From Thermoleophilia bacterium (lineage in GTDB: Bacteria; Actinomycetota; Thermoleophilia; BMS3ABIN01): a stretch of DNA of 64,000 bases. The translations under genes were made by a program, and so were the position numbers. Position 1 is the stretch's first letter. Each line of letters starts with the position of its first letter. The notes beneath the pieces were generated by a model that was not told the DNA's origin, ran no database searches, and worked only from the letters and a program-made list of their open reading frames with translations. Below are positions 1 to 64,000 of the stretch, piece by piece. Location of the stretch: assembly GCA_014859345.1 (NCBI GenBank), contig JACUUL010000002.1, forward strand, positions 1 through 64,000. Direction: 5' to 3'.

Positions 1-216
1 ACGGCAGCCAGAAAAAAAGCTGCCCGCAAGCCGGGTATGAAGAAGGCCGCCCCGAGGAAGAAGGCCGCCCCGAAGAAGAAGGCCGCTCCGAAGAAGAAGG
101 CTGTTTCCAAAAAGACCGCGGCCAGAAAGACCGCAAAAAAGAAGCCCGCCAAGAAATCTGCTGCCAGGAAGACAGCAGCGAAGAAGCCGGCCGCCAGAAA
201 AAAAGCCGGAAAATGA
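1..216 (+). CDS. C-terminal part of a Lys/Ala/Pro-rich histone H1-like / HU-tail-like nucleoid protein (5' truncated by window)
   Basis: Frame 1 reads TAARKKAARKPGMKKAAPRKKAAPKKKAAPKKKAVSKKTAARKTAKKKPAKKSAARKTAAKKPAARKKAGK, stop TGA 214-216. Confidence 0.75.
   Translation, partial: TAARKKAARKPGMKKAAPRKKAAPKKKAAPKKKAVSKKTAARKTAKKKPAKKSAARKTAAKKPAARKKAGK
40..108 (+). repeat. ~18-bp in-frame tandem repeat encoding KKAAP(R/K)
   Basis: About four near-identical units aagaaggccgccccg(a/g)ag, the last one diverged. Confidence 0.7.
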
Positions 217-280
217 TCACACGAGACAGTTAGAAAAGCCGCTTCGCGGAAATAATCAATCTGGGCACACGAGTGTGGCG

Positions 281-316
281 TAGCAAGATCCAGAAAACCG
301 GATCTTGCTAACGCTT
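281..316 (+). terminator. Hairpin, probable intrinsic terminator after the Lys-rich CDS
   Basis: Perfect 11-bp inverted repeat TAGCAAGATCC-agaaaacc-GGATCTTGCTA, followed by acgcttttt. Confidence 0.6.
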
Positions 317-330
317 TTTCAGGTAGTTAT

Positions 331-963
331 ATGGATGTTTTTGAGGCAATCAGAACCAGGCGGAGCCGCCGGGCTTTTGATTCGAGACCGGTGGAGCCTG
401 ACAAAATCAATAAGATTCTTGATGCCGCCTGCTGGGCTCCATCGCCATCGAACAGTCAACCATGGGAATTCGTCGTCATAACCAATGAAGCCTCGCGAAA
501 CCGGCTTTACGATCTCTCGGAAATCGCCCGCGAGAAAGGCACTGTCGAATTGCACGGGTACGCCTATGTCCGGCCAACGCCTATCGCCAGTGTCGATGAG
601 GAAAGCGAGGAGCGCGAGAAGTCCTTCCCTGACTATGCCTTCACATTCCTCAGGAAAGTTCCGGTGATTGTGGCCGTTGTCGGGCTTCCCCAGGCACAAG
701 TGAGGCTTAGAGGAGCCGGCAGGATCCAGGACGGTTACAAATACGCATGCGCCGCCGCTATTCAGAACATGCTGCTGGCAGCTCAGGCTCTGGAGCTGGG
801 AAGCCTCTGGTTTACTTTCTTCGATCAGAAACTTGTAGGCCAGTTCCTGAATATCGATCCCGGCAAGCACATTGTGGCGCTGGTCTGTCTCGGTTATCCG
901 GCGGGCGATGCGCGTTCTCCCGGGAGATATCCGTGTGAATCGAAAGTAAGGCGCCTGGACTAG
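331..963 (+). CDS. Nitroreductase family protein
   Basis: MDVFEAIRTRRSRRAF...APSPSNSQPWEFVVI nitroreductase N-terminal signature. Confidence 0.9.
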   Translation: MDVFEAIRTRRSRRAFDSRPVEPDKINKILDAACWAPSPSNSQPWEFVVITNEASRNRLYDLSEIAREKGTVELHGYAYVRPTPIASVDEESEEREKSFPDYAFTFLRKVPVIVAVVGLPQAQVRLRGAGRIQDGYKYACAAAIQNMLLAAQALELGSLWFTFFDQKLVGQFLNIDPGKHIVALVCLGYPAGDARSPGRYPCESKVRRLD

Positions 964-965
964 CC

Positions 966-1556
966 ATGCGTGTTCTGGGTATTCACGGAAGCCCCAGGGT
1001 GGGTGGAAATTCCGATACGTTGTTGTCCGCCGCGCTTGCCGGAGCCGAAGAAGCCGGCGCTGAGATTAAAAGGATCAATGTGTCCGGCTTGCGCATATCC
1101 GGATGCACAGAGTGCAATGACTGCTACGCGCTGGGCGAATGCAGCATTACTGACGATGACATGGGTCAGATTTATGACGCGCTGGAGTGGGCCGACAGGA
1201 TCATCTTCGCGTCTCCTATCTTCTTCATGGGGCTGCCGTCGCAGGCCAAGGCCCTTATCGACAGATGTCAGCGCTACTGGGCTCTCAAGCACGTTCTGGG
1301 AGAAGAGTTTCCCCGCCCCGAAGGAGCTCCCGCCCGTTTCGGGATATTCATCGGGGTAGGCGCCACCAGGGGGAAAAAACTGTTTGACGGAGTGATTCTG
1401 ACCATGAAATATTTCTTCGACGCGATCAGCATGAAGCCGGTGGAGGACCTTTATGTCCTGATTCGTGGAATCGACGAGAAGGGAGAAATAAGCACAAATG
1501 CAGAAGCTCTTCGATCCGCGCGCGAGTCCGGCGGAAAACTTGCCGCTATGGATTGA
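966..1556 (+). CDS. NADPH-dependent FMN reductase / iron-sulfur flavoprotein-like flavodoxin-fold protein
   Basis: MRVLGIHGSPRVGGNSDTLL; C-x2-C-x2-C motif; PIFFMGLPSQAKALIDR. Confidence 0.88.
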   Translation: MRVLGIHGSPRVGGNSDTLLSAALAGAEEAGAEIKRINVSGLRISGCTECNDCYALGECSITDDDMGQIYDALEWADRIIFASPIFFMGLPSQAKALIDRCQRYWALKHVLGEEFPRPEGAPARFGIFIGVGATRGKKLFDGVILTMKYFFDAISMKPVEDLYVLIRGIDEKGEISTNAEALRSARESGGKLAAMD

Positions 1557-1573
1557 CGCCGGTACCGGAAATC

Positions 1574-1864
1574 TCAGCGCGGGCTGGTCTCATCCGGCGA
1601 TTGCCGGCGGTCATGACCCTTGAGCGGATCCTGGGCAATCCGCCGGTCAACAATGACCGTAACCCCCGCAAGGCTGCTTGAAAGTTCCTGACAGCGACGC
1701 TTGAGAAAAGGCATCCGGCGGTCAACAATCAACAGCTCTCCGTTTTGCGTGGGCACCACAGATGATTTGAATCCACAGAAACGACAGCTGCTAAATTTGT
1801 TATAAGTGTGGCCGTTTTCGTTTTTTCGGTTGCCGCAATATGGACAAAAAAGTCCGCTTCTCAT
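1574..1864 (-). CDS. Small zinc-ribbon protein with duplicated IVDRR motif
   Basis: FCPYCGN...CRFCGF ribbon; LLIVDRR and VIVDRR. Likely start is the internal ATG at 1864 (MRSGLFCPYCG); the ORF is open to 1900. Confidence 0.6.
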   Translation of the reverse strand: MRSGLFCPYCGNRKNENGHTYNKFSSCRFCGFKSSVVPTQNGELLIVDRRMPFLKRRCQELSSSLAGVTVIVDRRIAQDPLKGHDRRQSPDETSPR

Positions 1865-1943
1865 GTACCGAGTATAGACGCGGGCCAAGGGGTGAACCAT
1901 CGGGGATTCCCCTGAAATACAGGCATTATTAATATCCTAATAA

Positions 1944-2234
1944 ATGGAAGAACACATGAAAAAATTTACCCTTGAAGAGCTCAAGGAGCATAACGGCAGA
2001 CAGGGAACCATCTATGTTGCCTTCAAAGGCAAAGTCTACGACTTGACCGAAAGCTATCTCTGGGAGGATGGTTTGCATCAGGATCTGCACGAGGCCGGCA
2101 TGGACCTGAGCAAGGAAATGGCTGAAGCGCCCCATGATGAAGACCTTTTAAGAAACTTCCCGGTCATTGGCGAACTGGATGAAGGAGGAAGCCCGGGCGG
2201 CGGGGGACAGGCCAACGCATTCGGCTTACTCTAG
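1944..2234 (+). CDS. Cytochrome b5-like heme/steroid-binding domain protein
   Basis: KKFTLEELKEHNGRQGTIYVAFKGKVYDLTESYLWEDGLHQDLHEAGMDLS. Confidence 0.85.
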   Translation: MEEHMKKFTLEELKEHNGRQGTIYVAFKGKVYDLTESYLWEDGLHQDLHEAGMDLSKEMAEAPHDEDLLRNFPVIGELDEGGSPGGGGQANAFGLL

Positions 2235-2240
2235 GAGTTA

Positions 2241-2315
2241 TTGGCTCCTCGGGCAGGACTCGAACCTGCAACAAACCGGTTAACAGCCGGTTGCTCTACC
2301 ATTGAGCTACCGAGG
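2241..2315 (-). tRNA. tRNA-Asn (anticodon GTT), 3' CCA encoded
   Basis: Reverse strand folds as TCCTCGG TA GCTC AATGGTA GAGC A ACCGG CTGTTAA CCGGT TTGTT GCAGG TTCGAGT CCTGC CCGAGGA G CCA; 75 nt. Confidence 0.96.
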
Positions 2316-2450
2316 AGCATTTGCTGGTGGGAAAAAGGATATCCGGCCCCGACTGAGAGCATTATAGAGGGGCGCGGGCGGGGTTTTCAAGAAAGTGCTT
2401 GCTGCTACGGCTTCAGGTTTGCGTCCGGTTTACCGGCCGAAAGGGTGTTT

Positions 2451-3575
2451 TTACTCCAGGAATTCCTTCAGTTTTTGAGACTCGCGGTAACTCTTGAGCT
2501 TCACCAGTGTTTTGGCCTCGATCTGACGGATGCGCTCGCGGGTGACTCCGAATTTCTGGCCCACTTCTTCCAGAGTGCGGGGATGTTCGCCCTTAAGTCC
2601 GAACCGCAGCTCTATCACTTTTCTCTCTCTGTGAGTCAGGCTGCACAGAACCCGGGTCAGGTCCTCCTTCTGCATGATGTCAGAAACCGCGTCGGCAGGT
2701 GCCACGGCGTCATTGTCCTCAATGAAGTCGCCCAGCTGGCTGTCCTCTTCTTCCCCGATCGGCGTTTCCAGGGACACGGGTTCCTGCGATATCTTGAGGA
2801 TTTCCCGCACCTTGTCGGGAGTTGTGTCCATTTCCTTCGCGATCTCGAAAGGCGTCGGCTCCCGGCCCTTGTCCTGCAGCAGCTGGCGCTGCACCCGGAT
2901 CAGCTTGTTTATGGTTTCCACCATGTGAACCGGGATGCGGATCGTCCGCGCCTGATCGGCGATCGCGCGGGTGATAGCCTGACGGATCCACCATGTCGCG
3001 TAAGTGGAGAATTTGTACCCCTTGCGGTAATCAAATTTCTCTACAGCTCTGATGAGCCCCAGGTTTCCCTCCTGGATGAGGTCGAGGAACAGCATACCCC
3101 GGCCAACGTAGCGCTTGGCGATGCTCACCACCAGCCGCAGATTGGCCTGGATAAGCCGGCGTTTGGCCTCCATGTCCTGCCGCTCGATGCGCTTGGCCAG
3201 GGCCACCTCCTCTTCAGCGGTTAGCAGCGGCACCCGGCCGATCTCCTTAAGATAAAGGCGCACCGGATCGCTGGTAGGGGTTTTGACTGACAAGTCGAGG
3301 CGGTTGAGTATCTCGTCCTCGTTGACCTTGCCATCCTGGACCCCCGGCTCCAGCAGCAGCTCGTTATCCTCTTCCATCACTTCGATGCCCATGTCCACGA
3401 ACATGGCATAGATGTTCTCGATCTGATCAGTGTTCAGATCCACGTCCTGCAGCACGTCCGCAACCCGGTCCGAGGAAAGATATCCTTGTTCTTTTCCTTC
3501 CATGACCAGCTCGCGCACTTCGTCCAGGACAAGCTCGTCGTGCGGATTGATGCCCGTGTCCTCAGTCTGGCTCAT
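2451..3575 (-). CDS. rpoD: RNA polymerase primary sigma factor (RpoD/SigA)
   Basis: [56 protein letters not shown]-terminal region 4. Start MSQTEDT overlaps the dnaG stop (ATGA); the ORF-track extension is upstream dnaG sequence in another frame. Confidence 0.97.
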
Positions 3576-5359
3576 ACAGTTTCGAAAGTGCCGGATTGAA
3601 TTTTTCTGAGGATTCCGCGACGCCGGTCTTCCAGCCGGTATAGCTCTTTGAGATCCACCTCTTCCCCGCTTCCCAATCTTGACTTGAGCTTCTCGATCCG
3701 CCGGTATATCTCGCTTTCGCAAAGCCTCATGAAAAGTTCGGGAAGAGCAGCGGGAGAGTATTTCTCGGTTTGAGCACGGATGAAAAGTTCGGAGATTAAA
3801 TCGCTAAGCTCGCCGCCGGCCGGCAGCGCCGTTTCTTTGATCACAGACCCGGTTTCTTTAACGCTCGCGAGCCTGTTCTTGACCCAGTTAAATGCAGACC
3901 GGTTGAGATCGGTCGTAAAGTGGGCTTCGGTCATGAGCTGCAAGTACCTTCCCGCCTCTTCTTCCCGTGCCAGGCACAGGCTGAGGAAACTTCTCTCGGT
4001 TATCTCCCCCTGAGAGAGAACCCGCCGCTTAGTACTGCCGCCGGCATCACCATTTTCGGTAGACGGCGCCGACTGCATTAAGTATGCCATATTTTCAGGG
4101 CTAAGGCGGAGCCGGCCCGCCACGATTCTTATCTGCTCATCCCGTTCTATCGAATTCGGCGCCTGTGAAAGTATCGGTCCCAGCTTCTTGAAAGCCTGCA
4201 CCTTCCCTTCGGTGCTATCCAGATCCGACAGCGAAAGCGCAGTTTGAACTTGGTATTTTAACAATCCTGGCGCGCTGGCGGCAAGTTCGCCAAACTGTTC
4301 AAGCCCACCTGTTGCAAAGACCAGATCCGCTGGATCATTTCCCGTGGGCATCTCGATGACCCTGACGTTCAGGCCCAGTCTCCTGGCAGGCTCGAGCGCC
4401 CGCAGCATAGCCGACCGGCCGGCCCAATCGGCGTCAAAGGCCAAAAAAACGTTCTTGGTGAATCTCGATATCTCCCGCATCTGCTGCTCGGTAAGAGCCG
4501 TGCCCATCGAAGCCACGGCAGCCGGCATGCCGGCCTGATTAAGGGCCAAAACATCCGTATAGCCTTCGACCACGAATACCCTGTTCTCCCTGGTGATGGC
4601 CCTTCTGGCATTGCCCAGGCCGAAAACCAGCCTGCTCTTGTGGTATAACTCTGTTTCCGGAGAATTCATGTATTTTGGCTTGCTTTCATCGAGAACGCGG
4701 GCGCCAAAGCCCAGCACCCGGCCCCTATGGTCTGTAAATGGGAACATCAACCGTCCCCGGAAGCGATCCATCTTCCCCCCTCCGCGCCGGTCACTCAGAA
4801 GGCCGGCCCGGACCAGTTCTTCTATGGCATAACCCTTGGCGGTGGCTGCCTTGAGCAGCGCCTTGCCCTTCTCCGGTGAAAAACCAAGCCTGAAATCGCT
4901 TATTACCTCTTCCTTGAAACCCCTTCTGCTGAGGTAGTCGCGGGCCGCCGCGGCCGAAGATGATTCCTGGAGAACCCGCGAGTAATATCCGGCAGCCTGA
5001 TCCAGCAGCGAATAGATTCTCTCTTTGCCAACCCGGCGCTTCTCCTCTTCCGGGCTGCTACTCTCATAATCCAGGCTGACGCCGTATTTATCAGCCAGGC
5101 TTCTTACCGCATCCACGAACTGAAGCCCCTCCTTTTCCTGGATGAAGCGAAACGCGTTGCCGCCTTCGCCACAACCGAAGCAGTAATAAAGCTTGCGAAC
5201 GGGATCCACGGAAAATGAGGGAGTCTTCTCGCCATGGAAGGGACAGCGTCCCATATGGCTGGTTCCGCTTTTTTTCAGGGTTGTGTAGGGGGCGACGATT
5301 TCCAGCATGTCGCAGGCATCGAGCACCGCCTGGATGCTGGCCTGGGTTATGAGCGCCAT
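3572..5359 (-). CDS. dnaG: DNA primase
   Basis: CHC2 zinc finger ([29 protein letters not shown]) and [19 protein letters not shown]. Confidence 0.97.
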
Positions 5360-5420
5360 GAGCCGGACCTCTCCCTGACCTCAGACAAGCGCTTTGAAGG
5401 CTCCTCGAACCGGTCGTTTT

Positions 5421-6488
5421 TCAATGACGTCCCTGTCCTTTCTCTTGCCCATCGCCCGCCGCCTCCCCACCCCGGGGCGGCCACTCGCTGGGAATGAAAA
5501 GCCGCTTGAAGACACGGATGGCATAGCGGTCGGTCATGCCGGCGATATAATCGGACACGACGGTGTGAAGGTCGTCGCCACCGGTCAGGGACCATTCCGG
5601 CAACGTCTCCGGATTTTCACTGCAATATTCGAAAAGGCCTTCGATGACATTGCGCACACGCCCCATCTCCCGGCTGGCCACCGAGCCCAGATAGACTTTC
5701 TCAAAAAGGAAATTCCGCAAGCTGTCCATCGCCTCTCTCATGGGCGGGCTCATGACAATGTCATTGTTTTCGAAACTGCTTTCCACGAGGTCATGCACCA
5801 GGCCATCGATGCGAGCGCTGCAGGAATCTCCCAGAAAGCGAGCGCCGGCCGGCAGGTCGGCGGCCTTGATGATGCCGGCCCGCAGCGCATCGTCGACGTC
5901 GTGATTTACATACGCGATGCGGTCAGCAATACGTACGATGCGGCCCTCCAGGGTTTCAGGCAAATCGGGGCCGGTATGCCTGAGAATGCCGTCCTCCACC
6001 TCAGCGCACAGATTGAGCCCCCTGCCGGCATGCTCCAAGCGGCGCACGACCCGCAGACTCTGATGATTGTGCTCGAAGACCCGGCCCGTGCGGCTCTTAA
6101 GCGACGCGGAAAGGGCCTCTTCGCCGATATGACCGAATGGCGTATGGCCCAGATCGTGTCCCAGGCTGATGGCTTCGGCCAGGTCCTCATTCAGCCTGAG
6201 GGCGCGGGCCGCGGTGCGGGAGATGCCCGAAACCTCCAGTGTGTGGGTAAGCCGGGTACGGTAATGATCGCCTTCAGGGGCGATGAAGACCTGGGTCTTG
6301 TGCTTCAGGCGCCGGAAGCTCTTGCTGTGCACGATACGGTCGCGGTCGCGCTGGAAGCAGGTCCTGAGAGAACAGGGTTTTTCCGGCACCGCTCTGCCCC
6401 GGCTCTCTCCAGCCCTGGCCGCGAAAGGGGAAAGGTATTTACCCTCCCACTCCTCTGTGACGGACGCGGATGTCGGGTGGGCGCTCAT
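5421..6488 (-). CDS. dgt: Deoxyguanosinetriphosphate triphosphohydrolase-like protein (HD domain)
   Basis: RDRDRIVHSKSFRRLKHKTQVF...TRLTHTLEVSGISRTAARALRLNEDLAEAISLGHDLGHTPFGHIGE. Confidence 0.93.
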   Translation of the reverse strand: MSAHPTSASVTEEWEGKYLSPFAARAGESRGRAVPEKPCSLRTCFQRDRDRIVHSKSFRRLKHKTQVFIAPEGDHYRTRLTHTLEVSGISRTAARALRLNEDLAEAISLGHDLGHTPFGHIGEEALSASLKSRTGRVFEHNHQSLRVVRRLEHAGRGLNLCAEVEDGILRHTGPDLPETLEGRIVRIADRIAYVNHDVDDALRAGIIKAADLPAGARFLGDSCSARIDGLVHDLVESSFENNDIVMSPPMREAMDSLRNFLFEKVYLGSVASREMGRVRNVIEGLFEYCSENPETLPEWSLTGGDDLHTVVSDYIAGMTDRYAIRVFKRLFIPSEWPPRGGEAAGDGQEKGQGRH

Positions 6489-6603
6489 GTTAACCAGCTT
6501 ATAACTTATCCAGCGGACAGAAACGGCCGGAGTTACAGGTCCGGCCGGTACATTTGACGGTTATGTGAGTTTAGCTTAACGGACTTAATAATAGAACCGC
6601 ATG

Positions 6604-6626
6604 GGGCATAAGGCCAGCCTATGCCC
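6604..6626 (-). terminator. Hairpin downstream of ppdK
   Basis: Inverted repeat GGGCATA-(9 nt)-TATGCCC just past the ppdK stop; no clear U-tract. Confidence 0.35.
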
Positions 6627-6632
6627 TCTGAG

Positions 6633-9299
6633 TTACGCCGTCGTATACATCATCTTCTTCTCTTCCAGGACCGCCTGGGCCGCAGCCAGCCTGGCCAGGG
6701 GCACCCGGAAAGGTGAGCAGCTGACGTAATCGAGACCTACCCGGTGGCAGAACTTGACGCTGGCCGGCTCGCCGCCGTGCTCGCCGCAGACGCCCAGCTT
6801 GATTCCCGGTTTCTTCTGGCGGCTTTCTTTTACGGCCAACTCCACCAGGCGGCCCACGCCGTTGATATCGATCGTCTCGAATGGATTGTACTTGACGATC
6901 CCCTCTTCCAGATAGAACGTGAGAAACTTGCCTTCGGCGTCGTCCCGCGAAAAACCGAGCGTGGTTTGGGTGAGATCGTTGGTGCCGAAGCTGAAAAAGT
7001 CGGCGTAATCGGAGATGTGGCCCGCGGTCAGCGCCGCCCTCGGCAGCTCGATCATGGTGCCGACCAGATACTCGATCTTGACGCCCGCACGCACCAGCAC
7101 CTCATCACAGGTCTTAACGGCGAGCTCGCGCATCATGTGAAGCTCCTCGGCATATCCCACCAGCGGAATCATGATTTCCACCTGCGGATCGTCTCCGGAT
7201 TTCTTGCTGACCTCAACGGCCGCCCGCATGATTGCCCGCACCTGCATCTCGTAAATCTCCGGCCACTGGATGCCCAGACGGCAGCCGCGGGTTCCTAGCA
7301 TCGGATTCATCTCCTTCAGGGCCCGCACGCGGCCGGCCAGTTTCTCCTTTTCGGTGATCTCCACCGCGGGGGCTCCGGTCAGCCGGGCCCGCTCGAGGTC
7401 CACCATGACCTCGGTATAATCGGGGAGAAACTCGTGCAGAGGCGGGTCCAGCAGGCGAATCGTGACCGGCAGGCCGTGCATGGCCTCGAAAATGCCCTCG
7501 AAATCTGCCTGCTGCACGGGCAGGAGCTTGTCGAGGAAAGATTTGCGCTCTTCGGAGCTCTCGGACATGATCATCTGCCTGACGATTGGCAGGCGGTCTT
7601 CCTGCATGAACATGTGTTCGGTCCGGCACAGCCCTATGCCCTGGGCGCCGAACTCACGGGCCTTGATGGCGTCTTCGGGCGTGTCGGCATTGGTACGCAC
7701 GCTCAGCTTGCGGATCTCATCGGCCCAGGCCACAATGGCCTGGAAATTCTCGTTGATCTGCTGGGGCACCAGATCGACTGCTCCCTGTATGACCTTACCG
7801 GTGGTGCCATCGATGCTGATAATGTCCCCTTCCCTTACAACGGTGCCATTGACGCTGAACCGTTTCTCCTTGTCGTCGATATGAATCTGCTCTGCGCCGC
7901 ACACGGCAGGCTTGCCCATGCCGCGGGCGACCACGGCCGCGTGACTGGTCATGCCGCCATGCGACGTAAGCACGCCCTGGGCCATGATCAGGCCGTGGAT
8001 GTCATCGGGACTGGTCTCCCAACGCACCAGGATGACCGACTCTCCGGCTTTGCCCTTCTCCTCGGCGGTGTCGGCATCGAAAACTACCTTGCCCACGGCC
8101 GCGCCGGGGGAAGCATTCAAGCCGGTGGTGAGGACTTCGAACTCCGCGTCGGGATCGATCATCGGGTGCAGAAGCTGGTCGAGCTGGCCCGGGTCCACCT
8201 TGGCCACTGCCTCCTCCTTGGTGATCAGGCCCTCCTCGACCAGGTCGCTGGCGATCTTCACCGCTGCCGCGGCCGTGCGCTTGCCATCCCTGGTCTGCAG
8301 CATGTAGAACTTTCCCTTCTCGATGGTGAACTCGATATCCTCCATCTCGCGGTAATGCTGCTCCAGCTTGCGCATGGTATCCACTAGCTGCCGGAACACT
8401 TCCGGCATCTCCTGCTCCATGTCGGCCAGCTTCTTGGTCTTGCGGATGCCGGCCACCACGTCCTCCCCCTGGGCGTTTGTCAGGTAGTCTCCGAAGATCT
8501 CCTTCTCCCCGGTTGAAGGATTGCGGGTGAAGGCCACCCCGGTTCCGGAATTGTCACCCATATTGCCGAAGACCATCAGCTGCACGTTTACGGCCGTGCC
8601 CAGGTCATCAGAAATATTGTAGTGGCGGCGGTAGGTTACGGCGCGAGGGTTACCCCAACTGCGGAAGACTGCTTGGATAGCCAGGTCCAGCTGCTCCCTG
8701 GGATCGGCAGGAAAGGAACGGCCTGTTTCCTTCTCCAGGATCGACTTGAACTTCTCCTCCACTGCTTTCAGTTGCTCCGGAGTCAGTTCGCTGTCGAAGT
8801 TGACGCCGGCTTTTTCCCGGGCCTCGGTCAGGACGTCCTCGAAGAGGTGACCCTCAATCTCCATCACCACCTTGCCGAACATCTGGATGAACCGGCGGTA
8901 AGCATCGTAGGCGAAACGCTCATCGCCGGTCTTTTTGGCCAGCCCCTTGACTGAATCATCATTGAGCCCCAGATTTAGGACCGTGTCCATCATCCCAGGC
9001 ATGGAGAACTTGGCGCCGGAGCGGACGCTCACCAGAAGGGGATTCTCCGGGTCGCCCAGTTTTTTCCCCGTCTTTCCCTCCAGCCCCGCGAGATACCCGT
9101 CAACTTCCTCCTTGAGGCCCTCTGGAAATCTGTTGCCGAGCTGTCCGTATTCAATGCAGGCTTCCGTGGTGATTGTGAATCCGTCGGGAACCGGAATGCC
9201 CAGATTTGTCATCTCGGCCAGATTGGCTCCCTTGCCGCCCAGCAGATCCTTCATTTCCCGTGAGCCTTCAGAAAAATCGTAAACATATTTCTTGCTCAT
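6633..9299 (-). CDS. ppdK: Pyruvate, phosphate dikinase
   Basis: KKYVYDFSEGSREMKDLLGGKGANLAEM; GGMTSHAAVVARGMGKPAVCG phospho-His loop; MIPLVGYAEEL. Start MSKK at 9299. Confidence 0.97.
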   Translation of the reverse strand: MSKKYVYDFSEGSREMKDLLGGKGANLAEMTNLGIPVPDGFTITTEACIEYGQLGNRFPEGLKEEVDGYLAGLEGKTGKKLGDPENPLLVSVRSGAKFSMPGMMDTVLNLGLNDDSVKGLAKKTGDERFAYDAYRRFIQMFGKVVMEIEGHLFEDVLTEAREKAGVNFDSELTPEQLKAVEEKFKSILEKETGRSFPADPREQLDLAIQAVFRSWGNPRAVTYRRHYNISDDLGTAVNVQLMVFGNMGDNSGTGVAFTRNPSTGEKEIFGDYLTNAQGEDVVAGIRKTKKLADMEQEMPEVFRQLVDTMRKLEQHYREMEDIEFTIEKGKFYMLQTRDGKRTAAAAVKIASDLVEEGLITKEEAVAKVDPGQLDQLLHPMIDPDAEFEVLTTGLNASPGAAVGKVVFDADTAEEKGKAGESVILVRWETSPDDIHGLIMAQGVLTSHGGMTSHAAVVARGMGKPAVCGAEQIHIDDKEKRFSVNGTVVREGDIISIDGTTGKVIQGAVDLVPQQINENFQAIVAWADEIRKLSVRTNADTPEDAIKAREFGAQGIGLCRTEHMFMQEDRLPIVRQMIMSESSEERKSFLDKLLPVQQADFEGIFEAMHGLPVTIRLLDPPLHEFLPDYTEVMVDLERARLTGAPAVEITEKEKLAGRVRALKEMNPMLGTRGCRLGIQWPEIYEMQVRAIMRAAVEVSKKSGDDPQVEIMIPLVGYAEELHMMRELAVKTCDEVLVRAGVKIEYLVGTMIELPRAALTAGHISDYADFFSFGTNDLTQTTLGFSRDDAEGKFLTFYLEEGIVKYNPFETIDINGVGRLVELAVKESRQKKPGIKLGVCGEHGGEPASVKFCHRVGLDYVSCSPFRVPLARLAAAQAVLEEKKMMYTTA

Positions 9300-9480
9300 C
9301 AATCCTCCCAAGACTAAAGAAAGATTCTTCCAGCCTCATGCGCAAGACCCCGGTTTCATGAGTTTTTACCGCTCAGTCCGCATTTATACTATGCACTATC
9401 CGTTTCGGCCCGAAACCGGAACTACACCGGCAGGCTTCCGTCAGCGGGTGCACAATTCTATCTTACGAAGGGTTTTTAGG

Positions 9481-11598
9481 CTACTCCGGAGCAGCGGCCA
9501 CCAGTATGGGATCTCCAAGCCGGAGCAGTATGCCGGCCACGCGGGACACCAGCGCCAGGCGGTTGGTTCGGACAGCTTCGTCTTCAGCCATGACCAGCAC
9601 GTCGTCGAAGAAGCGGTCCACCTGTGACCTGATGCCTGATGCCAGCTCAAGCGCTCTCCGGTAGTCACGGCGCGCGGCCAGCTCTGTGATCCGGGGCTCC
9701 AGATCGTCCAGAACGCGCATGAGTTCGCGCTCGGCATCGTGCTCGAAGAGGCCCGTGTCAATCTCCGCCCCGGCAAATGCCTCCCCCGCCTTGGCCGCTA
9801 TCTTGCTTGAGCGGAAATATGAGGTATGCAGGTCCTCAAACTCCCGCTGATGGCGGAACTCATCGAGGGCCTCAGCCAGATCGACAAGCCTGGCCGTGCT
9901 CTTCAGGCCGGCCCGGCGGGCAGCCTCGACGATTTCGACAGGCATTCCGCCTTCCACAAGCCGGTGCTGGATCCGGTCGTTTACGAACTCGAAAGCCGAG
10001 TCCACCACTCCCGGCTCCCTCTTTACATCGGCTTTCTGGCCTATATATTGCATGTGAGCCGCCAGCAGCAATTCAGTCAGATCGAAGTCGAAACCGTAAC
10101 GGCTGGAGATCTCAGCCAGGCCGAGAGCAGCCCGCCTCAGGCCGTAAGGGTCCCGTGAACCGGTGGGCATCTCATCAACGGCGAACGCTCCCATGATGTT
10201 GTCTATCTTGTCGGCGACGGCCAGAACCGCCCCGGCCACGGTGCCCGGGAGCTCACCCCCGGCTGAAGTTGGCAGGTAATGCTCCTCTATGGCGGTGCAG
10301 ATGCCTGCGGAATATCCCTCCAGCCCCGCGTAAACGGATCCCATGTAACCCTCCAGGTCCGGGAATTCCTGCACCATATTGCTCACCTGGTCGGCCTTTG
10401 CCAGCCGGGCGGCCGCCATCGCCGTATCCTGTTCGGGGCCGCATAGCGCCAGCAGGCCGCCAAAGACCTCGACCAGCGATTCCAGGCGGGAGGTCTTGTC
10501 AGCCAAAGATCCCAGCAGACGGTGAAAAACGACGTTTTCAAGCCGGGCCGCCATCGCCTCGATCCCGGTTTTCAGGTCCTGGTCGAAAGAGAACTCGGCG
10601 TCCCCGATGCGGCCCTCCAGCACCCTCTCGTTTCCCTCGGTGATATCCGGCGCGGCTATGGGGTCGCCGTTCATGACGTAGAGAAAACCGGCCATTAGCG
10701 AACCGCCATCCTCGTTGACCAGGGGAAAATACCGCTGGTGGGACTGCATCGCCGTCACCAGGATCCGGTCCGGCAGGCGCAGGTGATCCTCCCCAAACGA
10801 ACCAGCGTGCACACTGGGATTCTCGACCAGGTAAATGACCTCTTCCAATCGATCCGCGGGGTCGATGAAACGGCCGCCCATTTTCCCGGCCTCGGTGGCC
10901 AGGCCGGCCAATATGGCCTCGCGACGCTCTTCCTGATCGACGATGACCTTGTTTTCGGCCATCGCATTCCTGTAATCTTCCGCTCTGGCGATCTCGACGC
11001 GCGCCCTGCCCAGGAACCGGTGGCCGCGGCTGGCGCTCGTGCTGGTTATGCCCGCGGCCTCGAATACAATGGTGTCTCCTCCATACTTCGCCACCAGCCA
11101 TCGCACCGGGCGGGAGAAGCGCAGGCCTCCGCCGTTCCAGCGCATGGTCTTCGGAAACGCGATGGCCGAAAGGATCTCACGGCATACGACCGGAATCACT
11201 TCCGGGACCGCCAGCCCTTCCTGCCGGTGGACTGCAAAAACGAACTGCTGGCCGCCTTGCTCCCGGACTACCAGGTCTCCGGAGGCCACTCCCTTGGCGC
11301 GGGCGAAGCCCTCCGCCGCTTTGGTGGGACGCCCCTCCGCGTCGAAGGCCTTGACCGCCACAGGGCCGCGCTCGGCTACTTCCCGGGGCTGCTGCTTGGA
11401 CGGCATCTGCCGAACCAGGACCGCGATACGCCGGGGCGTTACCCAGCAAGAGACATTATCCGGCCCGACATCGATCTGATGCCGGGCCAGTGCCTCCCGC
11501 GTCAATGTGCCCGCTTGTTCGGCAGCAGCCCGGGCTGCTGCTGCGGGCAGCTCCTCGGTGCCGACCTCAAAAAGAAAATCGCGTGCCTCAGCGGTCAT
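9481..11598 (-). CDS. glyS: Glycyl-tRNA synthetase beta subunit
   Basis: [28 protein letters not shown]-like C-terminus. Start MTAEARD overlaps the glyQ stop. Confidence 0.95.
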
Positions 11599-12464
11599 TT
11601 TCTCTCGCCCTCGCTGTGCCGCGCCATGTGCATCTCGGCGCAGCGACGGGCCAGGTTCCGTACCCTGGCTATATAACCGGTGCGGTCCGTGACACTGATG
11701 ACTCCGCGGGAATCCAACAGGTTGAACGCATGAGAGCATTTCAGCACATAATCATAGGCAGGCAGCGGCAGATCGTTAGCCAGGCAGCTCTCGCATTCCT
11801 GCTCAAAATCGGCGAAATGGGAAAAGAGCAGACCGGTATCGGCAGTTTCGAAGTTGTATTTGGAGAACTGGGCTTCGCTCTGGCGGTAGACATCTCCGTA
11901 AGTTACGCCATCGGACCACACCAGATCATAGACGCTGTTCTTTTTTTGCAGGTACATGGCGATGCGCTCCAGGCCATAGGTGATCTCAACCGGCACCGGG
12001 TGCAGGTCGAGGCCGCCCACCTGCTGAAAATAGGTAAACTGGGTGATCTCCATGCCGTCGATCCAGACCTCCCATCCCAGGCCCCAGGCTCCCAGCGTGG
12101 GACCCTCCCAGTCGTCCTCCACGAAACGCACATCGTGGGCAGCCAGGTCCACGCCCAGCTCTTTCAACGAGTCTAGGTAGATGTCCTGTATGTCTTCAGG
12201 CGCCGGCTTGATGATGACCTGGAACTGGTAATAGTGGGCGAGTCGGTATGGATTATCCCCATAGCGGCCGTCGGTGGGACGGATGGAAGGCTCGACATAG
12301 GCGGCATGCCAGGGCTCTTCATCCAGGCAGCGCAGGAAGGTGGCGGGATTAAAAGTGCCGGCTCCCACCTCTGTATGGTATGGCTGCATGACTATACAGC
12401 CCTGACTGGCCCAGTAAGCCTGCAGAGATAGAATTATCTGTTGAAAGGTAGGAAATCCGGTCAA
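11595..12464 (-). CDS. glyQ: Glycyl-tRNA synthetase alpha subunit
   Basis: [40 protein letters not shown]. Confidence 0.97.
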
Positions 12465-12494
12465 CGCGGGGAGTAATTCTATAAAATGCAGAAT

Positions 12495-12523
12495 GGATTA
12501 ACAAGATGGGGCCGCAGTATAAT
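12495..12523 (+). promoter_or_regulatory. Possible promoter for recO
   Basis: Perfect TATAAT at 12518-12523 in the divergent glyQ/recO intergenic; the -35 element is weak. Confidence 0.35.
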
Positions 12524-12615
12524 TCCGTGATTCCCTTAACCGGGGCCGTTCCGGACCGCCGGTAATTTGCCGTATCCGAGGGCCGTGATAACACCTATTC
12601 CTCAAAGGAAATCTT

Positions 12616-13440
12616 TTGGCCGAAAGCTACGCCACCGAAGCTATAGTCCTCGGTTCGCGCAGACTGGGTGAAGCGGACCGCATCGTCGACCTCTTCACCG
12701 ACTCTCGCGGCCGGGTCCCCACAGTGGTCAAAGGCATCCGCAAAGTCAAGTCGCGTTGGGGCGGAAGGCTGGAGCCCTTTACCCACCTCCGGGTCCAGGT
12801 CCATGAGGGAAGAAACCTGCATACGCTGACTTCCGCTGATACGATCGCTACCCATGCCGCTCTCCGGGACAATCCGGCCTGCCTGAAACCCGGGCTTTCG
12901 GTTATAGAGATGATCTCCCGGACAACGCCTGAGCATCATCGCAAGCCGAGGACCTATAACCTGATGCTCAGTTTTTTAAACGAGATGGACAGGATTTGCC
13001 TGGATGCGGGGTCAGGCCGCCTGACTTCTTTAGGCGCCGGCTCGAAAGGTGAGAGCGCGCCTTCTTCAAACGCCCCCCATGAAGCAGCCGCGCCGGACAG
13101 GCTCCGGAGCCACGCGGCCTCCCTGGCGCTCGGCGCCCAGCTGAAGATATTACTGCTGGCTGGATTTCTTCCCCATCTGCTCAGCTGCGCCATGTGCGGC
13201 GCGAAAGCCGATCTGACCAGCTTTTCGGCCCGGGCGGGAGGAGCGCTTTGCCCGGGGTGCCTTCAGGATGGCTTCCGGATCGACCCCGGATCGCTCGAGG
13301 CGATGATATTGCTGCTGGAGAGGCCGCTGTCGGCGGTGCCTGACTTAAAAATCGGGGAAGTTCAGAGGCGCCAGATCCGCAGAGCCGTGAGAGAGATATG
13401 TGAATACCATCTGGGCGTGCGGCTCAGGGTGGAATTGTAA
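12616..13440 (+). CDS. recO: DNA repair protein RecO
   Basis: ESYATEAIVLGSRRLGEADRIVDLFTDSRGRVPTVVKGIRK; zinc-binding CAMCG...CPGC; TTG start. Confidence 0.92.
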   Translation: MAESYATEAIVLGSRRLGEADRIVDLFTDSRGRVPTVVKGIRKVKSRWGGRLEPFTHLRVQVHEGRNLHTLTSADTIATHAALRDNPACLKPGLSVIEMISRTTPEHHRKPRTYNLMLSFLNEMDRICLDAGSGRLTSLGAGSKGESAPSSNAPHEAAAPDRLRSHAASLALGAQLKILLLAGFLPHLLSCAMCGAKADLTSFSARAGGALCPGCLQDGFRIDPGSLEAMILLLERPLSAVPDLKIGEVQRRQIRRAVREICEYHLGVRLRVEL

Positions 13441-13467
13441 CTCCCGCAGGTTGAAAAGCCACCGCGA

Positions 13468-14676
13468 TCAATAAGTTCCTTCCGCCGCCGCGAGGAACTC
13501 CTCATAGGAGGATGTGAAGAAGTGACGCCCCTCCTCGTCGCCGATGGCCACATAGAAAAGGTAATCCACCTCCGCCGGCTCCAGGGCTGCCTGGATAGAC
13601 GCGGCGCCGGGACTGCAGATCGGACCCGGAGGGAGGCCGGGATAAAGGCGTGTGTTATATTGCGAATCGGTCATGAGGTCATCCCAGGTGAGCTCTTCCT
13701 TCCAGTGGCCCAGGGCATACTGCACGGTGGCGTCTATATCCAGCCGCATGCCTCGAGCCAGGCGGTTATAGATGACGGCGGCCACAAGGGAGCGCTCTTC
13801 AGGCACTCGGGTTTCCCGCTCCACCATTGAGGCTACGGTCAGGATTTCGTACCGGGTCATGCCCAGGCTTTCCGCTTTCTCCCAGGGCAGGCCGGCAGTC
13901 CGCTCCCTGAAGGTTTCCAGCTGCCGGTCCACCATCGCGTCAGCGGTGACCTCCGGCTCCAGGTCGTAAGTGCTGGGAAAGATGTATCCTTCCAGAGTGG
14001 TGACTCCCGGTGGAGGGGCAAATGGCAGCGCCCGGCCTGCCGGAACCGCGGCCCGGCGGTATTCGTCCTCCGTTATCCCGGTTTTGGCAGCCAGCTCAGC
14101 TGCGATTTCATCCAGAGAATATCCCTCGGGTATTGTCATTACGCCCTCAGGCGTCTGCAGCCCCGCCGCCAGCCTCATCAGGATGTCCTCGATGGGCTCG
14201 CCGCGCTGGAAGCGGTATGTCCCAGGCTTGAGCTGACCGGCCACGCCTGCTGCCTCAGCTTCCTTCATAAATTTTTTCTCGCTGCTGATCACATCCGCAT
14301 CCTTTAAAAGACGCGCGATCTCGGCGGTGGCTGCTCCTGGCTCGATGCGAATGGTTGCTTCTCCTTCACGAGAATCTTCGCGTCCGTTGGCCGCCAGGAC
14401 GATGACAGCAGTAAACGCCGCCAGCAGGATGATAACCAGGATGGGCCGGGCCGAGCGGCGCCGGCGGCGCGGATAATAGCTTCGCGGCGGCGAATGGCGG
14501 CCCGTGCGGGGGTCGGAAGGGCTCTGTTCCTCCTCAACAAACAGGCTATCTTCCCGCGAAAGCGGACCCGCGGGCCAGCTTTCGCGGGGCTGGCCCGGCC
14601 GCTTGTGACGCGCCGGCCGCCCTGAGCCACGACGCCGCCGCCCGGAACCGGCGCTATCCCGTAATCCGCCGCTCAT
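13468..14676 (-). CDS. mltG: Endolytic murein transglycosylase MltG (YceG-like)
   Basis: LEGYIFPSTYDL; LTVASMVERETRVPEERSLVAAVIYNRL; SQYNTRLYPGLPPGPICSPGAASIQAAL. Confidence 0.94.
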   Translation of the reverse strand: MSGGLRDSAGSGRRRRGSGRPARHKRPGQPRESWPAGPLSREDSLFVEEEQSPSDPRTGRHSPPRSYYPRRRRRSARPILVIILLAAFTAVIVLAANGREDSREGEATIRIEPGAATAEIARLLKDADVISSEKKFMKEAEAAGVAGQLKPGTYRFQRGEPIEDILMRLAAGLQTPEGVMTIPEGYSLDEIAAELAAKTGITEDEYRRAAVPAGRALPFAPPPGVTTLEGYIFPSTYDLEPEVTADAMVDRQLETFRERTAGLPWEKAESLGMTRYEILTVASMVERETRVPEERSLVAAVIYNRLARGMRLDIDATVQYALGHWKEELTWDDLMTDSQYNTRLYPGLPPGPICSPGAASIQAALEPAEVDYLFYVAIGDEEGRHFFTSSYEEFLAAAEGTY

Positions 14677-15098
14677 CTATCCAAACCACGACTGCGGTAT
14701 TCTTCGGAGCCCAGGAAATCTTCGAGCAGCACGCAGGCGGCGATGCTATGCGGCGAAGCGCCGGATGTCCGCCCCCTGGCCCGGGCAATCTTGCTGGTGA
14801 ATCGTTCGTCAAAGGCGATCACGGGCACCGGCAGCGCCGCCGAAAGCTCGCGGATAAACTCATCAGTCTCTTGGGCCTGATCTCCCCTGGTTCCATTAAG
14901 AGAAACAGGCATGCCCACCACCACCAGCCCGGCTTCCTCCCGGATTGCCATGGCCGCGATCTTTTTAAGGCCTTCCGGCGTACGGGCTTCGTCGATTTCC
15001 TCCAGCGGCCTGACAATGGTGCCGGTGGGATCGCCCACAGCCGCGCCGGTGCGGGCCCGTCCATAGTCGATGGCCAGCACGCGGGCGTGTTTTTTCAT
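14673..15098 (-). CDS. ruvX: Holliday junction resolvase-like protein RuvX/YqgF
   Basis: VLAIDYGRARTGAAVGDPTGTIVRPL...VVGMPVSLNGTRG...DERFTSKIA. Confidence 0.92.
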   Translation of the reverse strand: MKKHARVLAIDYGRARTGAAVGDPTGTIVRPLEEIDEARTPEGLKKIAAMAIREEAGLVVVGMPVSLNGTRGDQAQETDEFIRELSAALPVPVIAFDERFTSKIARARGRTSGASPHSIAACVLLEDFLGSEEYRSRGLDR

Positions 15099-15144
15099 GC
15101 TACTTCTGCGGGACGACATATGATTCGCGCTCCTGATGGCCTGT

Positions 15145-17766
15145 TCAGGACAGACGCTCTTTCAGCCACTGCCGGGCTTTCGCAAGCGCATCGCCGGTGC
15201 CGTCCGGGTTGGCGCCGCCGCCCCGGGCCAGGTTAGGGCGGCCACCCCCCTTGCCGCCGACCACGGGAGCGATCTCCTTTATCAGATCGCCAGCCCGGGC
15301 TCCCTTCTCAACAGCCTGGTCGGAAAACTTGGCCACCAGGGCCACCTTGCCGCCGGCGACCGAAGCCAGCACCACCGCGGCTGGCTGGAGCTCTTCGGCG
15401 AGCCGGTCGGCCAGCTCCATGAGCTGCCCGCTGTCTACGCCGGCCTTGGCCACCAGGACCCTGATGCCGTTCTGCTCCTCGGCCTGGCCGGCCATTTCCC
15501 GGCTTAGATCCTCTATCCTGCCGGCCCCCGCCTCAAGAGCAGCGGACCTGAGTTGCTTCAGCTCTTCCTCCATCCCGGCCAAAGCCTGGGGGAGGCGGCC
15601 CACATCGGTCTTAAGACCGGCCGCCAACTCATCCACCAGCCGGTCACGGCTCCTCAGGTGGTCGATCGCGGCCTCCGAAGTGATGGCCTCGATGCGGCGC
15701 AGATTGGCTCCGACGCTGCCTTCGGAGATGATCTTGAATACTCCTATCTGCGAGGTGCTGGAGACGTGGGTGCCGCCGCAGAGCTCCCGGCTGAAATCCC
15801 CGACCTCGATCACCCGTACATACTCGCCGTATTTCTCATCGAACAGGGCCATGGCGCCCATATCCCGGGCGTAATCCATCGTTGTCCGGAAAGCCTTTAC
15901 CTGGTGGTTCTCGATGATCTTGCGGTTAACCTTATCCTCGATCTGCCTGAGCTCATCCGGCGTCAGCGCCCTGGAGTGTGAGAAATCGAAGCGGAGCTTC
16001 TCGTGGCCAACGGCAGAGCCGGCCTGCCTCACCTGCTCGCCCAGCAAGCTCCTGAGGGCGTGGTGCAGCAGGTGGGTGGCGGTGTGGTTGCAGGCAATGG
16101 CGTGGCGCCTGACCCGGTTGATCATGGCCTTGGCCCGCGCCCCGGCCTCCAGCCTGCCTTCTTCGACCTCGGCCAGGATCACCTGGTCGCCATCAAGGGA
16201 ATACACCTCCACAACGTTTGCCTTGCCGTCCTCGGTGTGGATCCAGCCCGTGTCCGATATCTGGCCGCCGGATTCGGCATAAAAAGGAGACTCGCGCAGC
16301 TTGAGCACCAGCCTGTCGTCTCCTACCTCTCTCAGGTCCCCGATGGAAGTATGAAGCTCGTTCTTGTGATAGCCCACGAACTCGGTCTTGACCTTGGCCA
16401 CCCGCCCCAGTTCCGCCAGGGCCTGGCGCTCTTTGTCATCCGCTGTTTTCGCCGAAGCCCGGGCCCGGGCGCGTTGGTCCTCCATGAGCCGGTCGAACTC
16501 TTCCTCGTCAACCTCCAGCCCCTCGTCCCGGATGATCTCGCGGGTGAGGTCGAACGGGAATCCATAGGTATCATGCAGCCGGAAGGCTACTTCGCCTTCC
16601 ACGGTATGGCCTCCGCCGCTCCTGGTGGACTCTATGGCCTGCATGAGAATTGCGTTCCCCTGTTCCAGTGTCAGGCCAAAGCGCCGCTCCTCCTCCCTGG
16701 CCATCTCCTCGATTAGATTCTGCTGGGATTTAAGCTCAGGATAAACATCGCCCATGGTGTCGATCACCCGGCGGCACAGGCCGTCAAGGAACGGCGGCGC
16801 AACCTCGAGCACCGAGGCCGACTGGATGGCCCGGCGCATGACGCGCCTGAGCACATAGCCCCGGCCCTCGTTGCCGGCGAAAACGCCGTCGGCGATCAGG
16901 AAGGCGATGGCGCGGCTATGATCCGCCAGCACCCGGATGGCCCGGTCGCTTTTTTTGTCCTTGCCAAGAGAGACGCGGGCAGTTTCGCAGATGAAGTCTA
17001 TGAGCGGAGCGAAAAGATCGGCGTCGAAAACGCTCAGCTTGCCCTGCATGACAGCGGCGATCCGCTCAAGCCCCATGCCTGTGTCCACGTTCTGCTGGGG
17101 AAGCGGCGCCAGGTTGCCTGCTTCGTCACGGTCAAACTGCATGAAAACCAGGTTCCAGAACTCAACAAAGCGGTCGCAATCGCAGCCAGGGCGGCATTCG
17201 GCGCCACCGCAACCGGCTTCCTCCCCGACGTCGAAATAAAGCTCGGTGCTGGGCCCGCAGGGGCCGGTGGGTCCTGCGGACCAGAAATTATCTCCGGCAG
17301 GCAGCGTGACGATCCGATCCTCTCTGAGGCCTTCGGCGGCCAGCCATGCCTGCCGGGCTTCGTCATCAGCCGGCACCTGGTCGTCTCCTTCGAAGATGCT
17401 GACCCAGAGCCTGTCCGTATCCAGCTCCAGCACCTGGGTGGAAAAACGCCACGCCAGATCGATCGCGCCTTTTTTGAAATAGTCCCCGAACGAAAAGTTC
17501 CCCAGCATCTCGAAGAACGTGAGGTGCCTGGCTGTTTTACCCACCCTGTCTATATCGGTGGTGCGGAAACATTTCTGGCAGGTGGTCAGCCGAGGATGCG
17601 GGGGAGGCTGTATCCCCAGGAAAAAAGGCTTGAACTGCTGCATGCCCGCAGTGGTAAGCAGCACTGTGGGGTCTTTTGACGGTACCAGTGACGAACTGGG
17701 CCGGCTTTCATGTCCATTCTGGATAAAAAAGTCACGGAAGGCGGTGCGGATCTCTTGGCTCTTCAA
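15145..17766 (-). CDS. alaS: Alanyl-tRNA synthetase
   Basis: IRTAFRDFFIQNGHESRPSSSLVPSKDPTVLLTTAGMQQFKPFFLG; HTATHLLHHALR editing motif; CGGTHVSSTSQIG. Confidence 0.98.
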   Translation of the reverse strand: MKSQEIRTAFRDFFIQNGHESRPSSSLVPSKDPTVLLTTAGMQQFKPFFLGIQPPPHPRLTTCQKCFRTTDIDRVGKTARHLTFFEMLGNFSFGDYFKKGAIDLAWRFSTQVLELDTDRLWVSIFEGDDQVPADDEARQAWLAAEGLREDRIVTLPAGDNFWSAGPTGPCGPSTELYFDVGEEAGCGGAECRPGCDCDRFVEFWNLVFMQFDRDEAGNLAPLPQQNVDTGMGLERIAAVMQGKLSVFDADLFAPLIDFICETARVSLGKDKKSDRAIRVLADHSRAIAFLIADGVFAGNEGRGYVLRRVMRRAIQSASVLEVAPPFLDGLCRRVIDTMGDVYPELKSQQNLIEEMAREEERRFGLTLEQGNAILMQAIESTRSGGGHTVEGEVAFRLHDTYGFPFDLTREIIRDEGLEVDEEEFDRLMEDQRARARASAKTADDKERQALAELGRVAKVKTEFVGYHKNELHTSIGDLREVGDDRLVLKLRESPFYAESGGQISDTGWIHTEDGKANVVEVYSLDGDQVILAEVEEGRLEAGARAKAMINRVRRHAIACNHTATHLLHHALRSLLGEQVRQAGSAVGHEKLRFDFSHSRALTPDELRQIEDKVNRKIIENHQVKAFRTTMDYARDMGAMALFDEKYGEYVRVIEVGDFSRELCGGTHVSSTSQIGVFKIISEGSVGANLRRIEAITSEAAIDHLRSRDRLVDELAAGLKTDVGRLPQALAGMEEELKQLRSAALEAGAGRIEDLSREMAGQAEEQNGIRVLVAKAGVDSGQLMELADRLAEELQPAAVVLASVAGGKVALVAKFSDQAVEKGARAGDLIKEIAPVVGGKGGGRPNLARGGGANPDGTGDALAKARQWLKERLS

Positions 17767-18576
17767 CTAGGCGGTTTTACGCTCCTTTCTCTCCCGCGAC
17801 TCGATCTCGGTTCTCACTTTGGCGAGCGCCCGGCGAATCAGGCGGGATACATGCATCTGTGATACGCCTATGTTCGCCGCTATCTGTGACTGAGTCAAGC
17901 CCTCGAAGAACCGCTGATGTAAAATCGTCCGCTCCCGATTGCTAAGGCGGGCAAAGCCAGGCTCCAGAATCAGGCGGTGCTCAGCGGTTTCAAAGCCATC
18001 CTCAAAGTTGCCGATCGTGTCCAGTGGCAGCCTGTCATCGTCATCGTCGCCCCTGGAGAGAGAATGGTCCAGGGACAGGGAATTACGGGAGCGGCCGGCC
18101 TCGATCGCCTCCATAACCTCTTCCGGCGTGGCGTCAACCGCGTCAGCCAGCTCTTCGATGCTTGGAGAACGGTGGACGCTTCCGGCCAGGGAACCGGAGA
18201 CCTGTTCCAGCCTCATGTTCAGCTCCAAAAGACCTCGGGGAACCTTGACAGCCCAACCCTTGTCACGGAAGTATCGTTTGATTTCACCGATGATATTAGG
18301 TGTGGCGTAAGTTGAAAGGGCCACTCCCCGGGAAAGATCAAACCGGTCGATGGCCTTGATCAGTCCGATGCAACCCACCTGTACCAGGTCTTCCAGCTGC
18401 TCCCCTCTCTGACTGTAACGGCGGGAGACGCCGTAAACAAGGGGAAGATAGCGGGTGATCAGCTCGTCCCTGGCCTTCGTGCTGCCGTGCTCACAGTAGG
18501 CATGCAACAAATCTTTTTCATTCTTCTGCGATTGCGGCGTAACTGATGGCTGGTCTCCCAGGCAGATCATATTCAT
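17767..18576 (-). CDS. RNA polymerase sigma factor, SigB/SigF/SigG family
   Basis: YLPLVYGVSRRYSQRGEQLEDLVQVGCIGLIKAIDRFDLSRGVALSTYATPNIIGEIKRYFRDKGWAVKVPR. Confidence 0.93.
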   Translation of the reverse strand: MNMICLGDQPSVTPQSQKNEKDLLHAYCEHGSTKARDELITRYLPLVYGVSRRYSQRGEQLEDLVQVGCIGLIKAIDRFDLSRGVALSTYATPNIIGEIKRYFRDKGWAVKVPRGLLELNMRLEQVSGSLAGSVHRSPSIEELADAVDATPEEVMEAIEAGRSRNSLSLDHSLSRGDDDDDRLPLDTIGNFEDGFETAEHRLILEPGFARLSNRERTILHQRFFEGLTQSQIAANIGVSQMHVSRLIRRALAKVRTEIESRERKERKTA

Positions 18577-18726
18577 GGCTGTCCCCCTTGGCTCAGCACT
18601 AAAGGGTCTGCTCTACCTTGACGGTTTATACGTCCACAGCCACCCTGACATTCAGGTGGTGAAATTTTGACCTACCCGCTACGCGCCAAGTTAAACTTCC
18701 CGTCAGACAGCTCTCGAGATACTCTC

Positions 18727-18745
18727 TGGTCACAGTTAGTGACCA
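18727..18745. promoter_or_regulatory. Perfect 7-5-7 inverted repeat, putative operator or hairpin
   Basis: TGGTCAC-AGTTA-GTGACCA between the sigma factor and the YtxH-like gene. Confidence 0.4.
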
Positions 18746-18790
18746 ATGCCCTGCTTCTGTTTTTCCAGTTCTGAGCCGAGCCTGGCCGTT

Positions 18791-19081
18791 TCACGCCGTG
18801 AAATCCCGGAAAGGCGCTGCAGAAGCCCGGTCCTCGTCATCCTCGGCCCGCAGCTGCCGATCGATTTCTGCCACCTTTTCAGCCGCAGCCTGCCTTCCGA
18901 TTTCCGTTGCCTTTCTTACCTGCTGCTCGACTTCACTCCTGGTTTCTTTCAGCTCCTGGGGCAGATTCGCGATGACGGCGCCCATATCCCTTCCCGTCTT
19001 TTCCGCGCGCCGCTTGGCATAATAAATCAGGGCGCCGCCGGCGACGCCGGCTGCCAACCCCAGCGCGGGTATCAGCCTCAT
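18791..19081 (-). CDS. YtxH-like small membrane-anchored protein
   Basis: N-terminal TM then charged coiled-coil; paired with the DUF948-like gene, overlapping stop/start. Confidence 0.7.
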   Translation of the reverse strand: MRLIPALGLAAGVAGGALIYYAKRRAEKTGRDMGAVIANLPQELKETRSEVEQQVRKATEIGRQAAAEKVAEIDRQLRAEDDEDRASAAPFRDFTA

Positions 19082-19452
19082 GCCTGTCCCCTCCCCTTGT
19101 GCTGGCCAATGAGAGAGGAGATCGCCTCCGATACTCCGGCCGACAGCCCAGCCGCTTTTTTTACGGGTGAGACCACCGCGGACTGCAGAGCCCTGGTGGT
19201 GGCATCAACCCTGTCGGTAACCCCAACGAGAGTTCCCATCATCTCGTCGACCTTCCCTAACTGGCTGTTGATCTCTTCCATTGTCACCTGAAGCTTGGCC
19301 AGCAAAGGTATAACCTCTTCATCCAGCCGCTTCAAAAAAATGTTCAGCCGGGAAAAAGTGCCGCCCATTCTAAATAACACATATGCCAGGCCCAGCGCCG
19401 TTACCACCAGAAAAAAACTCAGGGATGCTTTAAGAACATCTGTCCAGTCCAT
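19078..19452 (-). CDS. DUF948-like general stress-type membrane protein
   Basis: N-terminal TM, then MEEINSQLGKVDEMMGTLVGVTDRVDATTRALQSAVVSPVKKAAGLSAGV. Confidence 0.75.
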   Translation of the reverse strand: MDWTDVLKASLSFFLVVTALGLAYVLFRMGGTFSRLNIFLKRLDEEVIPLLAKLQVTMEEINSQLGKVDEMMGTLVGVTDRVDATTRALQSAVVSPVKKAAGLSAGVSEAISSLIGQHKGRGQA

Positions 19453-19618
19453 GAGGGTTTTCCTCCCGTGTCGTGACGATCCGGTTGAATCTTATCACAG
19501 TTGGAAGCCCCGTTCCGTGACCTGCTCTCGTCCTGATGGCCGCCCTTTCAATCGGCAAGCGATCCGCCATGTCAGGCAGACGGCAAATTTCAAAACCGGT
19601 CCGCTTTACGAACCGGGT

Positions 19619-19861
19619 CTATAATCTATCGTAATTTACGGCATTTTCGTAATCGGGGAATTCTCTTTTTTCCCGGGGCGCCATACCCTGATAAGCTGGA
19701 TTTTTTTCCCACTCCGGCAGGCGGCCGAGGATTAGCCGAAGAAGCAGGGCGCGGCAGCCCGTCCGGGTGTTCCGGAGGCCGCGGAAGCGCTTAAAAATGG
19801 CTTGACGCTTTTGCGGACGCCATGACCACACATCCCGTCCCCTGACCCGGGAACGGGTCAT
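19619..19861 (-). CDS. Possible small Arg-rich hypothetical protein
   Basis: 80-aa ORF whose ATG overlaps the mnmA stop (ATGA); no recognised family. Confidence 0.25.
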   Translation of the reverse strand: MTRSRVRGRDVWSWRPQKRQAIFKRFRGLRNTRTGCRALLLRLILGRLPEWEKNPAYQGMAPREKREFPDYENAVNYDRL

Positions 19862-21327
19862 TTTTCGGAGACGCGGATGACGCCTCCGGCCGCCACGGTG
19901 TCGCCGGCATAAATCACCGCCGACTGACCGGGAGCGACGCCGTAGACCGCTTCGCTGAGAATCAGCCTCAATCTGCCCTCGGCAGCTGGTGAAACCTGCC
20001 CTTTCACGGGAACAGAGTTGTAGCGCAGCTGCACGGAATAACTTTCTGCCTCATCCAGGGAAGAAAAAAAGTTGACCTCGTCGATCTCGATCATGCTCAC
20101 CGCCAGCCGGTCGCGGCCGCCGGCGATCACAGTATTGCTTTCCGGGTCGATATCCAGCACGTACAGAGGTTCGGGTGCGCTGATGCCCAGTCCCCGCCGC
20201 TGGCCGATTGTATAGCCGATGAAGCCGCTGTGGACTCCCAGGCGGTTTCCGGCTTCGTCCACTATGTCCCCCTCTCCCGGAAGCCCACCGACCCGGTCGC
20301 CCAGGAAGCGGCGGTGATCATTATCGGGGATGAAACAGACCTCCTGGCTCTCTTCCCGGGCTTGGGTAGGCAGGGACGCCTCGCGGGCCAGGCGCCGCGT
20401 TTCCTGCTTGGTCATGCCCCCGAGGGGAAACTCCAGGTTCTTAAGCAGCCGCTGCTCTATATCCCAGAGCACGTAAGACTGGTCCTTCGCGGAATCCACG
20501 CCTCTAAGCAGCAAAGGCGTGCTGCCGCGCCTTGCCAGCCTCGCATAATGTCCGGTTGCCACCCGGCTTGCGCCCAGGATTTCAGCCAGACGAGCCAGCT
20601 CAGGGAACCGGAAGCTGCCGTTGCAGCGGGTGCATGGATTTGGAGTGCGCCCGGCCTGGTATTCCCTGACAAAGTCATCGACCACTACATTCTCGAATTC
20701 TTCCCGCAGGTCGATGGTGAGATGCGGCAGGCCTTGAGAGTGGCAGACAGCGCGGGCATCCCGTATCGCCTGGGGGGAGCAGCAACCCGCCGAGTCCGGC
20801 GCTGCGCAGGCGGGATCGCTCCACAAGCGCATGGTCACGCCGATCACCCGCCGGCCGGACCGGTGCTCGAGCAGACAGGCTACCGAGCTGTCCACACCGC
20901 CGCTCATGGCCACCAGCACCGAGTCTTCATCTTTTTGGCCGGCATGAGGGAAGTTGCCGTTCCGGAGGGCATCTTCAAGGGCGGCATGCAACGCTTCGAT
21001 GGCGATTCCGGCAGCTGTGGAAAGCTTGTCCCGAACGTCCGGCAGCGTAGTTGACGCAAGTCCGGCCTCTACCCGGGACGGCGCTACCGCCGCGGCCTCC
21101 CGCCAACTGAGGCCCTCTATCATGCTGGAAAGATAACTGCCGGTTGCGACGGCAGCCCCTGAACCGGCCGCCTGAAACCGCGCTTTGCCGATTCTTTCCT
21201 CATCGAAGCGGACAAAGAGCCTGATTAAGGCGCCGCAGTCCATCGAGCCGGCCTCCCCGGTGGCATGAGCGCCGGAGAGTTCTTCAGCATTACGCGGATT
21301 GTTGAGATGTTCCAGAAAAGGGTCCAT
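19858..21327 (-). CDS. mnmA: tRNA-specific 2-thiouridylase MnmA with N-terminal NifU/IscU-like scaffold domain
   Basis: N-term MDPFLEHLNNPRNAEELSGAHATGEAGSMDCGALIRL... then VLVAMSGGVDSSVACLL; PNPCTRCNGSFRF; EVCFIPDNDHRRFL. Confidence 0.93.
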   Translation of the reverse strand: MDPFLEHLNNPRNAEELSGAHATGEAGSMDCGALIRLFVRFDEERIGKARFQAAGSGAAVATGSYLSSMIEGLSWREAAAVAPSRVEAGLASTTLPDVRDKLSTAAGIAIEALHAALEDALRNGNFPHAGQKDEDSVLVAMSGGVDSSVACLLEHRSGRRVIGVTMRLWSDPACAAPDSAGCCSPQAIRDARAVCHSQGLPHLTIDLREEFENVVVDDFVREYQAGRTPNPCTRCNGSFRFPELARLAEILGASRVATGHYARLARRGSTPLLLRGVDSAKDQSYVLWDIEQRLLKNLEFPLGGMTKQETRRLAREASLPTQAREESQEVCFIPDNDHRRFLGDRVGGLPGEGDIVDEAGNRLGVHSGFIGYTIGQRRGLGISAPEPLYVLDIDPESNTVIAGGRDRLAVSMIEIDEVNFFSSLDEAESYSVQLRYNSVPVKGQVSPAAEGRLRLILSEAVYGVAPGQSAVIYAGDTVAAGGVIRVSEK

Positions 21328-21437
21328 AAAAACTGCTCCCGGGCCCATGTCACTCAGTACCCGGAATGCTTTATTTCATCGCTTGGAGCGAAAGAAGCGG
21401 GAATGCGGCGGGTTACCAGAATCGCATACGAGGCGGA

Positions 21438-21944
21438 TCAGGCGGTCGCCTCGACAACACCCTGTTCTATGGAGTTTTCATCAACATAACCTGTCCAGGC
21501 GCGCACCACCTGCCCATCGCTGTTGATGCAAACAACCGTGGGGGTTGCATTCACTGAGAGCAGGTCGGCCAGATCACCGTAACTCTGCGTATCGGCGGCA
21601 AGGAAGGTATAAAAATCAACCTGCCCGTCGTACCTGTTCTCCACTGACCCGAAATATGAGCGAACCTGGGTGTCCGCGTAGGGAGACGCCATGTAAAAAA
21701 GAATCACCACCGGACGGTTTGATTCCAGTGACTGCCTGATATCGGCCGGTGTCTGTTCCGTAGGAGTAACCTTCTTGCCGATAAGCTCCTCTACCTGGCC
21801 GACTTCCCCGGCCGGCATCCTCGTGCGACTGGGAACAGTGCCTGTCCCGACCTCCGCCGCTTCCTCTTCACCGCATCCCGCAAATAAAAAAACCACCAGC
21901 ATCATAGCGAGCGTTGCGGCGGTCAGCTTAATGAATGTTCTCAT
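21438..21944 (-). CDS. Thioredoxin-fold lipoprotein lacking CXXC
   Basis: Lipobox LFAGC; PVVILFYMASPYADTQVRSYFGSVENRYDGQVDFYTFLAAD...NATPTVVCINSDGQVVRAWTGYVD. Confidence 0.75.
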   Translation of the reverse strand: MRTFIKLTAATLAMMLVVFLFAGCGEEEAAEVGTGTVPSRTRMPAGEVGQVEELIGKKVTPTEQTPADIRQSLESNRPVVILFYMASPYADTQVRSYFGSVENRYDGQVDFYTFLAADTQSYGDLADLLSVNATPTVVCINSDGQVVRAWTGYVDENSIEQGVVEATA

Positions 21945-22310
21945 CTTCCCATTCTCCGTCAAAGAAAGCCCCACCCTGCCGTGTCTGTCTGTTTATTGAA
22001 CCTGCTCCAGCAGGTGGGTGCCCGCTTCCCAGCTACCCTTGGACAGTTGGGAAAGTCCAGGCTCCCGAATACAATGTGTTGGCTCAATAAAGTCGCAGAT
22101 CACGCACAAAGTCGAGCTTTCACCGATATAGTAGCACTGCTATTTGTTTTCGGCAACATCTCCCAAAAACCTTTATCCGGATTGCAACCGTATTCTGTAC
22201 TACGAAACCTTATACCGCCTGCTTATGCAGTTATTTGAGTTTCCTGGAAACTTTTTTTCAAAAACCCTCCGGGGCCATCCATCCGGAAAAAAAGATTTTT
22301 AACCGCAGCC

Positions 22311-24062
22311 TTATTTCAGTCTGATTCTCAGTTCCCTGAGCTGACCCGGCTCGACCGGGGCAGGAGCGCCGGTCAGCGGGCAGCCGCCGCTTTGGGTCTT
22401 GGGAAAGGCGATCACGTCCCGGATTGTGCCCAGTCCGGCCATCAGCATGACCAGCCGGTCGAGGCCAAAGGCGAGACCGCCGTGAGGCGGGGCACCGTAT
22501 CTGAGTGCTTCCAGCAGGAAACCAAAGTCCTCCTCCATCTTGTGTTCTTCATGGCCCAGAATCCGCAGAATCTTGCGCTGCAGGCCGGGTTTGTGGATCC
22601 GCAGTCCCCCGCTGGCTATCTCGACCCCGTTTAGCACCAGGTCGTAGAGGCTGCCTCTTACCAGCAACGGATCGCTGTCGAGATGCTTGACGGTCGACTC
22701 CGTGGGCAGCGTGAAGGGATGATGCTCGGCCACGATGTCTCCGGTATCCTCGTCCAGCTTGAACATGGGAAAATCGGTTACCCAGAGGAAGCTCCATCCT
22801 TCGCGGATGAGCCCCAGGTCCTTTCCCAGCCGGTGCCTGAGCGCGCCCAGCACCGGCGCCGCGACCAGATCGGAATCCGCGACAAACAATATCAGATCCC
22901 CTTCCTGCGCGGCCGTGGCCTCGAGAACGGCACCGGTCTCCCCGGGCGACAGGAATTTCGCGACAGGGGATGAAACCAGCAGCTTCTCTCCCACTGACAG
23001 CCAGGCCAGCCCCTTGGCGCCTTCACTTATGGCGAAATCGGTGAGCTCGTCCACCTCCCTGCGGGTGTAGGAGCCGGCGCCCGGGGCCTTCAGGGCCCGG
23101 ATGACGCCGCCGCCCTCGAGAGCCCTGGCAAATACGCCGAATCCGGTTCCCTGGAAGATCTCAGAAACCTCGACGATAGGCATGCCAAACCGCAGATCCG
23201 GTTTGTCCGAGCCGTAATTGAGCATGGCGTCGTCATAGGTCATCAGCGGGAAGGGAAGATTCAGTTGAGTGTCCAGGACCTCGCCAAACAGCGCGAAGAG
23301 CATCTCCTCTACCATCGAAATGATCGCCGGCACCGTCATGAACGACATTTCCAGGTCCACCTGGGTGTGCTCGGGCTGGCGGTCGGCGCGCAGATCCTCG
23401 TCCCGGAAAGCGTGGGCGAACTGATAATAGCGGTCCAGGCCCGATACCATCAGCAGCTGCTTGAAAAGCTGCGGAGACTGGGGCAGGGCATAGAACTTCT
23501 CCGGCTGCAGGCGGCAGGGCACCAGGAAATCGCGAGCCCCTTCCGGGGTGCTCTTGGTGAGCACAGGGGTTTCCACCTCGGTGAAGCCATGTCTGTCAAG
23601 GAAGCGGCGCATCGATGAGGCCACGCGATGCCTGAGCAAGATATTTTCCCGCATCTGCTCGCGCCTCAGGTCGATATAACGGTATTTGAGACGCAGGTTC
23701 TCGTCCACGTCTGTCCGCTCTTCCACGCTGAAAGGAGGTGTCTCGGAGTGATTGAGAATCTCCACATCAGTCACATTGACCTCGATCTCTCCCGTGACCA
23801 GGTCAGGGTTGACGGTCTCGGCAGGACGGGCTGCCACGGAACCCTCTATTCTCACCACATCCTCGGGTCTCAGGGAGTGGCCAACGGAGTGAACCTCGCC
23901 GGAGTGCTCAGGATCGAACACGATCTGCACCAGTCCGGAGATGTCGCGCAAGTCGATGAATACAAGCCCGCCGTGGTCACGGCGCCGGTGCACCCAACCG
24001 CAGAGAGTAACCCGCGCACCCGTGTCTTCCTTTTTGAGCTTGCCGCAATAATGAGTCCGCAT
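22311..24062 (-). CDS. aspS: Aspartyl-tRNA synthetase (bacterial/Asx type)
   Basis: RVTLCGWVHRRRDHGGLVFIDLRDISGLVQIVFDP; LPQSPQLFKQLLMVSGLDRYYQ; GLAFGLDRLVMLMAG. Confidence 0.97.
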   Translation of the reverse strand: MRTHYCGKLKKEDTGARVTLCGWVHRRRDHGGLVFIDLRDISGLVQIVFDPEHSGEVHSVGHSLRPEDVVRIEGSVAARPAETVNPDLVTGEIEVNVTDVEILNHSETPPFSVEERTDVDENLRLKYRYIDLRREQMRENILLRHRVASSMRRFLDRHGFTEVETPVLTKSTPEGARDFLVPCRLQPEKFYALPQSPQLFKQLLMVSGLDRYYQFAHAFRDEDLRADRQPEHTQVDLEMSFMTVPAIISMVEEMLFALFGEVLDTQLNLPFPLMTYDDAMLNYGSDKPDLRFGMPIVEVSEIFQGTGFGVFARALEGGGVIRALKAPGAGSYTRREVDELTDFAISEGAKGLAWLSVGEKLLVSSPVAKFLSPGETGAVLEATAAQEGDLILFVADSDLVAAPVLGALRHRLGKDLGLIREGWSFLWVTDFPMFKLDEDTGDIVAEHHPFTLPTESTVKHLDSDPLLVRGSLYDLVLNGVEIASGGLRIHKPGLQRKILRILGHEEHKMEEDFGFLLEALRYGAPPHGGLAFGLDRLVMLMAGLGTIRDVIAFPKTQSGGCPLTGAPAPVEPGQLRELRIRLK

Positions 24063-24193
24063 ACGCTGTTCCTTCTGGCTGTCCTCGATTAAAAAGCACA
24101 TCCCTCGCGGCTTCTCGGGATCGCATGTTATTGCATTTTTGGTATCTTCCCGCTCCGTGACCACATGCTCAACCGGAAACGGAAACCCGAAGC

Positions 24194-25453
24194 CTATTCT
24201 CTCAGCTTACCCGCCAGGAATTCCACCACGGCGTCCAGGTCCACCTGCTCCTGCCCGCGGGTATGCATGTCCCTGACAGTGGCGACCCCTGCCGAAAGCT
24301 CCTCTTCCCCCAGGATTACGGCGTACCGGGCTCCCAGCCGCGCCGCCTGCTTCATCTGGCCCGTGGCCTTGCGCCCGGCGTACTCGATGTCGGCTGCTAT
24401 CCCCAGTCCCCTGACCTGATCGAGCGCCGCCATTCCCGCCGAACGAGCCCGTTCGTCCAGTATCATGAAATACACTTCGACCCCCGTCGGTTCGGGCCGG
24501 GCGCCTTCCGATTGCAGAGCCAGCACGATCCTTTCCATGCCGGTGCCGAACCCGGCCGCCGGGGCCGGCCTTCCACCCATCTCGGCGACCAGGTTGTCAT
24601 AGCGGCCGCCGCCGCCTATGCCCTTCTGGGCTCCCAGACGGGCGCATTCATACTCGAACGTGGTGCGGGTGTAATAATCAAAACCGCGCACCAGGGTTCC
24701 ATCGACGCGGTAGACGATCCCGAGGGCGTCCAGAAGGCTCCTGACATTCTGGAAATGTTGCTGACAGGCATCGCAGAGGTTGTCAACCAGTTGAGGCGCG
24801 GACCTGAGCAGGGCCAGACACTGTTCATCCTTGCAGTCGAAGACCCGCAGGGGATTGAGGCGGGCCCGCTCCCGGCATTCACGGCAGAGCCCTTCCGAGA
24901 TGCTCATCAGATAGTTCGAAAGTTTTTCGATATATGCCGGGCGGCATGTGTCATCGCCCATGCTGCTGAGCCTGAGCTTTACTTCCGGCACGCCCAGGGA
25001 CTGGTACAGACGAGACAGCATCACGATCAGCTCCGCGTCCAGGGCGGGCTCCGTCGAGCCGATCGCCTCACAACCGAGCTGGTAATGTTCACGGTACCGG
25101 CCGGCCTGGGGACGCTCGAACCTGTACATCCTCTCGTAGTACCACAACTTTACCGGCTGGGGAAGCCTGTGCATCCCGTGCTGCACGTAGGAGCGCACTA
25201 CCGGCGCCGTACCCTCAGGCTTGAGAGTGAGGCTGCGGCCGCCCTTGTCCTCAAAGGTGTACATCTCTTTGCGAACAATGTCGGATGACGTTCCCACGCC
25301 CCGCACAAAAAGGTCGGTATCCTCAAAAGCCGGTGTGTTGATGCGGCCATAACCCGCCGTTTCAAAAAGCTGCTCTGCCGCGGTGATGATCCTCCGCCTC
25401 AGGGGCTGCGCGTCCGGCAGCACGTCATATGTTCCCTTCGGTCCCTGCATCAA
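24194..25453 (-). CDS. hisS: Histidyl-tRNA synthetase
   Basis: QGPKGTYDVLPDAQPLRRRI; LTLKPEGTAPVVRSYV; VDGTLVRGFDYYTRTTFEY. Confidence 0.97.
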   Translation of the reverse strand: MMQGPKGTYDVLPDAQPLRRRIITAAEQLFETAGYGRINTPAFEDTDLFVRGVGTSSDIVRKEMYTFEDKGGRSLTLKPEGTAPVVRSYVQHGMHRLPQPVKLWYYERMYRFERPQAGRYREHYQLGCEAIGSTEPALDAELIVMLSRLYQSLGVPEVKLRLSSMGDDTCRPAYIEKLSNYLMSISEGLCRECRERARLNPLRVFDCKDEQCLALLRSAPQLVDNLCDACQQHFQNVRSLLDALGIVYRVDGTLVRGFDYYTRTTFEYECARLGAQKGIGGGGRYDNLVAEMGGRPAPAAGFGTGMERIVLALQSEGARPEPTGVEVYFMILDERARSAGMAALDQVRGLGIAADIEYAGRKATGQMKQAARLGARYAVILGEEELSAGVATVRDMHTRGQEQVDLDAVVEFLAGKLRE

Positions 25454-26085
25454 GCCAGGCCGGTGAGGAACGGGTTTGTCTCCCGTTCCCGCCCGAGAGT
25501 GGTGGAGCTGCCGTGCCCGGGATAAACGGCCGTATCCGGAGGATACGCCTCGATGAGCTTGCGCACGGAAGCCTCAAGCTCCTCCAAAGAGCCGCCGGGG
25601 AGATCTGTGCGGCCGATGGAACCCCGGAATAGCAGGTCTCCACAAAAAAGACTGCCCATGACGTAGAAGGTGACCGACCCGGGAGTGTGGCCCGGAGTGG
25701 TGACGGCCGTTACTGACATGGCGCCGATATTAAGATCCTCATCCCCATGGATGACGTGATCCATCGCGGCCGGCTCGAAGCCGGGCATCCCGGGGAAAAG
25801 GACGTGCCTTTGCGGATCGGCAAGCGTTTCCCGGGCTTCGGAGGTGCCATAGATAGCCGCGCCGGTTGCCCGCGCCACTTCAGCGGCTCCTCCCAGATGA
25901 TCGGCATGGCCGTGGGTGAGCAATATTCCTGCCAGTTCGGCGCCTGAGGTTTTTACCACCTCCAGGATCTGCTCGTGATCGCCCCCGGGGTCGATGATGA
26001 TGCCCGAGCCTGGGCCCGGATCGTATACAAAGTGACAATTAGCCTGCAAAGGGCCTACAGGTATGGTTACCAGCCTGGCGCTTAT
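25450..26085 (-). CDS. MBL-fold metallo-hydrolase (glyoxalase II-like); start proposed at AUA 26085 (first canonical start is TTG 26049)
   Basis: LLTHGHADHLGG; TPGHTPGSVTF; CGDLLFRGSIGRTDLPGG; YPGHG. N-terminal ISARLVTIPVGPLQANC lies upstream of the first canonical start. Confidence 0.85.
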   Translation of the reverse strand: MSARLVTIPVGPLQANCHFVYDPGPGSGIIIDPGGDHEQILEVVKTSGAELAGILLTHGHADHLGGAAEVARATGAAIYGTSEARETLADPQRHVLFPGMPGFEPAAMDHVIHGDEDLNIGAMSVTAVTTPGHTPGSVTFYVMGSLFCGDLLFRGSIGRTDLPGGSLEELEASVRKLIEAYPPDTAVYPGHGSSTTLGRERETNPFLTGLA

Positions 26086-26172
26086 TTGAGCCTCCGGGAG
26101 ATATGATTTTCAGAAACTGTTTAAAGCTAACACATGACGGCATGGGGCGGCTACCCCGGGACACGGCGCGGC

Positions 26173-27459
26173 TCAGGCAATAAACAGCGGCTTAACGGTA
26201 ACGGGTTCGGCGCCCACAACATATGCCGCCGTGATTCGCCTGACCGCTTCCCCGGCGGCTGCGCGGTCGCGTGCGTAGATCGTGGCCAGGACATGGCCGG
26301 CGGAGACGCCGTCTCCTGTCCGGGCACGAAATACGCCGCCTACGCCATGATCAACGCTTTCATCGCGCCGCAGGCGGCCGGCCCCCAGAAGCTGGACAGC
26401 CCGTCCTGCCGCCAGCGCATCCACAGACTGGACATATCCGGAAGATTCCGACTTTACATGCGCTGTCACCGGGGCCAGCTCCAGACTGCCGGGGTCGTCG
26501 ATGAAGCTGATGTCTCCACCCTGGGACGATATCCACTGGCTGAACTTCGCCAGCGCTGTTCCGTCTTCCAGGACACGCCGGGCCTCCGCAGCCGCGGCTG
26601 GTCCCTCCCACTCTTCTCCCGAGATGGTAAGCAGCCGCGCCGCCAGGGCAATGACCACCTCGGCCAGGTCCGCAGACCCCTGTCCTTTAAGCGTCTTTAC
26701 CGCCTCCAGGACCTCCAGGGCGTTGCCGGCCGCATTGCCAAGAGGCTGGTCCATGGATGTCATGACACACTCGACCCTGACTCCGCGGGCCCGGCCGATG
26801 CTCTCCATCAGGCGGGCTGCCGGAACGGCCTGCTCCCGGTTGCCGAAAAGGGCGCCACGTCCCACTTTCAGGTCAATGACGACAGCGCCGGCTCCGCCGG
26901 CAATCTTCTTGCTCATGATGCTGGCAGCCACCAGGGGATCCGACTCGACGGTGGCGGTCACGTCCCGGAGGGCGTAGAGCCCGTCGTCAGCCGGCGCCAT
27001 GGCGCCCTGTCCCGCTACGCATATGCCTGTCTTCCGTATCTGGCTGACGAACTCCTGGTGCGTCAGCCCGGTCCGGAAACCTGGAATAGATTCAAGCTTG
27101 TCCACCGTGCCGCCGGTATGACCCAGCCCGCGGCCGGATAGCTTGGCGAAGGCGACCCCGCAGGCCGCCACCACCGGCCCCAGAACAAGCGTCACCGTAT
27201 CGCCCACTCCCCCGGTGCTGTGCTTGTCCACTGCCGGCGTCTCCAGTTCGGAAAGGTCCATGCGCTCCCCTGAATCTACCAGGGCGTCGGTCAGCGCCAG
27301 TACCTCTTCGAAAGACATCCCCTTAAAAAACACGGCCATCAGCCAGGCGGTTACCTGATACTCAGGAACTTCCCCGTTCAAATATCCATTCACAAGATAT
27401 GCGATCTCATCCGCGGAGAGCTCATGGCCGTCCCGTTTTCGCCTGATTATGTCAACCAT
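26173..27459 (-). CDS. Thymidine/pyrimidine-nucleoside phosphorylase
   Basis: MVDIIRRKRDGHELSADEIAYLVNGY; VDKHSTGGVGDTVTLVLGPVVAACGV. Confidence 0.95.
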   Translation of the reverse strand: MVDIIRRKRDGHELSADEIAYLVNGYLNGEVPEYQVTAWLMAVFFKGMSFEEVLALTDALVDSGERMDLSELETPAVDKHSTGGVGDTVTLVLGPVVAACGVAFAKLSGRGLGHTGGTVDKLESIPGFRTGLTHQEFVSQIRKTGICVAGQGAMAPADDGLYALRDVTATVESDPLVAASIMSKKIAGGAGAVVIDLKVGRGALFGNREQAVPAARLMESIGRARGVRVECVMTSMDQPLGNAAGNALEVLEAVKTLKGQGSADLAEVVIALAARLLTISGEEWEGPAAAAEARRVLEDGTALAKFSQWISSQGGDISFIDDPGSLELAPVTAHVKSESSGYVQSVDALAAGRAVQLLGAGRLRRDESVDHGVGGVFRARTGDGVSAGHVLATIYARDRAAAGEAVRRITAAYVVGAEPVTVKPLFIA

Positions 27460-27543
27460 GTGCATTTTACGTCCAACCAAGCTCACCGGTTATCGCGAAA
27501 CATTTCATGTAATCATATTTTCTTTATCCGGGTAGAACAATTT

Positions 27544-28101
27544 ATGCTTCAGATACCCAAAGAGAGTAGCGTTCAACTGCCTCTGATCACGGGTGTGGCT
27601 TTCATCGCCCTGGGGTTTTTCTTTTTTGAAAGCCTGGGTGCGTTTCTCGGCCACTATGCTTCAGATATCAGGCAGTGGCAGATTGAGGAGATTCAGGCCC
27701 GTCCGGAATCGATCATGCAGGACGGGTATCCCATCTATACCGTCGAGCAGGCGGCCAACATCGGCGCCAGGCGGCTTACCTTTTTCCACGGACATGGCTA
27801 TCTCATGGTGCTGGCGACATCTGTCTTTTTGATACTGATCGCCCTGGCGCCGGGAGTTAAGCCAAGAATAAAGGGAATCCTCATGTGGGTGAGCCTGATC
27901 GCCATGCTCATGTACAACATAGGCTGGGGCGTGTCGGGTATGCTGTTGCCCTACCTGGGAGTTGAGGAATCTAAGACGTTATCCGAACGCCTGTTTTTCA
28001 TCCCGTTTGGCTTGACCATTGTCGTTGTGACCGGCATCATCGCTTTCGTTTACGGTGTTTACGCGATCAGGATTTTCAAAAACAGGAAAATTATCAAATG
28101 A
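27544..28101 (+). CDS. Predicted four-TM membrane protein of unknown function
   Basis: Four hydrophobic segments; FFHGHGYLMV; ATG at 27544 (MLQIPKESS). Confidence 0.7.
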   Translation: MLQIPKESSVQLPLITGVAFIALGFFFFESLGAFLGHYASDIRQWQIEEIQARPESIMQDGYPIYTVEQAANIGARRLTFFHGHGYLMVLATSVFLILIALAPGVKPRIKGILMWVSLIAMLMYNIGWGVSGMLLPYLGVEESKTLSERLFFIPFGLTIVVVTGIIAFVYGVYAIRIFKNRKIIK

Positions 28102-28108
28102 TGACAGC

Positions 28109-29407
28109 CTAAGCCGCCTCACCCACCGCCAAAAACGGCCGGCCGGGCATCTTGATCGCTTCGGCGACTTCCAGACGTCGCCCGGTGAAGAACTCGAGGA
28201 CCGAAGCGCCTACATCGGCCATCTCCCCGTAATAGGGGCTCTCCGGAAGCACTGCTCTTTCCTTCCGCGGGAGTCCGGCGGACTCGGACCGGAAAAGCGG
28301 GCCTCCCGGCGAGAAGAAGTCGCCGCCCAGCCTCGCCAGCAGCGGCACGTACTCGCGGGTATGGTCGGTGCCTGCGTGCAGCGGATCGCAGCCGTGATCG
28401 GCAGTCACGATCAGCAGGTCCCCGGACCGGCAAGCGGCGATTATCCCGGGAATAGCCGCGTCGAACTCCTCCAGGCCCGCGGCAAAACCGGCCGCATCAT
28501 TTCGATGGCCCCAAAGCATGTCGAAATCAACCAGATTGGTAAAGATGAGTCCCTCTTCGAGCTCACTGAGAAGGGAAATGGATTTCTCGATCCCCTCGGC
28601 GTTTGTCCGGGTCGTGTGCTCAAACCCGACGCCTGATTCCGCATAGATCTGAAAGATCTTGCCCACGCCATGAACCGGCACGCCTATCTCGCTCAGGATG
28701 TTCAAATACGTCCTTGGCGGCGGCAGAGAAAAATCCCGCCGTTTCTTGGTGCGGACAAAGCTCCCCGGTCCGCCGGTAAACGGCCTGGCAATCACCCGCG
28801 CCACCGCGTGCTCGCCAGTAAGGATGTCCCTGGCAATCCGGCAATATCTGTAGAGTTGTTCTACCGGGACAGCATCCTCATGGGCCGCCACCTGGAAGAC
28901 ACTGTCGGCTGATGTGTAGACGATGAGATCCCCGGTCTTCAGATGCTCAACCCCGAGTTCACGGATGATCTCCGTCCCGGAAGCCGGTTTGTTGCCCAAT
29001 ACGCCGCGGCCGGTTTCATTTATGAACTTGTCGATGACCTCGGGAGGAAAACCCTGGGGATAGACGGGAAAAGGCCTGCTGCTGATGACACCCATCAGCT
29101 CCCAGTGGCCCACCGTGGTGTCTTTGCCGCGAGACCGCTCCTCGAGCCTGCCATACAGCGCCTGGGGCCGCGGCACCGGTGGCTGCCCTTTCAACGGTAT
29201 GATGTTTCCCAGCCCCAGCGCTCCCAGGTTCGGCAGATTGAGTCCACCCACCTCCTCCGCCACATGGGCCAGCGTGTTGGCCCCGGCATCCCCGAATTCC
29301 TCAGCGTCCGGAAGCGCGCCGGCTCCAACGCCATCCAGGGTGATGAGAAGGCAGCGGCCCCTGCGTCTGAGGCGGCGCCTGCTAAGGAGCCACAGGGGAT
29401 TGAGCAT
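28109..29407 (-). CDS. deoB: Phosphopentomutase
   Basis: [68 protein letters not shown]. Confidence 0.95.
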
Positions 29408-30356
29408 CTTTTGCTTTCCGGGCGCGGGGGTGCGAGCGAAAATAGGTGTCGCGAAGGCGCTGCCTGCTTAAATGTGTGTAGATCTGGGTGGTGGATACGT
29501 CGGCATGGCCGAGCATCTCCTGCACGCTTCTCAAATCGGCGCCTCCCGCCAGCATGTGCGTGGCGAAGCTGTGCCTGAGAGTGTGGGGAGTGACGTTCTT
29601 TTCCAGGCCCGCCTTTTTCGCGTAATTTGCCAGCATCTTGTGCACGCTCTGCCGCGTGATCCCTTTTCCGAAACGGTTCAGGAACATATGGCCTGTCTTG
29701 ATCCCCTTGCCCAGGCGCGGCCGCCCCTGCCCCAGATACCTCTTAATGGCCGCCAGCGCGGGATCGCCCAGTGGCAGCATCCGTTCCTTCGAACCCTTGC
29801 CCATGCACCTGACAAACCCGGCCTCGAAGTCTACATCCGTGACCAGAAGCCCGGTGAGCTCGGATACCCTGAGGCCGGCCGAGTAAAGCAGCTCCATGAT
29901 GGCGGTGTCGCGAAGCGGCCCGGGCCTCAAACCTGCGGGCTGCGCCAGAAGCAGCTTCACCTCGCCGGCGTTGAGCACGGTGGGAAGGCGCTGCTCGCGG
30001 CGCGGCGAAATCAGCGTCGCCGTAGGATCATCGGTCGCCAGGCCCTCGCGGCACAAAAAGCGATGGAAATTCTTTAGCACGCTGGTCTTGCGGGCGATGG
30101 TGGCGCTGGCCGGCGCGCTCTCCTCAATCAGCCTGTCGAGGAATTGCCGCACCACCCGGATGCTCGCCTCAGTGGTCATCACATCCTGTTCCGCGAGAAA
30201 ATTGCTGTACTGGCTCAAATCGCGGCGATAGGAGGAAATGGTATTGTCAGACAGGCCGCGTTCGAACTGAAGATAGGCCAGGAACTCCTCGACAAGAGGA
30301 TCTCCTGCCTGTTGAGACAGGGCCATCCGCTGGGGATTTTTGATCTGGATGTCCAT
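29382..30356 (-). CDS. xerD: Tyrosine recombinase XerD/XerC
   Basis: [81 protein letters not shown]. Confidence 0.93.
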
Positions 30357-30543
30357 AAATGTCCGCTTTAAGATTCCATGCGATGCCGAAACTTCCTTTA
30401 TTGAAGGCGATCCCCGTGCCTCCATCATGTATTTACGATGGCTGTCATCGAGCCGGCATCTGGCAGGCAGCCAGGGACAGATATAAAGGTTACTTCCCAA
30501 GCCGGGGACAACAGATGACGACAGGCTGGATTGCCCGCCCGGC

Positions 30544-31668
30544 TCAGAGGCTGAAGGGCACGATGCTGGAGATGGGATAATGAGGCACGCCCAGGGATTC
30601 GGCCACAGCCTGGTTGGGTATCTTGCCCTCCATCACATTGACGCCCTTGGCCAGCGCCGGGTTATCAACGATGGCGGCATTTACGCCTCTGGACGCGATG
30701 GCAATGACATAAGGCAAGGTGGCGTTGGTGAGCGCGTATGTGGACGTGATCGGCACGGCGCCGGGAATGTTGGCCACGCAGTAGTGGATAACGTCATGCA
30801 CCATGTATGTCGGCTCGCTGTGGGTGGTCACCCGTGAGGTCTCGGAGATGCCGCCCTGATCGATGGAGACATCGACGATGACCGAATGGGGCACCATCTG
30901 CTCCACCATCTTTTCCGTAATCAGTTTGGGCGTCCGGGCTCCGGGAACAAGCACCGCTGAGATCACCAGATCCGCGCTGAGTACATATTCCTCAACCGAA
31001 AGCGCAGTAGATGACACGGTTGTCAGCCGCCCCGAGACGTATGCCTGCAGGGTGCGAAGGTGGTCGAGGCTTTTGTCGAGCACGACCACATTGGCCAGCA
31101 TGCCGGCGGCAATCTTGGCGGCATTGGTGCCGACGATGCCGGCGCCCAGTATGACTACCTTGGCCGGCGGCACCCCCGCCACGCCGCCCAGGAGGATGCC
31201 TCGGCCGCCGATCATTTTTTCCAGAAAATACGCTCCCACCTGGGCTGACATGCGTCCGGCGATCTCGCTCATGGGGGCCAGCAGCGGCAGACCGCCGCCG
31301 GGCAGTTCCACCGTCTCGTAAGCGATGCACGTGGCGCCGGATTCCATGAGCTGGCGCGCCAGTTCCGGCTGGGGAGCCAGATGCATGAACGAGAACATCG
31401 TATGAGTGGACTTGAGTAGCGGGATCTCCCGCTGCGAAGGGTCCTTGACCTTGACGATCAGCTCCGCCCCTTCAAACAGTTCTTCAATAGTCTCCACCAG
31501 GGTGCCGCCCTGGTTTCTGTAGGAATCATCCGGAAGCTTGCTGCCCTCACCGGCGCCTTTCTGGATCAGAACCTTGTGTCCGGCGCCGGTCAGCTCTCGC
31601 ACCCCGGCGGGAGTGATCGCGACACGATATTCGTCCATCTCAACTTCTTTGGGGACGCCGATGATCAT
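30544..31668 (-). CDS. ald: Alanine dehydrogenase
   Basis: MIIGVPKEVEMDEYRVAITPAGVRELTGAGHKVLIQKGAGEGS. Confidence 0.97.
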   Translation of the reverse strand: MIIGVPKEVEMDEYRVAITPAGVRELTGAGHKVLIQKGAGEGSKLPDDSYRNQGGTLVETIEELFEGAELIVKVKDPSQREIPLLKSTHTMFSFMHLAPQPELARQLMESGATCIAYETVELPGGGLPLLAPMSEIAGRMSAQVGAYFLEKMIGGRGILLGGVAGVPPAKVVILGAGIVGTNAAKIAAGMLANVVVLDKSLDHLRTLQAYVSGRLTTVSSTALSVEEYVLSADLVISAVLVPGARTPKLITEKMVEQMVPHSVIVDVSIDQGGISETSRVTTHSEPTYMVHDVIHYCVANIPGAVPITSTYALTNATLPYVIAIASRGVNAAIVDNPALAKGVNVMEGKIPNQAVAESLGVPHYPISSIVPFSL

Positions 31669-32210
31669 TGATTTACGATATCACCTTCCCTCCGGTTGTT
31701 AACAACCCGATAGGCCATCATTATCCCAATCAGGGACTTGGCATCCTCTATCTCTTCAAGCAGCATGTCCACCGGTTCCAGGGGCCGGGATTCAGGAACC
31801 ACGAACTCCTCGCGATCCAGGCTGTTCTCCCCGGGACGCAATTCCTCCGCCAGATACATATACATAATCTCGTCGCAGAATCCAGGGCTGGAGTAAAAAG
31901 TCGCCATATGCGTCATTCTTCCCGCTGTGACTCCCAGTTCCTCTTCCAGTTCCCTCAGGGCGCATTCGCGGGGGATTTCTCCCGGTTTGAGTTTGCCGGC
32001 GGGGATTTCCAACAGCTGACGGTCGACCGCGTCCCGGTACTGGCTGACGAAACGCACGTTGCCACCGTCCAGCGGCACAATGGCGGCGGCACCGGGGTGT
32101 TCCACGATCTCGCGGCTTGTCCGGCGCCCGTCGGGGAGCTCTACCTCGTCGATCCTGAGGTTGATCACGCTGCCGGTGAATATTCTTTTTGATAAAAGTC
32201 TTTTATTCAT
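31665..32210 (-). CDS. NUDIX hydrolase (ADP-ribose pyrophosphatase-like)
   Basis: LEIPAGKLKPGEIPRECALRELEEELG Nudix box. Confidence 0.93.
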   Translation of the reverse strand: MNKRLLSKRIFTGSVINLRIDEVELPDGRRTSREIVEHPGAAAIVPLDGGNVRFVSQYRDAVDRQLLEIPAGKLKPGEIPRECALRELEEELGVTAGRMTHMATFYSSPGFCDEIMYMYLAEELRPGENSLDREEFVVPESRPLEPVDMLLEEIEDAKSLIGIMMAYRVVNNRREGDIVNQ

Positions 32211-32374
32211 GCGGATTGAGCAAGGCGTTCCCGCAATCAGCCATCCCGGTAACGTGCGCCAGGAACCCGTTATCGCTGCAATGATCCGGGGAAACGGTCC
32301 TCATGGCCTGCAATCTTTTTTAAACCGCACAGACAGGGAATTGAAGTCATATCCGCTGGTTGCCGGCCGGCAGG

Positions 32375-33514
32375 TCATGCCTCCAGCGCCTTTGCTGTCA
32401 GCGCCAGGATCAGCTTGTGCAGCTGCCAGAGCGCCTCCACGGTTATGTACTCTTCGGGAGTATGCACCTTCTCCATGCCTGTGGACATGTTTATGCAGGG
32501 CAGGCCCAGCAGGTTCAGGACATTAACGTCGCTGCCGCCGCCGGTGCTTCCCCGTAACGGCTCGAGTCCGATGTCCCGGACAGCCTGCTCGGCCATATCA
32601 AGCTGCGGGCCGCCAGCGGAGAAATCGAAAGCCCGGAATTCCTCGACAACGGCAAGCTCGACATCCACCTCTTCGCCAGCCGCCGCCATGTTTATGGAAT
32701 CTATCATAGCCTCCACCTGTTCCTCCAGTTTGTCCAGGTCGTGGCTACGGACCTCGCCGTTTATGCGGCACCGGTCCGGTACCACATTCGCCGCGGCGCC
32801 GCCCCTGATGAGCCCGATGTTTGCGGTGGTCTCCTCGTCCAGCCGTCCCAGTTTCATGCCGGCTATTGCGTTGCAGGCCGCCGCCACCGCGCTGCGTCCT
32901 TCCTCAGGCGCCACGCCGGCGTGGGCCGCCTTGCCTTTGAACAAGGCCTTGATGGTTTTTTGAGACGGGGAGCGGACGATGATATTGCCCACTGGACCGG
33001 TGCTGTCAAAACAGAAACCGTACCGGGAACCGACTCCGTCAAGCGACCAGGACTTGGCGCCCAGCAGGCCGCTCTCCTCACCCACGCTCAGCATGATCTC
33101 CACATCCGCGTGCGGGATATCGTCCTTCACTATCCTTTCGGCGCAGTAGACGATCGCCGCCACCGCGGACTTGTCGTCAGCTCCCAGCACCGCGCGGCTG
33201 CGGCTGCGGAGCACCCCGTCCTCCAGAACCGGATCCGGCAGGGCGTCCGGCTCGGAGGCCACGGTGTCGGTGTGGGCAGACAGCAGGATGGGGATGCCGG
33301 GGGCATTTCCGGGAATGCGGCAGAAGAGGTTGCCTGCTCCGGTCTTTCCTTCGCGGATGGGTTCTCCTTCTGTCACATCAAGGCCGAGCCCGCGCAGTCG
33401 GGTGATGAGAAAATCATTGACGTCACGCTCCTGCCCGGGAGGGCTGGGAATGTGCGCCAGTTCCAGAAAGAGCGACACGAGGGGGTCGGCGGAGCCGATG
33501 CTTTCCTGTCTCAT
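32375..33514 (-). CDS. M20/M42-type peptidase, tripeptidase T-like
   Basis: ILLSAHTDTV; VLGADDKSAVAAI; VGEESGLLGAK; STGGGSDVNVLNLLGLPCINMSTG. Confidence 0.9.
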   Translation of the reverse strand: MRQESIGSADPLVSLFLELAHIPSPPGQERDVNDFLITRLRGLGLDVTEGEPIREGKTGAGNLFCRIPGNAPGIPILLSAHTDTVASEPDALPDPVLEDGVLRSRSRAVLGADDKSAVAAIVYCAERIVKDDIPHADVEIMLSVGEESGLLGAKSWSLDGVGSRYGFCFDSTGPVGNIIVRSPSQKTIKALFKGKAAHAGVAPEEGRSAVAAACNAIAGMKLGRLDEETTANIGLIRGGAAANVVPDRCRINGEVRSHDLDKLEEQVEAMIDSINMAAAGEEVDVELAVVEEFRAFDFSAGGPQLDMAEQAVRDIGLEPLRGSTGGGSDVNVLNLLGLPCINMSTGMEKVHTPEEYITVEALWQLHKLILALTAKALEA

Positions 33515-33517
33515 GGA

Positions 33518-35239
33518 TCAGTTATCCGTGGCGGAATCGGAGCCGGGATCTTCCAGGCCCGCCTCAGCGGCAGACACGGCCGGAACGTCAGCCGGCAATC
33601 CACCGGAACCATCCTCTCCGTATTCACTCTCCTGCTCCACCGCTCTGGCGACAGCGGCTCCCAGGAAATCCCTGAACAGCGGATGCGGCCGCGTGGGCCT
33701 GGATTTGAATTCAGGATGGAACTGTGTGCCTACGAACCACGGATGATCGGCGATCTCGATAATCTCCACCAGCCGCTTGTCAGGTGAGACGCCGCTGAAG
33801 ATCAGACCAGCCTCCTCCAGCTTCGGCCTGAGCGCGTTGTTAACCTCATAACGGTGGCGGTGACGTTCATGTATGTTGCGCAAGCCATAAGCCTTGGCCG
33901 CCTTGCTGCCGCGGGTGAGCTTGCAGGGATAGGACCCCAGGCGCATGGTGCCGCCCAGAGCTTCGACATCTTTCTGGTCCGGAAGCAGGTCGATAACCGG
34001 GTAGGGGGTGCCCTGGTCGAACTCGGAACTGTTGGCCCCGGGCATCCTGGCGACGTTGCGCGCGTACTCCACCACCGCGCACTGCATCCCCAGGCAGATG
34101 CCCAGGAAAGGTATTTTCTTCTCCCGGGCATAACTGACGGCCTGGATCTTTCCCTCGATGCCGCGCACGCCAAATCCGCCAGGGATAAGAACACCATCCA
34201 CGTCCCTGAGCTGCGACTCCACCAGCATCGGCGAAACACCCTCGGAATCGACCCAGACCACCTCCAGCTCACGGCCGTGATAAACCGCTGCATTCTTGAG
34301 AGCCTGGATGACGCTCATGTACGCATCCCACAGCTGGACATATTTTCCCACCAGGGCTATTTTTACCGGCAATTTGCAGGAATTTATCCGGTCGACCAGA
34401 TCCTGCCAGTCACTAAGGTCAGGGTCGTCCGCCTTCAGATCCAGTTTTCTAATCACCAGCTCATCGAGGCCCTCCTCCCTGAGGATGAGCGGAACCATAT
34501 AGATATCAGGCGCGTCAACCGCAGATATCACCGCCTCCAGCTCTATGTCGCAAAGCAGGGCTATTTTTTCCTTCAGGCTGTTGTTCATGTGCCTTGAGGC
34601 GCGGCAGACGATGATGTCAGGCTGGATACCGATTCCCCTGAGCTCCTTGACGCTGTGCTGGGTGGGCTTGGTCTTCTGCTCGCCTGCGGCCTCCAGGTAC
34701 GGAACCAGGGAAACGTGTATATAAAGGGCGTTTTCCCTGCCAACGTCGATGCGGAACTGGCGGATCGCCTCGAGAAACGGCAATGACTCGATGTCGCCGA
34801 CAGTGCCGCCGATCTCGGTTATGACCACGTCCACGCCGCCATCCATGTCGGCGACGCGATGAATACGCTGCTTGATCTCATTGGTCACATGCGGTATAAG
34901 CTGAACGGTTTTGCCAAGGTAGTCTCCACGCCTCTCCTTGTTGATGACGCTGAAGTACACGGTGCCCGATGTGACATTGCAGTCACTGGTCAGATTCTCA
35001 TCGACGTAACGCTCGTAATGGCCCAGGTCAAGATCGGTTTCGGCCCCATCTTCGGTCACGAACACCTCGCCGTGCTCGAACGGGCTCATGGTGCCGGGAT
35101 CGACATTGATATAGGGGTCGAGCTTCTGCATCTTCACCTTGACGCCGCGGCTCTTGAGCAGCCGGCCCAGCGATGCCGCCGTGATGCCTTTGCCCAGCGA
35201 AGAGACGACCCCGCCCGTTACGAAGATATGCTTAGCCAT
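33518..35239 (-). CDS. pyrG: CTP synthase
   Basis: [48 protein letters not shown]. Confidence 0.98.
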
Positions 35240-35545
35240 CCGTTTTCCGCCTTTCCCAGGGATTTACTGGACCAGCCAGCGCTGGCATTAAAAAACCGGA
35301 GGCGCGGCTCCGGGAAAATTTTTATCTGTTTTAGTTGTGATCCGTTGATTACCAAACAATCGTCCTGAAACGTCCTTCTCATTACAATAGAGAGTATATC
35401 ACCCGTTGGCCGAAGGTGAAAAGCCGGATATTCACCGGTTCAACCGCCGCTTTCGCTAATGGACAAGCGCGAAACAACGGAATATGATGAGTGTGCGTTC
35501 ACTTTGAGCGAGAATGTCTTCGCTCCCTCGCATACGGAGTGACCC

Positions 35546-36292
35546 TTGGACGAGAAACGGACAGAGGAACTGCGCGGCGCTGTCCTTAAAGCGTATTCCG
35601 CGGCGGCGGAACATCCTGACGGGACCCATCCTTTTCCCGTGGGCCGCAAGTTTGCCCTGAGCATCGGATACAGCGAAGAGCTGCTGGCGAGCCTCCCCGG
35701 AATTGCAGTCGATTCTTTTGCCGGCGTTACCAACCTGTCGGTCTCAGCCGGGATTCCACCGAAAAGCAAGGTTCTGGACCTCGGCTGCGGCGCCGGTCTG
35801 GACTCGCTGATTGCGGCCAGGCGTGCGGGACCGGACGGGTGGGTGGCAGGCGTGGATTTCAGTGGGAGCATGCTGGATCGGGCCCGCCACGCGGCCAAGG
35901 AAGCCGGGCTTGACAACGTTGATTTTTATCTTGCCGATGCCGAGTCGCTGCCTTTTCCTGACGGGCTCTTCGACGTGGCGCTGGTTAACGGCATCTTCAA
36001 TTTGAATCCGCGGCGGGACAAGATCATTAGGGAACTATACCGGGTGATGAAGCCTGGGGGCACGGCTTTCATAGCCGAAATCATCCTCAAGCAGCCGCTG
36101 GCGCCTGCGCCTGGCGAGGAGGGCAGCAACGTGAACTGGTTTGCCTGAATCGCCGGAGCCAAGGAGGGAGGATCCTTCCTGGAGGAGTTTCACTCGGCAG
36201 GATTCAGCAGAGCCGAGATTCTCAGGAGATTTCGCAATGACCGCACCATAAACTGCAATGTGGAGGCGGTTGAGCTGAAGCTGACTCGCTAA
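35546..36292 (+). CDS. ArsM-like SAM-dependent methyltransferase; candidate selenoprotein with in-frame UGA at 36146-36148
   Basis: SD GGAG + TTG start; VLDLGCGAGLDSLIAARR; ALVNGIFNLNPRRDKIIRELYRVMKPGG...NWFA[TGA]IAGAKEGGSFLEEFHSAGFSRAEILRRFRNDRTINCNVEAVELKLTR, stop TAA 36290-36292. Confidence 0.75.
36159..36182 (+). promoter_or_regulatory. Candidate bacterial SECIS-like hairpin
   Basis: CCA-(A bulge)-GGAGGG-AGGAU loop-CCUUCC-UGG; loop begins 20 nt after the UGA with G at the second loop position. Confidence 0.5.
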
Positions 36293-36371
36293 GGCTCTTG
36301 AATCGCCGTGCGCCCGGTGGCCACGGCCTGTCGTTTGCCACACAGAAAGGGCCGGGCCGGTGCCCGAGGCC

Positions 36372-36569
36372 TTATTCTTCCTCTTCAAAAGTGATGGCGT
36401 CCTCCGGGCAGTTCTCCACCGCCGCTTCGACGCAGGCTTCCAGGCCGGCCAGGTCGGTGGCTATTACGTATGAAAGTCCGTCCTCGCGCACCTCGAACAC
36501 CTCCGGACAGATAGCCTCGCAATTTCCGCAACCCTGGCAAAGGGACTGGTCGACCTTGGGGACACGCAT
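36372..36569 (-). CDS. Ferredoxin (4Fe-4S)
   Basis: VDQSLCQGCGNCEAICPEVFEV...ENCPEDAITFEEEE. Confidence 0.93.
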   Translation of the reverse strand: MRVPKVDQSLCQGCGNCEAICPEVFEVREDGLSYVIATDLAGLEACVEAAVENCPEDAITFEEEE

Positions 36570-36727
36570 GATACGCCTTTCCTTTCGTGACCGGCCGTCC
36601 GCATTCTACCATAGGCTGAAAGCCGTTCTTTTCCGCATCAGGATACAGTCCATGCAATGTTCATCCGGCCTCGCCGTCCAGAGTCTTTTGGGTTAAACTA
36701 GAGCTTCATGCTTCTGGTTGGCTTGGA

Positions 36728-38665
36728 GTGGCGCGAATGCCCGGTTTTACTGAAAAAACGGCAACCTGCTCGGGATTTTCCGCCGCCGGACGACATCCGG
36801 TGATAATCTGGCTCGCTGCCGTTTTCGTTCTTTTCCTGGCGTCGGCTGTCACGCCGGATTCCGCCCGCGCCGTCTCCGCCGATGAGCCTATCGCCGGTTT
36901 CTCTCCGGTCATGGCCTCGCAGCTGGAGGCCGAGCTGGCTTCTGTGAATCCCGGTCACGGATTTCCAGGCCTGTCCCAGATGTATGTGGAGTGGGGATAC
37001 CGGTTTGGAATAAGAGCAGATGTGGCCTTCGCCCAGATGCTGCATGAGACCAATTACCTGAGATTTACGGGCGACGTCAAGGCGCATCAGAACAATTTCG
37101 CCGGCATAGGGGCTACTGGAGGCGGCAACCCGGGCAATTCTTTCGCGACCCCGGAGCTCGGCGTCATAGCCCATTACGCGCATCTGGCATGGTACGTTTT
37201 TCCGGACCATGTCAATGAATTTTGCACCCCGCTTTACGATCCGCGCCACTTCGGCGACACCCACCGCAACTCAGTCCGCACCATCAGAGACCTGGGCGGG
37301 CAGTGGGCGGTGCCCGGCACCGGATACGGCGACGCTATCGCCCGCATCGCTACCCGCATAAACAGCCGTCCGCCCAGCGGCTATGTTACGGGCAGTTTTA
37401 ACGAGGTTCCGGGTACGCCCGCTGACAGGCTTTCCACTTCCTATTATTTCACCTGGTATGATTCGCTGCCGGCTCATAGCATGCTCAACTGGATCCTGGT
37501 TGGCAACCAGGGTATCGGCACCGCGCGGGTCCGCATCACTGTCGGTTCCCAGGTCATACACGACCCGGCGGATCCATCCCGTGATTATTTCAGCATTCCT
37601 TCAGGCGGCCGGATCACGCCCATGATCCCCAATATGATTGGCGGACCAGTCAAGGTTTTATCGCTTGACGGCCATCCCCTGATCGCCAGCCAGCGGGTGC
37701 TTTACCGCGACTCGTTCAATGAGGTGCTGGGCATCCGGGCCGAGGACCTTACCGATTCCTGGGAGTTTACCTGGTACGACTCTCTTCCCCAAAACGGCAT
37801 GACCGGCAACTGGGTGCTGGTGGCAAACATGAGCGGGCAGCCTGCGGACGTTGAGATTCTGATCGGAGGAAGGAGAGTAGCGCTATATTCGGCCGCATCC
37901 GGCAATCCTTTGACGCCGGGGCAGATCGTAACGCCGGTATTTCCCGGAACCATGGCCGGACCGGTGCTGGTGCGCTCGACCAACCACCAACCGTTGATAG
38001 CCAGCCAGCGGGTGCTCTATAAAGACAGCTTTACCGAGCTGACCGGCATGCCAACGAACAGCCTGGACAGCCAGTATTTTTTCACTTGGTACGACAGCGT
38101 CTGGAGCAGCAACTGGGTGCTGGTCGCGAACCGGGGTTCTCAGCCCGCGGACGTGGACATACTCGTGGGAGGAGCGCTCAAGGCGCGTTACAGCAGCGCC
38201 GCCGGCAACCCGATCCAGCCCGGGGCGATGGTGACGCCCGTCTTCCCAAACCTCACTGACGGTCCGGTGCGGGTAATCTCGCACAACAACCAGCCGTTAA
38301 TGGCGTCTCAGCGGATCATCTACCGGAACAGCTTCGAGGAGGTTCAGGGCGCGCCGCCCTCCCTTGTTCACCCCGAGCATCTCTTCACCTGGTATGATTC
38401 CAAGCTTATCAACTACATGCGCGGCAACTGGATTCTGGTGGCCAATCACGGATCGGGAGACGCCCGCGTAGAGATCTACATCGGCGGCCAGAAGATGAAC
38501 GATCCCTCAAATCCGTCCAACAGCTATTTCACTATCCCGGAGGGCGGCCGCATAACGCCGCAATTTTATAATGTCATGGGCGGTCCGGTACGGGTGGTAT
38601 CGGTGACCGGCCAACCGCTGATGACCAGCCAGAGGGTGCTTTACAAGGATGGCCTGAGCCGGTAG
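36728..38665 (+). CDS. Secreted protein: N-terminal glucosaminidase-like domain plus four ~105-aa C-terminal repeats
   Basis: Signal/TM segment; MYVEWGYRFGIRADVAFAQMLHETNYLRFTGDVKAHQNNFAGIGATGGG; repeats FNEV...FTWYDS...SQRVLY x4. Start GTG 36728 or ATG 36737. Confidence 0.85.
   Translation: MARMPGFTEKTATCSGFSAAGRHPVIIWLAAVFVLFLASAVTPDSARAVSADEPIAGFSPVMASQLEAELASVNPGHGFPGLSQMYVEWGYRFGIRADVAFAQMLHETNYLRFTGDVKAHQNNFAGIGATGGGNPGNSFATPELGVIAHYAHLAWYVFPDHVNEFCTPLYDPRHFGDTHRNSVRTIRDLGGQWAVPGTGYGDAIARIATRINSRPPSGYVTGSFNEVPGTPADRLSTSYYFTWYDSLPAHSMLNWILVGNQGIGTARVRITVGSQVIHDPADPSRDYFSIPSGGRITPMIPNMIGGPVKVLSLDGHPLIASQRVLYRDSFNEVLGIRAEDLTDSWEFTWYDSLPQNGMTGNWVLVANMSGQPADVEILIGGRRVALYSAASGNPLTPGQIVTPVFPGTMAGPVLVRSTNHQPLIASQRVLYKDSFTELTGMPTNSLDSQYFFTWYDSVWSSNWVLVANRGSQPADVDILVGGALKARYSSAAGNPIQPGAMVTPVFPNLTDGPVRVISHNNQPLMASQRIIYRNSFEEVQGAPPSLVHPEHLFTWYDSKLINYMRGNWILVANHGSGDARVEIYIGGQKMNDPSNPSNSYFTIPEGGRITPQFYNVMGGPVRVVSVTGQPLMTSQRVLYKDGLSR
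37397..38665 (+). repeat. Four tandem protein-level repeats (units near 37397, 37715, 38030, 38333)
   Basis: Each unit starts F(N/T/E)E(V/L) and carries FTWYDS, NW(V/I)LVxN, TPxxxN/GxxxGPVxV and QPLxxSQRxxY. Confidence 0.85.
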
Positions 38666-38670
38666 TCACG

Positions 38671-38685
38671 GCTGCCGCAGGCAGC
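38671..38685 (+). terminator. Short hairpin after the repeat protein
   Basis: GCTGCC-GCA-GGCAGC just past the stop; no U-tract. Confidence 0.3.
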
Positions 38686-38765
38686 GCGGAACCGCTTAGT
38701 GAAAAAAGATCCTTCTCTGGCGCTCGGGAAGATCCGGATAAGGCTCCGGGTTCTTCCCTCGTTTA

Positions 38766-39680
38766 TTAGCGGCCGGGCTCTATGTGGATGACAGTGTCAG
38801 TCTCATCGCCGAAAGTGTTTTTCAGCCGCCGCTCCACCAGCGAAGCGATGCGGTGGGAATCCTTGGTGGTCATCTGGGGCTCCACCAGCAGATGCAGGTC
38901 GATCCAGTAGCCGGCCTCGCTTCCCCGGGTGCGAATCTTGTGGCAATCCAGGAGGCCTTCGGCTTTGACGCTCATGCAGACCTCCTTCACCCTCCCGGGG
39001 TCGATAATGGCCCTGTCCAGGAGCACACTCGAGGCTTCCTGCATGATCCTTACAGCCCAGTACGCGATTATAATTGCGATTATGCCGGCCACGATAGCGT
39101 CCATCAGGGGATAACCGAGGGCGGCGGCCACCAGGCTGACTATTACCGACATCGAGACCCACACATCGCTCATTGTATGCCGCGAATCGGCTACGAGGAA
39201 ATTGCTGTTTAACCGCCGTCCGGCGCGCCTCTCCGTCGAGCTGATGGCTATGTTAACGGCTATGGTCGCTATCATGACAGCGAAGGCGGCAACGCCGACG
39301 TCAGGTGCCTGCGGATGCATCAAACGGTCGATGACGCTGCGGCCGATCTCCAGAGCGGTGATAAGCAGAAGCAGTACGACGCCCAGACTGGCGAATGTCT
39401 CGAATTTGGTGTGGCCATAGGCATGAGACTCGTCCCGCGGCCGGGATGCCAGGGTGATGCCTATGATGCCGATGATATTTGACGAGCCATCCATCAGAGA
39501 GTGAAAAGCATCCGCTACCATGCTGATAGAGCCGATACTGAATCCCACGCCCCCTTTGCCCAGTGCTACTCCAAGATTGGCCACCAATACCCAGATGAGC
39601 ACGAATCGGATGCGTCGATAGCGGCGTGCCTGCTTGCCGGAAATCTGTGCCGGACGGGCTTTCGGGCGTCTCGTAAGCAT
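38766..39680 (-). CDS. Cation diffusion facilitator (CDF) family transporter
   Basis: KGGVGFSIGSISMVADAFHSLMDGSSNIIGIIGITLASRPRDESHAYGHTKFET. Confidence 0.94.
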   Translation of the reverse strand: MLTRRPKARPAQISGKQARRYRRIRFVLIWVLVANLGVALGKGGVGFSIGSISMVADAFHSLMDGSSNIIGIIGITLASRPRDESHAYGHTKFETFASLGVVLLLLITALEIGRSVIDRLMHPQAPDVGVAAFAVMIATIAVNIAISSTERRAGRRLNSNFLVADSRHTMSDVWVSMSVIVSLVAAALGYPLMDAIVAGIIAIIIAYWAVRIMQEASSVLLDRAIIDPGRVKEVCMSVKAEGLLDCHKIRTRGSEAGYWIDLHLLVEPQMTTKDSHRIASLVERRLKNTFGDETDTVIHIEPGR

Positions 39681-40811
39681 CTATACTGGCCAGGCGCCCC
39701 TGCGGGCCAGCCGTGCCATCCACCGGGCGGCGCTCAAGCCGAAAAGAGCACCGGCCCCCATCATGGCCATCAGAGGCCCTTTTCCCTTTCCCTGAACGTC
39801 CAGTCCGGCTCCCTCAGGCAGATACTCCTGGAGCAGCTGACCCCATCCGGTCTCGGCTATCCGGCCCACGTGCCGCCGGCCCCGAAACGGATACCAGTAG
39901 TACTCCCTCAACAAGGCGGGCATGGGCATCATGCGCCGCCTCCCTCCGCCGAAGCGGAAGTCGACGCCGGCGATGCCGTCCCCCGTCAGATCAATTTCGC
40001 TGATTTCCCCGTTTCCTACTCCCCGCTCGGTGGCCATGCGGATATAATCGATCTCCATGGGATTGAAACCCATCATGCGGGCGGCCACGGCGTCCACGGC
40101 CACCGGGTCGGCGCCGGCGATGATGTAATCCTTGACGTAGGGAACCAGCAGGCACGGTCCCGGCCCGTCGCCGGAGATGGTGCCGTCGCTGACTGTGAAC
40201 ACGCCGCCGCACAATTCCTTCTGCAACGCCAGCAGATCAACCAGAAGCCGGTGAATCCCGGTTTTGTGCCACTGGTCATCCAGTAGCGCGTTGAAGCAGC
40301 TCATGGCGGAACCGCCTATAACTGTCAGCGCGTGGGTCTTAAGCGTGGGTAAATGAACGATGTTGTTCCCCAGAAAAGCACCGGGGACCAGAATGTCGCC
40401 CTCGCCAGCCAGCCTGTCCAGGATCATCATTTCCGCCTCCGGAGCAAACTGAACCCAATCATCCAGCTTGGCTTTCCATCGGGTAAAACCGATGTCATGC
40501 CTGGCGGCTGCGGACGTGAGGCCGTTCTGCTCTTCGGCGGATTCGGGCCGCGGTCCCGGCGCGCGTCCGGAAGCCACGCTTATCGCCTGCGGCAGATATC
40601 CGTCCTCGATCATCGCGCGGATGACCCCATCGAGCTGCCATGGCTCGGTTGAGGCGGAAGGATACCATTCCTGCCATTCCAGATTAACCTTGAGGAAGGT
40701 CTGCTTGCCCGGCGGCAGAAATTCCTGATATCCGGCCAGGCGCATAAGCCGTCCGTAATCGGCCAGCACCGTCCGGGGAGTCGTCTTTAAAACTGCGACG
40801 GTCGATTTCAT
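39681..40811 (-). CDS. DUF362-family protein
   Basis: FLKVNLEWQEW...HLPTLKTHALTVIGGSAMSCFNALLDDQWHKTGIHRLLVDLLAL; VAVDAVAARMMGF. Start MKSTVAV overlaps the recN stop. Confidence 0.8.
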   Translation of the reverse strand: MKSTVAVLKTTPRTVLADYGRLMRLAGYQEFLPPGKQTFLKVNLEWQEWYPSASTEPWQLDGVIRAMIEDGYLPQAISVASGRAPGPRPESAEEQNGLTSAAARHDIGFTRWKAKLDDWVQFAPEAEMMILDRLAGEGDILVPGAFLGNNIVHLPTLKTHALTVIGGSAMSCFNALLDDQWHKTGIHRLLVDLLALQKELCGGVFTVSDGTISGDGPGPCLLVPYVKDYIIAGADPVAVDAVAARMMGFNPMEIDYIRMATERGVGNGEISEIDLTGDGIAGVDFRFGGGRRRMMPMPALLREYYWYPFRGRRHVGRIAETGWGQLLQEYLPEGAGLDVQGKGKGPLMAMMGAGALFGLSAARWMARLARRGAWPV

Positions 40812-42502
40812 GAGATACTCCAGGATGGGGCACTGGCGGCATTCTCGAGCAGGCTGGCAGCGTGGGCCCGGGCCTTTTTGTCCGCGGGTTTCGAGCCCAT
40901 CATGCGGCAAAGCTCATCGATGATTTCCTCACCTTCGAGCCGGTTCACCCTGGTGGCTGTTTCTTCCAGTCCGCTTTCCTTGACAACTGAAAGGTGCGCG
41001 TCCGCGAAACACGCTATCTGGGGCAGGTGGGTGATGCATACTACCTGCGACCCCGCCGCCAGGCTCTTGAGCTTCGCACCCACCGCCAGGCCCGTCTCGC
41101 CGCCGATCCCCGCGTCAATCTCGTCAAAAACCAGAGTGGCCGCATCGCTTTCAGATGATGCCGAACTCTTGATGGCCAGCATAATACGAGAGAGTTCGCC
41201 GCCGGAAGCGGATTCCCTTACGGGCGAGGCTGGCATTCCGGGATTTGGGCTGACCAGGAACTCGACGGCGTCGGCTCCTGTGCTGACGGGGATATCCACC
41301 GGAGACAGGCGAACCCGGAAGTCGCACCGGTTGAAAGCGAGGTCGGCAAGATGTTTCATTGTTTCTCTCTCCAGATGGCCGCTTGCTTCGTTCCGCATCC
41401 CCCGGAGCTTTTGCGCCAGCGCCGCCATCTCCTGCTCAATTCCCGACAAATCCGCTTCCATCAGGGACTTGGCCCGGCCGTCATCAGTCAAACGCGCGAG
41501 CCGCTCGCTGGCTTTTTTCGCGAATTCGTTTATCTCCTCGATGCTGGCGCCGAACTTGCGCTTTAGCCGGCTGATCAGGTCCAGCCTCTCCTCCGTTTCC
41601 TGAAGGCGACCGGGGTCTCTGTGGACCGTCTCGCTGTACGAGCGGGCAAAACGGCCTATTTCTTCAAGTTCATAGAACCCTGCCGTCAGCCTCTCGGCCA
41701 TACTGTCAAGCTCCGTGTCGATGCCCCTTGACTTGTCGAGGCGGGACATTGCCGCCGCCAGCGCATCCAGGAAACCATCGCCGCTTTCATCCCGTCCCAG
41801 CAAGACGGCCAATCCGGCGGCGGCTTCTCCGAGCTCCTCCGCGGCCAGCAGCTTCTGACGCCGGGCCTCGAGCTCGGCATCCTCCCCGGGAACAAGGGCA
41901 GCCGATTCTATCTCAGCCACCTGAAAAGACAGCAGTTCGGCCTCCCGTTCCCCGGCTTCTGCGCTTCTGGCAAGCTCCTCGAGCCGGGCTGCCAATTCAT
42001 GGCGCCGTTTGTATAGAGTCTCATGCCGCTCCCGTGTCCCAAGCAGCTGCGGGCCGGCAAAAGCATCCAGGATATCCAGCTGCCTGGATGCCATCATCAA
42101 ACGCCTGTGTTCGTGCTGGGCGGAAAAAGCCAGCAGGCGGCCGGTGACCTGCTCCAGGACGGCAAGCGTAGTTGCCCGACCGCCGATATAAGCCCGGCTA
42201 TGTCCTTCCCGGCTGAGCCGGCGCCTCACGATCAGCTCTTCATCATCGGGGATGTCGAACACGCCCCCGATGTCGCTGAAAAAATCCGGCGGCACTTTGA
42301 AGATAGCTTCCACGGAGGCCTCGTCTGCGCCCGGCCTGATCAGGCTGCCGCCGGCGCGCGTGCCCAGAATAAGGGAGATGGCATGGGCCAGAATGGTCTT
42401 GCCGGCGCCGGTCTCGCCCGTGATCACATTAAGACCCCTTGACAGGACAAGGTCTGCCCGGGAAATCACAGCCAGGTTTTCGATTCTCAACTCCGACAGC
42501 AT
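40808..42502 (-). CDS. recN: DNA repair protein RecN
   Basis: MLSELRIENLAVISRADLVLSRGLNVITGETGAGKTILAHAISLILG; ESASGGELSRIMLAIK; VFDEIDAGIGGE. Confidence 0.96.
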   Translation of the reverse strand: MLSELRIENLAVISRADLVLSRGLNVITGETGAGKTILAHAISLILGTRAGGSLIRPGADEASVEAIFKVPPDFFSDIGGVFDIPDDEELIVRRRLSREGHSRAYIGGRATTLAVLEQVTGRLLAFSAQHEHRRLMMASRQLDILDAFAGPQLLGTRERHETLYKRRHELAARLEELARSAEAGEREAELLSFQVAEIESAALVPGEDAELEARRQKLLAAEELGEAAAGLAVLLGRDESGDGFLDALAAAMSRLDKSRGIDTELDSMAERLTAGFYELEEIGRFARSYSETVHRDPGRLQETEERLDLISRLKRKFGASIEEINEFAKKASERLARLTDDGRAKSLMEADLSGIEQEMAALAQKLRGMRNEASGHLERETMKHLADLAFNRCDFRVRLSPVDIPVSTGADAVEFLVSPNPGMPASPVRESASGGELSRIMLAIKSSASSESDAATLVFDEIDAGIGGETGLAVGAKLKSLAAGSQVVCITHLPQIACFADAHLSVVKESGLEETATRVNRLEGEEIIDELCRMMGSKPADKKARAHAASLLENAASAPSWSIS

Positions 42503-42585
42503 GGAAAACCAGTTTCCAGTCTCCGGGTTCCAGATCCATGAACCGGGCATCAACCCTCCCATACCGGAACATGAAAACCCGCAAA

Positions 42586-43437
42586 CTATTGTTTTATGAA
42601 CCTGTCCCGCAATTTCTTGAAGAAATCAGCGCCGGTCACCTGCACCAGCCGGGCCTTGTCTTCGGCTAAAACCACGGTGATGCTTCCTTCGGGCTCGAGC
42701 CCTGATTCCTCCCGTCCGTCGACATAGATATCTGCCTGGGATCCGATCGACCGGTTTGTGATGGTGACACTCTCCCCCGGCCCCAGCACGAGAGCCCTTA
42801 CCCTTAGCGTATGCGGCGCGATGGCGGTAAGGATAAAGGCATCCAGACCCAGAGACACCAGAGGGCCGCCCGTTGATAAATTATAGGCGGTGGAGCCCGC
42901 CGGCGTGGAGATCACTATACCGTCGCATCTTAGCGTATCCATCTCCACCCCATCCACCCCATAACCCAGATTGACCACGGAGCCCCCGGCGGGCTTGTGC
43001 ACTACTACATCATTGATCGCCAGGTGACGGTGCCCGGCGTGGGAAAATTCCAGCAGGCTCAGATCCACCTTCTCGTAGTGCCCTTCCATTATTCTTCTGA
43101 GGATGGTGGGGATTTCTTCCGGGTTTATGCCGGACAGGAAACCGATGCGGCCGAAGTTGACGCCCAGAATCGGCATCTTCATATCGCGGAAGCGGTTAAA
43201 AGCCCTGAGGATGGTGCCATCCCCGCCCAGCGCCAGGCACATCTCCACGTCTGTGCCTTCGAGGTCGGGGACCACCGAGGCCAATCCGTCCCGGCCGGCC
43301 TGAGGAAACTTGGCTACTTCGCTTTCGGGAAGGACTACCTCGATCCCCATCTCCCGGCTCAGATTGAGAACTTCCATCAGCGCCGGGCTGGTGGCGTCCG
43401 AACGCCGGTGAGTGATGACTGCGATTTTTCTGACCAG
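42586..43437 (-). CDS. nadK: NAD kinase; likely CUG start at 43437 (ORF track starts at internal ATG 43377)
   Basis: LALGGDGTILRAFNRF; NFGRIGFLSG; STPAGSTAYNLSTGGPLV; upstream in-frame LVRKIAVITHRRSDATSPAL preceded by AAGGAG. Confidence 0.9.
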   Translation of the reverse strand: MVRKIAVITHRRSDATSPALMEVLNLSREMGIEVVLPESEVAKFPQAGRDGLASVVPDLEGTDVEMCLALGGDGTILRAFNRFRDMKMPILGVNFGRIGFLSGINPEEIPTILRRIMEGHYEKVDLSLLEFSHAGHRHLAINDVVVHKPAGGSVVNLGYGVDGVEMDTLRCDGIVISTPAGSTAYNLSTGGPLVSLGLDAFILTAIAPHTLRVRALVLGPGESVTITNRSIGSQADIYVDGREESGLEPEGSITVVLAEDKARLVQVTGADFFKKLRDRFIKQ

Positions 43438-43473
43438 CTGTGGCTCCTTGAAATTTCGCTACTACTACGCCGC

Positions 43474-44376
43474 CTACGAAACCAGGCGGCCTCCCAGCGC
43501 TTCCATTGCCCGGCTGATCACCTCATCGACAACCTGCTCCTTGTCCACCCCCGGCACAGACCTCGCCTCAGCCTGCGCCACAGCGCTCCGCCCGTCGATC
43601 ATGTACATCAGGTACTCGATGTTCCCCTTGGGCCCGCGAACCGGGGACTCGACCAGGCCTCGGATCGTGATTTCCATATCGCTGAAATGGTCCCAAAGGC
43701 TAAGAAGCACCTGCCGGTGCACCCGCGGATCGCGCACCACGCCGCCCTTGCCAACCTTTTCCCGGCCGGCTTCGAACTGAGGTTTCACCAGGGCAACCAT
43801 CTCAAATCCGTGACGGAGACATTTTATCACAGCCGGCAAAGCTTTCTTCAAGGAGATGAAGGAAAGGTCCAGGCTGGCCACTTCGGGAAGCTCTGACAGG
43901 TCTTCGCACTCGAGGTATCTTATGTTCGTGCGTTCCAGGACCTGCACGCGGGGATCCTGTCTCAGGCGCCAGTCCAGCTGGCCATATCCGACATCGATGG
44001 CAATAACCCTGGACACGCCGTTCTGAAGCAGGCAGTCGGTAAATCCGCCGGTGGAGGCACCCGCGTCCAGCGCCACCCGGCCGGCCCAGTTGAGATCGAA
44101 GGCGTCAAAAGCCCGCTCCAGTTTGTAGCCGCCCCGGGATACGTACACCGGATCTTCCACCACCTCGACGTTGACGTCAGGCGGCACCTGCCGGCCGGCT
44201 TTATGCTCCACGTTCCCGTCCACGAGCACCAGGCCCGCCAGGACCGCGGCGGCTGCCCGAGAACGGTTGTCGAAGTAACCCCTCTGTACCAGGATCGTGT
44301 CAAGCCGGTGCCTGGATTTGCGGACGGGGTGCCTGGGTGGAGTTATCCTTCCCGGCTTCTGAGGCTTTTTTTTCAA
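43474..44376 (-). CDS. tlyA: TlyA family rRNA (cytidine-2'-O)-methyltransferase
   Basis: RLDTILVQRGYFDNRSRAAAAVLAGLVLVDG S4-like domain; ALDAGASTGGFTDCLLQNGVSRVIAIDVGYGQLDWRLR. Confidence 0.94.
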   Translation of the reverse strand: MKKKPQKPGRITPPRHPVRKSRHRLDTILVQRGYFDNRSRAAAAVLAGLVLVDGNVEHKAGRQVPPDVNVEVVEDPVYVSRGGYKLERAFDAFDLNWAGRVALDAGASTGGFTDCLLQNGVSRVIAIDVGYGQLDWRLRQDPRVQVLERTNIRYLECEDLSELPEVASLDLSFISLKKALPAVIKCLRHGFEMVALVKPQFEAGREKVGKGGVVRDPRVHRQVLLSLWDHFSDMEITIRGLVESPVRGPKGNIEYLMYMIDGRSAVAQAEARSVPGVDKEQVVDEVISRAMEALGGRLVS

Positions 44377-44442
44377 GTCATCTCCTGCGGGATGGTCAGA
44401 CCTGCGGATCCGTTTTGGCTCCCTGGAGAGACAGTTACCCTT

Positions 44443-46386
44443 TTATTCCTCTCCTGACACCAGCTTTCTGCCGGCGGGTATGACCTTTTCTATCAGCAGG
44501 CGATCACGAACGTATCCGGCTACGCCTTCGGGTGTAAGGCCAATGCCGCGCAACAGTTTGGCTCGGTTGCCGTGCGGGACGAAGGCGTCGGGGATGGCAA
44601 AGCTCCTTACGGGAATTCCAGGGTGCCGGGCCGAAAGCAGCTCTCGCACAGCCACGCCGAAGCCGCCCATGGCGGTCCCTTCTTCCACAGTCACTATAAG
44701 TTCATGCTCTGCAGCCAGGTCGAGAATCAGGCTGTCATCCAGTGGTTTTAGGAAGCGGGCGTTGACCACAGTGGGCCTTAGACCATGCCGCTCCGCCAGC
44801 AGCCGCGCCGCCCGCATGCATATCCCCACGCCCGTTCCGATCCCCAGAAGAAGCGCTCCTTCCCCCTGGTCCAGAATCTCCCCCTTGCCGGTGGGCAATA
44901 TCTCATAACGCTCCGGCATCGCCACGCCCCGTCCCGCCATCCGGGGATAACGCACCGCGGCCGGACGGCCCAGATCGATGGCCGTGTAAATCATGTGCTG
45001 CAGTTCCGCCTCGTCCCGGGGAGCCATCACGGTCAGGCCGGGAACCAGACGCAGATAGGCCAGGTCGAAGACCCCGTGATGTGTGGGGCCGTCATCCCCG
45101 ACCAGTCCGGCCCGGTCCAGCGCCAACACGACCGGCAGCTCCTGAAGGGCGATGTCCTGGATGAGCATGTCAAAGGCGCGCTGCAGGAAAGTCGAGTAAA
45201 TGGCCACCACGGGCTTGTAACCGCCGATTGCCAGGCCGGCGGCGAAGGTGACGGCATGCTCTTCGGCGATGCCCACGTCAAAAAACCTTTCCGGGTGCTG
45301 CTTCTCGAAGTGATAAAGTCCGGTGCCGCTTGACATGGCGGCGGTGATGGCGACAATTTTTTCGTCATCGGCCGCCATCCGGGCCAGACCCTGGCCGAAT
45401 GCCTCCGTATATGTGATCGGCCCCGGTTTCCGGATTGCCTTTCCGGTGCTGATCTGAAACGGAGCGATGCCGTGAAAAGTGTCGGGACGGGCTTCGGCCG
45501 GCTCATATCCCTTTCCCTTGGTTGTCTTGATGTGGATGAGCACCGGCCGCTCTATCTCCATGGCAGCCCGGATGCTTTTGCGCAGTGACTTGATATCGTG
45601 GCCATCGACGATGCCGATGTAGGCGAAACCCATCTCTTCGAACAGCATGCCGGGCACCAGGAAAGCCTTCATGCTCTCCTTGAGCGAGCGGCCGGCCCTG
45701 CTCAGGCCCGGGATCTTCTCGAGGCCGTGCTCAAATTCTTCCCTGAGCCTGTAGAGAGTGGGATCGAGCCGAAGCCGGTTAAGATACTGGGAGATGGCGC
45801 CCACATTTGGCTTGATGGACATCTGGTTGTCGTTGAGGATAACCATAAGCGGCGTCTTGAGATGGCCCGCCTGGTTCATGGCTTCGTACGCGATGCCGCC
45901 GGTAAGCGCCCCGTCGCCGATCACGACCGCCACATGCCGCCTCTCGCCGTCTTCGGCTTCACCGCCTGCCGCGGTATCGTCCGCGGACGACAGCCGGATC
46001 GCTTCCTTGATGCCCACCCCATAACTTATCGATGTGGAGCTATGGCCGGTTCCGACAATATCATGGGGAGATTCGCCCGGGTGGGGAAATCCTGAGAGCC
46101 CGCCATGCTGGCGGATGGTGTGGAACTCATGGGCGCGCCCGGTAATTATCTTGTGAGCGTAACACTGATGCCCAACATCCCAGATTATTCTGTCGCGGGG
46201 ACTGTCCAGCACGCTGTGCAGCGCCAGGGTCAGCTCCACGACCCCCAGGCTGGGAGCCAGATGGCCTCCCACCTTGGAGACGGCATTCACCATAAAAGCG
46301 CGGATCTCGTCCGCGAGCAGGCCCAGCTCATGATCGTTGAGGCGTTTCAGGCCGGCGGGAGATTTGACTTGTTCCAGAAGTGACAC
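44443..46386 (-). CDS. dxs: 1-deoxy-D-xylulose-5-phosphate synthase
   Basis: DRIIWDVGHQCYAHKIITGR; VIGDGALTGGIAYEAMNQAG; DGPTHHGVFDLAYL. GTG start at 46386. Confidence 0.97.
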   Translation of the reverse strand: MSLLEQVKSPAGLKRLNDHELGLLADEIRAFMVNAVSKVGGHLAPSLGVVELTLALHSVLDSPRDRIIWDVGHQCYAHKIITGRAHEFHTIRQHGGLSGFPHPGESPHDIVGTGHSSTSISYGVGIKEAIRLSSADDTAAGGEAEDGERRHVAVVIGDGALTGGIAYEAMNQAGHLKTPLMVILNDNQMSIKPNVGAISQYLNRLRLDPTLYRLREEFEHGLEKIPGLSRAGRSLKESMKAFLVPGMLFEEMGFAYIGIVDGHDIKSLRKSIRAAMEIERPVLIHIKTTKGKGYEPAEARPDTFHGIAPFQISTGKAIRKPGPITYTEAFGQGLARMAADDEKIVAITAAMSSGTGLYHFEKQHPERFFDVGIAEEHAVTFAAGLAIGGYKPVVAIYSTFLQRAFDMLIQDIALQELPVVLALDRAGLVGDDGPTHHGVFDLAYLRLVPGLTVMAPRDEAELQHMIYTAIDLGRPAAVRYPRMAGRGVAMPERYEILPTGKGEILDQGEGALLLGIGTGVGICMRAARLLAERHGLRPTVVNARFLKPLDDSLILDLAAEHELIVTVEEGTAMGGFGVAVRELLSARHPGIPVRSFAIPDAFVPHGNRAKLLRGIGLTPEGVAGYVRDRLLIEKVIPAGRKLVSGEE

Positions 46387-46387
46387 T

Positions 46388-47281
46388 TTATCTATGCCGT
46401 TCGTATATGTATCTGGTGATTCCGGCGAGGACCTCGGTGTTGCCTTCGTCATCCTCAAGGGCGGCAATCGCCCTGTCCCTGGCGTCCCGGGCCAGACGCT
46501 CCGATTGATCGAGTCCGTAGACGCTCACGCAGGTCCGCCTCATGAGACGCTCATCGGTCCCTGCTTTCTTTCCGAGCACAGCGGTTTCTCCGACGACGTC
46601 CAAAATATCGTCTTTAATCTGGAATAGCAAACCGATCTCCGCAGAGAAACGGCGAAGTTTTTTTAACTGAGGCGCGGATGCTCCGGCCAGCAGGCCGCCA
46701 CATTGGACACATGCCATAATCAGCCTGCCCGTTTTGAGAAAATGCAGGCGGCTAAGAGACTCCGCCTCCGGGCCGTTCGCCGCTTCCGCTTCTGTGCCGG
46801 TGATGCCGGCCACGTCCAGGTACTGGCCGCCGACCATGCCCTTGACGCCGGTGGCTGTGGCTATCTCGCCAATGACTTCCAGAAGAACCGCTGGCTCGGC
46901 CTCCTGCTTCCGGCTGATCAGCCTCAGAGCCTCCGCGAACAAGGCGTCGCCGGCGAGAATGGCCACGTTCTCCGCGTATCTCACGTGGCAGCTGGGCTGG
47001 CCGCGCCTGAGATCATCGTCATCGAAAGCCGGCAGGTCGTCATGGATGAGTGAATAAGTATGGATCATCTCTATCGCTGCTGCGGTGGGCAGCAGCCGCG
47101 AGGGATCGGCTCCGAATACCTGCCCGGTAGCAATCAAAAGCACCGGACGGATGCGCTTGCCGCCTGCCAGCAGCGAATAACTCATGGCCTCGGTAAGCAG
47201 GGAGACCGAAGCGTCCTCGCCATAACCGAGGCCGGCGAGGTATTCGTCGAGAAGAACGGTGAGATGTTCAGGATAGGTCAA
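46388..47281 (-). CDS. ispA: Polyprenyl (farnesyl/geranylgeranyl) diphosphate synthase
   Basis: LLAGGKRIRPVLLIAT; IHTYSLIHDDLPAFDDDDLRRGQPSCH; start uncertain (TTG 47281 proposed). Confidence 0.94.
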   Translation of the reverse strand: MTYPEHLTVLLDEYLAGLGYGEDASVSLLTEAMSYSLLAGGKRIRPVLLIATGQVFGADPSRLLPTAAAIEMIHTYSLIHDDLPAFDDDDLRRGQPSCHVRYAENVAILAGDALFAEALRLISRKQEAEPAVLLEVIGEIATATGVKGMVGGQYLDVAGITGTEAEAANGPEAESLSRLHFLKTGRLIMACVQCGGLLAGASAPQLKKLRRFSAEIGLLFQIKDDILDVVGETAVLGKKAGTDERLMRRTCVSVYGLDQSERLARDARDRAIAALEDDEGNTEVLAGITRYIYERHR

Positions 47282-47669
47282 GAGTTCTTTGCCCGCTCTC
47301 CCCTTCGCCCTCTTCCTCGTCTTCGCGGCCCGGTGAGCCGTAAACCACATCCTGGACCGCCCGGTCAAGCTTCCGGGAGCAGGCTATGGCCAGCTCGTTG
47401 GCTTCGGATATGAGCCTGACCGACTCTTTCCAATCGGTGTCGCCGGCTTCAAGCCGGCTGACGATGGCTTCCATGTGTCCGATCGACTGGTTCAGATCTT
47501 CGAGGGTGGATTTAAGGACGTCGCCCAGGGGGACTTCGGCGTGCTTTCCGGCAGAAGATCCGGCTTTTTCCTTTTCTAAAGGGCTTTCCACAAAGGTTCC
47601 CTCTTCTGAAGCAGTTTCTTCGAGGTTTGAATTTTCGGGCAATTTATCGGCGATGATTTCTCGATTCAA
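47268..47669 (-). CDS. xseB: Exodeoxyribonuclease VII small subunit-like
   Basis: LGDVLKSTLEDLNQSIGHMEAIVSRLEAGDTDWKESVRLISEANELAIACSRKLDRA. Confidence 0.8.
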   Translation of the reverse strand: MNREIIADKLPENSNLEETASEEGTFVESPLEKEKAGSSAGKHAEVPLGDVLKSTLEDLNQSIGHMEAIVSRLEAGDTDWKESVRLISEANELAIACSRKLDRAVQDVVYGSPGREDEEEGEGESGQRTLDLS

Positions 47670-48100
47670 TTGTCGTCTTCAGGGGCGCCCCGTTCTTCCT
47701 CGGCCACTTTCCCCAGGATTCCGTTGATCAGCGCCGCCGCCTCGCGCGAGCAGAAACGCTTGGACAGCCGCACGGCCTCGTCGATACTCACTTCCACCGG
47801 GATATCCCCGCGCTTTCTGATCTCGTAAAGCCCGATCCGGAGGATGTTTCTCTCCAGGGCCGCCATCCGATGGGCCGGCCAGCCGATCGCATGAACGTCG
47901 ATCTCGGCATCCAGTTCACCCACATCCGCCAGCACCCCTTCGACCACATCCCGGGTAAAAGCGGAGGCCTCATGGCCGCGTTCCTTCCTGAGGCTATTAT
48001 ACAACTCTTCCGGCGCCGCGCCGGTGATGTCATGTTGATACAAAACCACCATCGCGTCGCGCCTGGCCTGCCGGCGGGATATGGTATGAGCCTCGTCCAT
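47666..48100 (-). CDS. nusB: Transcription antitermination protein NusB
   Basis: ISRRQARRDAMVVLYQHDITG...ALERNILRIGLYEIRKRGDIPVEVSIDEAVRLSKRFCSREAAALINGILGKV. Confidence 0.95.
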   Translation of the reverse strand: MDEAHTISRRQARRDAMVVLYQHDITGAAPEELYNSLRKERGHEASAFTRDVVEGVLADVGELDAEIDVHAIGWPAHRMAALERNILRIGLYEIRKRGDIPVEVSIDEAVRLSKRFCSREAAALINGILGKVAEEERGAPEDDN

Positions 48101-48110
48101 GGTTGCGCGT

Positions 48111-49460
48111 TTAAATATTCAGCCTCTCCGCGTTCTCCTCAATAAACGCCGTGGTGTACCTGCCTTCAAGGAAGTCCGGGATGCCAAGAATATCCTTGTG
48201 AAGATCCTTGTTCGTGATCAGGCCCTCGATGACGTATTCATCCAGAGCCCTGGCAGCCCGCCGGATCGCCGCGGGCCGGTCAATGTCCCAGACGATTAGC
48301 TTCGTCAGCAGCGAGTCGTAAAATACAGGCACCGTGTAACCTTCATAGAGATGTGAATCTATCCGGATGCCTGGCCCGCCGGGCGGCACGTAACGCGTGA
48401 CGGTGCCTGTATTGGGGCGGAAATCGTTGGCCGGGTCCTCGGCGTTAATCCGCAGTTCGATAGCATGCCCCCGCGGCTGGATGGGTCCGGTAATCGGCAG
48501 GAGGTCGCCTCGTGCCACCTTGATCTGCTCGCGAACTATGTCAACGCCCGTGACCATCTCCGAGACCGGATGCTCCACCTGCACCCGGGTATTCATCTCC
48601 ATAAAATAAAAATTTCTATCTTCATCGACCAGGAACTCGATGGTGCCGGCGTTCTCGTAACCGCTGGCGCGACAGGCGGCGATGGCTGCTTCGGCCATCT
48701 TCTGCCGGGTATCCCAGTCGAGATGCGGAGAGGGTGATTCCTCGATCAGCTTCTGGTGGCGGCGCTGAACCGAACAGTCGCGTTCTCCCAGGGTCAGCAC
48801 GGACCCTGCCTTGTCCACGATCACCTGAATTTCTATGTGATGCGGGCCCTTGATGGCTTTCTCGAGATAGAGAGCGCCATTGCCGAAGGCGCTTTCCGCC
48901 TCGCTTCTGGCCATCTGGAACATGCTGTCGATATCTGCCTCCGATTCTGCCAGGCGCATTCCGCGCCCGCCGCCGCCAGCCGCAGCCTTTATCATCACCG
49001 GATACCCGAACTCATCGGCCATTTTACGGGCGTCAGAAACGGATACCACCTCGCCGTTGGAACCTGGAATAACCGGGATCATTCCTTTATGCATTATCTG
49101 CTTTGCCAGTGACTTGTTGCCCATGCGGCGCATGATATCGGCTCCGGGCCCGATGAAAACCATGTCGCTGTCCTCACAGGCCGTTACGAAATCAGGGTTC
49201 TCAGCCAGAAAACCGTAGCCGGGATGGATGGCGTCGCAGCCGGTTATCTCGGCGGCGCCGATGATGGCGGGAATCCGCAGATAGCTGTCGATCACCGGCC
49301 CGGGTCCGATACAGACGGTTTCATCGGCTTCGCGCACGTGCAACGACGAGGAGTCGGCCTCTGAGTAGACGGAAACGCAGGGGATATCCAGCTCACGGCA
49401 GGCGCGAATCACGCGCAGCGCCACCTCTCCCCTGTTTGCTATGAGAATCTTGGCGAACAA
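48111..49460 (-). CDS. accC: Biotin carboxylase subunit (acetyl-CoA / pyruvate carboxylase)
   Basis: FAKILIANRGEVALRVIRACREL; IKAAAGGGGRGMRL; FYFMEMNTRVQVEHPVSEMVTG. Confidence 0.96.
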   Translation of the reverse strand: MFAKILIANRGEVALRVIRACRELDIPCVSVYSEADSSSLHVREADETVCIGPGPVIDSYLRIPAIIGAAEITGCDAIHPGYGFLAENPDFVTACEDSDMVFIGPGADIMRRMGNKSLAKQIMHKGMIPVIPGSNGEVVSVSDARKMADEFGYPVMIKAAAGGGGRGMRLAESEADIDSMFQMARSEAESAFGNGALYLEKAIKGPHHIEIQVIVDKAGSVLTLGERDCSVQRRHQKLIEESPSPHLDWDTRQKMAEAAIAACRASGYENAGTIEFLVDEDRNFYFMEMNTRVQVEHPVSEMVTGVDIVREQIKVARGDLLPITGPIQPRGHAIELRINAEDPANDFRPNTGTVTRYVPPGGPGIRIDSHLYEGYTVPVFYDSLLTKLIVWDIDRPAAIRRAARALDEYVIEGLITNKDLHKDILGIPDFLEGRYTTAFIEENAERLNI

Positions 49461-49464
49461 GGTT

Positions 49465-51348
49465 TTATTCGACGTCGCCAACCCGTTCAAAATCCACTTG
49501 CTGCTCTGCCTCGGCGGCCGGTTCGATGTATATCAGGCTCTGCCCGTATTCCACGGGCTTGGCATTGTCCACCAGGATGCGCCGCACCACGCCTTCCACT
49601 TCGCTGGTGACTTCATTCATCAGTTTCATAGCTTCCAGGATGCAGAGCGTTTGCCCCAGCTTAACCTCATCTCCTTCTTCCACGAAGGGATCACTGGTGG
49701 GGGAAGGGGCGCGGTAGAAGGTGCCGACCATGGGCGACTTCACCACAAAATAACCTTCTTCCTCGATATCGGCAGGCGCGGCGGCTGCAGGCTCCGCGGC
49801 CGCGCCCGCTTCCAGCGCCGGCGCCTCGCCTACCGCCGCTTCCCCGCTCTTGCGCAGGGTAATTCTTGTATCGCCCTCTTCGATGGTAACTTCCGCGATC
49901 GCAGATCTCTCAACCGCCGCGATCAACTGCTTTATCTTGTCAACATCCATTGCAGCTCCTGTAGCGCTTTCCTCGGTTTCGCCCGTCATGAACACGTCTT
50001 CCTCGACGCCGTGCAGCTGGCGCTTGAGGAAAGTCCTCGCCGTTGCGGGAAACAGGGCATAGGTCAATACATCTTCTTCGCTCTTGGCCAGGTCACCGAT
50101 TTCCTCGGCGTACTGCGCCAGGGTTTCGTCTATCAGATCAGCAGGCCTCGTGGAGATGGGCTCCTCGCCGGCCAGAACCTTCTCGATTACATCCCTGGCA
50201 ACCGGACCAGGCGCCTGGCCGTACTTACCCCTCAGATAGGACTTCATCTCGTCGGGAACAACCTGCCAGCGCTTTCCCGACAGTACATTGAGCACCGCCT
50301 GGGTGCCCACAATCTGGCTCATGGGCGTCACCAGCGGCGGATAACCAACCTCAGCCCTCACTGTCGGTATCTCCTCCAGCACTTCGGGCAGCCGGTCCAG
50401 GGCATTCTGTTCTGAAAGCTGGCTCTCTAGGTTGGAGATCATGCCGCCCGGCACCTGGTGGGAATATACCTGCATATGCGTAAGCGAAGTAACTCCGCGC
50501 TCATGACCTCCCTTAAGCCGCACGCCTTCCCAGTACTTGGCAATCTCGAACAGGCCATCCAGCTCCAGGCCGGTATCGTAAGGCGTCCCCGAGAGGGCGC
50601 TCACCACCATCTCGGTGGCCGGATTGGAAGCGCCAAATGCCAGCGGCACCGTAGCCGTATCGACCACGTCCACTCCGGCTTCTATGGCTTTGAGATATGT
50701 CATGGGCGCCAGACCGCCGATATAGTGGCAGTGCAGTTCCAGCGGCAGGTCGAATTCCGCCTTGATGCGACCGACCAGCTGCTCGCCGTGATATGGCGAC
50801 AACAGCGCCGCCATGTCCTTTATGCAGAGCGAATCGGCTCCCATATCGGCATAGATCTGCGCTACCTCGAGATAATGATCCAGAGTGTGGACCGGACTGA
50901 TCGTGTAGGAAATGGCGCCCTGGAAATGTTTGCCAGCCTCCTTGATCGCCTCGGCCGCCACCTCTACGTTGCGGGTGTCGTTAAGAGCATCGAACACGCG
51001 GAATATATCCACTCCGTTTTCGGCCGCGCGGGCCACGAATCTCCTGACGATGTCATCTCCGTAATGACGGTAGCCAACCAGGTTCTGTCCCCTCAGCAGC
51101 ATCTGCAGGGGGGTATTGGGACAGTGATGCTTGATGGTCCTGAGGCGTTTCCAGGGATCCTCGTTGAGAAACCTGATGCAGCTGTCGAAAGTGGCGCCAC
51201 CCCAGACCTCCAGCGAGTAAAATCCCATCTCGTCCATACGGCCGAGGACGGGCAGCATCTCGCCGGTGCGCATGCGCGTGGCCCAAAGCGACTGGTGGGC
51301 ATCGCGCAAAGTAGTGTCGGTGATCAGGATGCGTCTGGCCTTGGTCAC
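49465..51348 (-). CDS. Carboxyltransferase (OadA/PycB-like) fused to an AccB-type biotin carrier protein
   Basis: ITDTTLRDAHQSLWATRMRTGEMLPVLGRMDEMGFYSLEVWGGATFDSC; C-terminal MDVDKIKQLIAAVERS...VKSPMVGTFYRAPSP...LCILEAMKLMNEV. Confidence 0.95.
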   Translation of the reverse strand: MTKARRILITDTTLRDAHQSLWATRMRTGEMLPVLGRMDEMGFYSLEVWGGATFDSCIRFLNEDPWKRLRTIKHHCPNTPLQMLLRGQNLVGYRHYGDDIVRRFVARAAENGVDIFRVFDALNDTRNVEVAAEAIKEAGKHFQGAISYTISPVHTLDHYLEVAQIYADMGADSLCIKDMAALLSPYHGEQLVGRIKAEFDLPLELHCHYIGGLAPMTYLKAIEAGVDVVDTATVPLAFGASNPATEMVVSALSGTPYDTGLELDGLFEIAKYWEGVRLKGGHERGVTSLTHMQVYSHQVPGGMISNLESQLSEQNALDRLPEVLEEIPTVRAEVGYPPLVTPMSQIVGTQAVLNVLSGKRWQVVPDEMKSYLRGKYGQAPGPVARDVIEKVLAGEEPISTRPADLIDETLAQYAEEIGDLAKSEEDVLTYALFPATARTFLKRQLHGVEEDVFMTGETEESATGAAMDVDKIKQLIAAVERSAIAEVTIEEGDTRITLRKSGEAAVGEAPALEAGAAAEPAAAAPADIEEEGYFVVKSPMVGTFYRAPSPTSDPFVEEGDEVKLGQTLCILEAMKLMNEVTSEVEGVVRRILVDNAKPVEYGQSLIYIEPAAEAEQQVDFERVGDVE

Positions 51349-51357
51349 TTTTGCGCC

Positions 51358-51918
51358 CTAAACCCTTTCCACATACTCGCCGGTACGGGTGTCGATCTTA
51401 ACCCGTTCTCCGTTTTTCAGGAAAAGGGGGACGTTGACAACCGCTCCCGTCTCGAGCGTGGCCGGTTTTGATCCGCCGCCGCCCACCGAATCCCCTTTGA
51501 TGCCCGGCTGGGTCTCGGTGACCTCGAGTTCCACGAATATGGGCGGGACCAGCTCCGTGGGCCTGCCGTCCACCATTAAAACTTCCACGTCCATGTTTTC
51601 CTTGACAAACCGGAGCGAATCACCAACCAGGGCCGGAGTCAGGGAAAGCTGCTCATAAGTTTCATTATCCATCAGCACTACCTCCTCCGGCGTCGCGTAA
51701 AGAAACAGCATCTTCTTGCCTTCGACCCGCACCCGCCGGAATTTCTCGCCTGCGCGGAATGTCCTGTCCAGCACCGCTCCGGTGCTGATGTTCTTGAGTT
51801 TGGTGCGCACGAAGGCGCCGCCCTTGCCCGGCTTCACATGCTGGAACTCGACTATGGTGAAAACCTGACCATCCACCTCGATGGCCATGCCGTTCCGAAA
51901 ATCATTGGTTGAAACCAC
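51358..51918 (-). CDS. efp: Translation elongation factor P
   Basis: STNDFRNGMAIEVDGQVFTIVEFQHVKPGKGGAFVRTKLKNISTGAVLDRTFRAGEKF. Confidence 0.98.
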   Translation of the reverse strand: MVSTNDFRNGMAIEVDGQVFTIVEFQHVKPGKGGAFVRTKLKNISTGAVLDRTFRAGEKFRRVRVEGKKMLFLYATPEEVVLMDNETYEQLSLTPALVGDSLRFVKENMDVEVLMVDGRPTELVPPIFVELEVTETQPGIKGDSVGGGGSKPATLETGAVVNVPLFLKNGERVKIDTRTGEYVERV

Positions 51919-52019
51919 TCTTCCTCCACCGAATCAATAAGCAAACGTAATGGCGGCGAAAGAGAATTCTACACTAAAAATGATTGGCGATAAAAGCCGG
52001 GCGGACCCGCGCCTGTTTT

Positions 52020-53066
52020 TCAGCGCAAGCGGCGCAGCTCTCGGGGATACCTGGTCAGCAGCACCGGCCCGTTCTTTCCGACCAGCACGGTATCCTCTAT
52101 CCGCACGCCGCCTGTGCGAGCCAGATAGATTCCCGGTTCAACGGTCACTGTCATGCCGGCCTTCAGGATTTCCCGGGAGCGGATTGACAGCACCGGCTGT
52201 TCATGTGCTTCCAGGCCTACTCCATGTCCCAGCGAGTGCAGAAAAGCCTCGCCATATCCGGCTGCCGTGATATGGTCCCGGGCGAGCCTGTCCAGCTCGG
52301 AGCAGGCCGCTCCCGGTTTGATCGCGTTCACGGCCATTTCTTGAGCTGTTCTGACAGTCTCATATATCTGAAGCTGTTTCTTCGCGAGCTTCCCCGTGGT
52401 AAAAGTCCTGGTCATGTCGCAACAGTAACCGTCCACGGAAGCTCCCAGATCCACAACCAGCAGCTCGCTGCTGCGAATGATCCGCTTGCCGGCCACACCA
52501 TGCGGCATCGCTGAGCGCGGGCCGGATGCGACGATGATCTCAAACGGCACTGGTTCCGATCCTTCTTCACGCATGGCTGCTTCCAGCATCCACGCAACCT
52601 CCCGCTCGGTCCGGCCCACAACCCGTGAACGGTAAAGCCGTTCAAACGCGAGATCCGCCAGCCTGGCCGCCCGGCGAAGCCGGGACTGCTCCTTGCGGTC
52701 CTTGCACAACCGCTGTTCCTCGACGAAGCCGCTGGCGTCCCTTAAACGGACGCCCTTGAGGGCTCTCCTGACGGCGGCCAGTTCGCGGCAGCTTACGCGC
52801 GCGCCTTCGTAACCAAGCACTCCGGGCCGGAGCCGTTTTGCCCTGATGTAGGCGCAGGCCGCCAGAAGCGGCGGACCCGCGGCGATCACGATTTCGAATT
52901 CCTTGACCTGGCGGGCGGCCTGCAGCCGGTAACGTGAATCTGTGAAGAATGCCTTGCGTCGCCGGGTTATCAGAGCGCATCCCGATGAACCGGTAAATCC
53001 GGTAAGGTAACGCACATTGGGAAGATGAGAGACGAGGAGCGAATCAAAAACGGATTTTGCCGCCAT
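52020..53066 (-). CDS. Xaa-Pro aminopeptidase / M24 family peptidase
   Basis: NVRYLTGFTGSSGCALI; VVDLGASVDGYCCDMTRTFTTGK; HSLGHGVGLEAHEQPVLS; VTVEPGIY. Confidence 0.95.
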   Translation of the reverse strand: MAAKSVFDSLLVSHLPNVRYLTGFTGSSGCALITRRRKAFFTDSRYRLQAARQVKEFEIVIAAGPPLLAACAYIRAKRLRPGVLGYEGARVSCRELAAVRRALKGVRLRDASGFVEEQRLCKDRKEQSRLRRAARLADLAFERLYRSRVVGRTEREVAWMLEAAMREEGSEPVPFEIIVASGPRSAMPHGVAGKRIIRSSELLVVDLGASVDGYCCDMTRTFTTGKLAKKQLQIYETVRTAQEMAVNAIKPGAACSELDRLARDHITAAGYGEAFLHSLGHGVGLEAHEQPVLSIRSREILKAGMTVTVEPGIYLARTGGVRIEDTVLVGKNGPVLLTRYPRELRRLR

Positions 53067-53083
53067 GTCCGCCTCCCGATGGC

Positions 53084-53536
53084 CTAACCGGTTGAGCCGA
53101 TCTCGGCCGCTAGCCACTCCAGCGCTTCGACGTAGCCCTGGAGGCCTTTACCGGCGATGGTAACCGCGCAGACATCGCTGATCACCGACCGGCGGCGCCA
53201 TTCCTCGCGGGCGTAGATGTCAGAGAGATGGACCTCCGCAACCGGCGCGTCCAATATTTCCAGCGCGTCACGGATAGCATAGCTGTAGTGCGTCCACGCG
53301 CCGGGATTGATGACGATGCCGTCGGCCCGATCGACCAGTTCGTGTATTTTTTCAACCAGATCGCCTTCATGATTGGTTTGAAAAGAACGCACTTTCATGC
53401 CCAGCTCGCGTCCCTTCCTGACGACTTCGTTCTCCAGCATCTGAAGGGTGATGCCGCCGTAATGCTCCTGTCTGCGTCTTCCCAGCATGTCGAGATTGCA
53501 GCCGTGAAGGAGGTAAATTGTCATTAAATCGTCCAT
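53084..53536 (-). CDS. aroQ: 3-dehydroquinate dehydratase, type II
   Basis: IYLLHGCNLDMLGRRRQEHYGGITLQMLE; ADGIVINPGAWTHYSYAIRDAL; EVHLSDIYAREEWRRRSV. Start ATG 53536 or 53524. Confidence 0.95.
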   Translation of the reverse strand: MDDLMTIYLLHGCNLDMLGRRRQEHYGGITLQMLENEVVRKGRELGMKVRSFQTNHEGDLVEKIHELVDRADGIVINPGAWTHYSYAIRDALEILDAPVAEVHLSDIYAREEWRRRSVISDVCAVTIAGKGLQGYVEALEWLAAEIGSTG

Positions 53537-54636
53537 GAACCGGCTGACGCCCCCGATGCCAGACGCTCCACCTCGCTCGCGAGCAGGCCTGCGTCTACAT
53601 CGCAATTGATGACCGGATCGCCGATCTTTCTGAGCAGCACCATGTTGGCGGAGATGCCGTCCGCTTTCTTGTCGGCGGCCATGGACTCCATTACCGCCCG
53701 GGGTTCGACTCCCTTCAGGACGGTCGGCAAGCCCAGCAGCTTATGCAGCGACGCCAGGCTTTCTCCATATTCCGGAGGCAGCGAAAATATTTTTTCCGAA
53801 AGCCTGACCGCCGCCAGCAGCCCGAGGGCCACAGCCTGCCCGTGGCTGTATAGACGGTAATTGCCGGCGGCCTCTATGCCGTGTCCTACCGAATGACCCA
53901 GGTTGAGCACCGCCCGGCGGCCATAATCGCGCTCATCCTCGGCGACTACCGCCAGCTTGTATTCGATGCAGCGTCGCACCACTGTTTCCAGGAAAGCCAT
54001 GTCCAGGTCCAGCAGGCTCTGGTAACTGGTCTCCAAAGCGTCAAAAAAGTCCTCTCCGGAAAGCAGTGCATATTTGATGACCTCGGCGAGGCCTTCCGCC
54101 ATCTGCTCAGGAGGAAGCGTTTTCAGGAAAACAGGGTCGGTAAGGACCATGTCGGGCTGATAAAATGATCCGACATAGTTCTTGGCCTCTGGAATGTTCA
54201 CCCCTGTCTTGCCGCCGATACTGCTGTCCACCTGGGCCAGCAATGTGGTCGGGACCTGAATCAGCCTGACGCCGCGCATGTACGTGCTGGCGACAAACCC
54301 GGCAAGGTCACCTATCACTCCTCCACCCAGAGCGCAAACGGCGTCGCCACGGCGGATCTTGAGCTCAAAAAGACGGGAATACAGCTTCGCTGCCTGAGCC
54401 AGGGTCTTCGTTCCTTCGCCGGCATCCACCTCTGTCGCGGTAAATGTGAATCCGGCCTCCTCGAACGAACGTTCGATCTGGGGAAGATACAGGCCACCCA
54501 CGTTGGTATCAGTGATGGCTGCCACCTTGCCGGTATCGCCCTGAGACGCCCACAGGCTGCCGATCCGGTCAATAGAATCCACGCTGAGGTATATTGGGTA
54601 TTCCTTGCTCCGGGTGCTGGCCAGTAGTTGTATCAA
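53524..54636 (-). CDS. aroB: 3-dehydroquinate synthase
   Basis: ALGGGVIGDLAGFVASTYMRGVRLIQVPTTLLAQVDSSIGGKTGVN. Confidence 0.97.
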   Translation of the reverse strand: MIQLLASTRSKEYPIYLSVDSIDRIGSLWASQGDTGKVAAITDTNVGGLYLPQIERSFEEAGFTFTATEVDAGEGTKTLAQAAKLYSRLFELKIRRGDAVCALGGGVIGDLAGFVASTYMRGVRLIQVPTTLLAQVDSSIGGKTGVNIPEAKNYVGSFYQPDMVLTDPVFLKTLPPEQMAEGLAEVIKYALLSGEDFFDALETSYQSLLDLDMAFLETVVRRCIEYKLAVVAEDERDYGRRAVLNLGHSVGHGIEAAGNYRLYSHGQAVALGLLAAVRLSEKIFSLPPEYGESLASLHKLLGLPTVLKGVEPRAVMESMAADKKADGISANMVLLRKIGDPVINCDVDAGLLASEVERLASGASAGSWTI

Positions 54637-55160
54637 AGGCCGGTCTTCCTTTCCCTTATAATGCCGGCAATCTCTCGGGCGATCTCAGCTACGGTCCTGC
54701 CGCGGACATCAACCGCATATCCGGAAGCGGTGCGGTAAAAGTTCTCCCTTTCCGCATATAATTCCCCGAATCTTTCCCGGTTTAATGCCAGGGGTCGCCT
54801 GCCGTCCTGAGACCGGGCAAAAGCTTCCTCCACATCCTGGTCCAGAAAAACCACCAGTGGCTCGTCACGCAGCCGTTTTAGAACCTCTGGGATGGTGACC
54901 GCTCCCCCGCCCAGGGAGATGACCTCTCCTCCGCAGGCTGTCGCCGCTTCTTCCAGAAGGCTGAGCACTGCCGCCGCTTCTGCGCGGCGAAAGCCGGTTT
55001 CCCCCTCCGCGGCAAAGATCTCACTGATGGATTTGCCCTTTTTCTGCTCCACCACGGCGTCGGTGTCAATGAATTTCCAGCCAAGTTCCCGGGCCACGCG
55101 CTTGCCCACGGCAGTCTTGCCGCTGCCCATAAAGCCTATCAGAATCAGGCTGGGGGCCAA
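54633..55160 (-). CDS. aroK: Shikimate kinase
   Basis: LIGFMGSGKTAVGKRVARELGWKFIDTDAVVEQKKGKSISEIF; LGGGAV. Confidence 0.95.
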   Translation of the reverse strand: MAPSLILIGFMGSGKTAVGKRVARELGWKFIDTDAVVEQKKGKSISEIFAAEGETGFRRAEAAAVLSLLEEAATACGGEVISLGGGAVTIPEVLKRLRDEPLVVFLDQDVEEAFARSQDGRRPLALNRERFGELYAERENFYRTASGYAVDVRGRTVAEIAREIAGIIRERKTGL

Positions 55161-56365
55161 CTCCTTTTCAGCCTCCTCAGGTACATCAAAAAAGATTCCT
55201 TAGTGTCGCCGATGCAGTCTCCCGCGAATTTTTTCAGCAGGGCGCGCGCAAGCTCGATGGCTACCATGGCCTCCCCCACCACCGCTGCTGCCGGCACGGC
55301 GCAGATATCACTGCGTTCCTTGTGAGCGGGCACTCTCCGGCCGGTCAGGACATCAACCGAGTCCAGAGGCCTGGTCATCGTCGGTATCGGCTTCATCACA
55401 GCCCTGGCAACCAGAGTCTCTCCCGTGGTCATGCCGCCCTCGAGGCCTCCAGCCCGGTTCGTTTTGCGGATAAAGCCTCTATCGCTGTCGAATAATATCT
55501 CGTCCTGGGCCCTTGACCCGGGTCTGCCCGCCAGGGCAAAGCCATCACCAATCTCGGCTCCCTTTATGGCGGGAATGCTCATAAGCGCGCCGCCGATCCG
55601 GCCGGTCAGCCGCTCCGGACCAGAAGTGTGCGATCCCAGGCCGGGCACCAGACCAAAAGCCACGACTTCAAAGACGCCGCCCAGCGATTCGCCCTTGTCG
55701 CGAGCCTCGTCGATTGCCCCGGTCATCTCCTTGTCAGCCGCGGGATCCAGGCACCTGACCGGCGATTGATCGACGCTTGTAAAATCTTCAGGCCCCAGCC
55801 GGCGGCGGCCGCGGGCTTTCACCCGGCCTATGCGCACCACATGGCTGAACACGCTGACATCGAATTCATTCAGCAGGCGGCGGGCGATGGCGCCGACCGC
55901 TACCCTGGCCGCGGTTTCACGGGCGCTGGCCCTCTCCAGCACATCACGGATATCGGCAAGCCCGAATTTCTGGATGCCCACCAGATCGGCGTGACCGGGA
56001 CGGGGCACTCTTACAGGCATTTCCTTGGATGACCGCCGCTTTTTCTTTCTCAGATCCGGTGAGGAGACCCTGCCTGCCGGGGGGGGCTCAACATCCATGA
56101 TACTGGCCCAGTGACGGAAATCGGCGTTAATTATCCTGATCGCAATCGGACTTCCCAGAGTTCGGCCGTGACGAACGCCTGAGGTAATCTGCGCCTCATC
56201 GGATTCGATCTTCATACGGCCGCCCCGCCCGTACCCCAATTGGCGGCGTTTTAGGTCTCGATCAATGTCCGCCTTTTCCAGATGCAGCCCGGCTGGAATG
56301 CCCTCCACGATAGCAGAAAGCTCCGGGCCGTGCGATTCGCCAGAGGTTGTGTATAGAAAGGTCAT
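55145..56365 (-). CDS. aroC: Chorismate synthase
   Basis: TTSGESHGPELSAIVEGIPAGL; RRQLGYGRGGRMKIESDEAQITSGVRHGRTLGSPIAI; RPGHADLVGIQKF. Confidence 0.97.
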   Translation of the reverse strand: MTFLYTTSGESHGPELSAIVEGIPAGLHLEKADIDRDLKRRQLGYGRGGRMKIESDEAQITSGVRHGRTLGSPIAIRIINADFRHWASIMDVEPPPAGRVSSPDLRKKKRRSSKEMPVRVPRPGHADLVGIQKFGLADIRDVLERASARETAARVAVGAIARRLLNEFDVSVFSHVVRIGRVKARGRRRLGPEDFTSVDQSPVRCLDPAADKEMTGAIDEARDKGESLGGVFEVVAFGLVPGLGSHTSGPERLTGRIGGALMSIPAIKGAEIGDGFALAGRPGSRAQDEILFDSDRGFIRKTNRAGGLEGGMTTGETLVARAVMKPIPTMTRPLDSVDVLTGRRVPAHKERSDICAVPAAAVVGEAMVAIELARALLKKFAGDCIGDTKESFLMYLRRLKRSWPPA

Positions 56366-56433
56366 TTTCCAAAGATCCGATCTTTGTCGCTTTAAATCTG
56401 CCGCCAGGAAATACCACCGGCTTGCAGCAGATC

Positions 56434-56949
56434 CTATTTGGTCGGCAAGGGAGCCGGCGCCGGGGCCGGCGCAGGAGCGCGGGGTGACGTTCTGTCAGCC
56501 GGAGGCGAGACTGGCTGGGCCTGGCTCGGCGTGAACGGTGAAGTTGGCTGAACCGTGACCGGTGACGGCACTATTGCTGTCTGGGTGGTTCCCGTCGGCG
56601 TGACCGCCGAGTTTTCCGCGACTCCGGCACTGAACAACTGCACGAAAGGATCCTTTCTGGAGAAAATCCTGCTCCAGATAGTAGCTTCGCTGGGAGACAC
56701 TATTTGATCGGCTCTCTCCGGCGAAGCAGGACTTACCGGCGCTTGCGCGGTTGTGGCCGCCGTCGATGTTCTCGACGTTCTGGCCGTGCCCACTGTGGGC
56801 CTTGTTTCGGCCGTTTCCCGCGGCGACTCTGCCGCAGGTTCCTCTCCACACGAGATTGCCAGTCCCACCGCCATTATGATCAGCAAGATGGCGCCTAGCG
56901 CCGCTATCAACGGCGATGCATTCAAAATCCTGTTTTCTGATTCATTCAT
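56434..56949 (-). CDS. PilP-like / low-complexity single-TM pilus accessory protein
   Basis: N-terminal TM, Ser/Thr/Pro-rich linker, FSRKDPFVQLF motif, Pro-Ala tail; directly follows pilO. Confidence 0.6.
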   Translation of the reverse strand: MNESENRILNASPLIAALGAILLIIMAVGLAISCGEEPAAESPRETAETRPTVGTARTSRTSTAATTAQAPVSPASPERADQIVSPSEATIWSRIFSRKDPFVQLFSAGVAENSAVTPTGTTQTAIVPSPVTVQPTSPFTPSQAQPVSPPADRTSPRAPAPAPAPAPLPTK

Positions 56950-56961
56950 GAGTTCCTCATC

Positions 56962-57627
56962 CTAAGGCGCTGCGGCCCGGTTGGCCTCGCCTTCACCGTT
57001 TCCGGTTTCCCCGGTGTCTGCAGGCGGCGTGGCCGGACCGGCGACCGCGGCCTGGGGAGACCCGGTCATGAAGGCATTCAGTCCCAATTTTACCAGAACA
57101 TCGGGGAACCCGGCCTCAACCGAAGCCTCGCTGATTTCGATGGTCACCACACTAACCAGGCGGCCGCTGACGTTGATGTCATTTCCTTCCAGTCTGGCGA
57201 AATTCTCAATCCGGAACAGAAAATCGTTAACATCGAAGAAATTTCCCTGAAACTCCATATCAAAAGGAATGACGGTGTTTCCATTGGGTCCGGGGAACGC
57301 ATCCGTGGGCTCTATCTTCATAAATTCGATGCCGGCCTCGTTTGCGCTCTGCTGCAGCTCCACGATGAGCGACGGCACCTGTTCATCCGCGGGCACCAGT
57401 TTGTACAGTTTGAGCAATTCTCCGGTAGCCAGAGAGGCGGCCTGACGCTCCTCGCCTATACGCCTGATTCTTTCCCGGTTCGTTTCAAACGACTCGCGTT
57501 CAGTCTTCAGTTGGCCGTCGACGTCGGCAACTTCATCCCGTTTGGGGCCTATGATCAGAAAGTACCAAGCCACCAGCAGCACCACTATGCCGAGGCCTAC
57601 CAAAATGCCTATGTCACGTCTCTTCAC
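56962..57627 (-). CDS. pilO: PilO-like type IV pilus assembly protein
   Basis: Single N-terminal TM, coiled coil, IVELQQSANEAGIEFMKIEPTDAF; follows pilM/pilN. Confidence 0.82.
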   Translation of the reverse strand: MKRRDIGILVGLGIVVLLVAWYFLIIGPKRDEVADVDGQLKTERESFETNRERIRRIGEERQAASLATGELLKLYKLVPADEQVPSLIVELQQSANEAGIEFMKIEPTDAFPGPNGNTVIPFDMEFQGNFFDVNDFLFRIENFARLEGNDINVSGRLVSVVTIEISEASVEAGFPDVLVKLGLNAFMTGSPQAAVAGPATPPADTGETGNGEGEANRAAAP

Positions 57628-58366
57628 GTGATCCTCCCTCGACGGCGGCGCTCTCCTCCGGCACAGTGCCGTTGGTTACCGGCCCGCGATCGGTGCCGGT
57701 GGCTCCGGTGGGCGTTACCCGCGACGGCCCGGTTTCCCCAGTAGTCGGCGCCGCCACAGGTCGCTGCGCTTCTTCCATAGTAAGAGAAGCTGTAATGATG
57801 AAGTGGATAGCTCTTTCGTTGCCGATAATTTCTACTTCAGCCAGGCTCAGAGTAACATCGGTCACCGATGGTATCAGCCCCAGCCTCACCATGAATATGG
57901 CTACATCCGGCATGCTGCGGGTATGACCTTCGAACTCGAGCTCATCCTGCATGGTCTGCCTGGTGGGGGTCGCGCCGGCCACAGTTTCTGGCACCTGCCC
58001 CCTGATCCTGGTCAGGGAGAGTTCTTCCGGAACTACAAAGGACAAGTCATCGAGCATTCGCGACCAGCGGAAACGGAGCTGATAGACGCCGGTAACGGAA
58101 CTCAGGCGCTCCTGCCTCTGGCTCTTGAGCACTTCGATCCGGTCAAGCTCGGCCACCTGGCTGGCCTGCTCGTCATTGAGGCGCCTGAAGCTTTCCAGCT
58201 CCTCCTGTGTGTTGTCCATCTTGTTGACATAATAGAAATAGCTGCCTACAAGAACCAAGGCGAGCAGCACAATGGCCACCAGCGGGAACAGAAGGCCCTG
58301 ACGCCTGAGCTCCCTGCGTTTCACATCAGCCGGTACAAGATTCACGCGCGGCATGTTATTCCTCAT
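57614..58366 (-). CDS. pilN: PilN-like type IV pilus assembly protein
   Basis: MPRVNLVPADVKRRELRRQGLLFPLVAIVLLALVLVGSYFYYV...RWSRMLDDLSFVVPEELSLTRIRGQ. Confidence 0.88.
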   Translation of the reverse strand: MRNNMPRVNLVPADVKRRELRRQGLLFPLVAIVLLALVLVGSYFYYVNKMDNTQEELESFRRLNDEQASQVAELDRIEVLKSQRQERLSSVTGVYQLRFRWSRMLDDLSFVVPEELSLTRIRGQVPETVAGATPTRQTMQDELEFEGHTRSMPDVAIFMVRLGLIPSVTDVTLSLAEVEIIGNERAIHFIITASLTMEEAQRPVAAPTTGETGPSRVTPTGATGTDRGPVTNGTVPEESAAVEGGSREET

Positions 58367-59729
58367 CCTCCAGGGCTAAGCCGATTGCGATGGCCAACCG
58401 TGGCCCCAGAGACCTCAGGTCTTCATCGCTAAACCCGGTCCGGTTCTGGGTAATCCGTTTAAGCGGATCGCCAATTTCCACCGCGAATTGAAATGCCTGC
58501 GAAAGATGCCGGTCAAGGTTGGGCAGTTGCGCCCCCACGCCGCTGATTAACAGCCTGGTGACGGGTGCCGACGCTTCCTGGGTTTGATAATAGTCCAGCG
58601 ATCGCCGGATCTCGTCTGCCAGCGCTTCGGCCGCAAGCTCCAGGACCCGCTGAACCTCTGCGGCGCCTCCTGCTTCCGTACCGGTAATATCTGGCCCCTC
58701 CGGTTTCGCCGGACCGGGAGGCTCCCCACCCGGCCTTTCTTCTCCGGCAGCCTTAACCTCTCCCGGTTCTTCCGAGGGCGCTGAGGGCCCGGGCTCACCG
58801 GCCGGGAATTCCTGTGGGCCTTCCGTGGGCGGAATTATTGCGGTGTCCGCCTCCCCTTCCCCGGGGGCACGCTCTCCCGGCGTCCCCAGGCCGGTTCTGG
58901 TTTTCAGAACCTCGGCTTCCTTGAAGGTTATTCCCTTGAGATCCTGTACCGCCCTCGTGAAATAATCAGCCCCGAACGAGATAATGCGGGTAAACTGCGG
59001 TTCCCCTCCCGCCTCCACAACCAGGTTGGTAACGTCAGATCCAATGTTGGCAAGAGCGATGGCCCCACTTGCCGGCTCAAGTTCGAGAACGTTCTTGGAG
59101 GCCAGCGATCTGAGCATGGCAAACGCTTGAAGATCGATGCCCGAAACAGCGAGCTTGGCCTTCTTGATCGCGTTGACGAAATCCATCACCATGATTTTCT
59201 GGGCCGCGACCACCAGGATTTTCAGTTTTTCGATGCTGTTCTCGTCCTTGAAACGGCCCAGGACATGGTAATCCAGAATCGCCTCCTCGATGGGGATAGG
59301 GATATAATCCTGCGCCTGAAACTCTATAGCAGAACGCAGTTCTTTCTCGTCAAGAACAGGAAATTCCAGGGTACGAACGACCACCTTCTGATTAGCCAGC
59401 CCCAGGGCCACTTTTTTACCTTTTATTTTATTGGTCTTCCAAAAATCCCTGATTGCGAACGAAAGAGCGTCGACGTCGAGGACCTCGCCTTCCTGAATGA
59501 GTCCGTCAGGAAGGTCATCGACCGCCGCCGACAGCATGGCCGCCCCACCGACAAGATACTTTAGCTGTACCGCGTTGATGTAATTTCGTCCCAGATCCAA
59601 ACCCACAGGACTGGCCTTGCCGGCGCCGCCACGCCTCTTCGCCTTCTTTTCTCTGGGCCTTTTTTCCTTGGCGGGCCGAGGTTGCTTCTGCCTGGCCTTC
59701 CGGGGAGGCTTTTCCTTTTTTTTCACCAT
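58356..59729 (-). CDS. pilM: PilM-like type IV pilus assembly ATPase (actin-like fold)
   Basis: VGLDLGRNYINAVQL; LEFPVLDEKELRSAIEFQAQDYIPIPIEEAILDYHVLG; NIGSDVTNLVVEAGGEPQFTRIISFGADYFTRAV. Confidence 0.92.
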   Translation of the reverse strand: MVKKKEKPPRKARQKQPRPAKEKRPREKKAKRRGGAGKASPVGLDLGRNYINAVQLKYLVGGAAMLSAAVDDLPDGLIQEGEVLDVDALSFAIRDFWKTNKIKGKKVALGLANQKVVVRTLEFPVLDEKELRSAIEFQAQDYIPIPIEEAILDYHVLGRFKDENSIEKLKILVVAAQKIMVMDFVNAIKKAKLAVSGIDLQAFAMLRSLASKNVLELEPASGAIALANIGSDVTNLVVEAGGEPQFTRIISFGADYFTRAVQDLKGITFKEAEVLKTRTGLGTPGERAPGEGEADTAIIPPTEGPQEFPAGEPGPSAPSEEPGEVKAAGEERPGGEPPGPAKPEGPDITGTEAGGAAEVQRVLELAAEALADEIRRSLDYYQTQEASAPVTRLLISGVGAQLPNLDRHLSQAFQFAVEIGDPLKRITQNRTGFSDEDLRSLGPRLAIAIGLALEDEE

Positions 59730-60147
59730 TGCTTCTCTATCTTTTTCTTCGGTGCGGACTTCCGTCTCAATAACGATTTCTCTTTTGGAGGTTCCGGGGA
59801 GAGACCGCGAGAATGGTGTGGTCCACTCTCAGGCCGGGCTTTGGCTGCCACTTTATTTAGCTTTTCGGTCATATCGGTCATGGATTTTTCGGGATAACCG
59901 CTTCTCCCTCTGAGGGGTTGATGGTAACTTTCGACAATTCATATATTTTTCCCTTTTACGCAAGCAAAAAAGATTTCAAGAGGATTCCCTTTTTTAACGG
60001 CCGCCATTGCCGGATACTTTAATTCGATGGATCCGCCAGCTTCTAAGTCGCCAGGGATTTCATGCCTCCGCCTTGCGCACCAGCCCATTCAGCAATTTCA
60101 AAACTTACGGATTTGCCGGGAATTTGAGCTTTCTCGCGGAGAATGGA

Positions 60148-60954
60148 TCATTTAACGAGCAGATCTCTCAGCCGATCCCCAGGCTTGGAGCTTCTCATCA
60201 GGGACTCGCCGATAAGCGCGGCCCCAACGCCGGCTGCAGCCAACATCTGCATATCACCGCGGTTTTTGATGCCACTTTCGCTGACGACAGGCACCGAGTC
60301 GGGTACAGATTTAATCAAATCGCGGGTCGCCTGCAGGTTGACCTCAAACGTGATCAGGTCCCGGTTGTTGATGCCGATGATGGGGGCGCCGGCTGACAGC
60401 GCTGTCTCTAGTTCGCCGCGCGTGTGCACTTCCACGAGGGAATCCAGGCCGGCCACATTCGCCTCGTCAATCAGCAGTTTCAGATCGCGCGGACTGAGCG
60501 CCGCGACTATCAGCAGGCAAGCGTCAGCGCCTGCTGCCGCGGCTTCCCAGACCTGATAGGGATCGATAATGAAATCTTTGCGAAGAACAGGCAGCGTCGT
60601 GGAGCGCCTCGCCTCCCTGAGATCTTCAAGGCTGCCTTTGAAATAATGCTCTTCGGTGAGAACGGATATCGCCCTGGCGCCGCCGGACTCGTACTGCCTG
60701 ACAACGTCGGCCACATCAAGGCCCGGCCTGATGTCGCCTTTTGACGGTGAAGCCCTCTTCACCTCTGCTATGACAGAGATGCCGGGAGCCTCGACGGCAG
60801 CCTTGAATAATCCGGCGCCCCTCCTCGCTGGCGCGTCATCTCCAGCCGGGATTTCTTCCAGGACCCTTTTAATTTTGGCAAGCGGTTTCGTCCGGCGCCG
60901 CTCCTCGAGATCCCTCCGGGTGGAGATGAGGATTTTGGTGAGGAAATCGGACAT
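60148..60954 (-). CDS. trpC: Indole-3-glycerol phosphate synthase
   Basis: ISVIAEVKRASPSKGDIRPGLDVADVVRQYESGGARAISVLTEEHYFKGS; IGINNRDLITFEVN. Start MSDFLTK, not the long ORF-track start. Confidence 0.96.
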   Translation of the reverse strand: MSDFLTKILISTRRDLEERRRTKPLAKIKRVLEEIPAGDDAPARRGAGLFKAAVEAPGISVIAEVKRASPSKGDIRPGLDVADVVRQYESGGARAISVLTEEHYFKGSLEDLREARRSTTLPVLRKDFIIDPYQVWEAAAAGADACLLIVAALSPRDLKLLIDEANVAGLDSLVEVHTRGELETALSAGAPIIGINNRDLITFEVNLQATRDLIKSVPDSVPVVSESGIKNRGDMQMLAAAGVGAALIGESLMRSSKPGDRLRDLLVK

Positions 60955-60982
60955 GACAACACTCTGTTCAGTTCCGGGAAGC

Positions 60983-62017
60983 CTAGATTTTCCTGGTTGA
61001 CTTGATAAATGCCTCCAGGCTGGCATGGGCGGCGCCGCTGTCAATGCTGCGGGCAGCAAGTTCGACCGCGTCTCCGATGCTGCCGGCAATGCCGGCCGAA
61101 TAAAGCGCCGCGGCTGCGTTGAGCAGGACGACATCCCGGCGCGCGCCGGCCTCTCCCTCCAGGATGCTTCTAAGGATGGCAGCGTTGGCGTGGGCGTCGC
61201 CTCCCTTAAGAATCCCTGACCCGGCAGTTTCATTCAGGCCGAAATCACACGGCCTGATTTTATACGTCTTTATCCCGTCCTCGCCCATTTTGACCTCGGC
61301 TACCAGAGTCGGCCCGCTGATGGTAATTTCGTCCAGTCCATCGTCGCCATGGACGACGAGCCCGTGCCTGCAGCCGAGTTCCTTTAGTGCCCTGGCCATC
61401 AACTCGACGTAACTCCCGTCGAAAACGCCGACGACCTGACAGGCGGCGCCCGCGGGGTTGGTAAGCGGACCGAGGATATTGAAGACAGTGCGCACGCCCA
61501 GCTTTGTCCTCACCGGCACTACATGCTTCATGGCCTGATGATGAAGAGGCGCGAACATGAAGCCGATGCCTGCCTCCCGGATGCAGCGGGCCACGCCGGC
61601 AGCCGGGAGATCAAGGTTTGCTCCCAGCGCCTCCAGGACGTCGGCGCTGCCGGATTGGCTGGTGGCGCCACGGTTGCCGTGTTTGGCCACCTTTGCTCCA
61701 GCACCGGCAGCCACGAAAGCGGCCGTGGTCGAGATGTTGAAGCTGTTGGACTTGTCGCCACCAGTGCCGCAGGTATCCACCAGCTCCACGCCGGGAAGTA
61801 CAACCCGCGTGGAGAAATTACGCATTGTGCGCGCCAGTCCGGCTACTTCAGTGACAGTTTCTCCTTTGGTGCGCAAGGCCAGAAGGAATGCGGCCGTCTC
61901 GACTTCACTGGCGTTTCCGGTCATGATTTGCTGCAGCACAGAACCGGCCTCTGCGGCCTCAAGGTCTTTTCCGGAAGCAAGGCGGTCTATCGCCTTCATG
62001 AGTATCTCGTTCGGCAT
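60983..62017 (-). CDS. trpD: Anthranilate phosphoribosyltransferase
   Basis: DTCGTGGDKSNSFNISTTAAFVAAGAGAKVAKHGNRGATSQSGSADVLEALG. Confidence 0.97.
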   Translation of the reverse strand: MPNEILMKAIDRLASGKDLEAAEAGSVLQQIMTGNASEVETAAFLLALRTKGETVTEVAGLARTMRNFSTRVVLPGVELVDTCGTGGDKSNSFNISTTAAFVAAGAGAKVAKHGNRGATSQSGSADVLEALGANLDLPAAGVARCIREAGIGFMFAPLHHQAMKHVVPVRTKLGVRTVFNILGPLTNPAGAACQVVGVFDGSYVELMARALKELGCRHGLVVHGDDGLDEITISGPTLVAEVKMGEDGIKTYKIRPCDFGLNETAGSGILKGGDAHANAAILRSILEGEAGARRDVVLLNAAAALYSAGIAGSIGDAVELAARSIDSGAAHASLEAFIKSTRKI

Positions 62018-62040
62018 GATTATTTCCCCATATCGTTATT

Positions 62041-62622
62041 TCAACTGATGCTCATTTTCAAAAAATTTCCCAGGATCTGCTTTCCCGGCGCGGTGAGAAT
62101 ACTCTCGGGGTGGAACTGCACTCCCTCCAGGGCCGGCAGCGAACTGTGGCGGAAGCCCATGACAACGCCGTCTTCAGCCCAGGCGGTTCGTTCCAGCACG
62201 CCGGGAATCGGTTCGCCGATAATCAGCGAGTGATAGCGCGTGGCCGTGAAGGGGTTCGTGACTCCCTGGAATAATGTCTTGCCATCGTGGTATATCTCGG
62301 ACGTCTTGCCATGCACCGGCGCTTCACCGCGGATGACCTCTCCCCCGAATACCTGCCCGATCGATTGATGCCCCAGGCATACTCCCAGCAGCGGTACGCG
62401 GCCGCCGAAATATTGCACCGCCTCCATCGATATCCCCGCTTCGTTCGGAGTACAGGGGCCCGGCGAGATAACGATGTGGCTGGGCCCTCGCTCCTCCATC
62501 TCGGGACAGGTGATGCGGTCGTTGCGAAAAACCTCTATCTCGGCTCCCAGTTCTCCCAGAAACTGCACCAGATTGTAGGCGAAGGAATCATAGTTGTCTA
62601 TTACTAATACTTGTGGTATCAT
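62041..62622 (-). CDS. trpG: Anthranilate/aminodeoxychorismate synthase glutamine amidotransferase component
   Basis: VLVIDNYDSFAYNLVQFLGELGAEIEVFRND; LLGVCLGHQSIGQVFGG; GVQFHPESILT. Confidence 0.96.
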   Translation of the reverse strand: MIPQVLVIDNYDSFAYNLVQFLGELGAEIEVFRNDRITCPEMEERGPSHIVISPGPCTPNEAGISMEAVQYFGGRVPLLGVCLGHQSIGQVFGGEVIRGEAPVHGKTSEIYHDGKTLFQGVTNPFTATRYHSLIIGEPIPGVLERTAWAEDGVVMGFRHSSLPALEGVQFHPESILTAPGKQILGNFLKMSIS

Positions 62623-62758
62623 GACTGGCAATTGGTTGTGATTTCCTGGTTACCGGCTTTTGACCTCGGCATGATTGCCATTCCCCTGATAAAGCAGATC
62701 CCTGGCTCCGCACAGTGTGAAAAATATTCTATCCGGCGGAACCGGGAAGCGCTTTCCG

Positions 62759-64000
62759 CTACTCCCATTCCCTTTGCTCCTGGGCCAGCCTGATTGCAGA
62801 AAACATGGCCCGGGCCTTGTTTCTGGTCTCCTCGTATTCGTTGGCGGGAACCGAATCGGCAACCACGCCGCCGCCGGCCTGTACGTACGCCCTGCCGTCC
62901 TTTAAGAGGATGGTCCTGATGCAGATGCATGTATCCAGTTCGCCCCGCTGGAAACTGAGGTAACCGATGGCGCCCGCGTAAGGCCCGCGCTTGGTGGGTT
63001 CCAGCTCGTCGATGATCTCCATGGACCGGATCTTGGGGGCACCGGAAACAGTGCCTGCCGGGAATGCTGCCTTGAGAGCGTCGGCGGCCTCCAGGCCGTC
63101 CTTCAGCCTGCCCACGACAACGGAGACGATATGCATCACATGAGAATAATACTCAATGCGCATCAGGTCCACTACCTCCACGGTGCCGGGCTCGCAGACC
63201 CGGCCCAGATCGTTGCGTCCCAGGTCCACCAGCATGATGTGCTCGGCGAGCTCCTTGCCGTCGGAAAGCAGATCTTCTGCCAGGCGTTTGTCCTCCTCCG
63301 GAGTGGCGCCGCGTGGACGGGTGCCGGCTATGGGCCGGGTCTCAACCCAGCCCCGGTTGACCTTGATAAGCGGTTCCGGCGAGGAACCGACCAGGGAGAA
63401 ATCATCAAAAGCTATGTAATACATATATGGCGAAGGGTTAACAACCCTCAGTCCCCGGTAAATACCGAACGGCGATACCTCGACGTCCAGGCTGAAGCGC
63501 TGCGAAGGCACAGTCTGGAAGCTGTCACCGGCGAAGATATATTCCTTGACCCTTTCCACGGCGGCTTCGAAATCCTCGCGCCGGAAATTCGAGACCGGCT
63601 CGCCCAGGGGCGCCCGGTCATGGACTTCGGCGTGCGGCAGCGGCTCATCCAGCAATTCCTTGAGCAGCAGCACCCGCTCGCGCGCCTCCTCATAGGACTG
63701 GCCGATATCCTTGCCTTCCTCCACAAACGCGTTTGCCAGCAGCATGGTAGTGTGCTTGAGATGATCAAAAATCACGATGGAATCTGATACCAGAAACGCC
63801 ATCTCCGGCACGCCCAGATCGTCCGGGTTTGGCGGCGGCAGCTCCTCCACCCAGCGCACCAGGTCGTAGCCGAACATACCCACCGCTCCGCCGATAAAAG
63901 GCGGCAGCTCATCGATATGCGGAGCGCGATACCGGGAAAGATAGCGACTCACGGAGCCAAAGGGATCATCGCAAGGGCTCACTGTCAGGTCGTCTCCTTC
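62759..64000 (-). CDS. trpE: Anthranilate synthase component I (5' end lies beyond the window)
   Basis: IGGAVGMFGYDLVRWVEELP; ETRPIAGTRPRGATPEEDKRLAEDLLSDGKELAEHIMLVDLGRNDLGRV; PAGTVSGAPKIRSMEIIDELE; frame open to the window edge. Confidence 0.94.
   Translation of the reverse strand, partial: EGDDLTVSPCDDPFGSVSRYLSRYRAPHIDELPPFIGGAVGMFGYDLVRWVEELPPPNPDDLGVPEMAFLVSDSIVIFDHLKHTTMLLANAFVEEGKDIGQSYEEARERVLLLKELLDEPLPHAEVHDRAPLGEPVSNFRREDFEAAVERVKEYIFAGDSFQTVPSQRFSLDVEVSPFGIYRGLRVVNPSPYMYYIAFDDFSLVGSSPEPLIKVNRGWVETRPIAGTRPRGATPEEDKRLAEDLLSDGKELAEHIMLVDLGRNDLGRVCEPGTVEVVDLMRIEYYSHVMHIVSVVVGRLKDGLEAADALKAAFPAGTVSGAPKIRSMEIIDELEPTKRGPYAGAIGYLSFQRGELDTCICIRTILLKDGRAYVQAGGGVVADSVPANEYEETRNKARAMFSAIRLAQEQREWE

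Follow-up and report, generated by a model that had tools for sequence, protein, structure and literature searches.

The arsenic methyltransferase CmArsM uses three Cys residues, Cys72, Cys174, and Cys224, as arsenic ligands; methylation of arsenite requires all three, methylation of methylarsenite requires Cys174 and Cys224, and a single protein ligand suffices for dimethylarsenite, with both the C174A and the C224A variant being inactive (PMC3877260). Selenocysteine (Sec) has already been catalogued in ArsM-like proteins. Table 1 of a review lists, under "Experimentally verified" and citing Fomenko et al. 2007, an arsenite methyltransferase with the motif UxxG (NF008823/PRK11873, WP_011987699.1), and the review also includes three ArsM-like fusion selenoproteins from NCBIfam, i.e., NF047649 (methyltransferase/UXPK-star), NF041537 (ArsM/AhpD), and NF041536 (ArsM/DUF2284), in which the same methyltransferase domain carries Sec in UxxG (PMC13188914). 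A preliminary description of the locus studied here had anticipated a notable enzyme; given these entries, that expectation does not hold in the sense of something new. Judging from its sequence, we read the protein as representing a stand-alone, single-Sec subfamily of the known ArsM-like Sec methyltransferases that is not matched to a named family.

The stretch of DNA analysed (hereafter, the window) comprises 64,000 nucleotides from a Thermoleophilia bacterium (contig JACUUL010000002.1). The methyltransferase gene (35546..36292, + strand) starts with TTG at 35546, with a likely Shine-Dalgarno sequence, GGAG (35536..35539, + strand), 6 nt upstream, and ends with TAA at 36290-36292; read through, it yields a product of 248 aa with Sec at residue 201. 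A methyltransferase domain, full-length homologues, and a confidently modelled fold support its assignment as a stand-alone, single-Sec ArsM-like SAM methyltransferase. The only internal TGA in the frame (36146..36148, + strand), assigned to Sec201 through homologue and profile alignments, is followed by 47 open codons (36149..36289, + strand), and under translation table 11 the ORF stops at this TGA after 200 aa, leaving unannotated a post-UGA coding part that is recognizable by its conservation and in the structure model. Translation thus bore out both the in-frame TGA with its open extension and the truncation by gene callers, as initially described. With equal codon use, however, 47 open codons past a stop have by our own arithmetic a chance of approximately 10%; since one in ten makes the open stretch weak evidence by itself, it is the comparative evidence that decides.

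Among 85,462 species genomes scanned, 12 loci (L057-L068) match the protein over nearly its full length with 51-59% identity, and a separate search of relatives added a thirteenth member of the same family (L021, 821-1612). TGA occupies the Sec201 codon in 12 of these 13 closest relatives, including all of L057-L068, in the context WF[AST]UIAGA[KR] (e.g., NWFAUIAGAKEG); the 12 span Acidobacteriota, Planctomycetota, Methylomirabilota, Rokuibacteriota, Nitrospirota, and one Nitrosomonas-labelled MAG. Identity of the 13 relatives to the window's protein is 52-62% before the TGA and 45-62% after it; this agreement, together with retention of the TGA in 12 of 13, is an observation beyond chance. 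In a wider set that includes the window sequence, the site is encoded by TGA (62 sequences), TGC (33), or TGT (14), the exceptions being L021 and a poorly aligned sequence, L117. More distant relatives carry Cys or Sec at this position, and the conserved Cys that the preliminary description had stated for such proteins is real, being equivalent to CmArsM Cys224; L021, the single same-family relative, differs in having Gly (GGG) and thus neither Cys nor Sec. Loss of the Sec machinery was considered as the cause of this Gly and rejected, as the L021 genome contains selB. The fold is kept in L021 despite the lost selenolate, and this natural loss may reveal how the enzyme functions in the absence of Sec.

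In a maximum-likelihood tree, the protein falls into a 14-member clade (support 100/99) nested in a mixed Sec/Cys superfamily that shows approximately four changes of the Sec label overall; the branch so defined is stand-alone and single-Sec, comprises in this sample 13 members with Sec and one with Gly, and extends over several phyla. The closest homologues come from phyla other than that of the host, which suggests horizontal transfer of the gene. Two Sec proteins from Gemmatimonadota (L109 and L135) lie on a long branch close to the Cys-type sequences and may represent a separate gain of Sec. As a further observation, five Thermoleophilia-like class genomes (G021:C10, G326:C147, G328:C8, G330:C141, and G318:C156) carry two Sec (TGA) methyltransferase paralogues approximately 2 kb apart in opposite orientation. 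Viral and plasmid collections contained distant relatives only, and no second ArsM was found in the organism's own genome, where the next matches were partial and 33-40% identical, to general methyltransferases.

Published constraints on bSECIS elements comprise a loop of 3-9 nt, a stem of 4-16 bp, a G among the first two loop nucleotides, a distance of 16-37 nt from the UGA, and an MFE of at most -7.5 (PMC13188914). A bSECIS-type hairpin downstream of the TGA (AGGAGGGA-GGA-TCCTTCCT; 36162..36180, + strand) lies within all of these limits, with a stem of 8 bp, a 3-nt loop (GGA, 36170-36172), a UGA-to-loop distance of 21 nt, and -13.2 kcal/mol. As 170 of 600 random TGAs from the window (28%) also pass, this fit alone is weak, and it is conservation across homologues that carries weight: the bSECIS limits accommodate 59 of the 62 TGA homologues versus 12 of the 47 Cys homologues (counts uncorrected for relatedness), and within the clade 94% of the cells in the eight pairs are paired, a level reached in none of 500 shuffles and compared with 51-64% in slid controls. 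Two pairs show compensatory changes: a G-C to A-U exchange in L057 and L061, where a Lys and a Leu codon change synonymously, and a C-G to A-U exchange in the window sequence itself. Clade members L064, L066, and L067 fail strict hairpin criteria, the folding z-scores of the window's hairpin taken alone are unremarkable (-0.59 and +0.47), and an Rfam search of the window at gathering thresholds gave no SECIS match.

With regard to the decoding machinery, the organism's own genome (2.08 Mb in 122 contigs, completeness recorded as 100%) contains selA, selB, selC, and selD; the preliminary description had made its selenoprotein reading depend on these genes, and none of them is absent. Profile searches recovered SelB with 366 bits (cut-off 242 bits) and SelD with 384 bits, and tRNA-Sec (selC), with anticodon TCA, adjoins selB in a selA-selB-selC cluster on contig C38, in which the SelA ORF was recognized by reading its sequence and the others by models. 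SelD has a TGA of its own within GAGUACK, matching the UxxK motif tabulated for SelD (PMC13188914), and the formate dehydrogenase alpha subunit FdhA (L144, contig C28:8995-10998) has an internal TGA in LUHAP, i.e., the UHxP motif; UGA thus seems to be read as Sec in no fewer than two familiar selenoproteins of this organism. Presence of selB was also tried as a discriminator among class genomes and rejected; selB occurs in 26 of the 38 genomes with the TGA gene versus 25 of the 36 without, and the machinery therefore provides no discrimination at this level.

An AlphaFold2 model built on a 29-sequence alignment (pLDDT 95.2, pTM 0.92) places two strands that close the methyltransferase sheet (residues 222-229 and 239-247) after Sec201. 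A 200-aa product would lack both, in keeping with the earlier view of the post-TGA part as the C-terminus of the fold. Arsenic methyltransferases account for all of the top 13 PDB matches, namely entries for CrArsM, human AS3MT, and CmArsM, the last also as C72A and C224A mutants, with TM-scores of 0.63-0.76 when normalized to the window's protein. The gene product belongs to the class I SAM-dependent methyltransferases, within the ArsM superfamily, and we place high confidence in its ArsM-type fold and its use of SAM. All clade members retain Cys81 of the SAM motif; Cys237, considered as a partner of Sec201, was rejected since it is not conserved in the clade.

Profile alignment pairs Sec201 with the Cys in GECLGGAL (residue 224 by counting along the CmArsM chain) and Gly149 with CmArsM Cys174 in SNCV, and the equivalent of Cys72 is Val61; with Val61 and Gly149 at these positions, one of the three arsenic ligands is left. 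This pattern extends across an alignment of the protein and its 110 homologues. Both other Cys are absent from all 62 Sec sequences, no Sec protein having a second ligand, and the sequences with Cys at the site include 33 that lack both other Cys and 14 that have all three, proportions that are biased because the set was picked by similarity to the window's protein. That Sec occurs only where the other two arsenic Cys are missing raises the question of whether one selenolate stands in for three thiols or whether the substrate is a different one.

The neighbouring genes lie outside the system. The divergent neighbour in the ORF list (33518..35239, - strand; 573 aa) encodes what we take from its sequence to be a CTP synthase-like protein, and the convergent neighbour (36372..36569, - strand) encodes, by sequence reading, a ferredoxin-like protein of 65 aa with a CxxCxxxC cluster. 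A comparison of the loci of the clade found no conserved gene neighbour or operon partner; the sole match, a response regulator at 3 loci, was rejected as unspecific. Elsewhere, the window contains a 6S RNA (RF00013; 21964-22120, - strand) scoring 77 bits against a gathering score of 46, as well as a 645-aa ORF (36728-38665, + strand) with a glucosaminidase-looking N-terminal part and several repeats of the FTWYDS...NWILVAN type.

If the TGA were a real stop, the gene would be a truncated or decaying methyltransferase, or the codon a sequencing error for TGC; the point at which gene callers end the ORF agrees with this, as does the lack of Cys and Sec in L021, the closest same-family relative. 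We nevertheless regard a real stop as extremely improbable, given that 12 independent assemblies, drawn from several phyla, share the identical TGA, that conservation after the TGA equals that before it, and that the hairpin is conserved and two strands of the fold lie beyond the TGA. Together with the Sec machinery and the exchange of TGA and Cys codons at the site, these findings uphold the selenoprotein reading of the preliminary description, and the gene almost certainly encodes a selenoprotein in which UGA 201 specifies Sec. It adds a well-supported selenoprotein to a genome for which gene callers would record a truncated enzyme of 200 aa. With regard to function, the enzyme could be a canonical arsenite methyltransferase that converts As(III) to methylated arsenicals, Sec merely replacing Cys224. 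Arsenite methyltransferase models supply its best NCBIfam names, its best folds are arsenic methyltransferases, and the genome contains ORFs for arsR, arsC (low-molecular-weight-phosphatase type), and acr3 (L143:3718-5674, contig C31; Acr3 over cut-off, arsR and arsC by ORF reading), so the organism probably meets arsenic. However, only one of the three arsenic ligands is retained, while the first methylation needs three and the second needs two (PMC3877260), the score against NF008823 is 146.6 bits versus a cut-off of 263, and a published survey set a minimum of three out of four conserved Cys (PMC5552862); we thus consider a canonical role decidedly unlikely.

The arsR-arsC-acr3 genes are located on a different contig from the methyltransferase gene and are unlinked to it, which is in line with an enzyme that does not act on metalloids at all; here, Sec201 would serve in a redox or nucleophilic role, e.g., by accepting the methyl group itself, or the enzyme would methylate a thiol or selenol small molecule. 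A lone Sec without a resolving Cys (Cys237 being unconserved) and the fact that every Sec homologue has lost the remaining arsenic ligands point in the same direction. On the other hand, no finding positively favours a different substrate, and Sec fills the arsenic-ligand position of an ArsM fold; we consider a non-metalloid enzyme possible but rather doubtful. The explanation that we prefer, to which we assign a probability of about 0.78, is a Sec enzyme of the ArsM type in which a lone selenolate engages a soft substrate. The ribosome would decode UGA 201 as Sec, directed by the hairpin beginning approximately 14 nt downstream and by the SelA, SelB, SelD, and tRNA-Sec that genomics indicates for the host. 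Sec201 takes the place of CmArsM Cys224, a direct arsenic ligand at the SAM-facing site, and its selenolate would capture the soft substrate and position it for methyl transfer. The likeliest substrate would be a trivalent metalloid species with a single protein ligand, such as an already methylated arsenical, a thiol-conjugated arsenic, or a similar compound; as dimethylarsenite needs one protein ligand, a one-ligand arsenical or thiol-conjugated metalloid would be the most economical choice. We put the odds that the natural substrate is a metalloid at about even. The Sec-dependent metalloid methyltransferase initially proposed therefore stands with regard to Sec at an arsenic-ligand site, but its metalloid substrate is unproven and represents the weaker part of that proposal, since neither of the two further arsenic ligands is present. 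Tentatively, and at somewhat less than even odds, the Sec members of the superfamily may represent a distinct class of single-selenolate SAM methyltransferases rather than arsenite methyltransferases, acting on a one-ligand substrate (such as a dimethylarsenical or a different soft element) or having the selenium itself accept the methyl group.

Among the described systems, WP_011987699.1, compared here by its table entry only, resembles the window's protein in that it is an ArsM-like SAM methyltransferase whose single Sec lies in UxxG. UIAG at residues 201-204 also fits the UxxG of the NCBIfam Sec fusions, which provide the best NCBIfam models for the protein (163-195 bits); its scores against ArsM/AhpD, ArsM/DUF2284, and methyltransferase/UXPK-star are 195, 163, and 187 bits, respectively, versus cut-offs of 510, 575, and 460. 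These models are longer (283-459 positions) and have further Sec in a second part, whereas the match stops at profile positions 228-229 and the protein ends after the methyltransferase domain. With CmArsM, CrArsM, and human AS3MT (4fr0, 5evj, and 8xt7) it shares the fold and the Cys224-equivalent site, but it has Sec for Cys224 and Val and Gly at the positions of Cys72 and Cys174 of CmArsM, and its 248 aa compare with 321-387 aa in the deposited chains. As the protein scores under all NCBIfam cut-offs, is without the fusion part, and fails the three-Cys test, we file it outside the canonical arsenite methyltransferases. The Thermoleophilia Sec methyltransferases with WTGUIAG have Sec at the same position and likewise lack the other arsenic ligands, but are approximately 38-43% identical to the protein described here, fall on a separate branch of the tree, and have another C-terminal tail.
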